Below, piece after piece: positions 1-64,000 of a stretch of DNA of 64,000 nucleotides. How positions within the stretch are numbered: the first letter of the stretch is position 1; each line of letters starts with the position of its first letter. Under the pieces are notes generated by a model. The model saw only the letters and a program-made list of their open reading frames with translations. It was not told where the DNA came from and ran no database searches. The DNA is from Rhizohabitans arisaemae (GTDB taxonomy: Bacteria; Actinomycetota; Actinomycetes; Streptosporangiales; Streptosporangiaceae), in the NCBI RefSeq assembly GCF_025996515.1, contig NZ_BLRH01000060.1, positions 930,001 through 994,000 of the forward strand, read 5' to 3'. The translations under genes and the position numbers were made by a program.

Positions 1-1377
1 ACGATGGCGGAAGGCATGTATCCCCTCCAGCCTGGCGGTGAAGGGTTCGACCTCGGCGGCCGCCGCGGCCAGCGACGGCGCCGCCGCCTCGAACATCGAT
101 TCCGGGACGAAGCCGAAGAGCAGGTTGACGTGCGGCGGCCATCGGTCGAGCTGGGGATCGTGCTTGCGGCGGACGTCCTGGATCGGCGCCCACAGTTCCC
201 GCGGCGGCACCCACGCCACCGCCGTACGCGCCGTGGCCGGGACGTCGAGCACCCCGCCGGCCTCGTCGGCGGCGACGTTCAGCACCGCTCCCACCCCGTA
301 GTGGTCGGAGATGTACAGCCCCGCGGAGGCAGGCGTGGCGCCGTACAGAGTCGCCGAGCTCGCCCGGGGTCGTCCGCGGAGCAGGACCCGGTCCAGGCGT
401 GCGGCCCGGCCCGACCGTGAGGAGATCGCGGCCAGCGGGTTGGCCTGCGGGTCGTAGGTGGGGGTTCCGTCTGTGCCGTGCACCTCCGTCCAGGCATCCC
501 GGAGGCCGAGCGTCGTGGCGGGGAAGTCGGTGCCGTCGTTGAAGTCGCCCAGCAGGACGAGGTCCCCCTCCACACCCGTCAGTCCCTCGGCGATGCGGGC
601 CAGCTCGCTCCGCCGCTTGGCCGCGCCGTCGGCGGAGTGGTCGCTGGTCAAGTGGGTGACGGCGACGACTAGGGGGCCGGTGCCGGTGTCCACGGTGATG
701 GCGGCCACCGCCTTGTACGGGCTCAGCTTGTGTCTGGCCGCCTCGCGTACGGGCAGCCGGCTCAGCAGCAGGAGGCCAGCGGTGTCGACATCCGGACCGG
801 ACGGGTCGGTGCCGAGGGTGTAGCCGTCGCGCACCCAGGGTGCGGCCATCAGCATCGACAGCAGCGCGGGCTCGACCTCCTGGAGCGCGATGACGTCCGC
901 GTCGGCGTCCGCCAAGGCCGCGAGGAGCAGCGGGCGGCGCCGCGCGGTGTCGATGCGGTCGCCGTCGTAGCGGTCCCACAACGTGTTCCAGGTCAGCACG
1001 CGCACGGCCGCCGCGGGCGGCCTTCGCGCGGAGCCGGGACGGACCTGTCCGGTGACGGGACGCCAACTGCCGGTCTGGTCCACGGCGTGCGGGGTCCTGG
1101 CCGTGAAGAACGGGGGGCGCAGGCGGTGCGCGTCCCGTGCCCGGCCGGCCTCGCAGTCGTCGAGGCGGTCCAGGCCCGTGACGCGGTCCCAGACCAGCTC
1201 GCCGTCCGCTTCGATGAACAGCACCCGGTGCCAGGGGATGTCGCCTCCGGGGGTGAAGGCGGGCAGCGACACCCGCTTGGGTACGGCGTTCCGCTGGCCG
1301 ACCCCAAGGACGAAACGCGCCGGGTCGAACCTCGGGTCCCAGCGGACCCGGTGGTAGATCTCCTCGCTGGTGCGCAT
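1..1377 (-). CDS. RNA-repair protein: DUF504 + EEP nuclease/phosphatase + 2H phosphoesterase (partial)
   Basis: This gene runs off the left edge; 459 N-terminal residues are visible. Residues 1-80 match the DUF504/MJ1316-type RNA end-recognition domain (begins [19 protein letters not shown], then FVLGVGQR). Residues about 127-320 form an endonuclease/exonuclease/phosphatase fold with [31 protein letters not shown] and [11 protein letters not shown], so the metal-binding Glu, Asp and Asn are present. From about residue 390 a 2H (LigT-like) phosphoesterase begins, with its first H-x-N motif ([13 protein letters not shown]); the second would lie outside. ATG 1377 overlaps the upstream ligase stop (TGATG), so translation is probably coupled. 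As I recall, actinobacterial relatives often continue into a poly(A)-polymerase-like domain, which cannot be checked here. A role in RNA end healing is inferred from the domains and partner. Confidence 0.85.
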
Positions 1378-3155
1378 CACGCCCCCTCTTCCGAAAGCGC
1401 CCCGCACACGTCCTCGACGGTTCCCGACCTCCCGATGTACCAGGTGCGATGCGCTTGGCCGGGATAGGGCGGGACGAACCTGCGCGACTGCGCGGCGAGC
1501 ACGTGCGACGGCACGGCATGCTCGCGGCGGGCGTTGCGCCGATGCAGTTCCGCCTCCTCCACCAGCACGACCGCATGCGTGGTCAGCGCGTCGCGACGGC
1601 GCGCCACGGCGTGCACCAGGGAACGCTGCCGCCGGTTGAGCGAGGTGGCGTCCCACACCACGGTGCCACCCGCCGCCAGCGCGGCGTCGAGCCGGGAAAG
1701 GCCTTCGGCGAGCACCTCCTGGTTGGCTCGCTGGTCCGCCCGTGAACCACGGGCCTCGCGCAGGTCGTCCAGCGATATGGACGCGTCGATGCCCGGCAGG
1801 CCCGCCGCGAACGTGCTCTTCCCGCTTCCCGGCAGCCCGACCAGGTGCACCAGCCGGGGGAACCGTCCGGATCGCCACCGCCAGGTCGCCGCCACCGCCG
1901 CCTCCGCCGTGGCGACGCGCCCGCCGGCCCAGGCGTCGCACGCCTCCGCCCAGCACCGGTCGGCCGCCTCCGCGTCCAGGCCGGCCAGGGCCTCGCGCAG
2001 CCCCGCCCGCAGGTGTGCCGGCGGTTCGCGCTCGAGAAGCCCGGCGTCCTCGGCGTGCAGGGCCGACCATGCGACCTGGTCGCGAGCGTGGCCGCCGTTC
2101 CCAGCGGGTACGGCCGCCGCGACGGCGTGCAGCACGCCCAGGTCCGCGGCGAACGCCATCCGCGCCAGCCCGGCGCGCCGCTCCTCGTCCGGGTACGACC
2201 GGAGCAGCGCCGCGTGCAGGCCGACCAGGTCCGCGACCCGCCGCGCCGGCCGCATGCCCAGCGGTTCGGCCAGACGGGCCGCCAGCCAGGACCGCGGCAG
2301 GGAATGCAGCGCGGTGGCCAGGACGCCCTCCAGCCGGGCCTCGCCGAACCGCCCGATCGCATCGAGCGCGGCCGCCACCTCGACCACGGCCGCGGTGGCT
2401 CCCGCCAGGCCGTCCTGGGTGAGGAGCCCGCTCGAATGAACGGGGTCCTCGCTCCGGTTCGAGGCGGCGACGCCCACCGCGTCCAACAGGGCGGGCACGC
2501 CGGGGTCGGCGCCCGAGCGCACCGACCACAGCGCGGCGGCCGGGGCCAGCCCGTTGGGGACGACGGCGGCGTGCATCCAGTGCGTGCCGGTTCGGACGTG
2601 CTGCGGCCGGACCCATTTGGCCACCCGCCCCGCGAACTCCTCCCGCGCGAACCCCGCGGCGGCCCGTACCACGTAGCCTTCGTGGCGCTCGGTGTCCAGC
2701 CGCAACGCCCGCAGCGCCCGCTCGTCGAAGACGCCGCGCCACAGCACCGGCGGCACCGGAACCCCCAGCTCCCGCAGGAAGGAGACCGTGCGGTCCCAGT
2801 CGAGACAGCGGTCGCCGTCCCAGACCGAGAACCCGTAGAACCAGCTCGCGAGCCCCGGGTAGGCGATGGAGTGCCGCGCGTAGACGTTCTCCCCGCACAC
2901 CCGCCACCCCGGGGGGATCCTCCCGCCTATCCGCCCCAAAAGGCCCTTGACCCACGCCCGGGAGGGATGATGGGCCGAGTCCCGCGAGCGTGCGTGCATC
3001 CCGTCGGGGTACAGCGTGGTGTTCTCCCCGTCGAGCTTCTCGGTGACCACGACCTCGCGCCCCCGAAGCCCGGACAGGTCGCCCGTGCGCACGTCGTCCG
3101 AGGTCGCGCCGGGCGACCAGGGCAGGTGCGGGGTCCGCGGGTACTGCACGCGCAT
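1377..3155 (-). CDS. RNA ligase-polynucleotide kinase fusion
   Basis: About 592 aa. The N-terminal third is a nucleotidyltransferase RNA ligase: motif I is TEKLDGENT (nucleotidyl Lys about residue 40), followed by GENVYARHS (motif III-like) and EGYVVR (motif IV-like). The middle is Ala-rich and helical, of unknown function. The C-terminal 150 residues are a P-loop kinase with Walker [10 protein letters not shown] (about 440-448), [13 protein letters not shown] and a lid-like HRRNARREH, typical of T4-Pnkp-like kinases. I chose ATG 3155 because GGAGGGG lies 4-10 bases upstream; an in-frame ATG at 3182 lacks such a site. It is first in a two-gene operon with the DUF504-EEP-2H protein, which suggests phosphorylation and sealing of broken RNA. 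The substrate is unknown. Confidence 0.85.
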
Positions 3156-3422
3156 GATCCCCTCCACCTGGCGGATCTTCAATGCGCCTCACTGTACAAG
3201 TGGGGTGAAAAGCGGATCCATCCAATAAATTCGCACCGTTTGTTGATCATTTGCGACGGCCGACGGCGTTCTCCGCAGAGGGACGGCGCGTCGAAGGTCG
3301 CGCTGGGGATGGAGACCGCACACCCCGCCGTCGTTATAGGACTCCTCCTCCAATAACCTCATATATCGGGACAAAGCTCCGTGAATCGTCCCGTTGATCG
3401 ATCGGTGGGGAGAAGACAGGCG
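3156..3422. promoter_or_regulatory. Divergent promoter region, RNA-repair operon / Wzz gene
   Basis: About 267 bp between divergently transcribed genes. It is AT-richer than its surroundings, with stretches such as CAATAAATTC and AATAACCTCATATAT, so promoters for both sides must lie here. I could not assign a convincing -35/-10 pair. No gene seen. Confidence 0.45.
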
Positions 3423-4838
3423 ATGGGGGCGGGCGAGAACTCCGTGGAGCTCCGCGACTACCTGGGGATGATCTCGCGGCACCGCGCCTACCTCATTCTG
3501 GGCCCGCTGCTCGGGTTGCTCGCCTCGGCCGTCGCGCTCAACCTCGTGCCGCCCGCCTACACCGCCGCCGCCGAGGTCATGGCCCGCAATGTGACCACCC
3601 AGCCCTTCGACCCGAGCGGCCCCGGCATCGACCGCACCCTGTCCATGCCGACCGAGCGCCAGGTCGCGATGTCGCAGGACGTCGCGCGGGAGGCCGCCAA
3701 AGAGCTCGGACCCGCCTTCTCCGCACGCGGCCTGCGGGAGAACCTCAGCGTGCGGGTGCCCGAATCCACCCGGGTGCTCCGCTTCGAGTTCACCGCCGAA
3801 GACCCCGCCGCCGCGGCCGCGGGAGCCAACGCGTTCGCGCAGGCCTACCTGAAGATCCGCGAGCAGACCGTGGTCAGCGACGCCGAAGCCGTCCAGAAGG
3901 CGATCACCACCCGGCTGACCGAGCTCGGCACCCGGCTGCGCACGCTCGCCCGGGAGATCGCCGGCAAATCGCCGGAAACCACGACCGCGCTCCGCTCCGA
4001 ACGGGACCAGCTCAACGCTCAAGCCGGTGAACTGCGCAAACGAGCCGACGCACTCGCCGTCGTGGATACCCGGCCCGGATATCTCACCCAGGCGGCGCAG
4101 TCTCCCGAGTACCGTTCCGCCCCCTCGCGCAAGAACTTCCTGGCCGTGGGCGGGGCCGCCGGGCTGCTGCTCGGTCTGATGCTGGCGTTCGCCGTACAGA
4201 TCCTCGACCGCCGGGTCAGGACCGCCCGCGAACTCGCCGCGGTCCTGGACGCACCCGCACTGGGATCGGTACGGCCCGCGGCCCGCGGTCTCGGGGTGCG
4301 CGTGTCCGGACAGCCCGGCCCGGTGGACGAGAAGAGCCTCCGGCTCGCCGCCCGGCTGATCAACCACGGCTTCACCGGCCCCACCCGAACGCTCGCCGTC
4401 GTCTCCCCGACACCCCAGGTCGACCTGCCGGGTCTCGCCCTGTCCCTGGGATCGGCGCTCGCCTCGCTCAGCCGGAACGTCCTCGTCCTCGACCCGGCCT
4501 CGGACGCGACCCCGCTCCGCTTCCCGGGGGAGCACGCGTCGGCCGTACCGGACGGCTCCGCCGAGCCGGGTACGGCCGACGGCGTGCTCCTCCTGCTCCC
4601 GGCCCGTCCCACCGCCGTCGACCTGCTCAAGTACGCGCGCTCGGCGGAGGGTGCGATCGTGGTGGCCGATCCCCGTCGGACCCGCTTCGCCGACGTCGAG
4701 GAACTCCGGGAGCTCCTCGCCGAGTTCGGCCTGGACCCCGTCGGCGGCTTGATCCTCAAGCCCGCCGCCCGGAGCGACCGGAAAGCCGACCGCGGGTCCG
4801 TACCGGCGAATCCGGTCGAGGAACCGGCTACGGGATAG
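3423..4838 (+). CDS. Wzz-type chain-length protein with degenerate kinase domain
   Basis: 471 aa. A Wzz-like co-polymerase layout: short cytoplasmic N-terminus, TM helix about 22-42, a periplasm-side helical domain and a second TM about 237-258 (AGLLLGLMLAFAVQIL). The following 200 residues resemble a BY-kinase (CpsD/EpsB type): LAVVSPTPQ and later NVLVLDPASD align with the start of Walker A and with Walker A', but the G-K-S/T of Walker A is absent and there is no C-terminal tyrosine cluster. It is probably catalytically dead and structural. It likely controls polymer length or export for the Wzx/Wzy genes downstream. ATG 3423 is preferred over GTG 3381 because GGGGAG precedes it at suitable spacing. 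Confidence 0.75.
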   Translation: MGAGENSVELRDYLGMISRHRAYLILGPLLGLLASAVALNLVPPAYTAAAEVMARNVTTQPFDPSGPGIDRTLSMPTERQVAMSQDVAREAAKELGPAFSARGLRENLSVRVPESTRVLRFEFTAEDPAAAAAGANAFAQAYLKIREQTVVSDAEAVQKAITTRLTELGTRLRTLAREIAGKSPETTTALRSERDQLNAQAGELRKRADALAVVDTRPGYLTQAAQSPEYRSAPSRKNFLAVGGAAGLLLGLMLAFAVQILDRRVRTARELAAVLDAPALGSVRPAARGLGVRVSGQPGPVDEKSLRLAARLINHGFTGPTRTLAVVSPTPQVDLPGLALSLGSALASLSRNVLVLDPASDATPLRFPGEHASAVPDGSAEPGTADGVLLLLPARPTAVDLLKYARSAEGAIVVADPRRTRFADVEELRELLAEFGLDPVGGLILKPAARSDRKADRGSVPANPVEEPATG

Positions 4839-5133
4839 GGCACACCGTGTCGTACCCCAACCTTGGGAGACCGGGTTGTTCAGCGGAGGCGCAGGTCGTG
4901 GGCTCCGACCGGCGAATCCGTATCAAGGCGGACGTCATTTCGCAAGGCAACCTGGGCGGCAAGGCGCCCTGCGCTGCGAACTTCCGGGGCGGCGTACCCG
5001 GACATGACGGTCCACCTTAGGCGGAACCGGAGGATTCCTGCGTGACGTCCGTGGCGCATGCCGCCGTCGTGATCGGAACCGCGAGGATCGCAGGCAGCAG
5101 GGCATTTCGGCGGGTGCCGACGCGATCTCTCGG
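4839..5133. other. Convergent intergenic region
   Basis: 295 bp between converging gene ends. Short open frames occur but have no ribosome site or recognisable product. I see no convincing terminator hairpin followed by a T tract. Confidence 0.4.
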
Positions 5134-6186
5134 TCAGCGGCGACGGCGGTACCAGAAGACCAGGTAACCGATCCCGGCGAGGGCGGCGACGGCGGTAAAG
5201 GCGAGGATCCGCAGATCCGCGGCGGTTTCCGAGCCGTCCACCGCCGAGGACGCCGTGGAGCGCGGGCCCGTCTCCTCCGCCGCGGGCGAGGCGGTCGCCT
5301 TGCCCGGCGTGGAGACCAGCGGGACCCGCCAGACGGGCTGCTTGGCGCCCTCGGAGCTGATCAGAAGGGCGCGGCCGTCGGCGGAGAAGGCCACCCCCTC
5401 CCCCTGGCGCTGGTCGGGGAGCGGGATCTCGGTGGGCGCGTTCTCGAACGCCTTCGCGACGTCGCCCTTGACGACCTTCCACAGGTAGGCGGTCTGCTCG
5501 TTTCTGATCACGAGCCGGTCGCCGGACAGGGAGAACGCCGCACCGGTGGCGCGGAAGACCGGGATCTCGGGGACGACCGCGGTGAGTGTGCCGACCTGGT
5601 TCGGGGAGAACGCGGGGGCCGCCCAGAGGGTCGTCTTCTGCTCGGCCTTCTCCGTCTTGTTGACCAGGAAGACCTTTCCGGTGCCGGGCTGGACGAGCAT
5701 GGCCTCGACGTTGTGGGTGACCTCGTCCGGGTACTTCAGCCGCTGAACGGCGACCCCGGTCGCGGCGACCGTCCCGGTCCGGGCCGGGTCGGGCTCGTCG
5801 AAACGGATCACCCGGAACTCGCGGCGGGACGGCAGGCCCTGACGGCTTCTGACGTTGTGGGCGTCCCCGGTGTCGGCGAGGTAGATCCTGCGCCGCCCGT
5901 CCCGGTCCTTCACGGCCGCGATGTCCTCCCAGTCCTCGTTGCTTCCGGCCGGGAGGTTGATCGTGACGGCGGCCTTGCCGGTGCCGTCGAGGCCCCAGAC
6001 CTGGTCGAGCCCGCTGCCCGCGTCCCCCAGAGTGAAGATCCGGGATCCGGCGACGGTCAGCCCGCTGGACTGACCGATCCGCGTGTCGGCCGTCGTGAAC
6101 ATGATCGACGGAGGATCCAGGGGGGCCGTGACGACGGGCACCGCCACCAGCAAAAGCCCGCCAACTCTTCGCAAGACACCCCACAT
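5134..6186 (-). CDS. Membrane-anchored beta-propeller-like extracytoplasmic protein
   Basis: 350 aa. The N-terminus (MWGVLRRVGGLLLVAVPVV) is a signal sequence. The body has repeated blade-like segments (GSRIFTLGDAGSGLDQVW; GRRRIYLADTGDAHN; AMLVQPGTGKVFLVNK; GVAFSADGRALLISSEG), as in six/seven-bladed propellers. A Ser/Thr/Ala-rich linker leads to a C-terminal TM helix ending in RRRR, so the propeller is displayed outside the cell. The start is placed at ATG 6186: no ribosome site is visible but a -10-like TAGGCT lies 8 bases upstream, consistent with a leaderless message. It stands opposite the polysaccharide genes; function unknown, possibly surface-glycan related. Confidence 0.65.
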   Translation of the reverse strand: MWGVLRRVGGLLLVAVPVVTAPLDPPSIMFTTADTRIGQSSGLTVAGSRIFTLGDAGSGLDQVWGLDGTGKAAVTINLPAGSNEDWEDIAAVKDRDGRRRIYLADTGDAHNVRSRQGLPSRREFRVIRFDEPDPARTGTVAATGVAVQRLKYPDEVTHNVEAMLVQPGTGKVFLVNKTEKAEQKTTLWAAPAFSPNQVGTLTAVVPEIPVFRATGAAFSLSGDRLVIRNEQTAYLWKVVKGDVAKAFENAPTEIPLPDQRQGEGVAFSADGRALLISSEGAKQPVWRVPLVSTPGKATASPAAEETGPRSTASSAVDGSETAADLRILAFTAVAALAGIGYLVFWYRRRR

Positions 6187-6194
6187 AGCGCAAT

Positions 6195-6222
6195 AGCCTA
6201 CACATAGGTATAAATGCGGCAA
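6195..6222 (-). promoter_or_regulatory. Candidate leaderless promoter of the propeller gene
   Basis: On the minus strand TTGCCG (6222-6217) and TAGGCT (6200-6195) are separated by 16 bp. The -10 ends 8 bases before ATG 6186, so transcription would begin at about the start codon. The area is AT-rich for this genome. Pattern match only. Confidence 0.35.
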
Positions 6223-6282
6223 ATGCCAAGTAAACTCCACTTCGGCAGGTCGAAGCCGGGTTGGTGGATCAAGGAGCGGGTC

Positions 6283-7200
6283 GTGCAGAGCGTCAGCGTC
6301 GTCATCGCCACCCGTGACCGGCTCCCCCTCCTGCGCCGCGCGGCCCGGGCCGTCCTCGGGCAGGACCACCCGGGACACGTCCAGCTCGTCGTCGTCTTCG
6401 ACCAATCGGAGCCGGAGGAGCTCGGCCTCACCGGCTGCGGACACGACGGGGCCGCGCACTGCCGTACCGGCTGCCGATCCGTGACGATCGTGCGCAACGG
6501 CAACACCCCCGGGCTGGCCGGGGCCAGAAACGCCGGAATCGCCGCGGCGACCGGGGACTATGTGGCGTTCTGCGATGACGACGACGAGTGGCGGGCGGAC
6601 AAACTCCGGCTCCAGCTCGCCGGCTCACCGGCCGCCGTCGCCTCCGGGATCGAGATCGTCTCCGGCGGCCAGGTCACCCGCAGGCTCGTGCCGTACGCGG
6701 CGGTGACCCACCGCCACCTGCTGCGGGACCGGGTGATGGAACTGCACCCCTCCACGCTCGTGGTGCGCAGGGACCTGCTCGACCGGTCCGGGCCGGTGGA
6801 CGAGGCACTGCCGGGGAGCTATGCCGAGGATTACGACCTCCTGCTGAGGATCGCCCGGATCACCCCTGTTGTGTGCGTCCCCGAGGCGCTGGTCAAGGTG
6901 TACTGGGGTGGTTCGTTCTTCGCCGACCGGTTCGCCGTGATCGCCGACGCCCTCGCGTACCTCATCGGCAAGCACCCCGAGTTCGCCTCGGAGCCCGCCG
7001 GGCTCGCCCGGCTCCAGGGGCAGGTCGCGTTCTACCGCGCCGCGAGCGGCGACCACCGGGCCGCCCGGCGCTGGGCCCTGCGGGCGCTGCGCGGCAACCG
7101 GTGGGAACCGCGGGCCTACCTCGCCCTCGCCGTCGGGCTGCGGCTGATCAGCGCACGCCGTACCCTCCGGCTGCTCAACGCCCGCGGGCGCGGAGTCTGA
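6283..7200 (+). CDS. GT2 family glycosyltransferase
   Basis: 305 aa. A GT-A fold enzyme: SVSVVIATRDR at the N-terminus (nucleotide-binding strand), then GLAGARNAGIAAATGDYVAFCDDDDEW, whose acidic run (about 98-102) supplies the metal-binding DxD, and later SYAEDYDLLLRIAR as the acceptor-side ED motif. Sugar and acceptor cannot be told. GTG 6283 is chosen because AAGGAG lies 6 bases upstream; the open frame extends to 6214. The next gene (a Wzy-like polymerase) starts 3 bases after the stop, so they form an operon. It presumably adds one sugar of the repeat unit on the cytoplasmic face. Confidence 0.85.
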   Translation: MQSVSVVIATRDRLPLLRRAARAVLGQDHPGHVQLVVVFDQSEPEELGLTGCGHDGAAHCRTGCRSVTIVRNGNTPGLAGARNAGIAAATGDYVAFCDDDDEWRADKLRLQLAGSPAAVASGIEIVSGGQVTRRLVPYAAVTHRHLLRDRVMELHPSTLVVRRDLLDRSGPVDEALPGSYAEDYDLLLRIARITPVVCVPEALVKVYWGGSFFADRFAVIADALAYLIGKHPEFASEPAGLARLQGQVAFYRAASGDHRAARRWALRALRGNRWEPRAYLALAVGLRLISARRTLRLLNARGRGV

Positions 7201-7203
7201 GGA

Positions 7204-8427
7204 ATGCGGTCCCGGGACCTGCCGCTCTGGCCGCTTTATGCGCTTTTCGCGGGATTTCCCCTCTGGTGGGTGCTCGGCCTCGGGGCGTTCTCCCCCCTGC
7301 TGTGCAGCCTGCCGATGGCCGCCGCGCTGGTGATCCGCGGTCGCATCCGCGCGCCCCGGGGCTTCGGCCTCTGGCTGCTCTTCCTGGTCATGATGCTGAT
7401 CGCCGCGACCCAGCTGGACACCGCCGGACGCCTGGCCGGATTCGCCTTCCGGTCCGCGACCTACCTCGGGGCCACGGTCGTCTTCCTCTACGTCTACAAC
7501 TGCTCCCGGGACCGGCTGCCGATCAGGCGGGTGGCCGGACTCGCCGTGATCCTCTGGGTCTGGGTGGTGCTGGGCGGATATCTCGGCTACCTCGTTCCGT
7601 ACGGCGAGCTCTCCACTCCGCTGGAGCGGGTCCTGCCCGAGTCGCTGCTCTCCAACGAGTACGTCCGGCAACTCGTGCATCCCACGTTCGCCGAGATCCA
7701 GGCCCCCTGGGGATCGCCCCAGGTCTTCGAACGCCCGAGCGCGCCTTTCCCCTACACCAACGCCTGGGGCAGCCACTACGCGCTGCTGATGCCGTTCGTC
7801 TTCATGATCCTTTTCTCCGAGGGCTCGCGTCGCTTGAAGATCGGGATCGGCTTACTGGCGGTCGCCTCCCTGGTCCCCGCCTTCGCCACCCTCAACCGCG
7901 GCATGATCCTCGCGCTCTCCGCCGGGCTGGTCTACGCCGCGCTCCGCTTCGCCGCCCGAGGCCGTAAAGGGCTGCTCGCCGGACTGGCCGGTGCGCTGAT
8001 CGTCGCCGCGGTCGCCGCGTCCACCACCGGGGTGCTGGACACCATCGGCACCAGAACCGACTACAGCACCACGAACGTGGGCAGGCAGACCGTCTACCTG
8101 GAGGCGTTCCGCGGCGCCCTGGAGTCCCCGGTACTCGGCCACGGCGCCCCCCGGCCCTCGGAAACCCTGGGCATCTCGGTCGGCACCCAGGGCCACTTCT
8201 GGAACCTGATGTTCTCGTACGGGTTCCCGGCGTTGATCCTGTTCTGTCTCGCACTCTGGGGGCTCGCCTGGCGAACCCGCAGACCCCGCTCCGACGCGCT
8301 CCTCTGGCCGCACGTCGCCCTGGTGATGGCCTCCTTCATGATCTTCTATTACGGCTTCGACGGCGGACTGCAGCTCGTCATCCTGCTCACCGGCGCCGCC
8401 GCCGCACTCCGGGAGCCACTCGCATGA
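7204..8427 (+). CDS. O-antigen polymerase/ligase-like membrane protein (Wzy type)
   Basis: 407 aa, nearly all hydrophobic, with about ten TM segments and one larger loop (about 150-190, with PESLLSNEYVRQ and AYTNAWGSH-like polar residues). The segment TLNRGMILALSAGLVYAALR followed by RQTVYLEAFRGALESPVLGHGAP is typical of the Wzy/WaaL superfamily, where Arg residues beside the TM helices and the G-H-G-like motif are conserved. It would polymerise lipid-linked repeat units outside the membrane. It overlaps the flippase start by four bases (ATGA). Which polymer it serves is unknown, because a second Wzy-like gene lies at 31687-33009. Confidence 0.8.
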   Translation: MRSRDLPLWPLYALFAGFPLWWVLGLGAFSPLLCSLPMAAALVIRGRIRAPRGFGLWLLFLVMMLIAATQLDTAGRLAGFAFRSATYLGATVVFLYVYNCSRDRLPIRRVAGLAVILWVWVVLGGYLGYLVPYGELSTPLERVLPESLLSNEYVRQLVHPTFAEIQAPWGSPQVFERPSAPFPYTNAWGSHYALLMPFVFMILFSEGSRRLKIGIGLLAVASLVPAFATLNRGMILALSAGLVYAALRFAARGRKGLLAGLAGALIVAAVAASTTGVLDTIGTRTDYSTTNVGRQTVYLEAFRGALESPVLGHGAPRPSETLGISVGTQGHFWNLMFSYGFPALILFCLALWGLAWRTRRPRSDALLWPHVALVMASFMIFYYGFDGGLQLVILLTGAAAALREPLA

Positions 8428-10271
8428 CCGCCGCGCTCAAGGAGTTCGCCCGCGGCGGGATGATCGGGCTCGCCGGGTCGATCGTCGCCGCCGTCGCCGG
8501 CTTCGCCCTCACCGTCACCGTCGCCCGAGTCCTCGGCCCGGCCGGCGCCGGCGTCTTCTTCGTCGTCGTCGCCCTCATCGCGATCCTCACCGAAGTCACC
8601 GAACTCGGCGCCGACACCGGCCTGGTCCGACTGACCGCCCGGTTCCGCGCGCTCAACCGGGTGGCCGACCTGCGGCGGGTGTTCGCCGTGGCGTTCATCC
8701 CGGTCGGGGTGATCAGCTTCCTTGTGGCGGCGCTGCTGTACGGCTTCGCGCCGTGGGTCGCCGGCGTCTTCGCGGGCGGTCAGGCGGACGCCGTGCTCCT
8801 GCTGCACATCGCCGCGCCCTTCCTCGCCGTCGCCGCCGCGCGCAACCTCGCCCTCGCCGGCACCCGTGGCCTGGGCAGCGTCACCGCGTACACGCTGATC
8901 GGCAACGTCGCCATGCCCGCGCTCCGCCCGCTGCTGGTCCTGGCCGTGTTCGCCCTCGGCTACGGCGCGGGCGCGGTCATGCTCGCCTGGTCGATCCCCG
9001 GAGTCCTCGCCTTCCTCGCCGCCGCCTTCGTCCTCCGCCGACTCCTCCTCCGCCGGGAACACGCCGACCCCACGGCGCCACCGCGAACCGGCCCAACCCC
9101 GGAAGATTCGGGTACGGCCTCAGGCGGCGAACCCGCCACAGGTCGTACACCGTCCACAGGCTGGGGAAAAACGCCACAGCTCGGCCTCGCCTCCAATCAC
9201 ACACGGCCCGCCACAGGCCATACCGACCCTGGAGTTGTGCCCTGCGAGCCGCGCAACAGCTCAACCCCGGGAGACTCGGGTACGGCTTCAGGCGGCGAGC
9301 CGCCCACAGGCCGTACGGCATCCACAGGCTGGGGAAAAGCGCCCGCAGGCCGTACCACGCCTGCCGTGAATCCGCCGTCTCACGCTTCGCCGAGTGCGAC
9401 AGAACCCGAAAGATCCGGTACGGCCACCGGAGGCCGTACCTCGTGGGGGGCGACGGCGCGGGAGTTCTGGGGGTTCGCGGGGCCGCGCGGGGTGGCCTCG
9501 GTGCTGGAGATCGCGATCGTCCAGGTGGGTGTGCTCCTCGCAGGGGCCATGCTGACCAGCCACGACGCGGGGATCTACGCGACCGCGAGCCGGTTCGTGA
9601 CCACCGGGACGCTGGTGCTCGCCGCGACCCGGATCGCGATCGCGCCGCAGATCTCGGCCATGCTCGCCCGGGGGGAGCGCGCCGAGGCACAAAGGCTCAA
9701 CGCCGTCGCCACCGGCTGGGTGGTCGCCGCCTCCTGGCCGCTCTACCTGAGCCTCGCGGTGTTCGGGCCGTTCGTGTTGACGCTCTTCGGCGAGGATTTC
9801 ACCGGCGGTGCCGTCCCGCTGGCGATCCTCGCCCTCGGCATGCTGGGCGTCCTGGCCGCCGGAAACGTCCAGACGGTCCTGCTCATGGGCGGTAAGAGCT
9901 CGTGGAGCTTACTGAACAAGGTCGTCGCCCTCACCGTCTGCGTCGCCGCGCATCTGATCCTGCTCCCCGCGTACGGGCTGATCGGCGCGGCCGTCGCCTG
10001 GGCGATCACCATGCTGGTCGACACCGCGCTCGCCGCCGTACAGGTCCGCATGCTGCTCGGACTCCGGCTCGGCCTGCGCGGGCCCGCGGTCGCCGCGCTC
10101 TGGGCGCTGCTCTGGTTCGGCGGCGCCGGGCTCGTCGTGCGGTCCGTCCTCGGGGCGAACGCCGGGAGTTTCGCCCTCTATCTGCTTGTCGCGTGCGCCG
10201 GGTACGGCTTCGCGCTCTGGCGCCTGCGCGCCCGCCTCCACCTCGACGTCCTGCTGAGGAGCCACCGGTGA
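8424..10271 (+). CDS. Wzx-like lipid-linked oligosaccharide flippase with repeat-derived insert
   Basis: 615 aa, MOP/MATE-like superfamily. The N-terminal half (to about 212) has six TM helices starting KEFARGGMIGLAGSIVAAVAGF; the C-terminal half (about 345-615) has the remaining helices. Relatives are usually 430-500 aa. The excess is a polar, Gly/Thr/Pro-rich linker of about 130 residues (9061-9450) with DSGTASGGEP and STGWGK repeated twice and a third partial copy; at DNA level this is a 76-bp repeat. The insert sits between the two lobes, where it could be tolerated as a cytoplasmic loop. ATG 8424 overlaps the previous stop and its own stop overlaps the sulfotransferase start (GTGA). It would flip repeat units across the membrane. 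Confidence 0.8.
   Translation: MTAALKEFARGGMIGLAGSIVAAVAGFALTVTVARVLGPAGAGVFFVVVALIAILTEVTELGADTGLVRLTARFRALNRVADLRRVFAVAFIPVGVISFLVAALLYGFAPWVAGVFAGGQADAVLLLHIAAPFLAVAAARNLALAGTRGLGSVTAYTLIGNVAMPALRPLLVLAVFALGYGAGAVMLAWSIPGVLAFLAAAFVLRRLLLRREHADPTAPPRTGPTPEDSGTASGGEPATGRTPSTGWGKTPQLGLASNHTRPATGHTDPGVVPCEPRNSSTPGDSGTASGGEPPTGRTASTGWGKAPAGRTTPAVNPPSHASPSATEPERSGTATGGRTSWGATAREFWGFAGPRGVASVLEIAIVQVGVLLAGAMLTSHDAGIYATASRFVTTGTLVLAATRIAIAPQISAMLARGERAEAQRLNAVATGWVVAASWPLYLSLAVFGPFVLTLFGEDFTGGAVPLAILALGMLGVLAAGNVQTVLLMGGKSSWSLLNKVVALTVCVAAHLILLPAYGLIGAAVAWAITMLVDTALAAVQVRMLLGLRLGLRGPAVAALWALLWFGGAGLVVRSVLGANAGSFALYLLVACAGYGFALWRLRARLHLDVLLRSHR
9095..9170 (+). repeat. 76-bp direct repeat, copy 1 (inside flippase gene)
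   Basis: Runs from AACCCCGGAAGATTCGGG to CAGGCTGGGGAAAA. It matches 9263-9338 with only a handful of differences, and the 168-bp spacing (56 codons) keeps the reading frame open. It contains GGTACGGCCT, the core of palindromes seen elsewhere in the window. Confidence 0.8.
9263..9338 (+). repeat. 76-bp direct repeat, copy 2 (inside flippase gene)
   Basis: Second copy of the repeat at 9095-9170, from AACCCCGGGAGACTCGGG to CAGGCTGGGGAAAA, encoding the same peptide pattern in the flippase linker. Confidence 0.8.
9417..9440. repeat. GGTACGGCC palindrome
   Basis: Perfect 9-bp inverted repeat: GGTACGGCC (9417-9425), six-base loop, GGCCGTACC (9432-9440). It lies at the 3' end of the flippase insert. 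Related GGTACGG cores occur at 9111, 20248, 33047 and 63538, which suggests a dispersed REP-like element. Confidence 0.7.
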
Positions 10272-11161
10272 ACACCCTCAACCGTTACAAGGATCACGCC
10301 CCACGCTGGGCGAAAGACCTGGCCAACGCCGCGACCCGCGCCTACGGCATCCGCACCGCCGCACGCCGGCACCTCCCCGACTTCCTGGTCATCGGCACCA
10401 AACGCGGGGGCAGCACCTCAATGTGGAACTACCTCACCCAGCACCCGCTGGTGATGCCGATGTTCCCGGCGTCCCGTGGCCTCAAGAGCCCCTGGTACTT
10501 CTCCGTCAACCTCGCCAAAGGCGACAACTGGTACCGCTCGCACTTCGCCACCGAACGGGAGATCGAAGCGGTGGCCGCACGCCACGGCCACCGGCCGCTT
10601 ACCGGCGAGGCGTGCCCGTACTACCTGTACGACCCGCGGATCCCCGCCCTGGTCCGGGAACGGATGCCCGCCGTGAAACTGGTCGTGCTCCTGCGCGACC
10701 CGGTGAAACGGGCCTACTCCCACTACTGGGAAGCCGTCGGCAAAGGGGTCGAGCCCCTGACCTTCGAGGAGGCGCTCGCCGAAGAGTTCGACCGGCTACG
10801 CGGCGAACCCGAGCGGATGGCACTCGACCCGCACTACCACAGCCTGCCCCACGACTACCTGAGCTACCGCGACCGCGGCATCTACCGGCCGCAGCTGGAG
10901 CAGTGGTTCGCGCTCTTCCCCCGCGACCGGTTCCTCATCATGTCCGCCGAATCCCTGTACGCCGACGAACAGGCCGGCTTCGACCGGGTGACCGACTTCC
11001 TCGGCCTCCCCCGCCACCGCCTGACCACCGTCGAACGGCACAACCGTCTCCCCGCCCCGCCCATGGCCGAAGCCACCCGGGTACGCCTCACCGACTTCTA
11101 CCGCTCCCACAACCGCGAGCTCTACACCCTCCTCGGCGAAGACTTCGGCTGGCCCGCCTGA
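10268..11161 (+). CDS. PAPS-dependent sulfotransferase
   Basis: 297 aa, the usual length of the sulfotransferase fold related to heparan-sulfate N/O-sulfotransferases. The 5'-phosphosulfate loop is LVIGTKRGGSTSMWNYL (about 41-57), and the 3'-phosphate region is LLRDPVKRAYSHYWEAV (about 141-157), with GEACPYYLYDP and a C-terminal TVERHNRLP-like segment. It probably moves sulfate from PAPS to a hydroxyl of a lipid-linked or finished glycan. GTG 10268 overlaps the flippase stop (GTGA), so it is co-translated with the Wzy/Wzx pair, which favours a polysaccharide substrate over a small molecule. A small-molecule substrate cannot be excluded. Confidence 0.85.
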   Translation: MNTLNRYKDHAPRWAKDLANAATRAYGIRTAARRHLPDFLVIGTKRGGSTSMWNYLTQHPLVMPMFPASRGLKSPWYFSVNLAKGDNWYRSHFATEREIEAVAARHGHRPLTGEACPYYLYDPRIPALVRERMPAVKLVVLLRDPVKRAYSHYWEAVGKGVEPLTFEEALAEEFDRLRGEPERMALDPHYHSLPHDYLSYRDRGIYRPQLEQWFALFPRDRFLIMSAESLYADEQAGFDRVTDFLGLPRHRLTTVERHNRLPAPPMAEATRVRLTDFYRSHNRELYTLLGEDFGWPA

Positions 11162-11474
11162 CCGGTCCGGACGTGGCGCGATCGGCCGTACGGCGATCGG
11201 GTTCCCTGCCGGAAGCGGAGACCGAGCTCCGGCAACCGGGTGCCGATCAATACTCATCTCCGAGATCACCTCAGGCGGTAACGGCGCTTGTGGCCTGAAT
11301 GTCGACAAGGAGTCTTGATCGCAATCTTCATTCGGTTCAGGACGAGTGGAGTCACTTACCCGGCTCCGACCTGTGGCTCACCTAAGATCCTCCAGCATGT
11401 CGGGATGCGCTATGTTTGGGCTCTTATTGGCAATAAGTGCCTTTTAGTGCGTCATGGGTGGTTTGGGAGTGGGC
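11162..11474. other. Intergenic region with promoter for the fibrinogen-like protein
   Basis: 313 bp. AT-rich patches occur near 11300-11340 and 11410-11450 (GCTATGTTTGGG, TTATTGGCAATAAGTGCC). TTGGCAATAAGTGCC has some dyad character. No gene or clear terminator is seen. Confidence 0.35.
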
Positions 11475-14234
11475 ATGGGGGTCTGGGGGCGAAGGCTGGC
11501 GGTTGTGGTGGCCGGGGTTACCGCGGTGGGGGCGGTTACCCTTCCCGTCGGTGCAACGCCACAGCCCCCGACGGCACCTGCCCTGGGGAGTGTGCAGGAG
11601 CGGGCGGCGGCGTCGTGTTGGGCGATCAAGAAGGCTGAGCCGGGCAGCCAGGACGGTCTCTACTGGCTGCAGACGCCCGCGCTGATCGCGCCGCAGCGGT
11701 TCTACTGCGACATGACCACCGACGGCGGTGGATGGGTGCTGGTCGGACGGGGCCGGGAGGGCTGGAAGTTCCACCACGGCGGGCAGGGCACCCCGGGCGA
11801 GATCCTGAACAATCCCGCAGGGACCGGGGCGTTCAAGCCGGCCGCGCTTCCCGGTGACACGGTCAACGGACTGCTGAACGGTGAACGGGTCGACGCCCTC
11901 GCCGACGGGATCCGGATCCGCCGGGCGCGGAACGCCACCGGAACCGCCTGGCAGGAGGTGCGCTGGAAGCCGTCCCGGCTGAAAGACTGGTCGTGGACGT
12001 TCGACGCCGGGCATCCGCTTTCCTCGGTCGCCTTCGACGGATCCCGCGCCTCCGGAACGACCAGGGACGCCGGCTCCAACAGCGGCGAGCGGCGCCTCAC
12101 CACCTACGGCTGGGACCGGCACGGGTGGCAGAAGGGATTCGCCTACGGCTCAGCCGTCCGGGACGGGAGCAACTCGGCGACGAGCTACCTCTGGGAGCTG
12201 GCGAACGAGAACTCGGCGATCCCGTTCACCCAGGTCTTCATCCGCCCGACGATCACCTCGGCCGATTTCCCCAAGATCCCGGCCGATGGGCTGCCCGCCT
12301 CGACGGCCAAACCCTTGGTGGCCAATCGCACCACGGCGACCCCGTGGGGGGTGACCGGCGTGGTGGGCGGCGGCACGGGTGAGCAGAACATCGAGGTCCA
12401 GTCGCTGGCGGTCCACGGCGACACGATCTACGTCGGCGGGAAGTTCGAGTACGTCCAGCGGGGCGCCGACGGGCCGCGCACGCGGCAGCCGTACCTCGCC
12501 GCCTTTGATGTGAACACCGGTGAGTGGCGGGAAGGGTTCCGGCCCGAGCTGAACGGCCAGGTCTGGGACATTCAGGTGGCAGGTGACCGGATTGTCGCGG
12601 GCGGCGAGTTCACCGGCGGGCTGGTCGCGCTGAATCCGGAGACCGGTGCGGTCGCGCCGGGCTGGAAGGCCACGGTTAGCCACACCGGCAACCCGGCCTT
12701 GGTACGCACCTTGGACCGGGAAGGCGACTGGATCTACGTCGGCGGGCAGTTCAACCGGATCGGCGGGGGCTCCCCCGAGACCGGGCCGATCACCTTGAGC
12801 CGGGCGGCCCGCGTCCGGGTTTCCGACGGCAAGCCCGACGGGACGTGGAAACCGAGCTTCGACGGCGTCCCGATCGAGCTGGACGCCACCCCGGACCGGG
12901 TCTACTTCGGCGGACATTTCAGTACGGCCGTGGGGGCGCCGGCCCGGAAGGTCGCAGTCATCGGCACGACCTCCCCGCCCACCCGGATCCCCGGGCTCAA
13001 GGACCAGGAGTGGGTGCCGAGCACCTCGACCACCCAGAAGCAGTACCGGCAGATCATCCGGGAGTTCGGCGACCGGGTGTGGATGGGCGGCTCCCAGCAC
13101 GACTTCCAGATGTACACCAAGGACGGCTTTGAGCGGGTCCGCGGGAACATCACGGTGCAAGGTGGCGACTTCCAGAGCGCGGTCGAGCTGAACGGGATCG
13201 TCTACGCCTCCTGCCACTGCGGCGACTTCGTCTACAACGACGCGTCGAACTATCCCAACCCCACCGGATGGTCCAACGCCCATCAGATTGTTTTCATCGG
13301 CGCATGGGACGCCGAGACCGGCGAATACCTGCCGAACTTCGCGCCGGTCCTCGGTTCACGAGCCGGCAACGGCCCGTGGGAGCTGGTCACCGACGACAAC
13401 GGCTGCCTGTGGTTCGGCGGGGACATGAACCGCGGGGCGGGCGGCTCCTGGCTGGGCGGCTTCGGCAGGCTCTGCGGGACCGACTCGACCGCACCGGGCA
13501 AACCGGGCGACCTGCGGCTGAGCGGCACCGCCCTGACCTGGTCCCCGGCCACGGACAACAGCGGCCCGGTCCGCTACGAGGTGCTGAAGGACGACCGGGT
13601 GATCGCCACGGTCACCGGGACCTCCTACACCGTCGAGGCCGGGGCGACCGGCCGGTACCTGGTGCGCGCGATCGACGGCTCAGGCAACCGGTCGGCTACC
13701 GTCGCCGCGGCGGCCGTACCCGTCCGGGATTCGTTTGTGGTCAAGTCCACGACCTGGCGGTACGCCCACGATGGGGTGGATCTGGGTACGGCGTGGCGCG
13801 CACCGGGGTTCGACGACTCCGCCTGGTCGTCCGGGCCGGGTGAACTGGGGTTCGGCGACGGCGACGAGGCCACGGTGATCCTGGCCGGGCCGACGCCGCG
13901 GCCGATGACCGCCTACTTCCGGGCCGAGTTCGAAGTGGCCGACCCGCCCGCGTACCGGGAACTCCTCGTCGAGCTGGTCAGGGACGACGGAGCCGTCGTC
14001 TACCTCAACGGGGTCGAAGTGGGCCGGAGCAACCTGCCCGAAGGGGAGATCGCGTACGGCGTCCCGGCGCTCACCGGCCTGCAGGACCGGGCCGACGAAC
14101 GCACCCTCATCGCCTTCCAGGCACCGCCGGACCTGCTGGTCGCCGGACGGAACACGATCGCCGTCCAAGTCCACCAGGCCAACGCCTGGAGCGCCGACCT
14201 CAGCTTCAGCCTCACCCTCACCGGCACCCGCTAA
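11475..14234 (+). CDS. Secreted fibrinogen-like / beta-propeller / FN3-like protein
   Basis: 919 aa. Signal peptide about 1-28 (GRRLAVVVAGVTAVGAVTLPVGA). Residues about 45-260 match a fibrinogen C-terminal-like lectin domain: SCWAIKKAEPGSQDGLYWL then FYCDMTTDGGGWVLVG, the family hallmark. About 285-670 are propeller-type repeats with the pattern DTIYVGGKF / DRIVAGGEFTG / WIYVGGQFNRIGG / RVYFGGHFS. About 672-742 is FN3-like (GKPGDLRLSGTALTWSPATD), and the C-terminal 165 residues look like a jelly-roll binding domain (VRDDGAVVYLNGVEVGRS). ATG 11475 is preferred over 11454 because GGGAG precedes it. It is downstream of the sulfotransferase, so it may bind the cell's own or foreign glycans; that role is inferred. 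Confidence 0.75.
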   Translation: MGVWGRRLAVVVAGVTAVGAVTLPVGATPQPPTAPALGSVQERAAASCWAIKKAEPGSQDGLYWLQTPALIAPQRFYCDMTTDGGGWVLVGRGREGWKFHHGGQGTPGEILNNPAGTGAFKPAALPGDTVNGLLNGERVDALADGIRIRRARNATGTAWQEVRWKPSRLKDWSWTFDAGHPLSSVAFDGSRASGTTRDAGSNSGERRLTTYGWDRHGWQKGFAYGSAVRDGSNSATSYLWELANENSAIPFTQVFIRPTITSADFPKIPADGLPASTAKPLVANRTTATPWGVTGVVGGGTGEQNIEVQSLAVHGDTIYVGGKFEYVQRGADGPRTRQPYLAAFDVNTGEWREGFRPELNGQVWDIQVAGDRIVAGGEFTGGLVALNPETGAVAPGWKATVSHTGNPALVRTLDREGDWIYVGGQFNRIGGGSPETGPITLSRAARVRVSDGKPDGTWKPSFDGVPIELDATPDRVYFGGHFSTAVGAPARKVAVIGTTSPPTRIPGLKDQEWVPSTSTTQKQYRQIIREFGDRVWMGGSQHDFQMYTKDGFERVRGNITVQGGDFQSAVELNGIVYASCHCGDFVYNDASNYPNPTGWSNAHQIVFIGAWDAETGEYLPNFAPVLGSRAGNGPWELVTDDNGCLWFGGDMNRGAGGSWLGGFGRLCGTDSTAPGKPGDLRLSGTALTWSPATDNSGPVRYEVLKDDRVIATVTGTSYTVEAGATGRYLVRAIDGSGNRSATVAAAAVPVRDSFVVKSTTWRYAHDGVDLGTAWRAPGFDDSAWSSGPGELGFGDGDEATVILAGPTPRPMTAYFRAEFEVADPPAYRELLVELVRDDGAVVYLNGVEVGRSNLPEGEIAYGVPALTGLQDRADERTLIAFQAPPDLLVAGRNTIAVQVHQANAWSADLSFSLTLTGTR

Positions 14235-14276
14235 CCCGTCACGCGCCGCCCTGAGATCGTCATCCAATCCCAGGTT

Positions 14277-14314
14277 GCCGAAGTCGTGAAGAAGAACGTC
14301 CTCGGCAACCCACC
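14277..14314. terminator. Candidate hairpin after the fibrinogen-like gene
   Basis: GGTTGCCGA and TCGGCAACC form a perfect 9-bp inverted repeat with a 20-base loop, about 40 bases beyond the stop codon. There is no strong T tract, so termination is only a guess. Confidence 0.35.
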
Positions 14315-14327
14315 GGCGTAGGCTTTC

Positions 14328-14510
14328 TCAGCGGGCGATGAACCTGCCGTCGATCGCGAGGGCCGCGCCGGTGACGAACGACGCCTTATCGCTGTGAAGG
14401 AACGCCACAAAGGGAGCGATCTCCTCGGGCCGGGCAATGCGGTTCACCGTGTGCAGCGAGGCGACGAACCGTTCGGCTTGCTCGCTGGTGACGAAAGACT
14501 GTTTCCACAC
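14328..14510 (-). pseudogene. C-terminal remnant of an SDR oxidoreductase
   Basis: The minus-strand reading ends with ARPEEIAPFVAFLHSD, then SFVTGAALAIDGRFIAR. This is the classic C-terminus of a short-chain dehydrogenase (RPEEIA... S.FVTG..l.vDGG), preceded by SEQAERFVASL. The Rossmann fold, catalytic Tyr-x3-Lys and everything else upstream are missing; the frame further upstream does not resemble an SDR. It is a decayed fragment left by a deletion or insertion next to the radical SAM islet. Confidence 0.7.
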
Positions 14511-14603
14511 GTTTCTGGTTGCGCATGGCGATCCCTCGACGACTGAGCGCATCCGCGAGACACTCAGCAAGAAAAGCGCACCCGCCGTGCAGGGAGGGAG
14601 CAC

Positions 14604-15515
14604 ATGGCCGCCATCAGGCTGCTCCAAGCCGAGATCACGGGGAAATGCCAGGCCAGGTGCGTGCATTGTTTCAACGACAGTGGCCCAAAGGGCTCGAACG
14701 GCACCATGACCGCAGACGATTGGCGACGGGTCTTCCGGCAGGCTGCAGACGTCGGAACCGAGGTGATCCAGATAGTCGGCGGCGAGCCGATGCTACATCC
14801 GGCTCTACCCGACCTCATCGCCCACGCTCTGAACCTCGGAGTCCGTGTCGAGGTCTATTCGAACTTGGTCTACGTGCCCTCACGTGTGTGGGACCTGCTC
14901 ACTCATCCGCGAATGAGTGTGGCGACCAGCTGGTACAGCGCTGACCCTGCCGAGCACAACCGAATCACCGGACGTCCCACGCATGCACGGATCAAAGCCA
15001 ACATTCTCGCGTTGGTAGCGCGGTCGGTGCCGCTGCGCGTCGGCGTGATCGACATCGATCCCCGGCAGAACGCCTCCCAGGCTCTGGAGGAGCTGCGGCG
15101 GCTCGGGGTCACCGATTGCGGTATCGATCGCGTTCGGCATCTGGGACGGGCGACCACGACGACTTCGCCGGACACCTCCCAGCTGTGCGGGCACTGCGGG
15201 CAGGGCATCGTCACCGTGCTGCCGTCCGGGGACGTGGTCCCGTGCCCGATGGGCCGCTGGCTGGTAGCCGGATCGGTGCACAGCAACAGCCTGGCAGACT
15301 TGATCGACCCGGTCACCGCACTGGCCCGGCACGAGATCCCGGCCGCGACCGGAGTAACGTGCAGGCCGCCGTGCGAACCGCAGTGCCACCCGGGACAAGA
15401 TCAGTGCGCGCCGGAGAAGGATGGCTGTGTGCCGACAAAGAACTGCAACCCGGCTCAACCATGCAAGCCCCGAAACCCTTGCCGACCGGACGTGACATGC
15501 CGCCCCACGCCATGA
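14604..15515 (+). CDS. Radical SAM enzyme with Cys-x-Pro repeat tail
   Basis: 303 aa. The radical SAM cluster motif is CQARCVHC (C15, C19, C22); GGEP at 59-62 is the SAM-amino-group motif. A SPASM/Twitch-like region binds at least one auxiliary cluster (QLCGHC at 193-198, then VPCPMG with C214). Residues 253-303 are striking: nine cysteines at 253, 257, 261, 268, 275, 281, 287, 293 and 299, every one followed by x-Pro, with a steady six-residue period at the end. The first cysteines may ligate an auxiliary cluster; the rest may be a metal-binding tail or a fused peptide substrate. GGGAGGGAG precedes ATG 14604. The next gene overlaps by four bases (ATGA), so the radical SAM enzyme and the methyltransferase are coupled. 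The substrate is unknown. Confidence 0.85.
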   Translation: MAAIRLLQAEITGKCQARCVHCFNDSGPKGSNGTMTADDWRRVFRQAADVGTEVIQIVGGEPMLHPALPDLIAHALNLGVRVEVYSNLVYVPSRVWDLLTHPRMSVATSWYSADPAEHNRITGRPTHARIKANILALVARSVPLRVGVIDIDPRQNASQALEELRRLGVTDCGIDRVRHLGRATTTTSPDTSQLCGHCGQGIVTVLPSGDVVPCPMGRWLVAGSVHSNSLADLIDPVTALARHEIPAATGVTCRPPCEPQCHPGQDQCAPEKDGCVPTKNCNPAQPCKPRNPCRPDVTCRPTP

Positions 15516-16687
15516 CCGTTCGCCACGTCGCACAGGCACGACGGCTGGCCAAAGCCGTCGCCCGGCGCGCCAAGCCGGATGTGCGTGAGCTGATCCGCCC
15601 CTGGCTGGCCGCTCTGACCGACGTGCCGCGCGAACTGTTCGTGCCCGATGTCGCCTGGGCTGACCCCAGGGATGGGCCGGGCCGCCGGATCGACCGGCTG
15701 ACCGATCTGGACGGCTGGCTGCACGCCGTCTACAACGACGGCTCGATCATCACCCAACGCGATGACGGGGCCACCGACCCGGGGGACCCGGCTGGACGGC
15801 CGTCGTGCTCGCTGTCGGCGCCGTCGATCAGCCTGCAGTTCCTGGCCCGGCTCGGCTTGCGCGGACACGAGAAGGTGCTGGAGATCGGCACGGGGACCGG
15901 CTGGACCACCGCGGCGCTGTGCTGGTGGCTGGGGGAGGACGCCCGTGTGATCAGCGTCGAGGTCGATGGAGCGCTCGCCCGGCAGGCCGCCAAGAGCCTG
16001 GCCGCCATCGGCTGCCATCCGACGGTGCTGACCGCCGACGGTGCGATCGGTTACCCCGGTGCCGCTCCGTACGACAGGGTGCATGTCACCTGCGGGGTGC
16101 GCACGGTGTCGTACGCCTGGATCGAGCAGACCCGGCCCGGCGGGATCGTCGTGCTGCCGTGGATGCCCTCGCCGGGCCGTTGGGGGGAGCAGCTTGTGCT
16201 GCGCGTGCTGGACGACGGGAGCGCCGTGGGCCGCTTCACCGGCGACTGCGGTTACATGATGCTGCGCGCTCAACGGGTGGGCGACTGGCCCGCCTACGGC
16301 GAGCCGATGGAGGAGTCGGTCACCCGGCTGGACCCCCGCACCGTCGACGACGCGCTGGCCGAAGGCCTGATGCCGGCGTTGGCCGTCCACACGCCGCATC
16401 TGGTGGTCACGACCACCGGCTGGGACCGCTACGACGGCGAAGACGCGTGGGTGATGCGGCTCCGCGAGGCAGGTGGCAGTGGCTGGGCATTGTGCGCGGC
16501 CATTCCCGGCAACGGCGACTACCCGGTGTTGCAGGGCGGGGGTGTACGCCTGTGGGACCAACTCCAGGCCACCTACATGGACTGGGCCCGCCGAGGCTGC
16601 CCGTCCCGCTCCCGCTACGGCATGACAGTGACGCCGGACGGCAAACAGCACGTGTGGCTGAATATCGACGAGGGGCGCTTACCTTGA
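15512..16687 (+). CDS. PIMT-like (protein-L-isoaspartate O-methyltransferase family) methyltransferase
   Basis: 391 aa. The SAM-binding motif I is VLEIGTGTGWTTAAL (E124-G130 core), preceded by SCSLSAPSISLQFL, which corresponds to the PIMT loop normally reading S.P...A.M. DRVHVTCGV follows as motif III. It is about 170 residues longer than housekeeping PIMT, with an N-terminal extension (RHVAQARRLAKAV) and a C-terminal domain, as in the PIMT homologues found in RiPP clusters that methylate Asp side chains to give succinimide or isoAsp. ATG 15512 overlaps the radical SAM stop; an in-frame ATG at 15497 also exists. It is probably a peptide-modifying partner of the radical SAM enzyme; this is inferred from family and linkage. 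Confidence 0.8.
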   Translation: MTVRHVAQARRLAKAVARRAKPDVRELIRPWLAALTDVPRELFVPDVAWADPRDGPGRRIDRLTDLDGWLHAVYNDGSIITQRDDGATDPGDPAGRPSCSLSAPSISLQFLARLGLRGHEKVLEIGTGTGWTTAALCWWLGEDARVISVEVDGALARQAAKSLAAIGCHPTVLTADGAIGYPGAAPYDRVHVTCGVRTVSYAWIEQTRPGGIVVLPWMPSPGRWGEQLVLRVLDDGSAVGRFTGDCGYMMLRAQRVGDWPAYGEPMEESVTRLDPRTVDDALAEGLMPALAVHTPHLVVTTTGWDRYDGEDAWVMRLREAGGSGWALCAAIPGNGDYPVLQGGGVRLWDQLQATYMDWARRGCPSRSRYGMTVTPDGKQHVWLNIDEGRLP

Positions 16688-16996
16688 TCTGGTGCGCGAG
16701 TTCATCTCTTGGGCGATCAACAACCTGAGGAGTGCTTCGGTCTCAGAACAGATGCTCTGCTGAGGCGCCCGTTCGCAGAAGGATTACCAGGCTGGCGAGC
16801 TGCGACAGTCAGCCGACCCGGATGTTTCACCGCGATGAGTCCGGTACTACTGGCGCCGGGCGGAACACGATCGCGATGCGAGTACTCATCCAGCCGGCGC
16901 GTGAAGTGGCCTCGGCTTCGTCTTTGTACCGAATGGCTGCCGCTGAAGATCGAGTCGGCTCCGTACCCGACATGAGTACGGAGGCGGCGTTCGCCG
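16688..16996. other. Convergent intergenic region
   Basis: 309 bp between converging gene ends. It contains a widely spaced GTACTCAT / ATGAGTAC inverted pair (16882, 16972) but no compact terminator. Its lower coding character suggests decayed sequence. I see no gene, and no candidate precursor peptide for the radical SAM enzyme. Confidence 0.35.
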
Positions 16997-17596
16997 TCAT
17001 CTGAGCCGGGAGCGCCGGCCTCGGGTTGAGCGGCCTTCGGTGAGCCGGGATCTGGTTCGGCTGGATTTGTCGCGGAGTAGGGAGTCGACCAGGCCGGCGA
17101 AGCGGGCGACCGCTTCGCCGGTTTCGTCGGTGCCGGGTTCGACGGTGTAGCCGGCCGGGTTGGTGAGCGCCCCGTCGAGGTGCGCGAAGAGTGTCCCGCC
17201 TGTCTCGGCGAGGGCGATGCGGTCGCGTTCGGCGAGGTGCCGGGCGAATCGGAGCTGGTGGTCGTCGACGACTTCGCCCAGTTCGGGGATGCGCGGGACC
17301 ACAATGGGCAGGCGGCCGGCGGCCCGGCTCTCCGCGATGGAGCCCGGCCCGCCCTGGGTCACCACGACCGTGGCGAGGGAGAACATCTCCCGCATCCGAT
17401 CGTGTGGCAGGAACTCGTGGCATTCGGCGCCGGCGACGGGCCGGGACGCGCCGTGCTGGATGACGCACCGCACCCCGGCGAGCCCCGGGTCGTCGAGCCA
17501 CACCTCCATCCAGTCCATGAGCCGGTCGAACCGGTGGTGGTCGGTGCCGACGGTCACGAAGACGAGGACTCCCCGGTACCGGGGCAGGGAGGTCAC
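16997..17596 (-). CDS. Alg13/PssE-like glycosyltransferase catalytic subunit
   Basis: 199 aa. VFVTVGTDHHRFDRLMDW at the N-terminus and VVTQGGPGSIAES (UDP-sugar binding GGxGS) are the hallmarks of the Alg13/EpsF/PssE half of a split GT-B glycosyltransferase (GT28-like C-domain). The C-terminus is a basic tail (SRTRSRLTEGRSTRGRRSRLR), perhaps contacting the membrane. GTG 17596 overlaps the PssD-like stop (GTGA). With its partner it should add the second sugar of a lipid-linked repeat unit on the cytoplasmic face. The exact sugar is unknown. Confidence 0.85.
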   Translation of the reverse strand: MTSLPRYRGVLVFVTVGTDHHRFDRLMDWMEVWLDDPGLAGVRCVIQHGASRPVAGAECHEFLPHDRMREMFSLATVVVTQGGPGSIAESRAAGRLPIVVPRIPELGEVVDDHQLRFARHLAERDRIALAETGGTLFAHLDGALTNPAGYTVEPGTDETGEAVARFAGLVDSLLRDKSSRTRSRLTEGRSTRGRRSRLR

Positions 17597-18051
17597 AGGA
17601 GCTCCCCGACGACGACCCCGCGGGGGTACTGGCGCTGCTGTTCGGGCCATTGGAGCAGGAAGAGGCCGGTGATCGGGTAGCAGAGCCGCCCGGTGAGGGT
17701 GCCGGTGTCGATCCGGTCGTACACCTCCAGATACACGGTGGGGATCCGGAAGAGCTTGGCCAGGACGAAGAAGGGGAACGCGACCCCGGCCCCGGTGCTG
17801 ACGATCACGTCGGGCCGTTCCCGGCGGAGCAGGCGGAGGGCGAGCCGGAAGTTCCGCAGCATGTTGGGGATGTTCCGGGTGGTCGGGTGGTGGGCCCAGC
17901 GGACGTCTTCCTCGGCGAGGAGGGAACGGGCGTCCGCCTTGTCGAAGGTCACCCAGACCCGTTCGTGCCGTCGCCACCAGTCGCTCAGCCGGTAGAGCTG
18001 GGTGAGGTGGCCGCCGGTCGAGCAGACCAGCAGCGCTCTGTGCCTAGACAC
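17593..18051 (-). CDS. Alg14/PssD-like glycosyltransferase membrane subunit
   Basis: 152 aa. RALLVCSTGGHLTQLYRLSDWW matches the N-terminus of Alg14/PssD proteins (xSxGGHxxQ), followed by VIVSTGAGVAFPFFVLAKL and VYLEVYDRIDTGTLTGRL, which form the membrane-facing acceptor half of the split GT-B enzyme. GTG 18051 overlaps the end of the upstream phosphotransferase by eight bases, and its own stop overlaps the PssE-like start. It should anchor the catalytic subunit at the membrane and bind lipid acceptor. Confidence 0.85.
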   Translation of the reverse strand: MSRHRALLVCSTGGHLTQLYRLSDWWRRHERVWVTFDKADARSLLAEEDVRWAHHPTTRNIPNMLRNFRLALRLLRRERPDVIVSTGAGVAFPFFVLAKLFRIPTVYLEVYDRIDTGTLTGRLCYPITGLFLLQWPEQQRQYPRGVVVGELL

Positions 18052-19258
18052 CGTCGTCCCCCTTGGGCAGCACGTCGAACATCGCGGGATACAGGTCGGT
18101 GTTCCAGCCGCCCCCGCCCCGTTGCAGGCGGTGGGTGCGCAGGAAGATCTCCAAGAGGTAGGCCTGGGCGAGCAGGCCGGGTGGGGCGTCGACGCGCGAG
18201 GTGCGCGCGGTGTCGTGGACCGCGGCGACGGCTTCGGCGAGCGGTCTGCGCCGGAGCACCAGGGCCACTTGGAAGTGCCAGTGGAGCAGGTCGAATCCGA
18301 TGGGGACCCCGGTCGCGCTGTGCTCCCAGTCCCAGATGTGGAGTGTCCCGTCGTGCCGGCCGAGGTTCCAGGGCACCAGGTCGCCGTGCCAGCGCCCGAA
18401 CCGGAGCCGCGTGCCGCCGTACTCGCCCTCCAGCCGTACGGCAAGCGTGGCCAGTGCCCTTCTGAGGCGGGGCTCGTCGTCGATTTCGGAGATCTCCCGG
18501 CGGACGGCCTGCCAGTACGGCGATGCGGCCAGCTCGGTTTCCCGGACGCCGGATCCCGCCGCGATCGCGGCGAGCACGTCCGGTCCAGGTGGTTCGTCGG
18601 GGTTGCGGTGCGCCCGGATCCGCGGTGGCAGGGGCTCGGTCACCGTGATCTGCCGGTCCCGCCGGCTCCCGCCGTACAGCAGCCGGGGCGCGGTGACGCC
18701 GCGGACGGCGGTGAGCGCCTCGGCCTCCATCGCGACGAGCCTGCGGGTCGCGGCGTTCCAGCCGATCTTGGCGTAGCCGGCGGGTGTGCCGTCGGGCTGG
18801 AAGAGCTGGAGGGTGGGCTTGCCGTTGGGGTCGACGGGGCGGACTCCGATGCCCGCCGCGAGCCCGGGGCGGCCCAGGACGCGGCCGAGGTGGGCGACGA
18901 TCAGATGGTCGGCGGGGTCGGCGTCTTCGGCGAGGCAGACCGTGAGCTCGTCCCGGAGCGCGATCGGGGCGAGGCCGACGCGGAAGGCGGCGCCGAGCAG
19001 CGCGCGGGCCAGGCCGAGCGCGCCGGGGCGGAGTCCGTTGTAGCGGCTGAGCGAGGCGTGCGCGGCGGCGCGGGTGGCGAGCGGGACGAGGAAGCGGGCC
19101 CGGGCCGCGTTCGGGACGATCGAATAGCGTTCGGCGACCCGGTATCCCTGGGGTGTCTCTCCCGCGGTGACCCGTACCGCCTCGCCTGGCTGCCAAACCT
19201 GGTCGATCAGGCGAAGCAGCGCCTCACTCGCGCCCGCCGGGCCCTGCCTCGTTGCCAC
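18044..19258 (-). CDS. APH-like phosphotransferase
   Basis: 404 aa. The C-terminal two thirds have the aminoglycoside phosphotransferase/choline-kinase signature: FGRWHGDLVPWNLGR (catalytic loop, H about 290) and LHIWDWEHSATGVPIGFDLLHWH (metal-binding Asp). The N-terminal 130 residues are not typical and contain ERYSIVPNAARARFLVP. In a polysaccharide locus such kinases may phosphorylate a sugar or a glycan end. A resistance role is less likely, since it is first in an operon with two glycosyltransferase subunits. The upstream region carries the shared motif GACATCAA (19291-19298). Confidence 0.7.
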   Translation of the reverse strand: MATRQGPAGASEALLRLIDQVWQPGEAVRVTAGETPQGYRVAERYSIVPNAARARFLVPLATRAAAHASLSRYNGLRPGALGLARALLGAAFRVGLAPIALRDELTVCLAEDADPADHLIVAHLGRVLGRPGLAAGIGVRPVDPNGKPTLQLFQPDGTPAGYAKIGWNAATRRLVAMEAEALTAVRGVTAPRLLYGGSRRDRQITVTEPLPPRIRAHRNPDEPPGPDVLAAIAAGSGVRETELAASPYWQAVRREISEIDDEPRLRRALATLAVRLEGEYGGTRLRFGRWHGDLVPWNLGRHDGTLHIWDWEHSATGVPIGFDLLHWHFQVALVLRRRPLAEAVAAVHDTARTSRVDAPPGLLAQAYLLEIFLRTHRLQRGGGGWNTDLYPAMFDVLPKGDDGV

Positions 19259-19340
19259 CCAATGTCCATCTTTCAGAAGCTTTGTTACGAGACATCAATA
19301 TATGTCCGTTTTATGACTTCTTGTGATGGAAGATCGGGTT

Positions 19341-19937
19341 CTACTGGGTGCGGAGCCGCGCGTAATAGGCCAGGCAGTCCTCGTAGCCCGGAAGGAGACC
19401 TTTCTCACGTGCCTGGGCCAGCGTGGGCGCGGCGGCGTCCTTGGGCGACAGGATCGGCTCGACGTCGGCCGGCCACTCGATGCCGATCTCCGGATCCAGG
19501 GGGTGGACCTCGCGCTCCCGGCCGGGGGCGTACGGCTCCGAGCAGAGGTAGACCACGCTCGCCTGCTCGCTGAGCGCCATGAACGCGTGGCCGAGCCCCT
19601 CGGCGAGGTAGAGACCGGCCCGGGCGACGTCGTCCAGCCGGACCGCCTGCCACTTCCCGAACGTGGGCGAACCCACCCGGATGTCCACGATGACATCCAT
19701 GATCGCTCCGCTCACGCAGACGACGTACTTCGCCTGCCCCGGGGGGACGTCGGCAAAGTGGACTCCCCGCAGCACGCCTTTGGCGGAGGTCGACCAGTTG
19801 GCTTGGGCCAGGCCGAACCGATGCCCCAGCGCCTCGGCGAAACCGTCCCCGCGGAACCACTCCGCGAAGGCTCCCCGCTGATCACCGTGGATCTTGGGGG
19901 TGTGGAGGAAAGCACCGTCGATGTCTAGTGGCTGCAT
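19341..19937 (-). CDS. rfbC: dTDP-4-dehydrorhamnose 3,5-epimerase
   Basis: 198 aa, full length for RmlC. Diagnostic segments: HGDQRGAFAEWFR, NWSTSAKGVLRGVHF (catalytic His), AKYVVCVSGAIMDVIVDIR, GLGHAFMALSEQASVVYLCSEPYAPGREREVHPLDPEIGIEW (split here as family signature regions). It catalyses the third step to dTDP-L-rhamnose. The other three steps (rmlA, rmlB, rmlD) are 30 kb away in the 47-55 kb operon, so the pathway is complete but split. It is on the same strand as the phosphotransferase, which begins 82 bases after its stop. Confidence 0.92.
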   Translation of the reverse strand: MQPLDIDGAFLHTPKIHGDQRGAFAEWFRGDGFAEALGHRFGLAQANWSTSAKGVLRGVHFADVPPGQAKYVVCVSGAIMDVIVDIRVGSPTFGKWQAVRLDDVARAGLYLAEGLGHAFMALSEQASVVYLCSEPYAPGREREVHPLDPEIGIEWPADVEPILSPKDAAAPTLAQAREKGLLPGYEDCLAYYARLRTQ

Positions 19938-20064
19938 CCGCCATAGCGTGCCATGTCCTCATCCGTCGCACCACGACCCGTCGTACCGCCCCTGCGGTAG
20001 GTGACCTGTTCGACCCGGACTCCCTCACGGACCGAGCGACCGCAACCCCCACCTGTTGCCACAT

Positions 20065-20133
20065 GATCATTGCGATACGTATCCCCCGCAGGGTGCGCAC
20101 AGCGCAACGATCACCCGGCATCGGGTACGGGCT
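20065..20133 (+). repeat. 69-bp direct repeat, copy 1
   Basis: Begins GATCATTGCGAT and ends GGTACGGGCT. About 60 of 69 positions match the copy at 20187-20255. The central CCCCCGCAGGGTGCGCACAG is identical. Offset 122 bp. Confidence 0.8.
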
Positions 20134-20186
20134 GCGCCAGGCCAACGGCTTCCCCACAAGCCCAGACAGCCACCGCCCCAGGGGTT

Positions 20187-20255
20187 GATCATCGCGATAT
20201 GCATCCCCCGCAGGGTGCGCACAGCACAACGATCACGCGGTAGCCGGTACGGGCT
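20187..20255 (+). repeat. 69-bp direct repeat, copy 2
   Basis: Second copy of the 20065-20133 repeat, running straight into the GGTACGG/CCGTACC palindrome. Confidence 0.8.
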
Positions 20256-20595
20256 CGCGGCCGCAGGCCGTACCGGGACTTCGATGTCCCCCACCGGCTC
20301 GGTCCCCGAGTGTCGATCGACTGGCTGCGGCTGGAACCCAGAGAATCCGACAACGTAGCGACAGGGACAGAACCGCCCCTCATTTCCCCTATAGACCTGT
20401 AAACCGTGATCTACTGTCCCGCGTCTACAGACGGAATGAGCAAGGGGCGGGCTTCCGGATGGGATTCAGGCGGGGAAAAGACTCTCCCGGCCGTTTCGGC
20501 ATGCACGGGCATCCCCCGGAAGGTCAGACAGAGAGGAAGCGCATGGTCGCGGGTCAGAGAGACGCTGCCGCTGGCACACCCCAGGGAGGCACGTC

Positions 20596-21633
20596 ATGAT
20601 CGGACTCGCGGTCATCGGCGCGGGCTACTGGGGTCCCAACCTGGTCCGTAACGCACAGGCCACCCCGGCGATCCGGCTGGAGTACCTCTGCGATCTCGAC
20701 TTGGACCGGGCCAAGGCGACGCTCGGACGGTACTCCACGGTCAAGGCGACCTCCTCCTACGAACAGGTGCTCGACGATCCGGCCGTGCACGCGGTGGCCG
20801 TCGCCACGCCCGCCGGTACCCACTTCGACCTCGCCCGGGCCGCGATCGAGGCCGGCAAGCATGTGCTGGTGGAGAAGCCGCTCACCCCCTCCTACGAGGA
20901 AGGGGTCAAGCTCGTCGAGATGGCCGAGCGCGCCGGTGTGGTGCTCATGTGCGACCACACCTTCTGCTACACCCCCGCGGTCCAGCGCATCCGGGAACTG
21001 GTCCGAAGCGGGGAGATCGGCGACATCCGGTTCGTGGACTCCGTCCGGATCAACCTCGGGCTGGTCCAGCCGGACGTGAACGTGCTCTGGGACCTCGCGC
21101 CGCACGACGCGTCCATCCTCGACTTCATCCTGCCCGACGACGTCACCCCGGTGGCGGTCTCGGCCCACGGCTCCGACCCGATCGACGCCGGTCGGGCCTG
21201 CGTCGCCTACCTCACGGTCTGGCTGTCCAACGGGACCCTCGCCCACATCCACGTCAACTGGCTGAGCCCCACGAAGATCCGCACCACGGTGATCGGCGGC
21301 TCCCGGCGGACGATCGTCTGGGACGACGTCAACCCCTCCCAGCGGCTCGCCGTGTACGACCGGGGGGTCGACCGCGCGGAGACGCTCGACGAGCGGAGGC
21401 AGACGCTGATCTCCTACCGGCTCGGCGACGTCCTGGTCCCGGCGCTGCCCGAGCGTGAGGCGCTCAGGACCATGATGGCCGAGTTCGCCTCGGCCATCGC
21501 CGAGCAGCGCCCGCCCCTGACCGACGGCCGTTCCGGCCTGCGGGTCCTCGCCCTGTTGGAAGCCGCCGTGGCCAGCATGGAGCTGGGCGGCGCACGAGTG
21601 GAGATCAAGAAAACTGATGACACTGCACGGTAG
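20596..21633 (+). CDS. Gfo/Idh/MocA oxidoreductase (WlbA-like)
   Basis: 345 aa. Rossmann motif GLAVIGAGYWGPNLVRN at the N-terminus, then VAVATPAGTHFDLARAAIEAGKHVLVEKPLTPSYEEG (EKP motif with the substrate/NAD-binding Lys) and DLAPHDASILDFIL, the HD(A/S) catalytic region. It most resembles enzymes that oxidise C3 of nucleotide-linked amino sugars, such as WlbA. It starts a plus-strand operon: the next gene overlaps by 17 bases. With a DegT aminotransferase and an acetyltransferase it would install an acylated amino group on a sugar. GGGAGG precedes ATG 20596. The exact substrate is inferred. Confidence 0.85.
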   Translation: MIGLAVIGAGYWGPNLVRNAQATPAIRLEYLCDLDLDRAKATLGRYSTVKATSSYEQVLDDPAVHAVAVATPAGTHFDLARAAIEAGKHVLVEKPLTPSYEEGVKLVEMAERAGVVLMCDHTFCYTPAVQRIRELVRSGEIGDIRFVDSVRINLGLVQPDVNVLWDLAPHDASILDFILPDDVTPVAVSAHGSDPIDAGRACVAYLTVWLSNGTLAHIHVNWLSPTKIRTTVIGGSRRTIVWDDVNPSQRLAVYDRGVDRAETLDERRQTLISYRLGDVLVPALPEREALRTMMAEFASAIAEQRPPLTDGRSGLRVLALLEAAVASMELGGARVEIKKTDDTAR

Positions 21634-22597
21634 CCGCGCGCTCGTCACCGGAGGCGCGGGGACGATCGGCTCCACGATCGTGGATCAGCTGGTGGAGGCC
21701 GGCGCCGCCGAGATCGTGGTACTCGACAACTTCGTCCGCGGCCGCCGGGCCAACCTCGCAAAAGCCGAAGAAGGCGGAAATGTCACCATCGTTGATGGTG
21801 ACATTAGGGATGCCGCGCTGGTCAGGAGGCTGACCGAGGGGATCGACGTCGTCTTCCACCAGGCGGCCATCCGGATCACCCAGTGCGCCGAAGAACCCCG
21901 GCTCGCCCTGGAAGTCCTGGTCGACGGCACCTACAACGTCGTGGAAGCCGCGGCCGACGCCGGGGTGAAGAAGGTAGTCGCGGCCTCCTCCGCCTCGGTC
22001 TACGGCCTGGCCACCGAGTTCCCGACCACCGAGACGCAGCACCCCTACGACAACGACACCCTGTACGGCGCCGCCAAGACCTTCAACGAGGGACTGCTCC
22101 GCAGCTTCACGGCGATGCGCGGCCTGGACTACGTGGCGCTGCGGTACTTCAACGTGTACGGCCCCCGGATGGACATCCACGGGCTCTACACCGAGGTGCT
22201 GATCCGGTGGATGGAGCGGATCGAGAACGGGCAGCCCCCGCTCATCCTCGGCGACGGCCTGCAGACCATGGACTTCGTCTACACCGTGGACATCGCCCGC
22301 GCCAACCTGCTCGCCGCGCAGAGCGAGGCCACCGACCAGGCCTTCAACATCGCCTCCAGCGTGGAGACCAGCCTGCGCGGCCTCGCCGAGCAGCTGCTCC
22401 ACGTCATGGGCCGCGACGACCTGGGCCTGGAGTTCGGCCCGCCGCGTGCCGTCAACGGGGTCACCCGGCGGCTCGCCGACGTCTCCAAGGCCGCGGAAGT
22501 CCTGGGATGGAAGGCCGAGATCGGCCTGGAGGAGGGGCTGCGGCTCCTCGTCGACTGGTGGCGGGCCGAGCGGGCCGCGAACGGAGCGGCGTGGTGA
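21617..22597 (+). CDS. NAD-dependent nucleotide-sugar epimerase/dehydratase (SDR)
   Basis: 326 aa. Extended SDR: RALVTGGAGTIGSTIVDQL (GGxGxxG) and YGAAKTFNEGLLR (Tyr-x3-Lys), with SSASVYG before it. FNVYGPRMDIHGLYTEVLIRWMERI is the sugar-binding region of UDP-glucose 4-epimerase-like members. It follows the Gfo/Idh oxidoreductase within the same operon and ends in TGGTGA, overlapping the aminotransferase start. It likely changes the stereochemistry of the sugar before or after amination. UDP- or dTDP- specificity cannot be told. Confidence 0.85.
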   Translation: MTLHGSRALVTGGAGTIGSTIVDQLVEAGAAEIVVLDNFVRGRRANLAKAEEGGNVTIVDGDIRDAALVRRLTEGIDVVFHQAAIRITQCAEEPRLALEVLVDGTYNVVEAAADAGVKKVVAASSASVYGLATEFPTTETQHPYDNDTLYGAAKTFNEGLLRSFTAMRGLDYVALRYFNVYGPRMDIHGLYTEVLIRWMERIENGQPPLILGDGLQTMDFVYTVDIARANLLAAQSEATDQAFNIASSVETSLRGLAEQLLHVMGRDDLGLEFGPPRAVNGVTRRLADVSKAAEVLGWKAEIGLEEGLRLLVDWWRAERAANGAAW

Positions 22598-23700
22598 TCC
22601 CCGTCATGAAGCCGTGGCTCGGTGCGGAGGAGGCCGAGGCCGCCGCGGCGGCGGTCGCCTCCGGCTGGGTCGCGCAGGGTCCCCGGGTCGCCGAGTTCGA
22701 GCGGGCGTTCGCCGAGTTCATCGGTGTCCCGCACGCCATCGCCGTCTCCTCCTGCACCACCGCGCTGCACCTGTGCCTGATCGGCGCGGGGGTCGGCCCC
22801 GGTGACGAGGTGATCGTCCCCTCGCTGTCGTTCATCGCCACCGCCAACGTGGTCCACCACGCCGGGGCGACCCCGGTCTGCGCCGACGTCGACGCGGTCA
22901 CGCTCAACCTCACCCCCGAGTCGGTGCGGGCCGTGACGACCGAGCGGACCAAGGCGGTGATCGTGGTGGACCAGGGCGGCATCCCGGCCGACCTGGACGC
23001 CTTCGCCTCCCTCGGCCTAGCCGTCGTCGAGGACGCCGCGTGCGGCGCCGGCTCGACCTACCGGGGCCGTCCGGTCGGCGCCGGAGCCGCGCTCGCCGCC
23101 TACTCCTTCCACCCGCGCAAGCTGCTCACCACGGGTGAGGGCGGGATGGTCACCGTCCAGGACGAACAGACCGCGGTACGGCTGCGCCGCCTCCGCGAGC
23201 ACGCGATGAGCGTGAGCGCGGCGGATCGGCACTCCAGCTCCCAGCCCGTGCTGGAGGAGTACCTGGAGGTCGCCTACAACTACCGGATGACCGACATCCA
23301 GGCGGCGATCGGCCTGATCCAGCTCCGCAAGCTCCCGGAGATGGTCGCGCGCCGCCGTGAGCTGGCGGCCCGCTACCAGGACGCGTTCTCCGGACTGGCC
23401 GGGGTGACCACGGCGGCCGACCCCGCCTACGGGACGACGAACTTCCAGTCCTTCTGGGTGTCCTGGCCCGACCTCGACCAGGAGCACGTCCTGAAGCTCC
23501 TGGCCGGCCACGGTGTCTCGGCCCGGCGGGGGATCATGGCGTCGCATCTGGAGCCGGCCTACCGGGGCCGCTCCTTCGCGCCGCTCCCGGTCACCGAGCG
23601 GCTCACCCGGCATTCGGTGATCCTGCCGCTCTTCCATCAGATGACCACGGCGGAGCAGGACACGGTCATCGCGGCGGTGAGGGACGCCCACGGTGACTGA
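22594..23700 (+). CDS. DegT/DnrJ/EryC1 aminotransferase (first of two)
   Basis: 368 aa, standard length. Begins VIPVMKPWLGAEEAEAAAAA, with AVSSCTTALHLCLIGAGVGPGDEVIVPSLSF (phosphate-binding region), VVEDAACGAGSTYRG (Asp contacting the pyridine ring) and YSFHPRKLLTTGEGG with K176 as the PLP Schiff-base lysine. DQGGIPADLDA stands where most members have H-x-x-G-x-x-D, a small deviation. GTG 22594 overlaps the epimerase stop; ATG 22606 is the alternative. It transaminates a keto-sugar nucleotide, presumably the product of the preceding oxidoreductase/epimerase. Confidence 0.88.
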   Translation: MIPVMKPWLGAEEAEAAAAAVASGWVAQGPRVAEFERAFAEFIGVPHAIAVSSCTTALHLCLIGAGVGPGDEVIVPSLSFIATANVVHHAGATPVCADVDAVTLNLTPESVRAVTTERTKAVIVVDQGGIPADLDAFASLGLAVVEDAACGAGSTYRGRPVGAGAALAAYSFHPRKLLTTGEGGMVTVQDEQTAVRLRRLREHAMSVSAADRHSSSQPVLEEYLEVAYNYRMTDIQAAIGLIQLRKLPEMVARRRELAARYQDAFSGLAGVTTAADPAYGTTNFQSFWVSWPDLDQEHVLKLLAGHGVSARRGIMASHLEPAYRGRSFAPLPVTERLTRHSVILPLFHQMTTAEQDTVIAAVRDAHGD

Positions 23701-24331
23701 GCTGGTGATCGTCGGCGCGGGGGGTTTCTCCCGCGAGACGGCGCAGAACCTCCCGCCCGGGATTGAGCTGCTGGGCTTCGTCGACGACGATCCGGCCAGG
23801 CACGGCACCCGCATCGACGGCGTGCCCGTACTCGGCGGCACCGAAGTGATCGCCGAGCTGGATCCCGAGGTGCGCCTGGTCGTCTGCACCGGCCGTCCGT
23901 CCGACAACACGAGCCGGCCGAAGATCGTGGCGAGGCTCGGCCTGCCGCCGGAGCGGTATCGGACGCTGTGTCACCCGACGGCGCTGGTCGCCCCCTCCTG
24001 CACGGTCGGACCCGGCTCTGTGCTCCTGCCGTACACGGTGCTGACCGCCTCGGTCCGGGTGGGCGCGCATGTGGCGGTCATGCCGCACGTGGTGCTCACC
24101 CACGACGACGTGATCGAGGACTACGTCACCATCGCCGCCGGAGCGCGGCTGGCGGGGGGCGTACACGTCGGCGAGGCCGCCTACATCGGCTCCGGGGCCC
24201 TCATCCGGGAGGGGCTCACGGTGGGGGCGCACGCCGTCGTCGGCATGGGTGCGGTCGTCACCCGTCATGTGCCACCAGGCGAGGTTTGGGCCGGCAATCC
24301 GGCCCGCCGTTTCGAAAGGACACCGCGTTGA
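23693..24331 (+). CDS. NeuD/PglD-type sugar O/N-acetyltransferase
   Basis: 212 aa. An N-terminal Rossmann-like part (ELVIVGAGGFSRETAQ) is followed by a left-handed beta-helix of hexapeptide repeats (CTVGPGSVLLPYTVLTASVRVGAHV...), ending VGMGAVVTRHVPPGEVWAGNPARRF, the usual C-terminus of NeuD/PglD/PerB enzymes. The catalytic His is probably in PHVVLTHDDVIEDY. It sits between two aminotransferases with overlaps on both sides, so it most likely acetylates an amino group made by one of them, using acetyl-CoA. GTG start 23693. Confidence 0.87.
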   Translation: MTELVIVGAGGFSRETAQNLPPGIELLGFVDDDPARHGTRIDGVPVLGGTEVIAELDPEVRLVVCTGRPSDNTSRPKIVARLGLPPERYRTLCHPTALVAPSCTVGPGSVLLPYTVLTASVRVGAHVAVMPHVVLTHDDVIEDYVTIAAGARLAGGVHVGEAAYIGSGALIREGLTVGAHAVVGMGAVVTRHVPPGEVWAGNPARRFERTPR

Positions 24332-25422
24332 CCACCGTCCCGCTCATGGATCTCGCGACGCCGCACCGCGAGATCGCCGAGGAGATCCGTGCGGGCTTCG
24401 AGCGGGTGATGTCCGCCACCGCCTTCGTCAAGGGGCCCGAGGTCGCCGCGTTCGAGCGGGAGTACGCCGAGTTCCAGCGGGTTTCGCACTGCGTCGGCGT
24501 CGCCAACGGCACCGACGCGATCGAGCTCGCGCTGCGCGCGGTCGGGGTGGGGCCGGACGTCCCGGTGGTGCTGCCCGCCAACACCTTCGTGGCGACCGCC
24601 GGCGCGGTGCTGCGCTGCGGGGCCCGGCCGATCCTCTGCGACGTCGACCCGCAGTACCTCCTGATGGACCCGGCCGCCCTCTTCGACGTGCTCACCGAGG
24701 ACACCGCGGCGATCGTCCCGGTCCACCTGTACGGCCAGATGGCGCCGATGAGCGAGATCATGGGCCTGGCCGGGCGCATCCCCGTGATCGAGGACGCGGC
24801 CCAGTCCCAGGGGGCCGCGCAGGGCGGACGGACGATCTTCGGCTCGCTCGCCGCCACCAGCTTCTACCCGGGCAAGAACCTGGGGGCGTACGGCGACGCG
24901 GGCGCGGTGACCACCGACGACGACGAGCTCCAGCGGCAGGTACGGCTGATCGCCGACCATGGGAGCGAGAAGAAGTACGAACACCTCGTCCCCGGGGTGA
25001 ACTCCCGGCTCGACGCGCTCCAGGCAGTGGTCCTGCGGGCCAAGCTCGCCCGGCTGGCCGCGGGCAACGAGGCACGGCGGGCGGCCGCGGCACGCTACGC
25101 CGAGCTCCTCGGCGACCTGGACGAGGTGCAGCTCCCCGCCACGGCACCGGACAACACCCACGTCTGGCACCTGTACGTCATCCGGGTCGCCGAGCGCGCC
25201 CGCGTCATGGCGAGCCTGGCCGAGCAGGGCATCCAGACGGGGATCCACTACCCCAAGCCCGTGCACCTGCACCCGGCCTACCGCTCGCTGGGATACGCGC
25301 CAGGCGATTTCCCGGTCAGCGAGGCGGCCGCAGAGGAGATCGTCTCCCTCCCCATGTTCCCCCACATCACCGAGGAGCAGCAGGCGCTGGTCGCCGACGC
25401 CCTCCGGAAGGCCCTGCGATGA
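24328..25422 (+). CDS. DegT/DnrJ/EryC1 aminotransferase (second)
   Basis: 364 aa. Begins LTTVPLMDLATPHREIAEEI, with GVANGTDAIELALRAVGVGPD, VVLPANTFVATAGAVLRCGA, PVHLYGQMAPM (H-x-x-G), VIEDAAQSQGA and TSFYPGKNLGAYGDAG with PLP lysine K183. It is closest in pattern to WbpE/QdtB/FdtB-type enzymes acting at C3 of a keto-sugar nucleotide. The start is TTG 24328, overlapping the previous stop (TTGA), with GAAAGGA upstream. Two aminotransferases in one operon imply either a diamino sugar or two amino sugars. Confidence 0.88.
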   Translation: MTTVPLMDLATPHREIAEEIRAGFERVMSATAFVKGPEVAAFEREYAEFQRVSHCVGVANGTDAIELALRAVGVGPDVPVVLPANTFVATAGAVLRCGARPILCDVDPQYLLMDPAALFDVLTEDTAAIVPVHLYGQMAPMSEIMGLAGRIPVIEDAAQSQGAAQGGRTIFGSLAATSFYPGKNLGAYGDAGAVTTDDDELQRQVRLIADHGSEKKYEHLVPGVNSRLDALQAVVLRAKLARLAAGNEARRAAAARYAELLGDLDEVQLPATAPDNTHVWHLYVIRVAERARVMASLAEQGIQTGIHYPKPVHLHPAYRSLGYAPGDFPVSEAAAEEIVSLPMFPHITEEQQALVADALRKALR

Positions 25423-26069
25423 AATCGCTCCGCAACCGCTTCGTCGACGCCCCCGACTCCGTCGGCGCCCGGGCTCGCCAGCGCCGCTGGAACACCTTCA
25501 TGTCGATATTTCCTGATCTGACCGACATGACGGTCATCGACTTGGGCGGGACCGCCGAGTACTGGAAGCGGGCCCCGATCCGCCCCAAGCACGTGCACAT
25601 CGTCAACCTCGACCCGGTCCCCGACGACCTGCCGGACTGGGCCAGGGGTGACACCGCGGACGCCTGCGAGCTGCCCGAGTCGATCCTGTCCGGCTCCTAC
25701 GACCTGGTCATCTCCAACTCGGTGATCGAGCACGTGGGCGGGCACGTCCGGCGGCTGCAGTTCGCGGACGCCGTACACCGCCTCGCCGACCGGCACTGGA
25801 TCCAGTGCCCGTACCGCTACTTCCCGGTGGAGCCGCACGTGCTCTTCCCCGGCTTCCAGTTCCTGCCGGTGGCCGCGCGGGCCAGGATCGTGAAGAAGTG
25901 GCCGCTCGTGCACACCAACCCCGCCGACCGGGCGGGCGCGCTGCGGGACGCGATGGGGGTCGAACTGCTCTCCCTCACCGAGATGCGGTACTACTTCCCG
26001 GACTCCAAGCTCCATTTCGACCGGATGGCCGGCCTGGTGAAGTCCGTCATCGCGGTGAAGAACCGGTGA
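25419..26069 (+). CDS. Class I SAM methyltransferase-like protein
   Basis: 216 aa. The SAM-binding strand is MTVIDLGGTAEYWKRA, weaker than usual (GG instead of G.G.G), followed by VHIVNLDP and a post-II motif YDLVISNSVIEHVGGHVRRLQFADAV, which is strongly methyltransferase-like. HWIQCPYRYFPVEPHVLFPGFQFLP follows. This set is common in small methyltransferase-like proteins of polysaccharide clusters. ATG 25419 overlaps the previous stop, and the stop overlaps the WecG-like start. It may O-methylate a sugar or glycan end; the target is unknown. Confidence 0.75.
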   Translation: MKSLRNRFVDAPDSVGARARQRRWNTFMSIFPDLTDMTVIDLGGTAEYWKRAPIRPKHVHIVNLDPVPDDLPDWARGDTADACELPESILSGSYDLVISNSVIEHVGGHVRRLQFADAVHRLADRHWIQCPYRYFPVEPHVLFPGFQFLPVAARARIVKKWPLVHTNPADRAGALRDAMGVELLSLTEMRYYFPDSKLHFDRMAGLVKSVIAVKNR

Positions 26070-26845
26070 CCACCCGGGTCGAGGTCCTCGGCACCCCGGT
26101 GGACACGGTCACCATGGGGGAGGCGGTCTGGCGCTGCGTCGACGCCGCGGAACGCGGTGAGTCGCTCACGGTCGGCGCGGTCAACGCCGCGAAGATCGTC
26201 AAGATGCGGCGGGACCTGCCGCTGCGCGAGGCCGTGGTCGGCTGCGGCCTGATCGTGGCGGACGGCCAGGCCGTCGTCTGGGCCGGGCGGATGCTCGGCC
26301 TGCGTTTCCCGCACCGGGTCACCGGCATCGACCTGCTCGTCGAGCTGCTGGGGACCGCCGCCGAGCGCGGGCTCCGAGTGTACTTCCTCGGTGCCAAGCA
26401 GGAGACCCTGGACATCATGATCGCCCAGCTCAGGGAGCGGCATCCGACCCTTCAGATCGCGGGGAGCAGGAACGGCTACTTCACCGACGAGCAGGCCCCC
26501 CAGGTGGCGGACGAGATCAGGCGGACCCGGCCCGACCTGCTCTTCCTCGGGATGCCCTCCCCCAAGAAGGAGCGCTTCTGCGCGGACTACGGCCCCCGTA
26601 CCGGGGCCCGGGTGATCCACGGGGTGGGCGGCTCCTTCGACGTCCTCGCCGGGGACGTCCGCCGGGCACCCGGCTGGTCCCAGCGGTTCGGGCTCGAATG
26701 GTTCTACCGGATGATTCAAGAGCCGGTCCGCCTCGGCCCCCGTTATCTCACCACCAATGCGGCGTTCCTCTGGATGCTCGCGGTCGCGCTTTTGCGCCGC
26801 CTGTTCACCCCACGGCGCGGGCGCCCTAGTTCCCAGCACCATTGA
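26066..26845 (+). CDS. WecG/TagA/CpsF family glycosyltransferase
   Basis: 259 aa, full length. Family motifs: TVGAVNAAKIVKM (catalytic Thr/Asn region), GLIVADGQAVVWAGRMLG (catalytic Asp), RVTGIDLLVELL, VYFLGAKQETLDIM and LLFLGMPSPKKERF. Relatives transfer ManNAc or ManNAcA from UDP to a lipid-linked GlcNAc, giving the second residue of wall or capsule repeat units. It closes the amino-sugar operon and overlaps the methyltransferase stop (GTGA). The C-terminus is hydrophobic then basic (LRRLFTPRRGR), as in membrane-targeted TagA. Confidence 0.9.
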   Translation: MTTRVEVLGTPVDTVTMGEAVWRCVDAAERGESLTVGAVNAAKIVKMRRDLPLREAVVGCGLIVADGQAVVWAGRMLGLRFPHRVTGIDLLVELLGTAAERGLRVYFLGAKQETLDIMIAQLRERHPTLQIAGSRNGYFTDEQAPQVADEIRRTRPDLLFLGMPSPKKERFCADYGPRTGARVIHGVGGSFDVLAGDVRRAPGWSQRFGLEWFYRMIQEPVRLGPRYLTTNAAFLWMLAVALLRRLFTPRRGRPSSQHH

Positions 26846-27053
26846 GCGGAAGGCACGGATCTTAAGGACACCTTTTCTCAACGAATTGACAGTTTTCACG
26901 GAATGTTGCCGAGGACTTCGGCCACATGTCGTTTCCTAATGTCCGCCGAAGAATCCCCGGCCTCAACCGCGTAAATCCAGGCGTGCCGGAACGCGTAGGA
27001 AAAGCGTAGTCTGACGGCGGGTTTTGCAATGCGGCGAGGGTTAGGGGATAGGG
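26846..27053. promoter_or_regulatory. Promoter region of the asparagine-synthase-like gene
   Basis: 208 bp with AT-rich stretches (CTTTTCTCAACGAATTGACAG). A possible -10 TAGTCT lies near 27008, and GGGGATAGGG is a ribosome site directly before ATG 27054. No gene seen. Confidence 0.4.
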
Positions 27054-28883
27054 ATGCGCGTCTTTCTGGCCATCGCCTCCAAACAAGGCGGGAAGAGCAT
27101 CTCCGAAATCGCGTCGGCGGCGGCCGAGGCCGGGATCCGGACGGCCTTCCCCGTCCCCGCCCAGACCGTGACCCACGAGGCCTGGCGCTCGGCCCGTTCC
27201 GACGTCGCCCTGCTGGCCTGGTCGAACGAGCCGGGCCAGCCGAGCCTGCTCGCACCCGGGCGGGACCGGGTGACCGCGGTCAACGGGTACCTCGCCGACC
27301 CGGTCGACCTGCGGATGCTGCCCACCATGGACGTCGGCCGGACCGACCTGAGCCAGGTGGGCGGATGCTTCGCGGTCTTCCAGGCCGGCGAGTCCGGGGT
27401 GAGCGCGGTCACCGGCGCCACCCGGGCCTGCCCCGTCTTCCACGCCGAGACACGCCACCTCCACGTGATCGGCACCCGGGCCCTCCTGGTGCACCTGGTG
27501 GCCCGGGCCGCCGAAAGCGGTTCCACCTTCGCCGCACCGCAGTGGGACGTGCTCGCGCTCCAATCCATGATCCGGCAGGGGTACTTCGTCTCGGACGAGA
27601 CCCCGTTCCGCGGGGTACGGGCCGTGCCGCCCGGCGGAGGCGTCCACATCGAGAACGGCCGGCGGACCCTGCTCTCCCCCGGCCTGCCCACCGCCGAGCC
27701 GGTGGGCGCGCGGCAGCGCCGTACCCAGGTCGCCGAACTCGCCGCCGCGCTGATCGACTCGGTCGCACCGCTCCGCAGCGCCGGAGCCCCGGTGCGCCTG
27801 GCCCTCACCGGCGGCCGGGACAGCCGGTTGATCGCGGCGCTGCTGCACGCGGCGAAGGTGCCGTTCCAGGCCACCACCTACGGCCTGGAGGACAGTCCCG
27901 ACGTCGCGATCGCCCGGCTCGTCGCCACCAGGCTCGGGATCGAGCACCAGGTGGTGGCGCCCACCCAGGCCGAGCACGAGCGGGAGATCGTCGTCGCGCA
28001 CCCGCTCGACCGGACTTTGGACGTGCTCCGGGTCTGCGAGGGGATGTCCTCGGCCTACGAGAGCATCGTGGGCTACGAGCCGTACAGCGGCAAACCCACC
28101 ACATCCGGCCAGAGCGGGGAGATCCTGCGCGGCGGCTTCCTCTGCGGGATGTCGTCGATCGCCCCGCCCGCACTGGAGCGCAAGGTCCACGACCTCTTCC
28201 TGAACGACGCCGAGCTCTTCACCCAGGAGGCCAACGAGCACGCCGCGGCGCTCGCCGACCCCTGGCTGACCCGGGTACGGGCGAACGGCCCCGAAGTCCT
28301 CGACCACATGTACCTGGCCTTCCGGGTCGGCCGATGGCACGCCGGGGCGCGGGCCGGCGCGCTCCGCCGGGGCACCCCCGTCCAGCCGTTCCTGGACAAC
28401 CGGGTCGCCCGCCTCGCCCTCGCCCTGGACCCGGTGTGGCGCCGGTCCGAAGCCGTGGTCCACGCCCTGATCGAGGGGTTCACGCCGGGGCTCACCGAGA
28501 TCCCGCTGGAGGGCCGGGCGTGGCGGTTCCTCGGGGAGAGCCCGGACGACTCCTGGTCCAAGGTCCGGCGCCGGATCCGGCGGCACATGGGGAACGGCTC
28601 CGCGCCGCCCGCCCCGCCGCCCCGACCGGCGCCGCCGCGCAAGTCCTGGAACTGGCGGGCGCACGGCGATCTCAGCAGGATCCTGCTCCGGGGCGTCGCC
28701 CGGTCCGAGGCGCTGAGCACGATCGTCGACCTGGACCGGGTCCACGCCGTGTTCGGGGACGCCGCGATCGGCCGGCCGGGCCTGGCGTGGAACCTCTACA
28801 CCGTCGCCGCGCTGCTCACCGAGGGTCTGGACCCCCCGGTTCTGCCGCCGCAGGAGCGGCTGCGGATCCCGATCCCGGACTGA
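27054..28883 (+). CDS. Asparagine-synthase-like amidotransferase homologue without N-terminal Cys
   Basis: 609 aa. The C-terminal domain has the ATP-pyrophosphatase loop LALTGGRDSRL (251-258), close to SGGxDS of AsnB, and later PFLDNRVARLAL, the conserved D-N-R segment. The N-terminal 220 residues align in position with the glutaminase domain (VGGCFAVFQAG; FRGVRAVPPGGGVHIENG), but the mature N-terminus lacks the catalytic Cys2, so glutamine-dependent ammonia release is unlikely. A Pro/Ala-rich linker (about 520-532) interrupts the C-terminus. Related proteins occur in exopolysaccharide and lasso-peptide clusters, forming acyl-adenylates. It probably adenylates a carboxylate, such as a uronic acid, for amide formation; this is inferred. 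Confidence 0.8.
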   Translation: MRVFLAIASKQGGKSISEIASAAAEAGIRTAFPVPAQTVTHEAWRSARSDVALLAWSNEPGQPSLLAPGRDRVTAVNGYLADPVDLRMLPTMDVGRTDLSQVGGCFAVFQAGESGVSAVTGATRACPVFHAETRHLHVIGTRALLVHLVARAAESGSTFAAPQWDVLALQSMIRQGYFVSDETPFRGVRAVPPGGGVHIENGRRTLLSPGLPTAEPVGARQRRTQVAELAAALIDSVAPLRSAGAPVRLALTGGRDSRLIAALLHAAKVPFQATTYGLEDSPDVAIARLVATRLGIEHQVVAPTQAEHEREIVVAHPLDRTLDVLRVCEGMSSAYESIVGYEPYSGKPTTSGQSGEILRGGFLCGMSSIAPPALERKVHDLFLNDAELFTQEANEHAAALADPWLTRVRANGPEVLDHMYLAFRVGRWHAGARAGALRRGTPVQPFLDNRVARLALALDPVWRRSEAVVHALIEGFTPGLTEIPLEGRAWRFLGESPDDSWSKVRRRIRRHMGNGSAPPAPPPRPAPPRKSWNWRAHGDLSRILLRGVARSEALSTIVDLDRVHAVFGDAAIGRPGLAWNLYTVAALLTEGLDPPVLPPQERLRIPIPD

Positions 28884-28886
28884 GCC

Positions 28887-29810
28887 CTACGGCTCCGGTA
28901 CGGGCTCGCCGGTGTCCTCCCAGACGTTGCCCCGCCACTCGTTGCCCTTGCCCTTGGCATCCCAGCGCGAGGTGTGTCCCCAGCCGCCGCCCTTGGGGTA
29001 GATCCGGCGGCTGAACGTGTTGTTGATGATCTTCACGTTGTAGGAGACACCGTACTTGCCGCCCCCGCCGTAGAGGGCGTAGGAGCCGCCGCCGAGCAGG
29101 TTGTTCTCCATGATCGTGTTGTGGGTGACGCCGTCGAACTGGAAGAGGGCGATCGCCGCGGTCTGGTTGAGGCTGTTCAGCACGGTGTTGTGTCGGATGA
29201 TCAACTGCCTCCCCTGCGGCTGGCCGCCGCGCGCCCAGATCAGGTCGGTGTGATCCCCCTCGAAGAAGACCGGATCGTGGAAGTAGTTGTCCTCGATCAC
29301 ACCCTCCTGGGTGTTCACCGCGGCCTGCATGGTGTGGATGTCGGTCCGCCGGACGGTCATCATGCCGCCCTTGTTCATGATCCCGACGGAGAGCCGCCGC
29401 TTGCCGGTCCCGGAGATCTCGGTGTCCTCCACCGTGAGTCCCTCGAAGCCCTCCCGCTGGATGACCGCCCAGTAGTCGCCGGGATTGAGGATCTTGGTTC
29501 TGCGGATCGTCACGTTGTTCGCGGCCACCACGATGTCGCCGTAGAGGAAGGCACCGTCGATCACCGTGCCGTCCTTGTCGATCACCATGGACTTGATCCG
29601 CTTGAGCTGGACGCCCTTGGGGACCCCGGTGTTGCGGGAGTTCGGCCACTTGTCCGGGAGCTTTCCGCCCGCCTCCTTACGCGGCTTGATGCTGGGGACG
29701 GGGGGAAACTCATCCGCTTCGGGCGGCGGCTCGGACTGGCAGCCCGTGAGCGCGACGAGAAGAACGGCGGCCAGGAGCAGCCGCGGTCGCCTGGTCACCG
29801 CTTGGGCCAC
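28887..29810 (-). CDS. Right-handed beta-helix lipoprotein
   Basis: 307 aa. Lipoprotein signal with lipobox ALTGC (C24 if GTG 29810 is used; GTG four codons later also fits). The mature part has an acidic/Pro-rich linker and then parallel beta-helix repeats (GTVIDGAFLYGDIVVAANNVTIRRTKI; GLTVEDTEISGTG; GVIEDNYFHDP; LIIRHNTVLNS; NTIMENNLLGG; VKIINNTFS), as in pectate-lyase-like and mannuronan-epimerase-like proteins. It could bind, cleave or epimerise the extracellular polymer. Catalytic residues were not identified. Its end lies three bases from the converging neighbour. Confidence 0.8.
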   Translation of the reverse strand: MAQAVTRRPRLLLAAVLLVALTGCQSEPPPEADEFPPVPSIKPRKEAGGKLPDKWPNSRNTGVPKGVQLKRIKSMVIDKDGTVIDGAFLYGDIVVAANNVTIRRTKILNPGDYWAVIQREGFEGLTVEDTEISGTGKRRLSVGIMNKGGMMTVRRTDIHTMQAAVNTQEGVIEDNYFHDPVFFEGDHTDLIWARGGQPQGRQLIIRHNTVLNSLNQTAAIALFQFDGVTHNTIMENNLLGGGSYALYGGGGKYGVSYNVKIINNTFSRRIYPKGGGWGHTSRWDAKGKGNEWRGNVWEDTGEPVPEP

Positions 29811-29855
29811 CCCATCCGGTGGGGATCCCCGGGGGTCTGCGGCATGGGTGACTCC

Positions 29856-30494
29856 TTAGGTGGTTCTGACCAAGCGCGTGAACATCGAGCGGGTCCCGAA
29901 CCGCTCCGCGATCATGACGCCGGTGACCAGGGCGATGAAGCCGATCGCCGAGATCGCGAAAATCGTACGCGACTTGCGACTGCTGATCGGGGTCGCCGAC
30001 AGGGTGCCTTCGGCGAGCCGGGTGGTGATGAAGGTGCCCTTCCTCGTCAGCGCCGCCCGCTGCCGGGCCTGAAGGTCGTTCCGGAGCGCGGACACCGCCG
30101 CGTCCCTGGTCCGGTCCGCGACCGCGGGGTCCCGGTCGTACACCCTGATCGTGATGTACGGCTTGTTGTAGTACGGAACCTCTTCATTCCCCAGATTGGC
30201 GATCTTGGCGGTGAAGTCCACCGTGCCGCCGAGCTTGCGGACCTCGGCCAGCCCCTGCGGACCGGTCAGGTAGAGGTGCGACACATAGGTGACGAAGATG
30301 AGCTCGACGGAGAACCTCTCATAGGCGTCGACGGTCTCCTTGCTCGTCGGCTTTCTGAACTGAACCTCGGCGATGCTCTGATAGAGCGGCGGCGCCGTCA
30401 GCACGAAATAGCCGACAATCCCGGTCAACACCAAGATCGCCGAGCTTACCAGTCGATGACGCCAGAGGAGAATCACGATGTCACGGATGGTCAT
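29856..30494 (-). CDS. Short Wzz-type chain-length/export protein
   Basis: 212 aa. Two TM helices, about 15-34 (VSSAILVLTGIVGYFVL) and 177-198 (IFAISAIGFIALVTGVM), flank an external domain with PPLYQSIAEVQFRKP just after TM1, the usual Wzz pattern (P-x2-Y.s.a.v). There is no cytoplasmic kinase. It stands divergent to the second Wzz-type gene at 30659, with which it may form a hetero-oligomer. The beta-helix lipoprotein gene follows 45 bases after its stop. Confidence 0.8.
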   Translation of the reverse strand: MTIRDIVILLWRHRLVSSAILVLTGIVGYFVLTAPPLYQSIAEVQFRKPTSKETVDAYERFSVELIFVTYVSHLYLTGPQGLAEVRKLGGTVDFTAKIANLGNEEVPYYNKPYITIRVYDRDPAVADRTRDAAVSALRNDLQARQRAALTRKGTFITTRLAEGTLSATPISSRKSRTIFAISAIGFIALVTGVMIAERFGTRSMFTRLVRTT

Positions 30495-30658
30495 CGCTCT
30501 TTATCCTCCTCAAATGGTCGATGCAGCTTACTCTTCGCGTGGTTCGGAAGCTCGATGTCACCTATGCTAGGGGTTATTCGTCGAGGACCTATCTTGTGCA
30601 ATGACGGGGTATTACCTCCGCCCCGCGTTTAGTGCCGCAAGCGGGCAGAAGGGGAACA
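30495..30658. promoter_or_regulatory. Divergent promoter region between two Wzz-type genes
   Basis: 164 bp with TATGCTAGG (about 30563-30571), a plausible -10 for the plus-strand operon, and TCTTTATCCTCCTCAAAT, whose complement provides GAGG ribosome-site sequence for the minus gene. Confidence 0.4.
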
Positions 30659-31681
30659 ATGGATCTGCTCGGAACGTTGCAGGCACTACGCCGGTGGTGG
30701 TGGGTCGCCTTGCTGCTGTTCTCCCTCAGCGTGTCCGGAGTCGGAGCCGCCTACGCCCTGCTGCCCTGGAGCTACGAATCCAAGGCCAACGTACTCTTTC
30801 TGCCGTCCATCAAGCAGGCCGAGGAGGCGGGAGGGAACGCCTACCTGGTATTCAGCGACTCGCTGAGAGTCTCCGCCGAGGTCACCGGACGCAACCTGTC
30901 CAGTGAGGCCACCGTCGAAGCCTTCGCCAACAAGGGGTTCGACGCCGAATACGAGATCAACCTGGCCACCGACTCCAACGGCCCCGTCCTGGACGTCGTC
31001 GTCACCGGGGACAACCCCGAAGTCACCTCGGCCACCCTCAAGGCGCTCCTGGACGAGGTCGGGCCGCGGCTCAACAGCCTGCAGACCGTGCAGGGCAAAT
31101 CACCCTCCAGCGAATCGCTCATCCGGACCCGGGTCATCGCCCAGACGGTGGAACCCCAGCGGGTCACCCAGGACAAGCTGCGCCTCCTCATCGTCATCGG
31201 GGTCGCCGGACTCCTCGTCACCATCGGCATCCCGGTCATGATCGAGGCGATGGCGGAGCGGCGCCGTATCGCCGAGAGCAGGCGCGCCCGGGTGGGCGTG
31301 CCCAGGAACAGCCGGCACCTGACGAACCAGGACCCGGCCCGGCCCGCGTCCGCCGTACGCGCCCCCACCGCTCCGGGATCCACGGCCGGGGTCGACCTGA
31401 GCGAGCCGTCGGCGGTCCGCCGTACCCAGGACATGCAGGTCATGCGACGCACGCCCGTCGAGCCCGCCACGCCCGAAGCCACCGGTGCCACCCCCGATCT
31501 GTGGACCAGCGCCGGAGACGCCGACACCATGAACATGCCGAGAATCGTGGTCGACCCGGAGCACAGCAGCCGGGTCAAGGTCGGCAACGGGTCCGTGAAC
31601 ACGGGTAAGCGCCGCCGCGAGATCCCGGCCAAGCCCGAGAACGAGCCGAACGCCTACAAGTTCGACGACGAGCGCCGCTAG
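30659..31681 (+). CDS. Wzz-type chain-length protein with long cytoplasmic tail
   Basis: 340 aa. TM1 about 13-35 (WWWVALLLFSLSVSGVGAAYALL) is followed by SYESKANVLFLPSIKQAEEAGGN (external domain). TM2 is about 174-196 (LLIVIGVAGLLVTIGIPVMIEAM). The last 140 residues are polar, basic and probably disordered, with no P-loop kinase. ATG 30659 is chosen over 30632 for its GAAGGGG site. The gene is immediately upstream of a Wzy-like polymerase (5-base gap), fitting a co-polymerase that sets chain length. Confidence 0.82.
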   Translation: MDLLGTLQALRRWWWVALLLFSLSVSGVGAAYALLPWSYESKANVLFLPSIKQAEEAGGNAYLVFSDSLRVSAEVTGRNLSSEATVEAFANKGFDAEYEINLATDSNGPVLDVVVTGDNPEVTSATLKALLDEVGPRLNSLQTVQGKSPSSESLIRTRVIAQTVEPQRVTQDKLRLLIVIGVAGLLVTIGIPVMIEAMAERRRIAESRRARVGVPRNSRHLTNQDPARPASAVRAPTAPGSTAGVDLSEPSAVRRTQDMQVMRRTPVEPATPEATGATPDLWTSAGDADTMNMPRIVVDPEHSSRVKVGNGSVNTGKRRREIPAKPENEPNAYKFDDERR

Positions 31682-31686
31682 CCGCC

Positions 31687-33009
31687 GTGCACCCAGCCCC
31701 ACAGCCGATGACCCGCACCACCTCGGTGGTGGTGCTGACCATCTACATGGCGGTCCTGCTCCTGGTGCCGTCCAGGTTCGTCTTCGCCCCGCTCGGGGCC
31801 GCCGGCACCCCCGCCGGCATGCTCGCGTGCGTCCTGCTGCTCTGGTACATCATGGCGTGGCTGAGCCCCCGCTCGGCCGCCGTGGTCCGGGAACGGCAGC
31901 CGATGCGGCTCGCCATGGGGCTCTTCCTCGCCGCCGCGCTGGCCAGCTACGCCGCCGCGGTGGCCCGCCCCCTGGAGACCATCGAGCTCAACGCGGTCGA
32001 CCGCGGCATGATCACGGTCCTCGGCTGGACCGGGGTGGTGCTGCTCGCCGCGGACAGCATCGACCGGATGGAGAACCTGGAGCGGATCCGGCGGCGGCTG
32101 GTCGCCTTCGGCACCTTCCTGGCCATCATCGGCATCCTGCAGTACCTGTTCGGGCTGGACATCTCCCAATACATCAGGATCCCCGGGCTCGCCCAGCAAG
32201 GCGACTACGCCTCGCTGCTCAGCCGGGACAACCTGCGCAGACCGGCCGGAACCTCACTCCACCCGCTCGAATTCGGCATGGTGCTCGGCATGCTGATCCC
32301 GCTCGCCATCCACGGGGCCAGATACGCGCCCGACGGCAAACGCGGCCGAAGATGGCTGCAAGTCGGCCTGATCACGATGGCGATGTTCATGACCGTGTCC
32401 CGCTCCGCCTTCATGGCCCTCGGCATCGCCCTCGTCATCATCCTGCCGCTCTGGACCAAGCAGGAACGCCGCAAGGCCTACCTCGTCGGCTTCCTCTTCC
32501 TCGCGGCCGTCCAAGGCCTCGCCCCCGGCCTCGTCGGCACCCTGCGACGACTGGTCTCCAACATCGGCACCGACGGCAGCACCCGATTCCGCCTGCAGGA
32601 CTACGACGCGGTCTTCTACTACTTCCCGCAGCACCCGTGGTTCGGCCGCGGCTTCGCCACCTGGCTCCCCAAGCAGTACCGCATCCTGGACAACCAGTAC
32701 CTCGTCTCACTCCTCGACATCGGGCTGCTCGGGGTGGTGGCCCTCATCTCCCTGTTCGTCCACTCCTGGGTGATGGCCCGCTCAGTCCGCAAACGCTGCG
32801 AAGACCCGGCCGTCCAGCACCTGGCCCAATGCTTCGCCGCGATCATCGCGATGGCCGCGTTCACCTTCGGCACCTACGACACGTTCGCCTTCCCGATGGC
32901 CTCCGGCATGACCTTCCTCATGTTCGGCCTCTGCGGCGCCCTCTGGCGCCTCATCCGCGTCCCCGCCATCGCCCGCCAACGAGCCCGAGAACTGGTCCTA
33001 GCCAGTTAA
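31687..33009 (+). CDS. O-antigen polymerase/ligase-like membrane protein (second Wzy type)
   Basis: 440 aa with about ten to twelve TM helices. Diagnostic O-antigen ligase/Wzy segments: GTSLHPLEFGMVLGMLIPLAI (conserved G-x2-x-P-x2-x-G), TVSRSAFMALGIALVII (Arg-rich S-R-S/T motif), FPQHPWFGRGFATW (GxG motif region) and DNQYLVSLLDIGLLGVVALI. It would polymerise lipid-linked units or transfer them to an acceptor. It pairs naturally with the upstream Wzz-type gene and with the flippase at 33780-35246. The 770 bp after it are non-coding. Confidence 0.85.
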   Translation: MHPAPQPMTRTTSVVVLTIYMAVLLLVPSRFVFAPLGAAGTPAGMLACVLLLWYIMAWLSPRSAAVVRERQPMRLAMGLFLAAALASYAAAVARPLETIELNAVDRGMITVLGWTGVVLLAADSIDRMENLERIRRRLVAFGTFLAIIGILQYLFGLDISQYIRIPGLAQQGDYASLLSRDNLRRPAGTSLHPLEFGMVLGMLIPLAIHGARYAPDGKRGRRWLQVGLITMAMFMTVSRSAFMALGIALVIILPLWTKQERRKAYLVGFLFLAAVQGLAPGLVGTLRRLVSNIGTDGSTRFRLQDYDAVFYYFPQHPWFGRGFATWLPKQYRILDNQYLVSLLDIGLLGVVALISLFVHSWVMARSVRKRCEDPAVQHLAQCFAAIIAMAAFTFGTYDTFAFPMASGMTFLMFGLCGALWRLIRVPAIARQRARELVLAS

Positions 33010-33113
33010 CGGCCGCCGGGCCTCACCACGGGATCTTGAGTTACAGGTACGGCCTGAGGCCGCCAGCCGTTAGCCGGAAGGCGCCTACGGGGTTCCCGGG
33101 GGCTCGTAGGCGC

Positions 33114-33355
33114 GGTCCGGGTGACAACAACGCACGTGGGGACCGTGTTAAGCGAGGTCGCCGTCAAGAGCCAGTATTTTCTGGCCGAGCCTCCGCTCGG
33201 CCGGCTCGAAACGCCGGTGACCCGCGTCTTCCCTCCTAGTCGTCGCCGCCGACGCGACGACGCCGTCGTCAGTCCAGATCGCGGGGGCGTTTCGAGCGCG
33301 CATGTGGCTGACCCGTAAGAGAGGGCCGGGCAAGACCACAGCCAGCAAGCCGAGG
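33114..33355 (+). repeat. Direct repeat unit 1 with long hairpin arm
   Basis: Starts GGTCCGGGTGACAACAACGC; the first 95 bases match unit 2 (33619 on) at about 95%. After GGCTCG it carries a 100-base nested hairpin arm absent from unit 2, then rejoins at GACCCGTAAGAGAGGGC. Similarity fades after AGCC..AAGCC. Confidence 0.85.
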
Positions 33356-33618
33356 TCTCCTACACGGTTCCCGGGTGCTGGTTGTAAGTGTGGCTGGATG
33401 CTAGGTGCCCAAGGCGCTACATCCGCACTTCTCGCGCCGCGCTCTTGGCGGCGCGAGAATGCGCGCGGCGGTTCGCGCCGGACGCTCTATGTCCGGTGCG
33501 AACCGACCGCGGTCGATGTCAGAAAACACAGGCTTGTAAGAGTGCCTTCTCTTAAGGCGGTCCGCACGTCCGTGGTTGCAACCGGGGGCCACAACCGCCC
33601 GCCCGGTCAGGTAGGCAG

Positions 33619-33765
33619 GGTCAGGGTGACAACAACGCACGTGGGGACCGTGTTAGGCGAGGTCGCCGTCAAGAGCCTGTATTTTTTGGCCGAGCCTCCG
33701 CTCGGCCGGCTCGTGCCCGACCCGTAAGAGAGGGCGGGGCGGGGCTCTAGCCGGTAAGCCCGGGT
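33619..33765 (+). repeat. Direct repeat unit 2 with short arm
   Basis: Starts GGTCAGGGTGACAACAACGC. The long arm of unit 1 is replaced by a short GGCTCG-TGCC-CGACCC stem-loop. GACCCGTAAGAGAGGGC follows. The offset between units is 505 bp. It ends about 15 bases before the stop of the converging flippase gene. Confidence 0.85.
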
Positions 33766-33779
33766 TGCCCTGACCGCAC

Positions 33780-35246
33780 TTAGGGGGTGGGAACTTCCCG
33801 GGGCTCGGCCGGCTCGGCTCCCACAGTCTTGAGTTCGCGGATGGTTGCTTTGACCCGGCGGGCTTGTACGGCGAGGGCGGCCAGCAGGACTACCCCGACG
33901 ACGGCCAAGGCCGCAATGTCGAGGGGGATCCAGGCTTGGGCGAGGTAGCCGACGGCGCCGACGGGGACGGCGGCCAGGGCGGGGCTCGCGATCTGCCGGG
34001 CGAGGCCGCCGATGGGGATGCCGCAGCGGCGCAGTTCCCACAGGTACCAGGGGAGGACGACGAGAAGGGCTACAGCCAGCTGGGCGGCCGCCGCTCCGGC
34101 GATTCCGGCGAGGGTCGCGCCGGCGTACACGGCGGGGAGCAGGGCGATGAGCCAGACGACTTGGACGGCGAACACGATCCGGGTGCTGCCGAGGACGACG
34201 AAGTAGTCGTAGACCAGCTGGAACATGACCCGGACGGCGGCGAACAGCCCGAGCCAGACGAGGGCGTCGGCGGCGGGCGCCCAGGCGGCTCCGTAGAGGA
34301 ACCGGACGAGGGGTTCGGCGGCCCCGGTAAGGACGAGGCAGATGGGGAGGGTCACCGCGGCGAGGAGTCCGGTCGAGGCGGTGAAGGACCGCCGCATGGC
34401 GGGGGGGTCGTGCTGGAGCCGGGCGAACGCGGCGGGCGCCACCTGCCGTACGGGCTGGGAGAGGATGTTCACCGGCCAGCTGGAGAGGTTGAAGGCGTAC
34501 AGGTAGAAGCCGAGGGCGACACTGCCGAGGGCGCCGCCGACGATGAGCTGGTCGAGGTAGGTGACGGCGAACACCACGATGCTGGATCCGGCGAGCGGCA
34601 GCCCGAAGCCGAGGAGCCGCCGGGCGACGGCGCGGTCGAAGCCGAACCGCAGCCCGCGCGGGACGAAGGCGACGAACAGGACGCCGGACGCGAACGCTCC
34701 GGCCAGCCGCCCGATGGCCAGGCTCATCGCACCCATCCCGGCGAGCGCGAGCACGATGGAGAGCACCGACCCGGTCCAGGTGCCCACCTGGTCGACGACC
34801 ATCCGGCGCCCGGCTTGGAATTCCCGCTGCATCAACGCGGCAGGCGTGGCCAGCAGCCCGCTGATCAAAATGTTGACGGCGAGCAGCCGAATGACCTCGG
34901 TGGCCTGCGGGGCGCCCATGGCCGCGGTGTACACCGGCGCCCCGGCCAGGACGAGAAGAAACAGCACCGTGCCGGTGACCACCGAGATGGTGGTCACCGT
35001 GGGCGCTATCTCCCGGGGGTCGCCGGGCCAGCGGACGATCGCCAGGCTCACCCCGAGTTCGCTGAAGCTGAGGACCGCGAAGAGCGCCAGCAGGGCTACC
35101 GCGAAGGTGCCGAACTCCTGGGGTCCGAGGATGCGGGCGAGGACGATCCCGATGGCGAACGTCCCCAGGCGGGAGGCGATCGTGTTGATCAGGCTCCAGC
35201 TGAGCGCCCGCCCGGCCCGCGCGGCGACCGAGTCCGGTGCCGTCAT
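33780..35246 (-). CDS. Wzx-like lipopolysaccharide/oligosaccharide flippase (second)
   Basis: 488 aa, normal length for the family, with 12-14 TM helices. Starts AGRALSWSLINTIASRLGTFAIGIVLARILGPQEFGTFAVALLALFA, the classic N-terminus of Wzx/PST flippases, and contains DQLIVGGALGSVALGFYLYAFNLSSWPVNILSQPVRQVAPAAFARLQ in family-typical order. Unlike the first flippase it has no linker insert. ATG 35246 overlaps the upstream GT4 stop (ATGA). It would move a second type of lipid-linked repeat unit, or the same unit redundantly. Confidence 0.88.
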   Translation of the reverse strand: MTAPDSVAARAGRALSWSLINTIASRLGTFAIGIVLARILGPQEFGTFAVALLALFAVLSFSELGVSLAIVRWPGDPREIAPTVTTISVVTGTVLFLLVLAGAPVYTAAMGAPQATEVIRLLAVNILISGLLATPAALMQREFQAGRRMVVDQVGTWTGSVLSIVLALAGMGAMSLAIGRLAGAFASGVLFVAFVPRGLRFGFDRAVARRLLGFGLPLAGSSIVVFAVTYLDQLIVGGALGSVALGFYLYAFNLSSWPVNILSQPVRQVAPAAFARLQHDPPAMRRSFTASTGLLAAVTLPICLVLTGAAEPLVRFLYGAAWAPAADALVWLGLFAAVRVMFQLVYDYFVVLGSTRIVFAVQVVWLIALLPAVYAGATLAGIAGAAAAQLAVALLVVLPWYLWELRRCGIPIGGLARQIASPALAAVPVGAVGYLAQAWIPLDIAALAVVGVVLLAALAVQARRVKATIRELKTVGAEPAEPREVPTP

Positions 35247-36475
35247 CGGGAGAGGACCCGGCGGACCAGCGGCCGGAGCCGGGTGCGCAGGACGTTTCCG
35301 GCGAGGTCGGCGGCGGTGCGGTGCAGGGCGGTGCGGACCGCGGCCCGGACGCGGAAGGCGGTGCCGTGCCGCTTCGCCAGCGCCTCGCCGTACAGTCGCT
35401 CCAAGGTGTCGGTCGCGACGTCAAGGCTGTACCGCTCCAGGACGACCCGCCGGGAGAGGGCGCCGAGGCGGGTCCGGCGGTCGGAGTCACCGGCGAGTTC
35501 GGCCAGCTGGGCGGCGATCGGGTCGGGGTGTCCGTCGCCCACGCCGAAGAACCCGGCTTCGAAGAAGTGGGCGCAGCTGCTCTCGTCGAACGGCCGGGAG
35601 AACCCTTTCACCCCGAGGACGACGAGGGGTTTGCCGAACGCCATCGCGCGGAGCGCCGATCCGCCCATCCCGAGGGCGATGTCGGCGGCGGCGTAGGCGG
35701 GCCGCGGGTCGGCGAGGGCTCCGGTCATGGTGATCGCCTCCCGCCCGAGCGCGGTGTTGACCTCGGCGGCCCGGCGCGCCAGCGAGTCGACGGAGGGGCC
35801 GGTGCCGACGACCACGAACCGGAGCCGGGGGTCGCCGAGCTCCTTGATCGCGCCCATCGCGCCGGCGATGCCTTCCTCTTTCATGTCGGGTTCCAGGCGG
35901 GAGACGACCACGACGGCGAGTTCGTCGTCGGCTATCCCGTACGCGCGGCGGAAGGCGAGCCCGTCGACGGCGACGGGGTCGTCGGAGTCGGTGTCGACCG
36001 GTGGCTCGATGAGGACGGCGCGCTGGCCGACGGCGCGGGCGCCGTGCACCAGGTCCCGGGTCCCGGCCACGAGGGTGGCGTGCCCGGGCAGCCAGGTGGG
36101 CACGGCCATGGCGTAGACGGTCCCGGCGAGCTCGGCGCCGAGCCGCAGGTGGGGGCCGTAGAAGGCGTCCAGGATGAGGGGGTACTCGTAGGCGTGGACG
36201 AGGTCGATGCGGGCGGTCCGCGCGAGTTCGGTCATCGCCGCGGCCACGGAGGGGCGGTAGAGCGCTCCCCGTGCGGGCCGTTCCCGGGGGTGCCGGGCGA
36301 GGGTCAGGGGGAGGCCGCGGGCCCGTACCAGATCCGCCACGGGACCGGGGGTGTCGGTGTGGGTGGCGAACACCTCCACGTGGTGTCCGCGGTCTCGGAT
36401 CTTGGTGGCGAGGTCGAGCGCGTTGAGCTGACTGCCTCCGAGCTCCAGGTGGTGGAGCCCGACGAGCACACGCAT
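35243..36475 (-). CDS. GT4-like glycosyltransferase
   Basis: 410 aa, GT-B fold. MRVLVGLHHLELGGSQLNALDLA is a standard GT4 N-terminus (GG motif). The C-terminal donor domain has VVVSRLEPDMKEEGIAGAMGAI, LRFVVVGTGPSVDSL and the weakly conserved AYAAADIALGMGGSALRAMAFGKPLVV, where the usual E-x7-E is replaced (G..A...), so donor binding may differ. The extended C-terminus is basic and amphipathic (RVRAAVRTALHRTAADLAG), probably membrane-associated. It overlaps both neighbours, in an operon with a second GT4 and the flippase. Confidence 0.82.
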   Translation of the reverse strand: MRVLVGLHHLELGGSQLNALDLATKIRDRGHHVEVFATHTDTPGPVADLVRARGLPLTLARHPRERPARGALYRPSVAAAMTELARTARIDLVHAYEYPLILDAFYGPHLRLGAELAGTVYAMAVPTWLPGHATLVAGTRDLVHGARAVGQRAVLIEPPVDTDSDDPVAVDGLAFRRAYGIADDELAVVVVSRLEPDMKEEGIAGAMGAIKELGDPRLRFVVVGTGPSVDSLARRAAEVNTALGREAITMTGALADPRPAYAAADIALGMGGSALRAMAFGKPLVVLGVKGFSRPFDESSCAHFFEAGFFGVGDGHPDPIAAQLAELAGDSDRRTRLGALSRRVVLERYSLDVATDTLERLYGEALAKRHGTAFRVRAAVRTALHRTAADLAGNVLRTRLRPLVRRVLSR

Positions 36476-37530
36476 CAGGGTGTCCTTCCGAGCCCGGGGG
36501 TGATGTCCAGGGAACCGTAGAAGTTCAGCAGTTCCGCACGCTGCCGGGAGACCGGGTAGGTGCGGCGGATGTGTTCGGCGGCGTCCCGACCGGCTTTCCT
36601 GATCGAATCGGGCTCCTTCTCATATTGTTCCAGGACACTCGCCGCAGCTGTGGCGAAAGCCAGCACATCCCCGTCCTCCACCGCTACGGAGAACTCGGCC
36701 AGGAAGAACTCCTTCCCGGCGAACCCGGTGAATCCGACGACGCAGCACCCGGAGACCATCGCCTCGGCGGGGGGCAGGCCGAAGCCTTCCTGCTTGCCGA
36801 AGGCGAAAAAGATCGGACTGGACCGCAGGATCCGGGCGGTCTCGCTCTCGGAGGAGCCGGCGATCGGCACGAGTTCCCAGCCTTCGAGGCTGCCGTGCGC
36901 GCGGAGCAGCCCCAGGACCTGCGCGGCGTCATCGGGCCGCTTGCGCGGCATGTACGCGATCCGCTTGGGGGGCGGCTGCCCGCTCGGGTGGAAGACCTCG
37001 GTGTCGATGCCGTTCACCACCACGGTCACCGGCAGCTCGGGGAAGGCGAACCTCAGGTACTTCGCGCTGTCCTCGGAGACGGTGAGCACCGCCTCCAGGT
37101 TCGGCAGGCCGCGGTACGGCGGCGCGGCCCCCTCGTCGAGTCCGTCGAAGGTGAGGTAGGCGTTCTGGTTGAACACCACCATCCGCGGGGCCTGCGGCAA
37201 AAGGCCGAGCGACGGCCCGTAGATCTCGGGGACCACGAGCACGTCGCTCTCGGAGAGGGTGACCGAGGGGGCGCCGACCACCCGGGTGGAGTGGTCGAAC
37301 CATCGGCAGCTGAAGCCTGTCCGGTGATGCAGCACCGCCGCGTCGACCCCCGCCTCGTTGAGGAGGTCGACGTGGCGGTAGATCATCCGGATTCCGCCGC
37401 TCGGCACCGGATAGTCGGGACAGAGGTAGTAGACGGTGGTACCGCCACCCCGCCCCGTCTTGAGGGCGGGGGGGCGGCGGTAACGCCGGGCACGCAGATC
37501 GAGTGCCCGGCGAACCAGTTTGTTGATCAT
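36475..37530 (-). CDS. GT4-like glycosyltransferase
   Basis: 351 aa. GT-B fold: TVYYLCPDYPVPSGGIRMIYRHVDLL (N-domain Gly loop), TVSEDSAKYLRFAFPELPVTVVVNGIDTEVFHP (linker), KRIAYMPRKRPDDAAQVLGLL and FFAFGKQEGFGLPPAEAMVSGCCVVGF, which includes the E-x7-E donor-binding motif intact. The start overlaps the stop of the large secreted protein upstream by four bases. It supplies one sugar of the polymer handled by the adjacent flippase; specificity unknown. Confidence 0.85.
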   Translation of the reverse strand: MINKLVRRALDLRARRYRRPPALKTGRGGGTTVYYLCPDYPVPSGGIRMIYRHVDLLNEAGVDAAVLHHRTGFSCRWFDHSTRVVGAPSVTLSESDVLVVPEIYGPSLGLLPQAPRMVVFNQNAYLTFDGLDEGAAPPYRGLPNLEAVLTVSEDSAKYLRFAFPELPVTVVVNGIDTEVFHPSGQPPPKRIAYMPRKRPDDAAQVLGLLRAHGSLEGWELVPIAGSSESETARILRSSPIFFAFGKQEGFGLPPAEAMVSGCCVVGFTGFAGKEFFLAEFSVAVEDGDVLAFATAAASVLEQYEKEPDSIRKAGRDAAEHIRRTYPVSRQRAELLNFYGSLDITPGLGRTP

Positions 37531-40500
37531 GGGGCGGTATCGCTGAACACGACGTCGACCCAGTAGTTGGCGTTGCTGGCGTTGGTCGGGAAGGCGTTCG
37601 CCCCGTAGCGGTAGACGCTGTTGGGGCCGTCCTCACCGGAGGCCAGCGCGCGCAGCGGCGGCGAGTCCACCCCGCCGTTGTTGAACACGTTCGGCGTGTG
37701 GCTGTACTTCCCGACCGGCGCCCGGTAGGAGGCGACGTAGGTGGTCCCGGCGGTGACCTGGACCGGTGTCGTGAAGTTCACCTGCTGCCAGCCGGCGGTG
37801 GACTCGTTGGCGAACGTCGCCTCGGCGAGCTTGGTGCCGTCCGCCGCCCACAGGGTGCCGACGTGGGTGCCGGTGTTCTGCGGTCCCTTGTAGAACCGGA
37901 TCCCGGTGATCCAGCCGTTCTGCGTCGACCGGAACTTCACGCCCAGGACGACGCCTGCGGGGTCGGAGTCGGTCCGTACGGCGGGACGCGCGGTGTCCGG
38001 CCAGATCGAGCACGGACAGCCGGCCACCGGGTCCTTCGCGGTCTTGAAGGACCAGCCGATCGGGCTCATCACGTTCCCGCTCGGGTCGGCGGCACCCGAG
38101 ACGTTCGCCGTGTACGTGGTGTTCGCGGCGAGCGTCGCGTCCGGGTTGAACGTCGCCGTCCGGGTGGCCGCGTCGTAGGAGACCGCGCCCGCCACGGCGC
38201 CGCCGGGACCGGTCAGCGTGAACTGCAGGGTGGCCGGTGCGATCGCCTCGTTGAACACGGCGGTGACGTTCGCGGCGGCCGGCACGCTGGTCTCGCCGTC
38301 GAGCGCGTCGGTCTCGTTCAGTTCGGGTGCCACCGCGTCGCCGGGGGAGGTCACCACGAAGATCGGATCGACCCAGTAGTTCCCGCCCTGGTAGGAGGAG
38401 GTGGGGATCCGCCACGGACCGTAGGAGAACACACCGGCCGAGGCCGGTGCGCTCACCGGGGAGTTGGTGGCCGCGGTGGTGAAGTACGACCCGGTGCTGG
38501 AGTAGCGGCCGTTCGGCGCGTGGTAGGAGGCGACGTAGGTCGTCCCCGGCACGACCGCGATCGGCGCCGAGAAGGCGAGCGTCTGCCAGCCGTTCGCCGT
38601 CTCGTTCTTGAACTTGCCCTTGGTGAGCAGGGTCCCGTTCGCCGTCCACAGCCCGCCGTAGTGCACCCCGGTGTTCTGCGGTCCCTTGTAGAACCGGACT
38701 CCGGTGATGTAGCCCGCCGTGTCCACGGTGAACTTCGTCCCCAGGTTCACCTCGGCGTTGTCCGCCGTGGTCACCGTGGCGGGCGCCGCCGCGCTGGAGA
38801 ACAGCGTGCACGGGCAGAGCGCGGTTCCGGAGGTCGTGAACGACCAGGACTTGTCGAGCATGGCGTTGCTCGCGGCGTCCACGGCCCCGATGACCTTGAT
38901 CGTGTGCCGGGTGGCCGCCGCGAGCGGGGCCGCCGGTGTGAACGTCAGGACCTGGCCGTTCATCGCGGCGGTCCCGGCGATCGGGCTGCCGCCCTGCGGG
39001 GTGACGGTGATCGTCGCCCCGGTCACCGGCTCGTCGAAGGTGGCGCGGACGACGGTCCCGGTCGCCACGTTCGTCTCCCCGGACTGACCCCAGACCGGGA
39101 TCCGCGGGTATGCGCTCTCCACCTGCGGCAAGGTGGTGTCCGCCGCGTAGTCGTAGACCACGTCGACGAAGTAGTTGGTGTTGGCGCTGGTGGTGGGGTA
39201 CGAGCTGGCGCCGTACTTGTAGACGCCGTTGCCGCCTTCACCGACGTGGGCCATGGCCCGCAGCGGTGTGTTGGTCACCCCGTTGGACATGGTGTTGTAC
39301 GCGGCCGAGTACCAGCCGACGGTCGTGTGGTACGAGGCGGTGTAGATCAGGTTCGCCTGCACCGGCACCGGGTTGGCGAACAGGACCTCCTGCCAGCCGG
39401 TGCTGGATTCGCCGGTGAACGTCGCCTGCGCGAGCTCCACGCCCGCGGACGACCAGAGCTTCCCGACGTGCGTGCCGGTGTTGTTGACCCCCTTATAGAA
39501 GCGGATGCCGTTGATGAAGCCATCCCGGGTCGCCTTGAACCGGACGCCGAGCTCGACGCCGCCTTGCTGCCGGGCCGTCGCGTCGTTGACCTGGACGGAG
39601 GCCGCGGGCGGGACGACGGAGTCGTTCCAGATGCCGCACGGGCAGACGGTGGGCGCCGGGGTCGGCTTGACCGTCTTGAAGGAGTACTCGTAGGGCGTCG
39701 TCATCGCGTTGTTCGACGCGTCCCTGGCACCGCCCACCGTGACCGTGTAGGTGGTGGTGTTCGCGAACTGGGCGGCCGGGGTGAAGGTGAGGATCCGGCT
39801 CGTCTGGTCGAGCGCGGCCGTGCCCGCCACCGTGTTGTTCGCGGCGTCCTTCACCGTGACCGTGGCCGAACCCGCGGCGATCGGCTCGTCGAAGGTGACC
39901 GCGGGCAGCGCGTTCAGCGCCACGCTCGACGCGTTCGGGTACGGCGAAGCCGCGGTGACCGCGGGTGCCCGTACGTCCGGCGGCTCGACGGTGTGGAAGA
40001 CCGGGTCGACCCAGTAGTTGGTTCCCTGGTAGGTCTGCTGCGGGAACCCGGCGCTGCCGCTCCGGAAGACGCCGTTGCCCGAGGCCTCGCCCATGCTGGG
40101 TGCGATCAGGGGCGGGCTCAGGATCGGGGCCTGCCGCAGCATGTCGGGCGTGTTGGCGTACCACCCGCTCTCGTTGAAGACGCTCACCACGTAGGTGGTG
40201 CCGGCGGTGATCGGAACCGCGGTGGGGAACGTGAGGGTCTGCCAGCCGGAGGCCGTCTCGTTCTCAAACGTGCCGGTGGCCAGGAGCGCGCCCTGCGCGG
40301 TCCACAGGGTCCCGGTGTGCCGGCCGGTGTTGCTCGGGCCCTTGTAGAACTGAACCCCGCCGATCCAGCCGTTGACCTGGGACTGGAACTTCACGCCCAC
40401 CTCGATGGGCGAGTTGTTGTTCACGTGGTTCTTGGGGGTGGCCGAGTCGCCGAAGAGGCCGCAGGGGCAGGCCACGTTGACGGCGCGTCCGGCTCCGGGA

Positions 40501-42470
40501 ACCTCCAGGTTGCCGGTGTCGTCCACCGCCCTGGTCTTGATCGTGACCGGGCCGTTGCCCACCACGGACCAGGTGTAGGACCAGTTCTCCCGGCCCTGAG
40601 CGATCCGCCAGGTGGTACCGCCGTCGGTGGACACCTCCACCGCGGCGACCCGCCCGGCCGGGCTGGTGCCGCCGGTGTCGGCGGCGGTCCCGGTGATGGT
40701 CGCCTGGGTCCCGCTGTCCAGGGTCGCGCCCGGAGCCGGGGAGGTGATCGTCGAGGTGGGCTTGACCGTGTCGTCGGAGGCGGTGGCGGGGACGAGGTCC
40801 CAGCCCGCGCCGGTCTGCAGGGTTCCCGGCTGCACGTTCATGTCGGCGAAGAGGTTGACTGTGGCCTGCCGCATCCGGCGGTCGACGGGCGGCTTCACCG
40901 CGGGGCGGTTGTTGTAGTTCCGTCCCCAGTCGTGGTTCTCGTCCAGGCCCCAGGACCACTGGACGGTACCCGCGCCGAAGACCAGGGCGCCGCTGGCCGC
41001 GCGGTAGGTGGTCAGGTGGTGGGTGGCCTCGGCGGCGGCGACCCGGAACCCGTAGTCCTGGATGACCTCGGGCGCCTGGTGGGTGGTGGTGGAGAGCCGG
41101 AAGGAACCGGCCGGGCGGAACCCGTTGTCGGGGTCCTCGTCCCACTCGTAGCCGAGCGTGCCGTCGGGCAGGGTCGCCTTCTGCCCGGCGGGCAGGGTGG
41201 CGATGTCGGTGTTGCGCCAGAACCGCATCTTGCCGTCGGCGGCGGGCACCTCGATGTCGGCGTTGCAGCAGTTCACGGTCCACAGCTGGCCGGTGAGCGA
41301 GTTCTCCGGCCGCCCGCCGTCGTGCGGGGGGCTGAAGCGCGGGTCACGCCAGGTGCCGGTCCACTCGTTGTGCGGGTCGATCTTGGCTGCGGCCCGGGTC
41401 TCCCGGTAGGTGACCAGGGTCCGGTGCGGGGTGTTCGTGCCGTCGTCGCTCGGCTCCCAGCGGGTCTTCCAGAAGACCTCGTTGCCGCTGAAGAAGGCGA
41501 GGTTCACCCCGGCGTCCCTGGCCGCCTCGACGTAGGCGCGCTGGTTCTTGGACCAGTACTCGTCGTGGCCTACCGAGAGGAACACCTTGTGGTTCAGGAG
41601 CAGGTTGCCGCGGATGTCGGTGTCGATGCCGGAGGTGTAGCTGATGTCGTACCCGTTCGCCTCCAGGAAGCGGATCATCGGATACTCGTTCGCGAAGAGG
41701 AAGTCACGTCCCCACGGGGTGCCGGTCCGGGTGGCGAAGGGCCGGTTGTAGCTCACCTTCACCGCGCGGTCGGGCGCCGCCTGGCTCGTCCCCTTGTAGA
41801 GGCTGTTGCCCCCCCAGTCGTTGTACGCCTGCCAGGTGGTGTCGGAGGTCTGGAAGAGCAGGTCGGAGGTGCTCGCGTCGTCCCGGACGATGAAGACGAC
41901 GTGTGCCTCGTCGTCCCCTTCGGGGTTGGCCGCGTCCTGCCGTACCAGACGTACGACGTAGACGCCGGAGACCGCGTCGGCGGGGACGGCCCAGCTCGCC
42001 GAGACCCCCCAGTTACCGCAGTCGATCAGCCCGGTCGCGGGTCGCTCCAGGCACGCGGGCTGGTTCTGGGGCAGCGTCGCGGACGGCGTCACCGTCGCCT
42101 GCTTGCGCGCCCCGAGCCCCCCGTAGTACCCGATCCGGTAGATGTCGAGCCGGTAGTCGGTCGACGGCGTCCGGACCTTGAACTCAACGGTCTCCCCGAC
42201 GTTCACGCTCATCCGGGTCGCGAAACCCTCGATGGTGTCGCCCCGGTTTTTGTCGATCTCCCATTCGGAAGGCGGGGAACCCGGTTTGGAGTTCTCACAG
42301 ACGACCTTGTTGCCGCCTGGATCGCACGGCGCGAGCCGTGCCTGTGCCTGTGGTGCTTGAACCGCTGGAGCCGTCGTCCGGACCTCCGCCGTCGAGGGCG
42401 AGGGAACCGTGACAGTCGCGCCGGCGAGCACCAGCGTGAAGACGGCGGCCAGCACACGTGGCGACCTCAT
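37527..42470 (-). CDS. Large secreted protein: DMF-ase-like domain, Ig-like and four DUF4082 modules
   Basis: 1647 aa. Signal peptide about 1-28 (MRSPRVLAAVFTLVLAGATV). Residues about 75-560 resemble the beta-subunit-like domain of N,N-dimethylformamidase (TDYRLDIYRIGYYGGLGARK; NRPFATRTGTPWGRDFLFANEYPMIRF; VFLSVGHDEYWSK; LAFFSGNEVFWK). About 575-660 is an Ig-like domain. Then come four DUF4082 domains starting near residues 668, 940, 1218 and 1485 (each PCxxWxD/PCxLFxx, then V.LG.KF, G.RFYKGP.NTG.H.G.LW), separated by three Ig-like (Big_5-type) domains. The module period is about 270 residues. ATG 42470 begins the signal peptide; the frame is open to 42521. It is probably a cell-surface or matrix protein that binds or modifies the polysaccharide. 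Confidence 0.8.
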   Translation of the reverse strand: MRSPRVLAAVFTLVLAGATVTVPSPSTAEVRTTAPAVQAPQAQARLAPCDPGGNKVVCENSKPGSPPSEWEIDKNRGDTIEGFATRMSVNVGETVEFKVRTPSTDYRLDIYRIGYYGGLGARKQATVTPSATLPQNQPACLERPATGLIDCGNWGVSASWAVPADAVSGVYVVRLVRQDAANPEGDDEAHVVFIVRDDASTSDLLFQTSDTTWQAYNDWGGNSLYKGTSQAAPDRAVKVSYNRPFATRTGTPWGRDFLFANEYPMIRFLEANGYDISYTSGIDTDIRGNLLLNHKVFLSVGHDEYWSKNQRAYVEAARDAGVNLAFFSGNEVFWKTRWEPSDDGTNTPHRTLVTYRETRAAAKIDPHNEWTGTWRDPRFSPPHDGGRPENSLTGQLWTVNCCNADIEVPAADGKMRFWRNTDIATLPAGQKATLPDGTLGYEWDEDPDNGFRPAGSFRLSTTTHQAPEVIQDYGFRVAAAEATHHLTTYRAASGALVFGAGTVQWSWGLDENHDWGRNYNNRPAVKPPVDRRMRQATVNLFADMNVQPGTLQTGAGWDLVPATASDDTVKPTSTITSPAPGATLDSGTQATITGTAADTGGTSPAGRVAAVEVSTDGGTTWRIAQGRENWSYTWSVVGNGPVTIKTRAVDDTGNLEVPGAGRAVNVACPCGLFGDSATPKNHVNNNSPIEVGVKFQSQVNGWIGGVQFYKGPSNTGRHTGTLWTAQGALLATGTFENETASGWQTLTFPTAVPITAGTTYVVSVFNESGWYANTPDMLRQAPILSPPLIAPSMGEASGNGVFRSGSAGFPQQTYQGTNYWVDPVFHTVEPPDVRAPAVTAASPYPNASSVALNALPAVTFDEPIAAGSATVTVKDAANNTVAGTAALDQTSRILTFTPAAQFANTTTYTVTVGGARDASNNAMTTPYEYSFKTVKPTPAPTVCPCGIWNDSVVPPAASVQVNDATARQQGGVELGVRFKATRDGFINGIRFYKGVNNTGTHVGKLWSSAGVELAQATFTGESSTGWQEVLFANPVPVQANLIYTASYHTTVGWYSAAYNTMSNGVTNTPLRAMAHVGEGGNGVYKYGASSYPTTSANTNYFVDVVYDYAADTTLPQVESAYPRIPVWGQSGETNVATGTVVRATFDEPVTGATITVTPQGGSPIAGTAAMNGQVLTFTPAAPLAAATRHTIKVIGAVDAASNAMLDKSWSFTTSGTALCPCTLFSSAAAPATVTTADNAEVNLGTKFTVDTAGYITGVRFYKGPQNTGVHYGGLWTANGTLLTKGKFKNETANGWQTLAFSAPIAVVPGTTYVASYHAPNGRYSSTGSYFTTAATNSPVSAPASAGVFSYGPWRIPTSSYQGGNYWVDPIFVVTSPGDAVAPELNETDALDGETSVPAAANVTAVFNEAIAPATLQFTLTGPGGAVAGAVSYDAATRTATFNPDATLAANTTYTANVSGAADPSGNVMSPIGWSFKTAKDPVAGCPCSIWPDTARPAVRTDSDPAGVVLGVKFRSTQNGWITGIRFYKGPQNTGTHVGTLWAADGTKLAEATFANESTAGWQQVNFTTPVQVTAGTTYVASYRAPVGKYSHTPNVFNNGGVDSPPLRALASGEDGPNSVYRYGANAFPTNASNANYWVDVVFSDTAP

Positions 42471-42615
42471 GAAAAAACCCACCCACCCACATGCATCGAC
42501 ACCGGGGTCGGCCCGCGTCACGCCCCGACATCAAGACAAGATTGATAAATACCTATACCTGACGCTAGTGATCCAGCGCAGGTTTACCTATGACCAGGTA
42601 ATTACTGAAATCTCA
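42471..42615. promoter_or_regulatory. AT-rich promoter region of the large DUF4082 gene
   Basis: Contains GACATCAA at 42527-42534 (TTGATGTC in the gene's orientation), also found upstream of the genes starting at 19258 and 45946, plus the AT-rich ATTGATAAATACCTATACC. The region also lies between the acetyltransferase stop and the large gene. Confidence 0.45.
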
Positions 42616-43218
42616 CTAATCCCGGTAGTTCACTGTGAGCACACCTTCGGACTCGGTGTGGAGCTCCCCGGTCTTCGGGCACCGCCAGACCCCCGCCGAC
42701 GTCTCCTCCAGCGGGACCCCCGCCCGGCCCACCCAGCCGATCCGCCGCGCCGGAACCCCCGCCACCAGCGCGAAGTCCGGTACGTCCCTGGTCACCACCG
42801 CCCCCGCGGCCACCAGCGCGTACCTGCCGACCGTCCGTCCCGCGACCACCACGGAGCGGGCCCCGAGGGAGGCGCCCCGCCGGACCACGACCCCGTCCGC
42901 CGACCAGTCGCCCGGACGTTTGAGACTCCCGTCCACATCGGCCGAACGCGGGTAGAGGTCGTTGGTGAGCACCACCGCGGGGCCGATGAACACCTCGTCC
43001 TCCAGCACCGCGGGCTCGTACACGAGCCCGTAGTTCTGGATCTTGACGTTGTCGCCGATCCGCACCCCCGGCCCCACATAGGCGCCACGCCCGACGATGC
43101 ATCCCGAGCCGAGCGTCGCGTCCTCGCGGATCTGGGCCAGATGCCAGATCACGGTCCCTTCGCCGATCTTCGCCGTGGGGTCCACGTCGGCGCCGGGGAG
43201 GACTCGTGGCTCGCTCAT
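42616..43218 (-). CDS. WlbB/WbpD-like hexapeptide sugar N-acetyltransferase
   Basis: 200 aa. A left-handed beta-helix built from hexapeptides: DVDPTAKIGEGTVIWHLAQIREDATLGSGCIVGRGAYVGPGVRIGDNVKIQNYGLVYEPAVLEDEVFIGPAVVLTNDLYPRS is the hallmark of WlbB/WbpD enzymes (described here as segments), with the catalytic His in IWHLAQI. The C-terminal VTRDVPDFALVAGVPARRIGW is followed by a short extension with CPKTGELH, perhaps a small metal-binding hairpin. Such enzymes acetylate the 3-amino group of UDP-amino-sugar uronates. With the WlbA-like oxidoreductase and DegT aminotransferases of the 20-27 kb operon it could complete an acetamido-sugar route. GAAAGGCGG precedes the start. Confidence 0.87.
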   Translation of the reverse strand: MSEPRVLPGADVDPTAKIGEGTVIWHLAQIREDATLGSGCIVGRGAYVGPGVRIGDNVKIQNYGLVYEPAVLEDEVFIGPAVVLTNDLYPRSADVDGSLKRPGDWSADGVVVRRGASLGARSVVVAGRTVGRYALVAAGAVVTRDVPDFALVAGVPARRIGWVGRAGVPLEETSAGVWRCPKTGELHTESEGVLTVNYRD

Positions 43219-43345
43219 GGATTGCCGCCTTTCGCAGCTTTCGCCGGGGTTTTTGTACGGTCAGAGTGACCATACTGCCCCGGAGGGCGACGCCGTTCCG
43301 GGAGCCCGACATACCGGGCACCCGAAACGGCGGGATGCTCAGATG

Positions 43346-45946
43346 TCACTCAATCGGCGGCCATTGGCCCCGCGGGGGCTGTTCCACCCACGCGACGTCC
43401 ACGTAGTAGCTCGCGGTGCTGCCGCGGGTCGGGAACTGGTTGGCCCCGTACGCGTAGACGCTGTTGGGGCCCTCCTCACCTGAGCGCAGTGCGTAGAGCG
43501 GAGGGGAGCTCACTCCGGAGGAGGCGAACACATTCGGGGTGTAGCTGTACTTGCCGAAGGGCGCATGGTACGAGACGACGTAGGTCGTGCCGACGTTCAG
43601 CCGAACGGCCCTCGGCAGATGCGCATACTGCCAGCCTGCCGTGGTCTCATTGTTGATCTCGACCTCGGCCAGTTTCGTACCGTCCGCTTTCCACAGGGTG
43701 GTGACATGGGGGCCGTGGTTCCCCGGCCCCTTGTGGAAGCGGATAGCCGACGCGTATCCGCTCACCGTCACCCGGAACTTCACCCCCAGGACGACCCCGG
43801 AATGATCGGCCGCGGTCCTGACCGCAGGCCGGACGTTGTCCGGCCAGATCGTCGCGATGCCACCAAGCCTGTTGCCGACGGTCTCAAACGCCCAGCGAAC
43901 CGGCTGCATTGCGTTTCCCGCCGCGTCCTTGGCTCCCGATAGCTCGACCTCGTAGTACTTCTGGTAAGCGAGTGCAGCCGACGGGGTGAAAACCGCTTTC
44001 CTGGACGCCGCGTCATAGCCGACCGTGCCGGAGACCGAAGCGGCTTGGGACTGATGCGGCGTATCCGGATGTCCGGAGTAGGGACCGGTCACCGTGAACG
44101 CGATGCTCGCCGGGTCGACGTCCTCGGTGAACGTAGCAGTGATCGGTGCGTCGAGGGGCACGCTGGATTCACCGTCCAACGCGTCGGTGACGAGCAAATC
44201 GGGCGGTGAGGTGTCGGCTGGAACCGTGGTGACGAAGATCGGATCCACCCAGTAGTTGCCCCCGCCGTAGCTGTAGACCGGCGCTCCCCAGGGCCCGTAG
44301 GCGTAGACGCCGGCCGAGGCCGGGGTCGCGAGCGGCGCGTTGGCGGCCGGGCCGGTGAAGTAGGACCCGTTGCTCGCGTACCGGCCGTTCGGGGCGTGGT
44401 AGGAGGCGATGTACGTCGTTCCGGGCGCCACCGGGACCGGGGTGCCGAAGGTCAGCGTCTGCCAGCCACCGGCCGTCTCGTTCTGGAAGACGCCCTTGCT
44501 CAGCGGGGTCCCGTCGGCCTTCCACAGCCCGCCGGTGTGCGTACCGGTGTTCTGCGCGCTCTTGTAGAACCGGACGCCGCTCACGTATCCCGGCGTGGCC
44601 ACGGTGAACTTCACGCCCAGGTTGACCGCGGCCGAGTCCGCCGTGGCGGGTGTGGCCGGGAGTGCTCCGCTGGAGAACAGGGTGCACGGGCAGGCTCCGA
44701 CTCCCGCGGTGGTGAACGACCAGGTCTTGGCCGTCATCACATTGCCCGCCGCGTCCTGCGCGGCGCTCACCTCGATCGTGTACTCGGTGGCCGCGGCCAG
44801 CGGTGCCGACGGGGTGAAGACGAGGTTCTTGCCGGTGCCGTCCAGGACGGCGTTCCCGGCGACCTGTCCGGCCGGTCCGGTGACCGCGACCAGCGGTCCG
44901 CTGACCGCCTCGTCGAAGTCCACCCGGACCTTGGCCGACACCGGCACGCTGGTCTCCCCGGAACCCGTGTCCGGGATCGCCGGGCTCGCCGAGGAGATCC
45001 GCGGAGCCCGTACGTCCGGCGCGTACTGGTAGATCACGTCCACGGAGTAGTGGTTGTTCACGCTGAGGGTGGGGAACCCGCGGCCGCCGTACTTGTAGAC
45101 GCCGTTGCGCCGGTCTCCGCCCTCCCAGTGATAGGCCGGGGCGTGGAGCGGCGGCCGCTGCCGTCCGGCCCACATCGAGGCGTAGTTGATCGAGTGGTAT
45201 CCGACGTCGGTGTGGTAGGAGGCGACGTAGGTGGTCTCCGGCACGACCTGGACGGGTGTCGCGAACCGCACCTCCTGCCAGCCGGTCGACGACTCGTCGG
45301 TGAAGGTGGCCCGGGCGAGTTCGTCCCCGGTGTCCGTCCAGAGTGTCCCGACATGGGAGCCGGTGTTCCGTGGCCCCTTGTGAAAGCGCAGCCCGGTGAT
45401 CGAGCCGGGCTCGTCCACCCGGAACCGGATGCCCAGCTCCAGCCCGCCGGGGACGGCTTCGGCCTCGACGTGCTGCGGGACCGTCGCGTCGTCCCACAGG
45501 CCGCAGGGGCACACCCCGGGCGGCGGCACCGGCTTGACCGTGGTGAACGTGGTGACGTGGGGGGTGGTCATGGCGTTTCCGGTGGCGTCGGCCGCCGCGG
45601 TGACGGTGACCGTGTAGATCGTCGTGTTCGCCAACGTGCCCGACGGGGTGAAGGTGAGCGTCGTGCCCGCCGGGTCGAGCGCCGCACTCCCGGCGACGGT
45701 GTTTCCGGCCGCATCGGTCACCGTCATGGTCGCCGTGTTCGGGACGACCGCTTCGTCGAACTCCACCCGCGGTGCGGCGGAGCGGGCGACGCTGGAGGCG
45801 TCGTCGATGGGGAACGCTGCGATGACCCGCGGCGGTGTCGTGTCGGACCCTGAGGGGGATCCGGCTTCTGCGGTCAGGGGGATCAGGAACAGGACACCCG
45901 CCATGGTCAGCGACGAAGCCACGGCCGTCACTCTCGGCGATCTCAT
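43346..45946 (-). CDS. Secreted protein with Ig-like and three DUF4082 domains
   Basis: 866 aa. Signal peptide 1-28 (MRSPRVTAVASSLTMAGVLFLI), nearly the same first six residues as the 1647-aa paralogue. It begins with an Ig-like (Big_5) domain (PRVIAAFPIDDASSVA), then DUF4082 domains near 146, 417 and 702, with Ig-like domains between. The third DUF4082 has lost the leading Pro-Cys. In effect it is a shortened copy of the C-terminal part of the 1647-aa protein, lacking the dimethylformamidase-like domain. An in-frame ATG two codons earlier (45952) is also possible. Probably a matrix or cell-surface protein. Confidence 0.8.
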   Translation of the reverse strand: MRSPRVTAVASSLTMAGVLFLIPLTAEAGSPSGSDTTPPRVIAAFPIDDASSVARSAAPRVEFDEAVVPNTATMTVTDAAGNTVAGSAALDPAGTTLTFTPSGTLANTTIYTVTVTAAADATGNAMTTPHVTTFTTVKPVPPPGVCPCGLWDDATVPQHVEAEAVPGGLELGIRFRVDEPGSITGLRFHKGPRNTGSHVGTLWTDTGDELARATFTDESSTGWQEVRFATPVQVVPETTYVASYHTDVGYHSINYASMWAGRQRPPLHAPAYHWEGGDRRNGVYKYGGRGFPTLSVNNHYSVDVIYQYAPDVRAPRISSASPAIPDTGSGETSVPVSAKVRVDFDEAVSGPLVAVTGPAGQVAGNAVLDGTGKNLVFTPSAPLAAATEYTIEVSAAQDAAGNVMTAKTWSFTTAGVGACPCTLFSSGALPATPATADSAAVNLGVKFTVATPGYVSGVRFYKSAQNTGTHTGGLWKADGTPLSKGVFQNETAGGWQTLTFGTPVPVAPGTTYIASYHAPNGRYASNGSYFTGPAANAPLATPASAGVYAYGPWGAPVYSYGGGNYWVDPIFVTTVPADTSPPDLLVTDALDGESSVPLDAPITATFTEDVDPASIAFTVTGPYSGHPDTPHQSQAASVSGTVGYDAASRKAVFTPSAALAYQKYYEVELSGAKDAAGNAMQPVRWAFETVGNRLGGIATIWPDNVRPAVRTAADHSGVVLGVKFRVTVSGYASAIRFHKGPGNHGPHVTTLWKADGTKLAEVEINNETTAGWQYAHLPRAVRLNVGTTYVVSYHAPFGKYSYTPNVFASSGVSSPPLYALRSGEEGPNSVYAYGANQFPTRGSTASYYVDVAWVEQPPRGQWPPIE

Positions 45947-46221
45947 AGGCAACCCACCCGGCAGTGAGCGCGGGCCCCGTGCCGGGCGCCCACGCGGCGA
46001 ACAGAAGGGATCGATAGCTGACGCCGTCGACTCAATGCCGGTTTACTGAATAAATGACCAGACATCAATATTAATGTAAATAAAAAAATAAGTGACAAAC
46101 TATAAATGCATATAGCACTTGAAAGCTAGAAATAAGGCCAACCCGGAACCCGAACCCACCCTGTACCGGTTCAACGGAACAACTGGCGCCCACCCCTAGA
46201 AGGTGGTCATACTGCCTGGTT
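45947..46221. promoter_or_regulatory. Very AT-rich divergent regulatory region
   Basis: 275 bp; 46050-46130 is about 75% A+T, far below the GC level of the genome (AATATTAATGTAAATAAAAA). It includes AGACATCAATAT (46060-46071), shared exactly with 19290-19301. This may bind a nucleoid protein such as Lsr2, or a specific regulator. Confidence 0.5.
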
Positions 46222-47064
46222 GTGGCGGAAACCAGCATCATCATCCCAGCGCACAATGAGGAACGAGTCATCGGACGCCTCCTCACCCGGCTCGCGGCCT
46301 CGGCGGGGCCCGGGGAGTTCGAGGTCATCGTGGTGACCAACGGCTGCACCGATCGGACCGCCGAGATCGCCGAGGCGCACGGCGCCCGCGTCGTGGACAG
46401 CCCGATCCCGTCCAAGTGGCAGGCGCTGCGCCTCGGCGACACGGTGGCCACCGGCTTCCCCCGGCTCTACGTGGACGCCGACATCGAGATCGGTACGGAC
46501 GACGTCCGCGCCCTCTGCCGCGCCCTCACCGCACCCGGGATCCTGGCCGCGGCACCCGAGCGCCACCTGCCCATGACCGGGCGCCCCTGGATGGTCCGCT
46601 GGTACTACGACGTCTGGACCCGGCTCCCCGACGTGCGCGCGGCCCTGTGGGGGCGCGGCGTGGTCGCCCTCACCGAGGAGGGGAACGCGCGCCTCGCCAC
46701 CCTGCCCCAGGTCATCGGGGACGACCTGGTGATCGCGCTCGCTTTCGGGCCCGGGGAGAGTGAGATCGTCTCCGCGGCGAAGGTGACGATCCACCCGCCG
46801 CGTACCGCCGCCGACCTCATGCGCCGCAGGATCCGTACGGCCACCGGCGGCTCCCAGATCGACCGCGGCGACCAGGGCGCCACCGTCAACCGCCCCAAAA
46901 CCGGGATGGGCCAGCTCCTGCGGATGGCCAAGGCCGAGCCCCGGCTCGCCCCCCGGGTCGCGCTCTTCCTCGGTCTGGCCTTGGTCGCCAAGGTGGCGGC
47001 CCGCCGCGCCGTCCGCAAGGGCGACTACACCACCTGGCTCCGGGACGAGAGCAGCCGCGCCTGA
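46222..47064 (+). CDS. GT2 family glycosyltransferase
   Basis: 280 aa. VAETSIIIPAHNEERVIGRLLTRL and EVIVVTNGCTDRTAEIA give the nucleotide-binding region; LYVDADIEIG carries the DxD. SKWQALRLGDTVATGF precedes it. The C-terminal APRVALFLGLALVAKVAA may be one TM helix, and the tail (YTTWLRDESSRA) is polar. It is monocistronic, transcribed against its neighbours, with a GTG start and a terminator-like hairpin after the stop. Sugar unknown. Confidence 0.83.
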   Translation: MAETSIIIPAHNEERVIGRLLTRLAASAGPGEFEVIVVTNGCTDRTAEIAEAHGARVVDSPIPSKWQALRLGDTVATGFPRLYVDADIEIGTDDVRALCRALTAPGILAAAPERHLPMTGRPWMVRWYYDVWTRLPDVRAALWGRGVVALTEEGNARLATLPQVIGDDLVIALAFGPGESEIVSAAKVTIHPPRTAADLMRRRIRTATGGSQIDRGDQGATVNRPKTGMGQLLRMAKAEPRLAPRVALFLGLALVAKVAARRAVRKGDYTTWLRDESSRA

Positions 47065-47094
47065 CCCGGCCGAAGTCGCCGGGCCGCATCCCCG

Positions 47095-47114
47095 CCGGCC
47101 CTTCGCGGGGCCGG
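47095..47114 (+). terminator. Terminator-like hairpin after the GT2 gene
   Basis: CCGGCCC (47095-47101), six-base loop TTCGCG, GGGCCGG (47108-47114): a perfect 7-bp GC stem 31 bases after the stop. There is no T tract, as is common in actinobacteria. Confidence 0.5.
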
Positions 47115-47260
47115 ACCCTCAGCGAGCCGGGTATGACCGGCCGTACCCCGAGGGCTCACCAGGGAGCATGCCCGGCGCCTGATCCAGCCCCCGCGCTCGT
47201 TCCACAACCGCCGCCCGCGCGGGCCCTGTATCCGCCGGGGAAGCGTGTCCCCGCGCCTGA

Positions 47261-48238
47261 TCAAGCCCCGCCGGGCCGTACCCCCCGCCCGTCGTCCCAG
47301 CCGTGGTGCCAGGTGGACCTGGACTTCCACAGGGAGATCCAGTCCTCGCCCTTGGCGGTCGGGCGGCCCTGGCGGTCGATCCCCGGCGGGGTGATCCGCT
47401 TGCTCGCCTGGGCGCGCAGCCACACCCCGGCGAGCACCAGCCGGATGCCGAGGTGCCGGAAGCCGAAGGGCAGATGCCGCCGGACCAGGGTGGCCTTCCC
47501 GGTGAAGAGCATGGTCAGCTTGCCGAGGCTGCTTGAGGACATGCCGGACGGATGCCGGTAGACCGCACGCGCGGTGACCACGGGCCGGTAGCCGTGCCGG
47601 GCGGCCTTGATGCAGAGATCCGCGTCCTCGCCGTACATGAAGATCGCTTTGTCGAATCCGCCGAGCCGCTCCCAGGCCGAGCGGGAGATCAGCATCATCG
47701 CGCCGGTCACGATCGGCACCTGCCGTACCTCCCCGGGGTCGCCGCTCCAGGGCCGGGGCGTCTCCCGGTCGAAGATCGCACTGCCGGGGAAGACGGTGTT
47801 GAGGCCGAGGCCGAAGCAGAGCACCGACCAGAGGCTCGGCTTGCCCCACCAGGATCGCGGGTCGGTCCGGCCCTCGTCGGTGACCATCCGGCCGCCCACG
47901 ATCCCCGCCCGCGGATGCCGGGCCGCGCACTCCAGCAGCGCCTCCAGCGCGTCCGGCTCGACCTCGGCGTCGGGGTTCACGAACAGCAGCCGGTCCCCCT
48001 TGGCCATGTCGGCGCCCGCGTGGCATCCTCCGGCGAAGCCGTCGTTGACGTCTCTGGCCAGCACCCGCGCCATCGGCGCCACGCGGCGGACCACCTCGAC
48101 GGTGTCGTCCCCCGAGGCGTTGTCCACGACGATCAGCTCGGCGTCGAGGTCCTTCATCGCCATGGTCAACGCGGCGAGACACCGTCCGACGTAGGCCGCG
48201 CTCCGATAGGTCAGCACGATCACGGAGAGCACGCTCAT
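47261..48238 (-). CDS. GT2 glycosyltransferase, WbbL-like (possible rhamnosyltransferase)
   Basis: 325 aa. SVLSVIVLTYRSAAYVGRCL and ELIVVDNASGDDTVEVV form the GT-A donor site; GDRLLFVNPDAEVEPDALE is the NPDxE variant of DxD found in WbbL/rhamnosyltransferase-like enzymes; GGFDKAIFMYGEDADLC is the ED catalytic region. It is last in an operon that makes dTDP-rhamnose (rmlA, rmlB, rmlD), so a rhamnosyl donor is a reasonable guess. ATG 48238 overlaps the upstream stop (ATGA). The C-terminus ends with a Trp-rich tail and no TM helix. Confidence 0.85.
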   Translation of the reverse strand: MSVLSVIVLTYRSAAYVGRCLAALTMAMKDLDAELIVVDNASGDDTVEVVRRVAPMARVLARDVNDGFAGGCHAGADMAKGDRLLFVNPDAEVEPDALEALLECAARHPRAGIVGGRMVTDEGRTDPRSWWGKPSLWSVLCFGLGLNTVFPGSAIFDRETPRPWSGDPGEVRQVPIVTGAMMLISRSAWERLGGFDKAIFMYGEDADLCIKAARHGYRPVVTARAVYRHPSGMSSSSLGKLTMLFTGKATLVRRHLPFGFRHLGIRLVLAGVWLRAQASKRITPPGIDRQGRPTAKGEDWISLWKSRSTWHHGWDDGRGVRPGGA

Positions 48239-49245
48239 CCACTCCTGGGTATCGGGGGTACGGGGGAGAAGGCGTCCCTGGCGATCAGCCTCGGCTCCCC
48301 CGAACCGTCGGCCGGGACCGCCCAGACGTCCGTGCTGTCGCCACGGAGCCGGGCGTACATCACGGTCTGCCCGTCCAGCCAGGCCGCCTGGTCGTCCACG
48401 TTCTCCCGCTCGGCGAGCGGCGTCTCCCGCCCCGAGGCCAGGTCGCGGACGTAGAGCCGCCACGGGCGGGTGGCCTCCCCGGTGCGCTTCTTGTAGACCA
48501 GCCGCGTCCCGTCCGGGGACAGGGACGGGCATTCGACGTCCTTGGCGATCACCTCGGCCCGGCGGGCCGAGACCCTCCCCCGGACCAGGAAGAGCTCCCC
48601 GCCGGTGGAGACCGTCGCGTAGTAGGTGTCCTCGTCGCCGGTGAAGGTGACACCCCAGTAGTTGAGATCCACCGCCTGGAGCCGCTTCCCGTCCCGGAAC
48701 AGCTGGAACTCCTCCATGTTGCGCACGACCTTGCCGGTCTTGGCGTCCAGGATCCCGGTCCTCGTGGACAGGCCCGACGCCAGGTAGGAGTCTCCGGAGA
48801 CGAAGACGGTCCACGCGATCATGCGGCCGGAGCGCGAAATCCTGGCGCGGCTCGGCACGCCCTGCAGCTCCACGCTGCGCAGCTCGCGCAGGTCCGGGCC
48901 GAGCACCTTGGCGAAGTAGCGGGTCCGCGCGCCGCGCTCGGCGGTGAGGCAGACCGCGGTGCCCTCGACGGCGTAGAACCGGACACAGCGCAGGTCGGAT
49001 ACGGTACGGCTGCCGCCCGCCACCTCGGCGACCCGGCCGCTGCCCGCTCCCCCGCCCGCGGTGACCATCAGCATCGCCCCCTCGGCGGCGCCGACCGTCA
49101 CCGGGCCGTAGCTCACCCCCGGGCTCGGGGCGGCGGTGACCGCGGTCGTGGTCCGCTCCCGCGCGTACAGCACATAGGCCCCGGCGGCCACGGTGAGGAC
49201 GACCGCGAACGCCGCGGCGACGATCAAGCGGGTTCGGTTGTTCAC
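48235..49245 (-). CDS. Membrane-anchored TolB-like beta-propeller protein
   Basis: 336 aa. One N-terminal TM helix about 5-27 (RLIVAAAFAVVLTVAAGAYVLY) is followed by an outside domain with WD40/TolB-like repeats (CPSLSPDGTRLVYKKRTGE; RLYVRDLASGRETPL; DQAAWLDGQTVMYARLRGDSTDVWAVPADGSGEPRLI). GTG 49245 overlaps the MFS stop (GTGA) and fits the TM start; the frame is open to 49311. It sits between a transporter and a glycosyltransferase in the rhamnose operon. Function unknown; possibly it binds the exported glycan. Confidence 0.8.
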   Translation of the reverse strand: MNNRTRLIVAAAFAVVLTVAAGAYVLYARERTTTAVTAAPSPGVSYGPVTVGAAEGAMLMVTAGGGAGSGRVAEVAGGSRTVSDLRCVRFYAVEGTAVCLTAERGARTRYFAKVLGPDLRELRSVELQGVPSRARISRSGRMIAWTVFVSGDSYLASGLSTRTGILDAKTGKVVRNMEEFQLFRDGKRLQAVDLNYWGVTFTGDEDTYYATVSTGGELFLVRGRVSARRAEVIAKDVECPSLSPDGTRLVYKKRTGEATRPWRLYVRDLASGRETPLAERENVDDQAAWLDGQTVMYARLRGDSTDVWAVPADGSGEPRLIARDAFSPVPPIPRSG

Positions 49246-50480
49246 GAGGCACCTCGCAGCAGCGGACGGGCGACCAGGACCGCGGCGGCGAGCGCCGCGA
49301 CCGCCGACCACACTGCCAGATCGGGGCCGAGCCAGGTCCAGACGGCGCCGAAGAGCCAGGCCGCGGCCATCGCGGCGAGCGCCTGCCCGGTCTGCAGCAA
49401 GGCGAGTCCGCTCGCCCGCAGGTTCTCCGGGAGCAGCGGCCCGGCGAGCGCCATGAGCACCCCGTCGGTGGCCGCGTAGGCGACACCGCGCAGGACGAGC
49501 ACCCCGACGAGCACCACGGGGCCGGGCAGTCCGGGGGCGGTGAGCAGCAGATAGCAGCCGATCACCGCCAGGTACCCGCCGACGAGGACCCGCGAGCGGC
49601 CGACCCGGTCGGCGAGCCAGCCGAGCGGGGCCGCGAGCACCAGGAAGGAGGCGGCGACCCCGACGGGCAGCAGCGGGAACCAGCCGGCGTCGAAGTCGAG
49701 TCTCGCCTGGAGCAGCAGGAAGAGGAAGGAGTCGCTGATCGTGGCGAGGGAGAGCGGGACGGCCGCCGCGCAGACCCGCCGGAAGGCGGGGAGCCGGAGC
49801 AGCCCGGTGACCGGGATGCGCGGGACGGCGCTCGGCCGGACGTGGGCGGGCGGCTTCTCCCGGACGAAGAGCACCAGGACCGCCAGGCCCAGCAGCGCGA
49901 CGCAGAAGCTGACCACGAACACCGCGTCGAAGGCGTCCCCGGTCAGTCCGAGCACCGCGAACGCGACGAACGGCCCGGCGAGCGCCCCGACGGTGTCCAT
50001 CGCCCGATGGATCCCGAACGCACTCCCCTGCGTCTCGGGGGAGGAGGAAAGCGAGATCAGGGCGTCCCGCGGCGCCGTACGCAGTCCTTTGCCGATCCGG
50101 TCCACGGCGAGGGCCACCCCGAGCAGCGGGACCGACCGGCCCGCGGCGATCAGGCCGAGTTTGGCCACGGCGGAGAGGGCGTACCCGGATCCGGCGACCA
50201 GCCGCAGCCGCCGCCAGCGGTCGGCGAAGTAGCCGCCGGCCAGCCTGACCAGGGCGGTCACCCCCTGGTACAGCCCGTCGAGCAGCCCGAACTGAAGCGG
50301 GTTGAGCCCCAGCCCGATCACGAGGTAGACGGGCAGGATCGCCGTCACCATCTCGGATGAGATGTCGGTGATCAGGCTGACGGTGCCCAGCGCGAGCACG
50401 TTCCCCGAGACGAGCCGGAGGGCCATCCGGCGCGGCACGCCTGAGGCCGCGTCGGAACTCCGGCTGGAGGAGACGTACAT
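49242..50480 (-). CDS. MFS transporter
   Basis: 412 aa with twelve predicted TM helices. The cytoplasmic loop 2-3 signature is GGYFADRWRRLRLVAGSGYALSA (G-x3-D-R-x-x-R), repeated more weakly as GWLADRVGRSRVLVGG between helices 8 and 9. The central loop is short. The segment GKGLRTAPRDALISLSSSPETQGSAFGIHRAMDTVGALAGP is typical of a bacterial MFS subfamily of unknown substrate. Being in the rhamnose operon, it might export a precursor or drug-like by-product. Starts 5 bases after the rmlD stop. Confidence 0.82.
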   Translation of the reverse strand: MYVSSSRSSDAASGVPRRMALRLVSGNVLALGTVSLITDISSEMVTAILPVYLVIGLGLNPLQFGLLDGLYQGVTALVRLAGGYFADRWRRLRLVAGSGYALSAVAKLGLIAAGRSVPLLGVALAVDRIGKGLRTAPRDALISLSSSPETQGSAFGIHRAMDTVGALAGPFVAFAVLGLTGDAFDAVFVVSFCVALLGLAVLVLFVREKPPAHVRPSAVPRIPVTGLLRLPAFRRVCAAAVPLSLATISDSFLFLLLQARLDFDAGWFPLLPVGVAASFLVLAAPLGWLADRVGRSRVLVGGYLAVIGCYLLLTAPGLPGPVVLVGVLVLRGVAYAATDGVLMALAGPLLPENLRASGLALLQTGQALAAMAAAWLFGAVWTWLGPDLAVWSAVAALAAAVLVARPLLRGAS

Positions 50481-50484
50481 CGGA

Positions 50485-51339
50485 TCAGGCCGCCATCGCC
50501 GGCCAGGCGCCCTCCAGAGCGGCCCGCCAATCCCTGATCGGCGCCAGCCCCGCCTTGGCCCACGCGTCGTGGCCGAGCACGCTGTAGGCGGGGCGCGGGG
50601 CGGGCCGGGCGTACACCGCGGCCGAGACCGGCCGGACCCGGGCGGGGTCCAGGCCGAGCAGGGTGAAGATCTCCCGCGCCAGCCCGTACCAGGTGGTCTC
50701 GCCCGAGCTGGTCCCGTGGTAGATCCCGGCCGGGGCGTCGGCCAGCGTCAGCCGTACCAGCGCGTCGGCGAGGTCCGCGGACCAGGTGGGCTGGCCGAGC
50801 TGGTCGTCGACCACGTCGACGGTGTCCCGCTCCCCGGCCAACCTGATCATCGTCTTGACGAAGTTGTGGCCGCGGGCGCCGTACAGCCAAGCGGTCCGGA
50901 CCACGTACCCGAGGTCGGGGAGGGTCTCAAGGACCGCGCGCTCCCCGGCGAGTTTGGTACGGCCGTAGGCGTTGACCGGGACCGTCGTCGGCGCGTCCTC
51001 CGGGTACGGGCTGCTCCCGGCCCCGTCGAAGACGTAGTCGGTGGAGATCTGGACGAGCTTCGCGCCCACCTCGCCGCACGCGGCCGCCAGCGGCAGCACC
51101 GCCGTGCCGTTCACCGCCAGCGCGTCCCCCTCCCGCTCCTCGGCGAGGTCCACGGCGGTCCAGGCCGCGCAGTTCACCACCACGTCCGGGCGGTGTGCGC
51201 GCACGGCCCGGCGTACCGCGTCCGGGTCGAGCAGGTCGAGTTCGGCGCGGCCGAGGCCCACGACCTCGCCTTCGCTCGCCGCCCGGGCGAGCAGGTCGGT
51301 GCCGAGCATCCCCCGGGCACCGGTGAGGAGCCATTTCAC
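50485..51339 (-). CDS. rfbD: dTDP-4-dehydrorhamnose reductase
   Basis: 284 aa, full length for RmlD. KWLLTGARGMLGTDLLARA (NADPH-binding GxxGxxG), VVNCAAWTAVDLAEE, STDYVFDGAGSSPYPEDAPTTVPVNAYGRTKLAGE (catalytic Thr-Tyr-Lys set), VVRTAWLYGARGHNFV. It reduces dTDP-4-keto-L-rhamnose to dTDP-L-rhamnose. GTG 51339 overlaps the rmlB stop (GTGA); an ATG at 51369 in the same frame would lie inside rmlB and is less likely. Confidence 0.95.
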   Translation of the reverse strand: MKWLLTGARGMLGTDLLARAASEGEVVGLGRAELDLLDPDAVRRAVRAHRPDVVVNCAAWTAVDLAEEREGDALAVNGTAVLPLAAACGEVGAKLVQISTDYVFDGAGSSPYPEDAPTTVPVNAYGRTKLAGERAVLETLPDLGYVVRTAWLYGARGHNFVKTMIRLAGERDTVDVVDDQLGQPTWSADLADALVRLTLADAPAGIYHGTSSGETTWYGLAREIFTLLGLDPARVRPVSAAVYARPAPRPAYSVLGHDAWAKAGLAPIRDWRAALEGAWPAMAA

Positions 51340-52283
51340 CGCCCGGCCGCCTTGAGCGGCTGCCACCACTGCGGGTTGTCCTGGTACCAGCGCACGGTGT
51401 CGGCGAGCCCCTGCTCGAATTCGACGGTCGGCGTGTAGCCGATTGCCCGGAGTTTGTCGTCGTTGAGGGAGTAGCGCCGGTCGTGCCCCTTGCGGTCGGG
51501 GACCCGCTCCACCTCGTTCCAGTCGACCTTGAGCGCGTCGAGCAGCCGCCGGGTCAGCTCCAGATTGGTGATCTCCGCGGTTCCGGCGATGTGGTAGACC
51601 TCGCCCGGCCGGCCGCGTTCGGCCACCAGCTCGATCCCCCGGCAGTGGTCGGCGACGTGGATCCAGTCCCGGACGTTCCCGCCGTCCCCGTAGAGCGGGA
51701 CCTTCCTCCCCTCGATGATGTTGGTGGTGAAGAGGGGGATGACCTTCTCGGGGAACTGGTTGGGCCCGTAGTTGTTGCCGCAGCGGGTGATCGAGACGGG
51801 CAGGCCGTGGGTACGGGCGTAGGCGAGCGCGATCATGTCGCCGCCGGCCTTCGCCGCCGAGTACGGGGAGTTCGGCGAGAGCGAGGCCCCCTCACTCCAG
51901 GAGCCCAGCTCGATACTGCCGTACACCTCGTCGGTGGACACCTGCACGATCCGGGGGGTTTTCGCCGCCATACAGGCGTCCATCAGGATCTGCACCCCGA
52001 CCACGTTCGTGGTGACGAAGTCGCCCGCGCCGACGATGGAGCGGTCGACGTGCGACTCCGCGGCGAAGTTGACCACCAGGTCGTGCCCGGGGACGACCTC
52101 GCCGACCAGCGCCGCGTCGCAGATGTCGCCATGCACGAAACGGTGCGCGACACCCTCCAGGTTCGCGAGGTTGCCCGCGTAGGTGAGCTTGTCGAGCACC
52201 GTCACGTCCGCGCCGGAGGCGGCCAGGCGACGGGCATAGTGCGAGCCGATGAAACCGGCGCCGCCGGTTACCAGAACCTTCAT
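51336..52283 (-). CDS. rfbB: dTDP-glucose 4,6-dehydratase
   Basis: 315 aa. KVLVTGGAGFIGSHYARRL (NAD-binding GGxGxxG), FAAESHVDRSI, QVSTDEVYGSIELGSWSE (catalytic D-E pair), YSAAKAGGDMIALAYARTHGLPVSITRCGNNYGPNQFPEK (Tyr-x3-Lys), YGDGGNVRDWIHVADHC. All active-site elements of RmlB are present. It is the second step of dTDP-L-rhamnose synthesis. ATG 52283 overlaps the rmlA stop and its own stop overlaps rmlD. Confidence 0.96.
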   Translation of the reverse strand: MKVLVTGGAGFIGSHYARRLAASGADVTVLDKLTYAGNLANLEGVAHRFVHGDICDAALVGEVVPGHDLVVNFAAESHVDRSIVGAGDFVTTNVVGVQILMDACMAAKTPRIVQVSTDEVYGSIELGSWSEGASLSPNSPYSAAKAGGDMIALAYARTHGLPVSITRCGNNYGPNQFPEKVIPLFTTNIIEGRKVPLYGDGGNVRDWIHVADHCRGIELVAERGRPGEVYHIAGTAEITNLELTRRLLDALKVDWNEVERVPDRKGHDRRYSLNDDKLRAIGYTPTVEFEQGLADTVRWYQDNPQWWQPLKAAGR

Positions 52284-53347
52284 TGACTGATCTGTACCTT
52301 GCTGTGGTCGCCCAGAATCAGACGATGGGCCTTGGGGACATGGGGTGCCGGGGTGACCTCCACCTCGCGCCCGATGAGCGAGGCCTCGATCCGCCGTACC
52401 CCCCGGATGGACGCGCCACGGAGCACGATGGAGTACTCGATCTCACTGTCGATCACCTGGCAGTCGCCGGCCACCGCGGTGTACGGGCCGATGTAGGAGT
52501 CGCGGACCTGCGACCCCGCGCCCACGATCACCGGTCCGATGATCCGCGACCCGGTCACCTCGACGCCCGGCTCGATCACCACCCGGCCGATCAGCTCGGA
52601 CGTCTCGTCGACCGTGCCGAGGACGGAGGGCTCAACCGACTCCAGCACGAGGCGGTTGACCTCCAGCATGTCGGTGACGTTCCCGGTGTCCTTCCAGTAC
52701 CCGTCGATGAGGGAGGACTCCACCCGGTGCCCGTGGTCGAGCAGCCACTGAATCGCGTCGGTGATCTCCAGCTCGTTCCGCCAGGACGGCTTGAGCCGCG
52801 TCACCGCCTCGTGCACGGCAGGCGAGAACAGGTAGACGCCGACAAGGGCGAGGTCGCTCTTGGGGTTCTCCGGCTTCTCCTCCAGGCCGACGACCCGGCC
52901 TTCGACGTCGAGCTCGGCGATCCCGAACGCGCTCGGGTCGCTCACCTTGGTGAGCATGATCTGGGCGGCGGGGCGGTCCGACCGGAACCGGGTGACCAGC
53001 TCGGTGATCCCGCCGATGATGAAGTTGTCCCCCAGGTACATGACGAAGTCGTCGTCGCCGAGGTACTCCCGCGAGATCAGTACGGCGTGCGCCAGGCCCT
53101 TCGGCGCCTCCTGGTGGATGTAGGTGACCTCCAGCCCGAAGGCGGATCCGTCCCCCACCACCTCCTTGATCTCCGCGGCGGTCTCCCCCACCACGATGCC
53201 GACCTCCCGGACGCCGGCTTCGGCGATCGCCTCGAGGCCGTAGAAGAGCACGGGTTTGTTGGCCACGGGGACCAGCTGTTTCGCGGAGGTGTGCGTGATC
53301 GGACGGAGCCGGGTACCGGAACCGCCGGCCAGGACGAGTGCCTTCAC
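52280..53347 (-). CDS. rfbA: Glucose-1-phosphate thymidylyltransferase, long form
   Basis: 355 aa. MKALVLAGGSGTRLRPITHT is the nucleotidyltransferase signature (the start codon is GTG), with YLGDNFIIGGI (metal Asp) and GLEEKPENPKSDLALVGVYLF. At about 355 aa this is the long RmlA class with a C-terminal left-handed beta-helix (VLGTVDETSELIGRVVIEPGVEV onward), like RfbA/StrD relatives of actinomycetes, not the 290-aa enterobacterial form. It makes dTDP-glucose. The start directly abuts the PHPT stop (TGA-GTG), with AGAGGGG as ribosome site. Confidence 0.94.
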   Translation of the reverse strand: MKALVLAGGSGTRLRPITHTSAKQLVPVANKPVLFYGLEAIAEAGVREVGIVVGETAAEIKEVVGDGSAFGLEVTYIHQEAPKGLAHAVLISREYLGDDDFVMYLGDNFIIGGITELVTRFRSDRPAAQIMLTKVSDPSAFGIAELDVEGRVVGLEEKPENPKSDLALVGVYLFSPAVHEAVTRLKPSWRNELEITDAIQWLLDHGHRVESSLIDGYWKDTGNVTDMLEVNRLVLESVEPSVLGTVDETSELIGRVVIEPGVEVTGSRIIGPVIVGAGSQVRDSYIGPYTAVAGDCQVIDSEIEYSIVLRGASIRGVRRIEASLIGREVEVTPAPHVPKAHRLILGDHSKVQISQ

Positions 53348-54811
53348 TCAGTAAGCCCCTCTGCCGTAGAACACGGCCTGCCAGGTCTTCCACAAGATCT
53401 GTAGGTCGAGCGAGAGGGACCAGTTTTCTACGTAGCGAAGGTCAAGTCGAACCGATTCCTCCCAGCTGAGGTCGGAACGTCCGCTCACCTGCCAGAGGCC
53501 GGTGAGACCCGGCTTGACGACCAGCCTGCGCCGCACGTCGTGACCGTACCGCGCGACCTCCTCCGGAAGCGGAGGCCGCGGGCCCACCAAGGACATCTCC
53601 CCCTTCAGCACGTTAATCAACTGGGGGAGCTCGTCGACCGACCAACGCCTGAGCCAGGACCCGATGGAGGTGATCCGCGGGTCCTTCTTGATCTTGAAGA
53701 GGGCACCGTCGCTCTCGTTCAGCTCAAGCAGCTTCACCTTCTGCTGCTCGGCGTCGACGACCATGGTGCGGAACTTGTACACGTCGAAGATGGCGCCGTC
53801 CTTGCCCACCCGGGTCTGCCGGAAGAACGCCGGACCCGGACTGCCGGCCCGGATCATCGTCGAGATGATCGCGAACACCGGGGAGAGCAGGATCAGGGCG
53901 AACGCCGCGACGAGCCGGTCGTACACGCCCTTGATCACCTGACGGGCGCCTTCCAGCTCGGGGTGCTCGACGTGGAGCAGCGGCAGACCCGCGATCGGCC
54001 GGATCGAGGTACGGGGCCCGGCCACCTCCATCAGCGCCGGCGCCACGATCAGGTCGGTGTCGCTCTTCTCCAGCTCCCACGCCAGGCGCCGCAGCGCCGT
54101 ACCGTCCATCTCGGGGCAGGCCAGCACGGCGACCACCTCCGCGTCGACCTGGTCGACCACGAAGGGCACATCGCTGAAGTCGCCGAGGACCGGGATCCCG
54201 AGCACCTCGGAGGTGGCGCCCGCGGCCGATGCGTCCGGGATGCAGACCGCCACTACGTCCAAGCCGTGGTGACGCTCCCGGTTGAAGGTGCCGACCAGGT
54301 CCGCCACGGCCGAGGCGTGGCCGACCACCACCACGTTGCGCAGGTCGTGCCCGGCGATCCGGCGCCGGTGCAGCCGCTTGCGCAGCAGGAAGCGGCAGAC
54401 GAGGGAGAGTGCGGTGGCCAGCGGTATCGCCATGATGACGTAGCCGCGGGCGATGTCGGTCTTGGTGGCGTACGCCACGATCGCGACCGCCGCCGTGAGG
54501 ATGAAACCGGCGTTGGCCACCCGCCGGTACTCGTCCGAGCCGATGCCGATGAACCGCTGGTCGTACGTCCCCATCACCACGAGCGCGAGGCTCCAGAGGA
54601 ACGGCAACGCGATGCTCGTCACCACGTACGGGATGACGGAGGGCTGATTGACTCCGTCGAATCTGATGAACAAGGCCGTGATGCCCGCGACCAGACCGCA
54701 GGCAAAGTCGGTCGCACTGCTGGCGAGCACATACTTGCTCGTTCCAACGGTCGACACCCGGTTATAACGCCCTAATGCAGGGGACAACCCCACAACTTCG
54801 GACCCATGCAC
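53348..54811 (-). CDS. Initiating polyprenyl glycosylphosphotransferase (PHPT, WbaP/CpsE type)
   Basis: 487 aa. Four or five N-terminal TM helices (DFACGLVAGITALFI; LPFLWSLALVVMG; AVAIVAYA; AIPLATALSLVCRFLL) are followed by a CoA-binding/Rossmann-like domain (VVVVGHASAVADLVGTF) and the C-terminal catalytic bacterial sugar transferase domain: YDRLVAAFALILLSPVFAI (membrane-entering helix), DGAIFDVYKFRTMVVDAE, RRWSVDELPQLINVLKGEMSLVGPRPPLPEE and KPGLTGLWQVSGRSD. It transfers hexose-1-phosphate to undecaprenyl phosphate, starting the repeat unit. GTG 54811 is preferred (GGGAAGGGTGGG upstream) over TTG 54844. First gene of the rhamnose operon. Confidence 0.93.
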   Translation of the reverse strand: MHGSEVVGLSPALGRYNRVSTVGTSKYVLASSATDFACGLVAGITALFIRFDGVNQPSVIPYVVTSIALPFLWSLALVVMGTYDQRFIGIGSDEYRRVANAGFILTAAVAIVAYATKTDIARGYVIMAIPLATALSLVCRFLLRKRLHRRRIAGHDLRNVVVVGHASAVADLVGTFNRERHHGLDVVAVCIPDASAAGATSEVLGIPVLGDFSDVPFVVDQVDAEVVAVLACPEMDGTALRRLAWELEKSDTDLIVAPALMEVAGPRTSIRPIAGLPLLHVEHPELEGARQVIKGVYDRLVAAFALILLSPVFAIISTMIRAGSPGPAFFRQTRVGKDGAIFDVYKFRTMVVDAEQQKVKLLELNESDGALFKIKKDPRITSIGSWLRRWSVDELPQLINVLKGEMSLVGPRPPLPEEVARYGHDVRRRLVVKPGLTGLWQVSGRSDLSWEESVRLDLRYVENWSLSLDLQILWKTWQAVFYGRGAY

Positions 54812-55009
54812 GCGAGACCCACCCTTCCCACGCGTGACGCCCAACAGTTAACCGACTCCCCACCGCCTCCAGTGGTTGACACGAGGCGACCAATTTCTTC
54901 TGGGATGGTACATCCTGTTACGACCCGAAACAGAGAGAGACGATGTCCACATGAGGACTGTCCTGATTTCGGCAACCCTCTTGACCGTTCCAGAGTTCTG
55001 CCCTACGCC
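54812..55009. promoter_or_regulatory. Promoter region of the PHPT-rml operon
   Basis: About 200 bp upstream of the seven-gene operon, with an AT-richer part (GAAGAAATTGG on the minus strand). No single -35/-10 pair stands out. The neighbouring small gene ends here, so it also holds that gene's 3' end. Confidence 0.4.
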
Positions 55010-55366
55010 TCAGTCGAAGTCCCGGCCCATCCGCGGCGAGGGCGGCTCCGGGCTCCGCCAGACGACGGTCTGGATGTCGTCGGCGTCCGCGACCACCGCG
55101 GCCAGCCGATCCGGATCGAACTCCGGGAGATAGCGCAACCGGGTGAAGAACGACGCATCCGTCGCCGACTGCGGCACCACGCAGACCTGCCCGTCTCGGT
55201 CGAGCAGCACCACCAGGACATCCGGCCCGGAGTCCTCGGCGGCCTGCACCCGGACCTCGACGACGTCCTCCCACGCCAAAGCGTCCACGCTGCCGTCGGC
55301 ATAATGCCGGGCGACGCCCTCTTCAGTCACATATACATAGGTATCCGGCACTGGGTCGCCGTGCAT
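55010..55366 (-). CDS. Small conserved-looking protein of unknown function
   Basis: 118 aa. Acidic, with an alternating hydrophobic pattern suggesting a beta-rich (PH-like) fold: TYVYVTEEGVARHYADGSVDALAWEDVVEVRV and VLVVLLDRDGQVCVVPQS. It has no signal peptide, TM helix or cysteine motif of note (a single Cys). I do not recognise the family. Codon use is typical of the genome, so it is probably real. It is on the same strand as the polysaccharide operon, which starts 198 bases beyond its stop. Confidence 0.55.
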   Translation of the reverse strand: MHGDPVPDTYVYVTEEGVARHYADGSVDALAWEDVVEVRVQAAEDSGPDVLVVLLDRDGQVCVVPQSATDASFFTRLRYLPEFDPDRLAAVVADADDIQTVVWRSPEPPSPRMGRDFD

Positions 55367-55410
55367 GGCCGCGATTGTGACGACACTCCCCGGTTCAGTG
55401 CAACCCTCCC

Positions 55411-56295
55411 CTATGTCGATCTTCGTACGGCGAGCAGCGCCAGACTCACGCCGAGCAACGCCATCCCGGCCCAGGAGACCGCGCCGAGCCGCTCACCCAG
55501 CACCGCCACCCCGAGCACGGCCGCGACCCCCGGCTCGGCCAGGGTGAGCGTGGACGCGGTGGCCACCGGGGTGGAACGCAGTCCCCGGCCGTACAGGAAA
55601 CAGGCGAGCGCCGTCGTGGCGCAGCCCAGGTAGCCGGCGACCGCCAGCCCGCTCGGCTCGCCGAGCCAGCTCAGATCGCTGAGCGCCAGCACCGGGAGCA
55701 TCACCACCCCGGCGCCGCCGAACATCACCCCCATCATCGTGCTCGACGGGACACCCTTGGCGATCATGTGGGCGGCCACCACCGCGTAGAACGCGTAGAC
55801 CAAGCCGGCGAGCAGCGCGATCAGCACCCCCGCCGGATCCACCTCCCCCACCGCGCCGCCGAGGGTCAGCACCACACAGCCGAGTACGGCGGCCGACGTC
55901 GCCGCCAGCCACCGGCCGCTCGGCCGCCGCCGGTCGGCGAACCAGGTGATGAGACCGGTGAAAACCGGTCCGCTGCCCAGCGCCACCACGGTGCCGACCG
56001 CCACCCCGGTCCGGCTCACCGACCAGAAGAAGCAGGCCTGGTAGGCCGCCGCCGCGATCGCCGTACTGATCATCGGCAACGGCGCGGCCCGAGTCGCGGC
56101 GATCGTGCCGCCGGCCAGAAACGCCAGCAGCAGCCCGCCGATGACCAGCCGGGCCGCGGCGATCGACAACGGAGTCGCGGAATCCGGGGCGAAAGCCCCG
56201 ACCGTACCCGCCGTACCCCACAGCGCCGCAGCCCCGATGATGAACATCGGCTGAGCGCCGGGACGGGCCGGGGCCGGGGAGGAAACTTCTTGCAC
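55411..56295 (-). CDS. EamA/DMT family transporter
   Basis: 294 aa with ten TM helices in two EamA halves. First half: MFIIGAAALWGTAGTVGAFAPDSATPLSIAAARLVIGG, typical of the drug/metabolite superfamily (WG.....P..l...R). Second half: AGLVYAFYAVVAAHMIAKG ... GCATTALACFLYGRGLRSTPVATASTLTLAEPGVAAVLGVAVLGERL, where the (T)xxxEPxxAxxLgxxxLgE motif is clear. The substrate is unknown; many members export amino acids or metabolites. It ends with a short basic tail. Confidence 0.85.
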   Translation of the reverse strand: MQEVSSPAPARPGAQPMFIIGAAALWGTAGTVGAFAPDSATPLSIAAARLVIGGLLLAFLAGGTIAATRAAPLPMISTAIAAAAYQACFFWSVSRTGVAVGTVVALGSGPVFTGLITWFADRRRPSGRWLAATSAAVLGCVVLTLGGAVGEVDPAGVLIALLAGLVYAFYAVVAAHMIAKGVPSSTMMGVMFGGAGVVMLPVLALSDLSWLGEPSGLAVAGYLGCATTALACFLYGRGLRSTPVATASTLTLAEPGVAAVLGVAVLGERLGAVSWAGMALLGVSLALLAVRRST

Positions 56296-56341
56296 TGTCT
56301 ACTCTTATCGGGTCTTTTGTCGGGTCGGACGGCTGACGCGG

Positions 56342-56884
56342 TCAGCGGATGAAATCGGACTCCAGCAGCCCCATCAGGATCGAGTCGTACCATCGTCCGT
56401 CGCGCCGGAAGGCCTCCCGAGCCCGGCCTTCCTCGACGAAACCGACCTTCTCGTAGACGCGGCGGGCTGCGGCGTTTCCTGCGGCCACCCAGAGCGTGAT
56501 CCGGTGCAGGCGCATCTTGTCGAAGCCGTATCGGCAGATCACCCGCATCGCGTCCGTCGCGTAGCCGCGCCCCCAGACGTCGCGCTCGCCGAGATAGATG
56601 TCGAGTTCGGCGTTGCCCGTCTCCGGCTCGGCGTCGCGCAGCCGGACGAAACCGATCAGCCGCTCTTCCTCGCGGGGCTCGATCCCGAAGCTCACGTTCG
56701 CGTAGGAGTTCGGGTCTTGCCTCTCAAAACGGGCGACCGCTTCCGCGAAGGGTTCGGGGTGACCGTCGTCCAGCCAGCGCATCACCTCGGGATCGTTGTC
56801 CCAGCGCCACCGGGTCGCATAGTCCGCCGGACCCAGCGTCCGGAGTCGTACCAGGTCACCGGTTAGCACAGCTCCACCGTCCAT
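56342..56884 (-). CDS. GNAT family N-acetyltransferase (RimJ/RimL type)
   Basis: 180 aa. Starts VRLRTLGPADYATRWRWDNDPEVMRWLDDG, typical of RimJ/RimL enzymes. Acetyl-CoA binding is in LDIYLGERDVWGRGYATDAMRVICRYGFDKMRLHRITLWVAAGNAAARRVYEKVGFVEEGRARE, which contains Q/R-x-x-G-x-G/A (RGYATD) and N-x-x-A-x-x-x-Y-x-K-x-G-F (described as motifs). It probably acetylates an alpha-amine of a protein or small molecule. Separated by 46 bases from the EamA gene on the same strand. Confidence 0.88.
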   Translation of the reverse strand: MDGGAVLTGDLVRLRTLGPADYATRWRWDNDPEVMRWLDDGHPEPFAEAVARFERQDPNSYANVSFGIEPREEERLIGFVRLRDAEPETGNAELDIYLGERDVWGRGYATDAMRVICRYGFDKMRLHRITLWVAAGNAAARRVYEKVGFVEEGRAREAFRRDGRWYDSILMGLLESDFIR

Positions 56885-57045
56885 CCCTTTGCCGCCAGAT
56901 CCTGGTAAGTCGTATCAGACGGCCTGAAACCACTCAACGGAATATCTCCTGCCGTGAACCAATCCCGGGCGCAGCGGTAATTACCCGGTGTCCGACATCC
57001 CCGCCAAACGCTTCGGAAGGCACCGCATGAAGGAGCGAACAACCT

Positions 57046-57621
57046 ATGCCCACGATCGTTGAAGACACCGACACGGACCTGATCCGGCGGTCGTGGCAGG
57101 AGCCTGAGACCTTCGCGGAGATCTTCGACCGGCACGCACCGCAGCTCCACCGGTACGCGGCCCGCCGACTCGGCCCCGACTCAGCCGAAGACGTGGTGTC
57201 CGAGACATTCCTCTCGGCGTTCCAGCACCGACACAAATACCACCTCGACCACACCGACGCCCGGCCCTGGCTGTACGGCATCGCCTCCAACGTGATCGGC
57301 AAACGCCGCCGCCGCGAGATCGCCCGCTACCGCGCGTACGTGCGCAGCGGCGTCCACCCCGCCGAGATCACCGGCGGCCTGGTCGAGGACAACCTCACCA
57401 CCCTGGCCGTGAACAAGCCACTCGTCACCGCGCTCGCCGGCCTCAAACAGGGCGACCGGGACGTGCTGCTGCTCGTGGCCTGGGCCGAACTCACCTACGA
57501 AGAGGTCGCGGGGGCTCTGGGCATCCCGCTCGGCACCGTGCGATCCCGGCTCAACCGGGCCCGGACCAAAGTCCGGCGCTCACTGGGCCTCGACGCCCTC
57601 AAGGAGAACGACGATGAATGA
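57046..57621 (+). CDS. RNA polymerase ECF-type sigma factor
   Basis: 191 aa. Region 2: FAEIFDRHAPQLHRYAARRLGPDSAEDVVSETFLSAFQHRHKY with DARPWLYGIASNVI (regions 2.3/2.4). Region 4: LLVAWAELTYEEVAGALGIPLGTVRSRLNRARTKVRRSLG with a helix-turn-helix. A Tyr/Arg-rich linker joins them. The last bases overlap the next gene, which encodes a membrane-anchored protein of the CU044_5270 type, a usual partner of this sigma group. It likely controls its own operon in response to an envelope signal. Confidence 0.93.
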   Translation: MPTIVEDTDTDLIRRSWQEPETFAEIFDRHAPQLHRYAARRLGPDSAEDVVSETFLSAFQHRHKYHLDHTDARPWLYGIASNVIGKRRRREIARYRAYVRSGVHPAEITGGLVEDNLTTLAVNKPLVTALAGLKQGDRDVLLLVAWAELTYEEVAGALGIPLGTVRSRLNRARTKVRRSLGLDALKENDDE

Positions 57622-58678
57622 CATGACCGAGCTGAAGACGCTTTGGTCGGATATCCCGGAAGCGTCCGCCAAGGAGCTTTCCGGCTCCCGGGCCCTGCTG
57701 CTCCGGCAGACACACGCGTCGAAGCGGCGGACCTCCCCTCTGCGCCGGTACGGCCTGCGGCTGGGCCTGGCCGGCGGCCTCGCCGCGGCGATGGTCGGCG
57801 GAGTCATCGTCGTCCAGGTCGGGATGGGAGGATCGGCCGATCAGGGGGGCATCGGCGGCATCCTCGCCGCTCCGCCTGCCAACGCCCAGCAGATCCTGAA
57901 GATGGCCGCGCAGACCGCGCTGAACGACACGCTCAACCCCCGTCCGGACCAGTACCTCCACACCGAGCTCCGCACCACCTCCTACTGGCAGTCGCCGAAG
58001 GGCGGCAAGCAGGTGGACGCCACGGAGGAACGCTGGACCCCGGTGACCGGAAGAAAGCCGTCCCTGGTCCGCGAGACAACCCCCAAGATCGAGCTACCGG
58101 GGCTGGCCGTCCCCGCCGAGCGCGGCGGAACCCACGACACGCTGCACATTCCCACCTGCACCAAGCCCGTAGACGACAGCGCCCAAGCCGGGAAGCTCGC
58201 GGACTGGCCGACCGAATTGAACGCACTGCGAGCCAAGGTCCAGGCGGAGGGGGCGAAGTACACCGCGATACCCAAGAGACTCCGGTACTGGGGTGCCATC
58301 CAGACGCTCGTCAACCAAGCCGTACTCAACCCCAAGCTGACCGCCGCCCTCCTCCAGCTCGCCCAAGAGATCGACGGCATCGAGGTCGACGCGAACGCCA
58401 CAGACGCCGCCGGGCGGCCGGGCTTCGCCCTCGGCATGGTCGACGACAGGGGCGTCAAATCCCAGCTCGTCTTCGACAAGCAGACCTACCGCTACCTCGG
58501 AGAGCAGTATGTACACGGGAAGGACGTGCAGCACAGCCAACGGAAGCCTGACGGCAAAGAGCAGACCTTCACCGTCCCCAAGGGCGCCAAGAACGGCTCC
58601 GCCGTCATCAAGGTCAGCCTCGCCGACTCCCTGCCCAAGGTCGCCGAGAACGCCTCGAAGATCAAGCTCCCCTGCTGA
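57614..58678 (+). CDS. CU044_5270 family membrane-anchored protein
   Basis: 354 aa. A short cytoplasmic part (ELKTLWSDIPEASAKELSGSRALLLRQ) is followed by a TM helix about 53-73 (LGLAGGLAAAMVGGVIVVQVG) and an outside domain with ILKMAAQTALNDTLNPRPDQYLHTELRTTSYWQ, a pattern of the CU044_5270 family found next to ECF sigma factors in Streptosporangiales. The short cytoplasmic part might hold the sigma factor, so an anti-sigma-like role is possible but unproven. It overlaps the sigma gene by eight bases. A strong terminator follows. Confidence 0.82.
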   Translation: MNDMTELKTLWSDIPEASAKELSGSRALLLRQTHASKRRTSPLRRYGLRLGLAGGLAAAMVGGVIVVQVGMGGSADQGGIGGILAAPPANAQQILKMAAQTALNDTLNPRPDQYLHTELRTTSYWQSPKGGKQVDATEERWTPVTGRKPSLVRETTPKIELPGLAVPAERGGTHDTLHIPTCTKPVDDSAQAGKLADWPTELNALRAKVQAEGAKYTAIPKRLRYWGAIQTLVNQAVLNPKLTAALLQLAQEIDGIEVDANATDAAGRPGFALGMVDDRGVKSQLVFDKQTYRYLGEQYVHGKDVQHSQRKPDGKEQTFTVPKGAKNGSAVIKVSLADSLPKVAENASKIKLPC

Positions 58679-58729
58679 CACCCTGATCTCGACCTGAGTC
58701 CCGCACCCTCCTCAGGCCGAGACCTCCCA

Positions 58730-58763
58730 GAGGCGGTCACCTTCCCCATCAGGTGACCGCCTC
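58730..58763 (+). terminator. Strong intrinsic terminator
   Basis: GAGGCGGTCACCT (58730-58742), eight-base loop, AGGTGACCGCCTC (58751-58763): a perfect 13-bp stem followed by a T-rich tract (TCCTGCTTCTCTTCTTTCTT). It ends the ECF sigma operon. Confidence 0.88.
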
Positions 58764-58801
58764 TCCTGCTTCTCTTCTTTCTTCCACGGCCCCGTGTGAA
58801 C

Positions 58802-58893
58802 CGGCGAATCCACCATGGATCACGCGGCAGATCCACCACGACCATTGCGGCAGATTCACCATGTACCCCTCGGCAGATCCACCACGAGACACC
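58802..58893 (+). repeat. Four-copy 23-bp tandem repeat (iterons)
   Basis: CGGCGAATCCACCATG at 58802, then CGGCAGATCCACCACG at 58825, CGGCAGATTCACCATG at 58848 and CGGCAGATCCACCACG at 58871. The start-to-start distance is exactly 23 bp each time; 16 bp are conserved and 7 vary. Such a period (about two helical turns) places each copy on the same DNA face, as with iterons or arrays of operator sites. Confidence 0.85.
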
Positions 58894-59306
58894 GCCTTAC
58901 CGCAGCTCAGGCCCATATTTCGTTGGTTCTGAAGCAGCCTCCGGATTCGTCGTACTCAGTGGTGGACTTCACAGCGTGGAAAAGTGCTGCAGCATCGTCA
59001 CGTAGCGCTTCAGGACGCACTTCGCGGGCGGGCTACTCACCGCTGCTCGCTCACCGATACTCGCGATGTGCGGGGCAACGCCGACTTTGACAGCCAGACC
59101 GTCATTGGGACCGAATTCAGATCGCGAGGCTTCCACGACATGAATATGCCACTCACAGAGTTCAGCCGATTCATGTCAAGCAACGTCAGTATCCTTACCT
59201 AAAGGGGTGCTTGTGATCTTTCCGATAGGTCACGACAACGAGCGACGTCGTCTCGTGGGGTGAGAAGACGCCGGCCGCCCGTGCGCCCGTATGACTCGGG
59301 GGAACG
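58894..59306. other. Intergenic region upstream of the GT39-like gene
   Basis: About 410 bp with no recognisable gene. AT-richer stretches occur at 59095-59215 (GAATTCAGATCGCG; CAGTATCCTTACCTAAAG). The promoter for the plus-strand membrane glycosyltransferase is expected near 59200-59260. Confidence 0.4.
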
Positions 59307-60734
59307 TTGAGAATCCGGGCGCCTCGCGCTTCCACGCTGATCGTGCTGATGCCGGCCGCGGTGGCCCTGGCCCTCGGCCTGTGGCGGATAGACGCCGTGT
59401 CCTACTGGGCCGACGAAGGGGTGTCCGTCTCGATCGCCGGCCGCCCCTGGTCGGACCTGCCGACGATCCTGCAGCACATGGATCTGGCGCACGCCTTCTA
59501 CTACGTCCTGCTGAAATGCGTCATCTGGCTCGGCGGCACCGGCGAGATCGTCACCCGGCTGCCCTCGGTGATCGCCACCGCGGCGACCGCCGGAATCCTG
59601 GCCGCCCTCGGCCGCAGAATCGACTCCACCACCACAGGCCTGTGCGCCGGCCTCATCTACGCCCTGCTCCCCATGGTCAGCCGCTACGCCCAGGAGGCCC
59701 GCCAGTACGCCCTGGTCACCGCCTTGGTCATCGGTGCCACCTACCTGCTCGTGGTCACCGTCGAGCAGGATCCGAAGCGGGTACGGCCATGGGCGGGTTA
59801 CGCGCTCATGCTGGGAGTGGCGTCCTGGTTGCACCTCTACGCCCTGTTCATCCTGCCCGCCCATGCGGCCGTCCTGCTCCGGCGGCGCCAGGAGGGAGTC
59901 TGGTCCCGCTGGTTCCTCGCGGCCGGCACCGCCTGTGCGCTCGCAGCCCCGCTCGCCCTGGCCGCCCGGAGTCAGGTCGGCTTGATCTCCTGGCTTCCCC
60001 GGCCCGACCTCGGCACGATCCGGCACCTGCGCTGGCTGGTCTTCGGCGGAAACCCCGTGGTGATCTGGACGGTCCTGGCACTCGCCGTCATCGGACTGTG
60101 CGTGCCGCTCACCCCGACGGTCCGCACCGTCGCCCTTCCCTGGCTGGTGCTCCCGATCGGCCTGATGGTCGCCATCTCCCTCACCGTGCAGCCGATCTTC
60201 TACCCGCGCTACGTCCTGTACTGCGTGGGCGCGCTGGCGCTCGCCGCCGGAGCCGGAGTCACCCGTACCGTCACCTGGGTCACCCGCCGCGCACCGGCCT
60301 ACCTGGTGCCGGTGGTCCTGCTCGCACTGATCGCCGGATTCGTGGGCCCCGCCCACGCCGTCATCAGAGAACCCGGCACCAGACCCGACGATCTACGCGC
60401 CCTCGCCCACGCCCTCCGCGACCACGCCCGCCCCGGCGACGCCGTCCTCTACGTGCCCGCCGGCAACTGGATGTCGGTCCTGCCCTACCCCGACTCCGTC
60501 GCGGGGCTCGACACCCGCACCCTCCACGCCGACACCTTCTTCGGCGAACTCCCCCCCGACCGCCTCCGCCAGGCGCTCACCGGCCTCACCCGCATCTGGC
60601 TGGTGCAGAACAAGAAGAGCTACGGCAACGCCCTCGAACTCCACAACGACCCCCGCTTCCGCCAAACCGCCCACTGGTCCTTCGGCACCCGCCAACTCTC
60701 CCGCTACGACCGCCTCCCCACCCCCCAACGCTGA
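59307..60734 (+). CDS. GT39/ArnT-like membrane glycosyltransferase (GT-C fold)
   Basis: 475 aa with about eleven TM helices. YWADEGVSVSIAGRPWSDL after TM1 carries the D-E motif of GT-C enzymes (GT39/GT83), and RLPSVIATAATAGILAALGRRI, ALLPMVSRYAQEARQYALVTAL are family-typical. It would transfer a sugar from a polyprenyl-phosphate donor to an acceptor outside the membrane, such as protein or wall glycan. The start is TTG 59307 (TTGAGAATC), with GGGGGAA just before. The next gene starts 5 bases after its stop, so they may be cotranscribed. Confidence 0.85.
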   Translation: MRIRAPRASTLIVLMPAAVALALGLWRIDAVSYWADEGVSVSIAGRPWSDLPTILQHMDLAHAFYYVLLKCVIWLGGTGEIVTRLPSVIATAATAGILAALGRRIDSTTTGLCAGLIYALLPMVSRYAQEARQYALVTALVIGATYLLVVTVEQDPKRVRPWAGYALMLGVASWLHLYALFILPAHAAVLLRRRQEGVWSRWFLAAGTACALAAPLALAARSQVGLISWLPRPDLGTIRHLRWLVFGGNPVVIWTVLALAVIGLCVPLTPTVRTVALPWLVLPIGLMVAISLTVQPIFYPRYVLYCVGALALAAGAGVTRTVTWVTRRAPAYLVPVVLLALIAGFVGPAHAVIREPGTRPDDLRALAHALRDHARPGDAVLYVPAGNWMSVLPYPDSVAGLDTRTLHADTFFGELPPDRLRQALTGLTRIWLVQNKKSYGNALELHNDPRFRQTAHWSFGTRQLSRYDRLPTPQR

Positions 60735-60739
60735 AACCC

Positions 60740-61597
60740 GTGTCGGCCGAGCGGACGTTCTCCGAACATCGCGGACTGCTGCACGCGGTGGCGTACCGGG
60801 TGCTGGGCAGTGTCACCGAAGCCGAGGACGTGGTGCAGGACGCCTGGCTGCGCTGGAGCCGCGTCGACGTGGCGACGGTCGTGGACGCGGAAGGCTACCT
60901 GGTCCGGGTGGCCACCCGGCTGGCGATCGACCGGCTTCGCAGCGCGCAGGTACGGCGAGAGCACTACGTCGGCCCGTGGCTGCCGGAGCCGCTGCTCACC
61001 GGCCCGGATGTCGCCGAGAGCGCGGTGCTCGCCGATTCGGTGTCGACCGCGATGCTGTTCGTGCTGGAGACGCTGTCACCCATGGAACGCGCGGTGTTCG
61101 TGCTGAGTGAGGCCTTCGGCTACAGCCATCTGGAGACAGCGCGCCTGCTCGGGCGCAACCACGCCTCGGTACGGCAGGTCGCGCACCGCGCCAAGAAGGC
61201 GGTCGAGGCCCGCCGTCGCCGCTACGACACCGATGAGGCGACCAAACGGCAGGTCACCGAACGGTTCCTGGCCGCCTGTCTCGGCGGCGACCTGAAGTCC
61301 CTGATGGAGGTGTTGGCGCCGGACGTGACGATGGTGAGCGACGGCGGTGGTATCACCGGCGCGCCCCGCAAGCCGATTCACGGGTACGAGTACGTGGCCC
61401 GCGCGATCGTCATTCTCTCCAAGCGCAGACCCGACGGCTCACACGCGCAGGTACTCCAGGTCAACGGCGGCCCGGGGATCGTCGTCTACTCGGGACGCAG
61501 CCCGGTGCTGGCGATCACATTGCATCTGCTGGACGGAGCGATCGAGACGGTGCACGTGGTCAGCAACCCGGAGAAACTGACCGGCGTCGAGATGTGA
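60740..61597 (+). CDS. ECF41-family sigma factor (SigJ-like) with SnoaL-like C-terminal domain
   Basis: 285 aa. Region 2 (FSEHRGLLHAVAYRVLGSVTEAEDVVQDAWLRW) and region 4 (LSPMERAVFVLSEAFGYSHLETARLLGRNHASVRQVAHRAKK) are followed by a 120-aa SnoaL/NTF2-like domain. Both hallmarks of ECF41 are visible: WLPEP in the linker (about 80-84) and DGGG in the C-terminal domain (VSDGGGITGAP). In this family the C-terminal domain takes the place of an anti-sigma factor. It lies directly before a DoxX-like gene, the usual type of neighbour for ECF41. GTG start 60740. Confidence 0.92.
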   Translation: MSAERTFSEHRGLLHAVAYRVLGSVTEAEDVVQDAWLRWSRVDVATVVDAEGYLVRVATRLAIDRLRSAQVRREHYVGPWLPEPLLTGPDVAESAVLADSVSTAMLFVLETLSPMERAVFVLSEAFGYSHLETARLLGRNHASVRQVAHRAKKAVEARRRRYDTDEATKRQVTERFLAACLGGDLKSLMEVLAPDVTMVSDGGGITGAPRKPIHGYEYVARAIVILSKRRPDGSHAQVLQVNGGPGIVVYSGRSPVLAITLHLLDGAIETVHVVSNPEKLTGVEM

Positions 61598-61681
61598 CCC
61601 ATACCACAGGAGGATCCGTCACTCTTTGGAGCCCTGTCCCGTCCGTGAGGCGGACAACCTCACAGAGACAAGGAAATCTTC

Positions 61682-62038
61682 GTGTTCGCCGTCTATCTCG
61701 TGGTCACCGTCCTCGCTTCGGCCGCCAACGGCTGGGTCGCCTTCGCCAACTTGACCGGCCACCCGACCCCCAAGGCCCAGGCGAAGAAGATGCGCGTGCC
61801 TTGGTCCTGGCTCCCCTTCCTGGGTGCGCTGCTGGCGGCCGGCTCGCTGGGGCTGCTCGTCGGGCTTGTCGTCCCGTTGCTGGGCACGCTGGCCGCCGCC
61901 GGCCTGGTGCTGTACTTCCTTGGCGCGTTCGGTGCCCACCTACGAGCCCGTGACTACGATTTCCGCTTCTGGTCCGTGTTCTTCTCCCTGGCAGTGGCCA
62001 CCTTGGCGGTGAACCTCACCTATCACGGCCTCTGGTGA
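61682..62038 (+). CDS. DoxX-like small membrane protein
   Basis: 118 aa with four TM helices (FAVYLVVTVLASAANGWVAF; WLPFLGALLAAGSLGLLVGLVV; LLGTLAAAGLVLYFLGAFGAHL; VFFSLAVATLAVNLTYH). The NLTGHPTPKAQAKKMRVP loop and the general layout fit the DoxX/DoxX-like family. GTG start, 84 bases after the ECF41 gene, on the same strand. Its expression probably depends on that sigma factor, as is known for ECF41 neighbours in other genomes. Biochemical role unknown. Confidence 0.78.
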   Translation: MFAVYLVVTVLASAANGWVAFANLTGHPTPKAQAKKMRVPWSWLPFLGALLAAGSLGLLVGLVVPLLGTLAAAGLVLYFLGAFGAHLRARDYDFRFWSVFFSLAVATLAVNLTYHGLW

Positions 62039-62084
62039 GCCGGGGTAACGCACCATGATGAAGTCGAGTTTGAAACCCGGCTGC

Positions 62085-62351
62085 TTATCTGATGTCGTAC
62101 AGCAGGGTGAAGAACCACTTGCCGTGGTCGGCACCGCCAGTCCGCTGCCAGCAGGGGTGCTGAGCGATGTACCACGGCGGATCGTGAATCCAAGCCCGAT
62201 AGGATTCACAGGCTGCCTGCGTGGCGAATGGCCCTTCATACCTGGTTGCATAGATGGGACCGGATGCCGCATTGGCGACACCACCGGATACCGCGAGAAA
62301 TCCGATCATGCTTGCCGCCAGTAGCGCCAGACGTACTCGCTGTCTATCCAT
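62085..62351 (-). CDS. Small secreted protein, tandem paralogue 1
   Basis: 88 aa. Signal peptide 1-28 (RLALLAASMIGFLAVSGGVANA) with an Ala-x-Ala cleavage site. The mature part has two cysteines (ATQAACESYRAWIHDPPWYIAQHPCWQRTGG) that likely form a disulfide, and ends in an aromatic strand WFFTLLYDI. It is one of three tandem copies on the minus strand. I do not recognise a function; small secreted Cys-pair proteins may be inhibitors, toxins or signals. Confidence 0.75.
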   Translation of the reverse strand: MDRQRVRLALLAASMIGFLAVSGGVANAASGPIYATRYEGPFATQAACESYRAWIHDPPWYIAQHPCWQRTGGADHGKWFFTLLYDIR

Positions 62352-62466
62352 TTCACCCGCCCTTCAGCTGGGAGGCTGGCTCAACCAGCAACTCGCAAGC
62401 CTAATACGCAAGACATTGACGAAACTCGATGTTCCGTAGCATCGCAGCCGACCTGATCGGCGAATT

Positions 62467-62715
62467 CTAATCGATGGAATATATGTTGACGAAGTACCAG
62501 CCACCTGTGTCCTGATAGCAGGAGCCGGTGGAACTTTCTGGCGGATAGTGCAGCCAGTACCTGTCCCAGTCACATGCCGCGAAGGTGCTGTATGGTCCCA
62601 CAACCCTCGATCTGTAAGTCCAGGCGGCGTCCGCGTTCGCGATGCCGCTGCTTACCGTGAACATGCTGACCATAAGGGTTGCCAGTACCGCTAGACGCAA
62701 TTTTCGTGCAGTCAC
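62467..62715 (-). CDS. Small secreted protein, tandem paralogue 2
   Basis: 82 aa. Signal peptide RLAVLATLMVSMFTVSSGIANA. The mature part (RVVGPYSTFAACDWDRYWLHYPPESSTGSCYQDTGGWYFVNIYSID) keeps the two cysteines, the GPY/F.T.AAC start and the aromatic C-terminus of the neighbours, but is more diverged. No ORF function is known to me. Confidence 0.72.
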   Translation of the reverse strand: MTARKLRLAVLATLMVSMFTVSSGIANADAAWTYRSRVVGPYSTFAACDWDRYWLHYPPESSTGSCYQDTGGWYFVNIYSID

Positions 62716-62873
62716 TTGGTATTCCCTTCGGGGGAGTCTTTCCGTATTTCAGATGTTTAGTCAAGAATCAAGGCGCCCACATCGATGATGAGAACGCATG
62801 ACACGCGCAGATTTGAAGCTCTCTACCAGGGCACGCCCTACGCTGCCGCGCGACGGGAATGTGGGATCGGTTT

Positions 62874-63149
62874 CTAGGATTCCGAATCGATGGAGTACAC
62901 CAAGCGGAAGTACCAGTAACCATGGCGAGGGCCGCCAACACGCTGGAAGCAGGGATCCTCGGCGATGTACTTCGGCGGGTTGTGGATCCAGGCTCTAAAG
63001 GATTCACAGCCGGGTTGTGTGATGAATGGCCCCTCATCCCTGACGGCGTATCCTTGACTGGCTTCCGCATTGGCTATTCCACTGAATACCGTGAGCAAGC
63101 CGGCTATGAACGTCGCCAGCACCGTGAGACGCACTCGCCGCGTAGTCAC
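62874..63149 (-). CDS. Small secreted protein, tandem paralogue 3
   Basis: 91 aa. Signal peptide RLTVLATFIAGLLTVFSGIANA, then EGPFITQPGCESFRAWIHNPPKYIAEDPCFQRVGGPRHGYWYFRLVYSID, close to paralogue 1 (same EGPF.TQ..CES.RAWIH.PP.YIA..PC.QR.GG..HG.W.F layout). It is the outermost, so it is probably nearest the shared promoter. Confidence 0.75.
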   Translation of the reverse strand: MTTRRVRLTVLATFIAGLLTVFSGIANAEASQGYAVRDEGPFITQPGCESFRAWIHNPPKYIAEDPCFQRVGGPRHGYWYFRLVYSIDSES

Positions 63150-63828
63150 TTCATGCTCCCTTCAGCAGGAAACCCTCCTTAACACCACCTGTTTCCCGCT
63201 TCCCAACTATGAACTTGACTGGTTATGTACGCCATTCTGACAGGGGTGGATCACAAATCAAGAGCTCGGCAAGGGTTGTACTTCACAGTTTTGATGAGTT
63301 GCCGTCGAACAGTCGCGATGAGGTGACATACGACTGAGGCGTGAGCCATGCGCCCGAACGAACCGAGAGCGACCCAACGGTCCAGGTCATCGACGACTCC
63401 ATAGAAGCTCGGTGAGCCAGGCAGGGGCGAACAGGTGACGTGAGGGCCGCCGCTGATCCGTGATAGCGGCGGGACCGTTGAGACATGGCGTCATCCGCCT
63501 ACTGGAACCTCGGCCTACGAGTTCGCCGACCGACTCCGGTACGGCCTGTGCCTGCCCCAGCCACTCAAGCCCCCGAACAGTCCGGCCTTCTCGGTCGGCG
63601 ACTTCGCCGGCTTGCCCCGTACCACTCCTGAAGTGAACACGTCGAAACGAGCGGCGACGAGGTCGGCCAACGACGCCTCCGTCCCTCGCTCCGCCGTACG
63701 CACCGCCATCGGAACCCCTGACCAGGGCAAACCCCAAGCCCATGCCCGGCCGACCAGCCCACATCGCAATAAACTTGGACAAGTCGTTATTTTGCATGGT
63801 TCGTGTTTAGGCGGGTAGGTTGGGGCAA
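63150..63828. other. 679-bp region with no clear gene
   Basis: Holds only short, frame-broken reading frames. A minus-strand stretch about 63570-63770 reads GVPMAVRTAERGTEASLADLVAARF, which looks coding but has no start or family match, so it may be a decayed gene. GGTACGGCCTG at 63538 is related to the dispersed palindromes. The promoter of the Fur-family gene lies at the right end. Confidence 0.4.
63793..63822 (+). promoter_or_regulatory. Candidate promoter of the Fur-family gene
   Basis: TTGCAT (63793-63798), 18-bp spacer, TAGGTT (63817-63822), six bases before ATG 63829, so the message may be leaderless. The AT-rich CGTTATTTTGCATGG overlapping the -35 could be the operator for autoregulation; no exact box is claimed. 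Confidence 0.45.
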
Positions 63829-64000
63829 TGACCGGACCCCAGGCTCCGACCACCGCCGACGACCTGCGCAGTGTGGGACTGCGGGTGACGGCTGCCCGCG
63901 TCGCGCTGCTCGAGACCGTCCGCAACGGTGACCACCTCGGCGTCGAGGCGATCGCCTCGGGAGTACGCGATCGCGTAGGTCATATCTCGCTTCAAGCCGT
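63829..64000 (+). CDS. Fur-family transcriptional regulator (partial, N-terminus)
   Basis: 57 residues before the window edge. TADDLRSVGLRVTAARVALLETV is the typical Fur/PerR/FurA N-terminus (LR..GLRVT.qR..vL..v), followed by the recognition region NGDHLGVEAIASGVRDRVGHISLQAV. In actinobacteria this type (FurA/CatR-like) is usually next to a catalase-peroxidase gene, which would be to the right. Metal-binding residues are outside the window, so iron or peroxide sensing cannot be checked. Confidence 0.85.

Follow-up and report, generated by a model that had tools for sequence, protein, structure and literature searches.

Most PIMT-type methyltransferases known from RiPP pathways are described as needing a constrained substrate (PMC13001092, PMC10787088), and TxDGC is a core motif in the PIMT-modified lanthipeptides (PMC10787088). 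In the pamtides and imiditides, the PIMT has a C-terminal domain and a WxxxGxP motif, the latter reported for several RiPP-associated PIMTs (PMC13001092), and the Asp lies near Gly or Pro or between cysteines; these systems have a separate small precursor gene and no radical SAM (rSAM) enzyme is involved (PMC10787088, PMC13001092). In the type I pamtide arrangement, a tiny ORF overlaps the PIMT start (PMC10787088), and the type II pamtides need zinc, bound by four Cys, before the PIMT acts (PMC13001092). In addition, 249 two-gene clusters of an rSAM enzyme and a PAMT have been reported, for which the authors did not find neighbouring precursor or substrate genes (PMC10787088, 2023). The borosins of types I to III (OphMA) carry maturase and core in one chain, with the core at the C terminus, and their enzyme is a fungal backbone N-methyltransferase without a PIMT or kinase partner (PMC8429565, PMC11285071). 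The rSAM/SPASM RiPP maturases, among them SuiB, SkfB, PqqE and CteB, act on separate precursors, many via an RRE domain (PMC8326336).

We analysed a locus of Rhizohabitans arisaemae, within a stretch of 64,000 nucleotides (the window), in which an rSAM gene is followed by a PIMT gene (Table 1). Compared by description, the pair is almost certainly the same kind of locus as the orphan clusters of PMC10787088, which likewise consist of two genes, one for an rSAM enzyme and one for a PIMT/PAMT with a C-terminal domain; no substrate was found for those clusters, whereas here we propose that it is the rSAM enzyme's own tail. A maturase and a C-terminal core in one chain are proposed here as in the borosins, but on a radical SAM enzyme. 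The window rSAM has the fold and the first SPASM half in common with the SPASM maturases but differs from them in having no RRE match, only half a SPASM domain and an attached tail, and it is this tail, not the product of a separate small gene, that would correspond to a pamtide precursor.

Table 1. Features of the rSAM-PIMT locus (positions in the window) and displaced tails found in relatives (locus handles)
Feature	Position or locus	Strand	Basis
Radical SAM gene with C-terminal C-x-P tail	14604-15515	+	ATG start, 303 aa; Pfam Radical_SAM 7.8e-15
CxxxCxxC motif (C15, C19, C22), catalytic [4Fe-4S] cluster	14646-14669	+	Coordinates checked on sequence
SPASM domain, first half, CGxCG...GxxxPC (C195, C198, C214)	15186-15245	+	Pfam SPASM 20.1 bits
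Linker between core and tail, one predicted helix	15246-15359	+	Helix 230-244 in AlphaFold model
Tail of nine C-x-P units, residues 253-303, putative built-in core peptide	15360-15512	+	Cys-x-Pro count; pLDDT <50
Asp-Gly-Cys, residues 273-275, proposed PIMT target site	15420-15428	+	Motif kept in relatives; lanthipeptide analogy
PIMT/PAMT-type O-methyltransferase with C-terminal domain	15512-16687	+	Pfam PCMT 1.7e-25; alternative start 15497
GTGTG SAM-binding motif of PIMT	15887-15901	+	Sequence
WxxxGxP motif (WARRGCP) near PIMT end	16583-16603	+	Sequence
Displaced family tails	L014, L015, L029, L057, L091, L094, L134		Precursor scan

The original prediction, made from the sequence alone, had described a radical SAM enzyme with nine C-x-P units at residues 253-303, overlapping a PIMT-family gene by ATGA, and all three statements were borne out. 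The protein has both the CxxxCxxC motif and the radical SAM fold, its Pfam Radical_SAM match starting at residue 10, and the top Foldseek matches were SuiB, SkfB and PqqE, all of them RiPP maturases. The three Cys of the CxxxCxxC motif and the three of the SPASM half are invariant in an alignment of nine sequences. The Pfam SPASM match covers profile positions 1-43 of 67, scoring below the cut-off of 21.5 bits, and the full seven-cysteine SPASM pattern is lacking, the later Cys being those of the C-x-P units, whose number varies. No RRE (PqqD-like) domain was found among the five Pfam families matched by the protein (E up to 1), and a backbone N-methyltransferase domain of the borosin type is absent, Pfam giving Radical_SAM. 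Just 5′ of the gene, on the minus strand at 14330-14520, the sequence reads as the C-terminal end of a short-chain dehydrogenase (a family assigned by eye), which is probably a gene relic.

When the sequence was read again, the last 51 residues of the rSAM protein were found to hold nine Cys, each followed by x-Pro and spaced 4, 4, 7, 7, 6, 6, 6 and 6. Among 200,000 shuffles of the tail, none had nine C-x-P and two had eight. A six-frame scan of the whole window gave eight C-x-P in 45 residues for the tail frame and four for the next best frames, which look like GC-rich noise.

The PIMT frame is open from the ATG at 15497, and a second ATG, at 15512, lies across the rSAM stop codon. The PIMT is coupled to the rSAM gene itself, not to a small precursor gene as in the pamtides, and, judged from the gene layout, the tail occupies the place of the type I pamtide precursor ORF, with its 4-nt overlap with the PIMT. 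A search against TIGR04188, the methyltransferase of graspetide systems, matched residues 35-384 (1.6e-75) with 254.7 bits, under the cut-off of 380; even so, the protein combines a PIMT domain with the extra C-terminal domain and the WxxxGxP motif that mark a PAMT. This motif was present in all 15 window-like PIMTs and in 15 of the 62 PIMTs overall, and the looser WxxxGx(1-2)P in 53 of the 62. Because the C-terminal domain and WxxxGxP are both present, we take the window PIMT to be a full-length enzyme of the RiPP type.

The home genome has two paralogues of the rSAM enzyme, 42-45% identical to it, both of which end in a C-x-P tail and are followed by a PIMT gene. Within the order, 94 of 345 genomes had a match at E <= 1e-40; within the class, 30 of 394 did, and 13 of 60 relatives had matches at E <= 1e-30; by homology, the window rSAM belongs to a large actinobacterial family. 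We read 128 distinct loci, a set that leaves out nineteen weaker matches of the order and class searches. Six were excluded before grouping for having no recognisable full SPASM half (L015, L029, L030, L032, L033 and L092) and, of the 122 in which that half could be placed, another six were excluded before tail counts for having fewer than two C-x-P (L014, L057, L079, L091, L094 and L134), giving 116 relatives whose tail frame has two or more C-x-P.

In these 116 intact-tail relatives, 513 of the 537 Cys after the SPASM half stand in C-x-P, and the linker is 33-60 residues long (median 41). The original prediction had proposed looking for conservation and repeat-number variation in homologues, reasoning that the same Cys in constant number would make the tail just a SPASM variant. 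The tails proved to be kept, and they are not constant, with 2-12 C-x-P units after the core per relative (2-9 with a PIMT, 2-4 with the kinase referred to below as KIN, and 7-12 with U4 and an AAA ATPase). Farther afield, on our own count from translations, C-x-P accounted for four of four tail Cys in a plasmid homologue from Paraburkholderia, six of eight in one from Rhizobium and three of seven in one from Streptomyces NBC_01361. The first two (L146 and L147) are plasmid-borne in Proteobacteria, 31-37% identical, and end in C-x-P tails; a slight search saw no PIMT downstream of either.

Single loci showed further variation. In L049, the unit CDPSCAPASDSDICPPPA is tandemly duplicated and followed by a diverged third copy, resembling a multi-core precursor. 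In L029, the tail frame continues without a stop into the PIMT and the core lies in a different frame, which may reflect a gene fusion, gene decay or a misassembly. Genes read by eye as encoding XRE-type regulators and DUF397-like small proteins are found repeatedly upstream (for example, in L003, L035, L097 and L130), with an XRE-type gene nearby in 31 loci. No protease or exporter was seen in any of the neighbour groups that recur around the family operons.

The gene downstream of the rSAM gene in the 122 grouped loci was a PIMT in 64, the APH-like kinase KIN in 31, U4 with an AAA ATPase in 15, U4 alone in 3 and none that we recognised in 9. We call KIN and U4 APH-like from motifs seen by eye (H/Y-T-D-x-x-P-x-N ... 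V-D-W and H-G-D-L-H-W-x-N ... L-D-W, respectively) and from plasmid records in which NCBI labels such proteins "aminoglycoside phosphotransferase" or "phosphotransferase"; neither matched Pfam at E up to 0.1, save a chance GYF_2 match (0.095), and U4 had a marginal thiamine kinase match in NCBIfam (0.03). In the systems with the longest tails (7-12 C-x-P; L008, L041, L089, L098, L130 and others), the AAA ATPase (AAA_21) and U4 occur in either order.

The residues of the tail depend on the partner gene. A D[GSN] at most three residues ahead of a Cys was found in 55 of 62 PIMT-linked tails, where 500 shuffles that held the C-x-P frame fixed gave a mean of 17.5 and a maximum of 27; the corresponding figures were 13 of 30 for kinase-linked tails (shuffle mean, 8.8; maximum, 16) and 1 of 14 for tails with U4 and the AAA ATPase. 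S-x-C-x-P-[RK], on the other hand, was present in all 30 kinase-linked tails (shuffle mean, 1.0; maximum, 4) and in 1 of 62 PIMT-linked ones, as well as in two of the three U4-only tails, and its Ser was the seventh residue from the end in 29 of the 30. The pattern was retained in a set thinned in one random order to 35 tails at most 60% alike, in which 17 of 20 PIMT-linked tails and 1 of 15 others had the Asp motif, and all five kinase-linked tails and 2 of 30 others, both U4-only, had the Ser motif. Only three PIMT-linked tails lacked D[GSND] (L022, L039 and L105), one of which, L039, falls in the clade of the window and reads GGGGGC at the place of the GGGDGC of its relatives. D-G-(0-2 residues)-C occurred in 13 of the 15 tails paired with a window-like PIMT.

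We also searched for a separate precursor. All six frames of 132 loci (703 kb) were scanned for three or more C-x-P within 45 residues, the criterion to which the systematic search was confined. The scan found no separate C-x-P gene, in agreement with the original prediction, which had found no separate precursor nearby, and answering its question of whether homologues have a small ORF with the same repeats. Of the 53 matches, 7 were the family's own tail in a frame differing from that of the core (Table 1); because these tail frames had no convincing starts, they probably stem from frameshifts in draft assemblies or from gene decay. The other 46, judged by eye, look like GC-rich noise, and on this criterion a separate C-x-P precursor was rejected for these loci. 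Searched against the home genome, the 51-residue tail found only itself (next E, 0.066), but this search was insensitive, also missing the short tails of the two paralogues.

The tail is under protein-level constraint, distal units included. In 63 non-independent pairs with core identities of 72-99%, pooled dN/dS was 0.18 for tails and 0.24 for cores; dN and dS were each higher in the tail than in the core, and mean tail identity was slightly under core identity in every identity bin. A tail hypervariable like some RiPP cores was accordingly rejected. Structure prediction had been suggested as a way of seeing whether the tail folds over the active site; the AlphaFold model (9 sequences; mean pLDDT, 73.8) did not place it there, and residues 249-303, all below 50, are predicted to be disordered.

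Cores and tails appear to have been exchanged. In a tree of 121 cores with tails left out, for which the bootstrap had not settled, the kinase group formed one clade (100/99) and the PIMT partner needed 10 changes. L075 and L077 are identical at 23 of 24 tail positions and 329 of 394 PIMT positions but at only 104 of 210 core positions; the L075 core is nearer to that of L028, a U4 system (137/210; branch, 100/99). Similarly, the cores of L047 and L054 lie near L096 (branch, 98/90) and their tails and PIMTs near L050 and L051, with 144 of 213 core positions shared between L047 and L096 and 23 of 41 tail and 289 of 381 PIMT positions shared between L047 and L050. A third chimera-like case (L114, L131 and L133) has a weak branch (99/25). 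In all, two lineages with good branch support and a third with less have a tail and PIMT that match one lineage and a core that matches another. The window itself shares 37 of 51 tail positions but 100 of 214 core positions with L036. Across the 62 PIMT loci, with the core held fixed, tail similarity tracked that of the PIMT (partial r, 0.45; 0/2000 permutations); with the PIMT held fixed, it also tracked that of the core (partial r, 0.26; 0/2000). The tail and PIMT adjoin and may move together by linkage alone; the exchange therefore indicates that the tail is separable from the core and is not proof of function.

Taken together, we consider it about two-thirds probable that the gene pair is a minimal RiPP-like system whose precursor is the C-terminal tail of the rSAM enzyme, modified by that enzyme and its partner. 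We infer the role of the tail as substrate, the order of the steps, the type of crosslink and, if there is one, the later release of a peptide. The rSAM domain would act on the Cys of its own C-x-P tail, or of the tail of a second copy, most likely forming thioether or other crosslinks, and, being tethered to its substrate, would need no RRE. The PIMT would then methylate the Asp next to a Cys (Asp-Gly-Cys here), leading through an aspartimide to isoaspartate, and in the sister systems the APH-like kinase would replace the PIMT and phosphorylate the conserved tail Ser. The need of most known RiPP PIMTs for a constrained substrate fits a tail that is crosslinked or metal bound. The original prediction had offered either a built-in substrate or a metal-loading tail. 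We favour the built-in substrate because relatives carry anywhere from 2 to 12 units, tail residues change with the partner gene, tails have been swapped between cores and the scan gave no separate C-x-P gene. Also in its favour are the constraint on the tail, the lack of an RRE match, the RiPP-type PIMT, the maturases as closest folds of the rSAM enzyme and the candidate peptide genes seen beside relatives of both partners. The metal-loading tail survives in part, in that metal binding could assist the PIMT by analogy with zinc in the type II pamtides (PMC13001092).

Several observations stand against the tail as substrate: three PIMT-linked tails lack D[GSND], mean tail identity is slightly under that of the core, linkage alone might explain why tail and PIMT move together, the third chimera has a weak branch, the AlphaFold model does not bring the tail to the active site, no protease or exporter recurs and nine loci have no recognised partner. 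A further one is the position of its first Cys, a median of 41 residues past the last SPASM Cys. This is roughly the place of the second Cys group in a full SPASM domain, and the first tail Cys could be a cluster ligand. The tail might then be a variant SPASM or auxiliary-cluster domain, its first Cys completing an auxiliary [4Fe-4S] site with C195, C198 and C214, the others redundant and the true substrate encoded elsewhere. The match to only the first SPASM half and the fairly constant gap would suit such a domain, as would the at least two C-x-P of all 116 intact tails, though the set was defined by that number, and the C-x-P Cys kept by the distant Paraburkholderia and Rhizobium relatives. 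We nevertheless think it unlikely, as the units vary in number without fixed spacing, the full SPASM spacing is absent, cluster binding has no use for Asp and Ser motifs that depend on the partner, and the distal units are constrained as well.

A somewhat smaller chance attaches to a tail that is the substrate of the PIMT or kinase and not of the rSAM enzyme, with the Cys binding a metal such as zinc and so folding the tail for the PIMT, and the rSAM domain acting elsewhere or only carrying the tail. The partner-dependent motifs require only that the partner act on the tail, and the type II pamtides, which need four-Cys zinc before the PIMT (PMC13001092), offer a precedent; yet the rSAM domain is conserved whichever the partner, the solved structures nearest to it in fold are peptide maturases, and odd Cys numbers (3, 5, 7 and 9) are common. 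We find it very improbable that the tail, Cys and Pro rich and predicted to be disordered as it is, is just a flexible metal-loading, redox or protein-docking element while the partner enzymes act on other proteins, for this predicts neither Asp-Gly-Cys with the PIMT and Ser-x-Cys with the kinase nor the exchange of cores.

Extending the preferred reading, the tail as built-in substrate, to the whole family, we lean, with rather less assurance, towards self-modifying radical SAM enzymes, widespread in actinobacteria, in which the C-x-P tail serves as the RiPP core, the enzyme doubles as leader peptide and the tailoring enzymes (two PIMT lineages and two kinds of APH-like kinase) are exchanged with fitted tails. 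If true, this would be the first fused precursor-maturase of the rSAM world within the literature searched, and it would supply the substrate that was not found for the published rSAM-PAMT pairs (PMC10787088). In that literature, taken as articles open without subscription and without their supplements, we found nothing that describes such a C-x-P tail or its dependence on the partner, the kinase branch or an rSAM-precursor fusion. What is new is the tail as a candidate substrate; the gene pair (PMC10787088) and the fusion of maturase and core (borosins) were already known. Were the tail the substrate, genome mining for small precursor genes would have missed such systems by design, each system would be a two-gene construct testable in one expression experiment, the tethered substrate would be a convenient handle on substrate placement by radical SAM enzymes, and the kinase branch would predict phosphorylated relatives with a single conserved Ser.

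Candidate peptide genes also lie beside members of both partner families. Among 57 plasmid records with a PIMT match, four, from relatives outside the family, were inspected; in three, a tiny Gly/Asp-rich ORF overlaps the PIMT start by 4 nt, as in the type I pamtides, and in the fourth an unannotated ORF of this kind lies upstream. Of four kinase-homologue loci inspected, two have a separate small ORF and an rSAM gene ahead of the kinase, namely that of Streptomyces nigrescens, where the kinase is 39% identical, and that of Nonomuraea gerenzanensis, with a similar set; the other two do not. Finally, L159:1071-3262 and L161:887-3262 each encode an rSAM enzyme with a full C-terminal Cys set, a small ORF (55 aa in L159, ending ...GCGNDNPY, and ending ...CSSSDDQPY in L161) and an APH-like kinase, a cassette that is possibly another RiPP family with a kinase.
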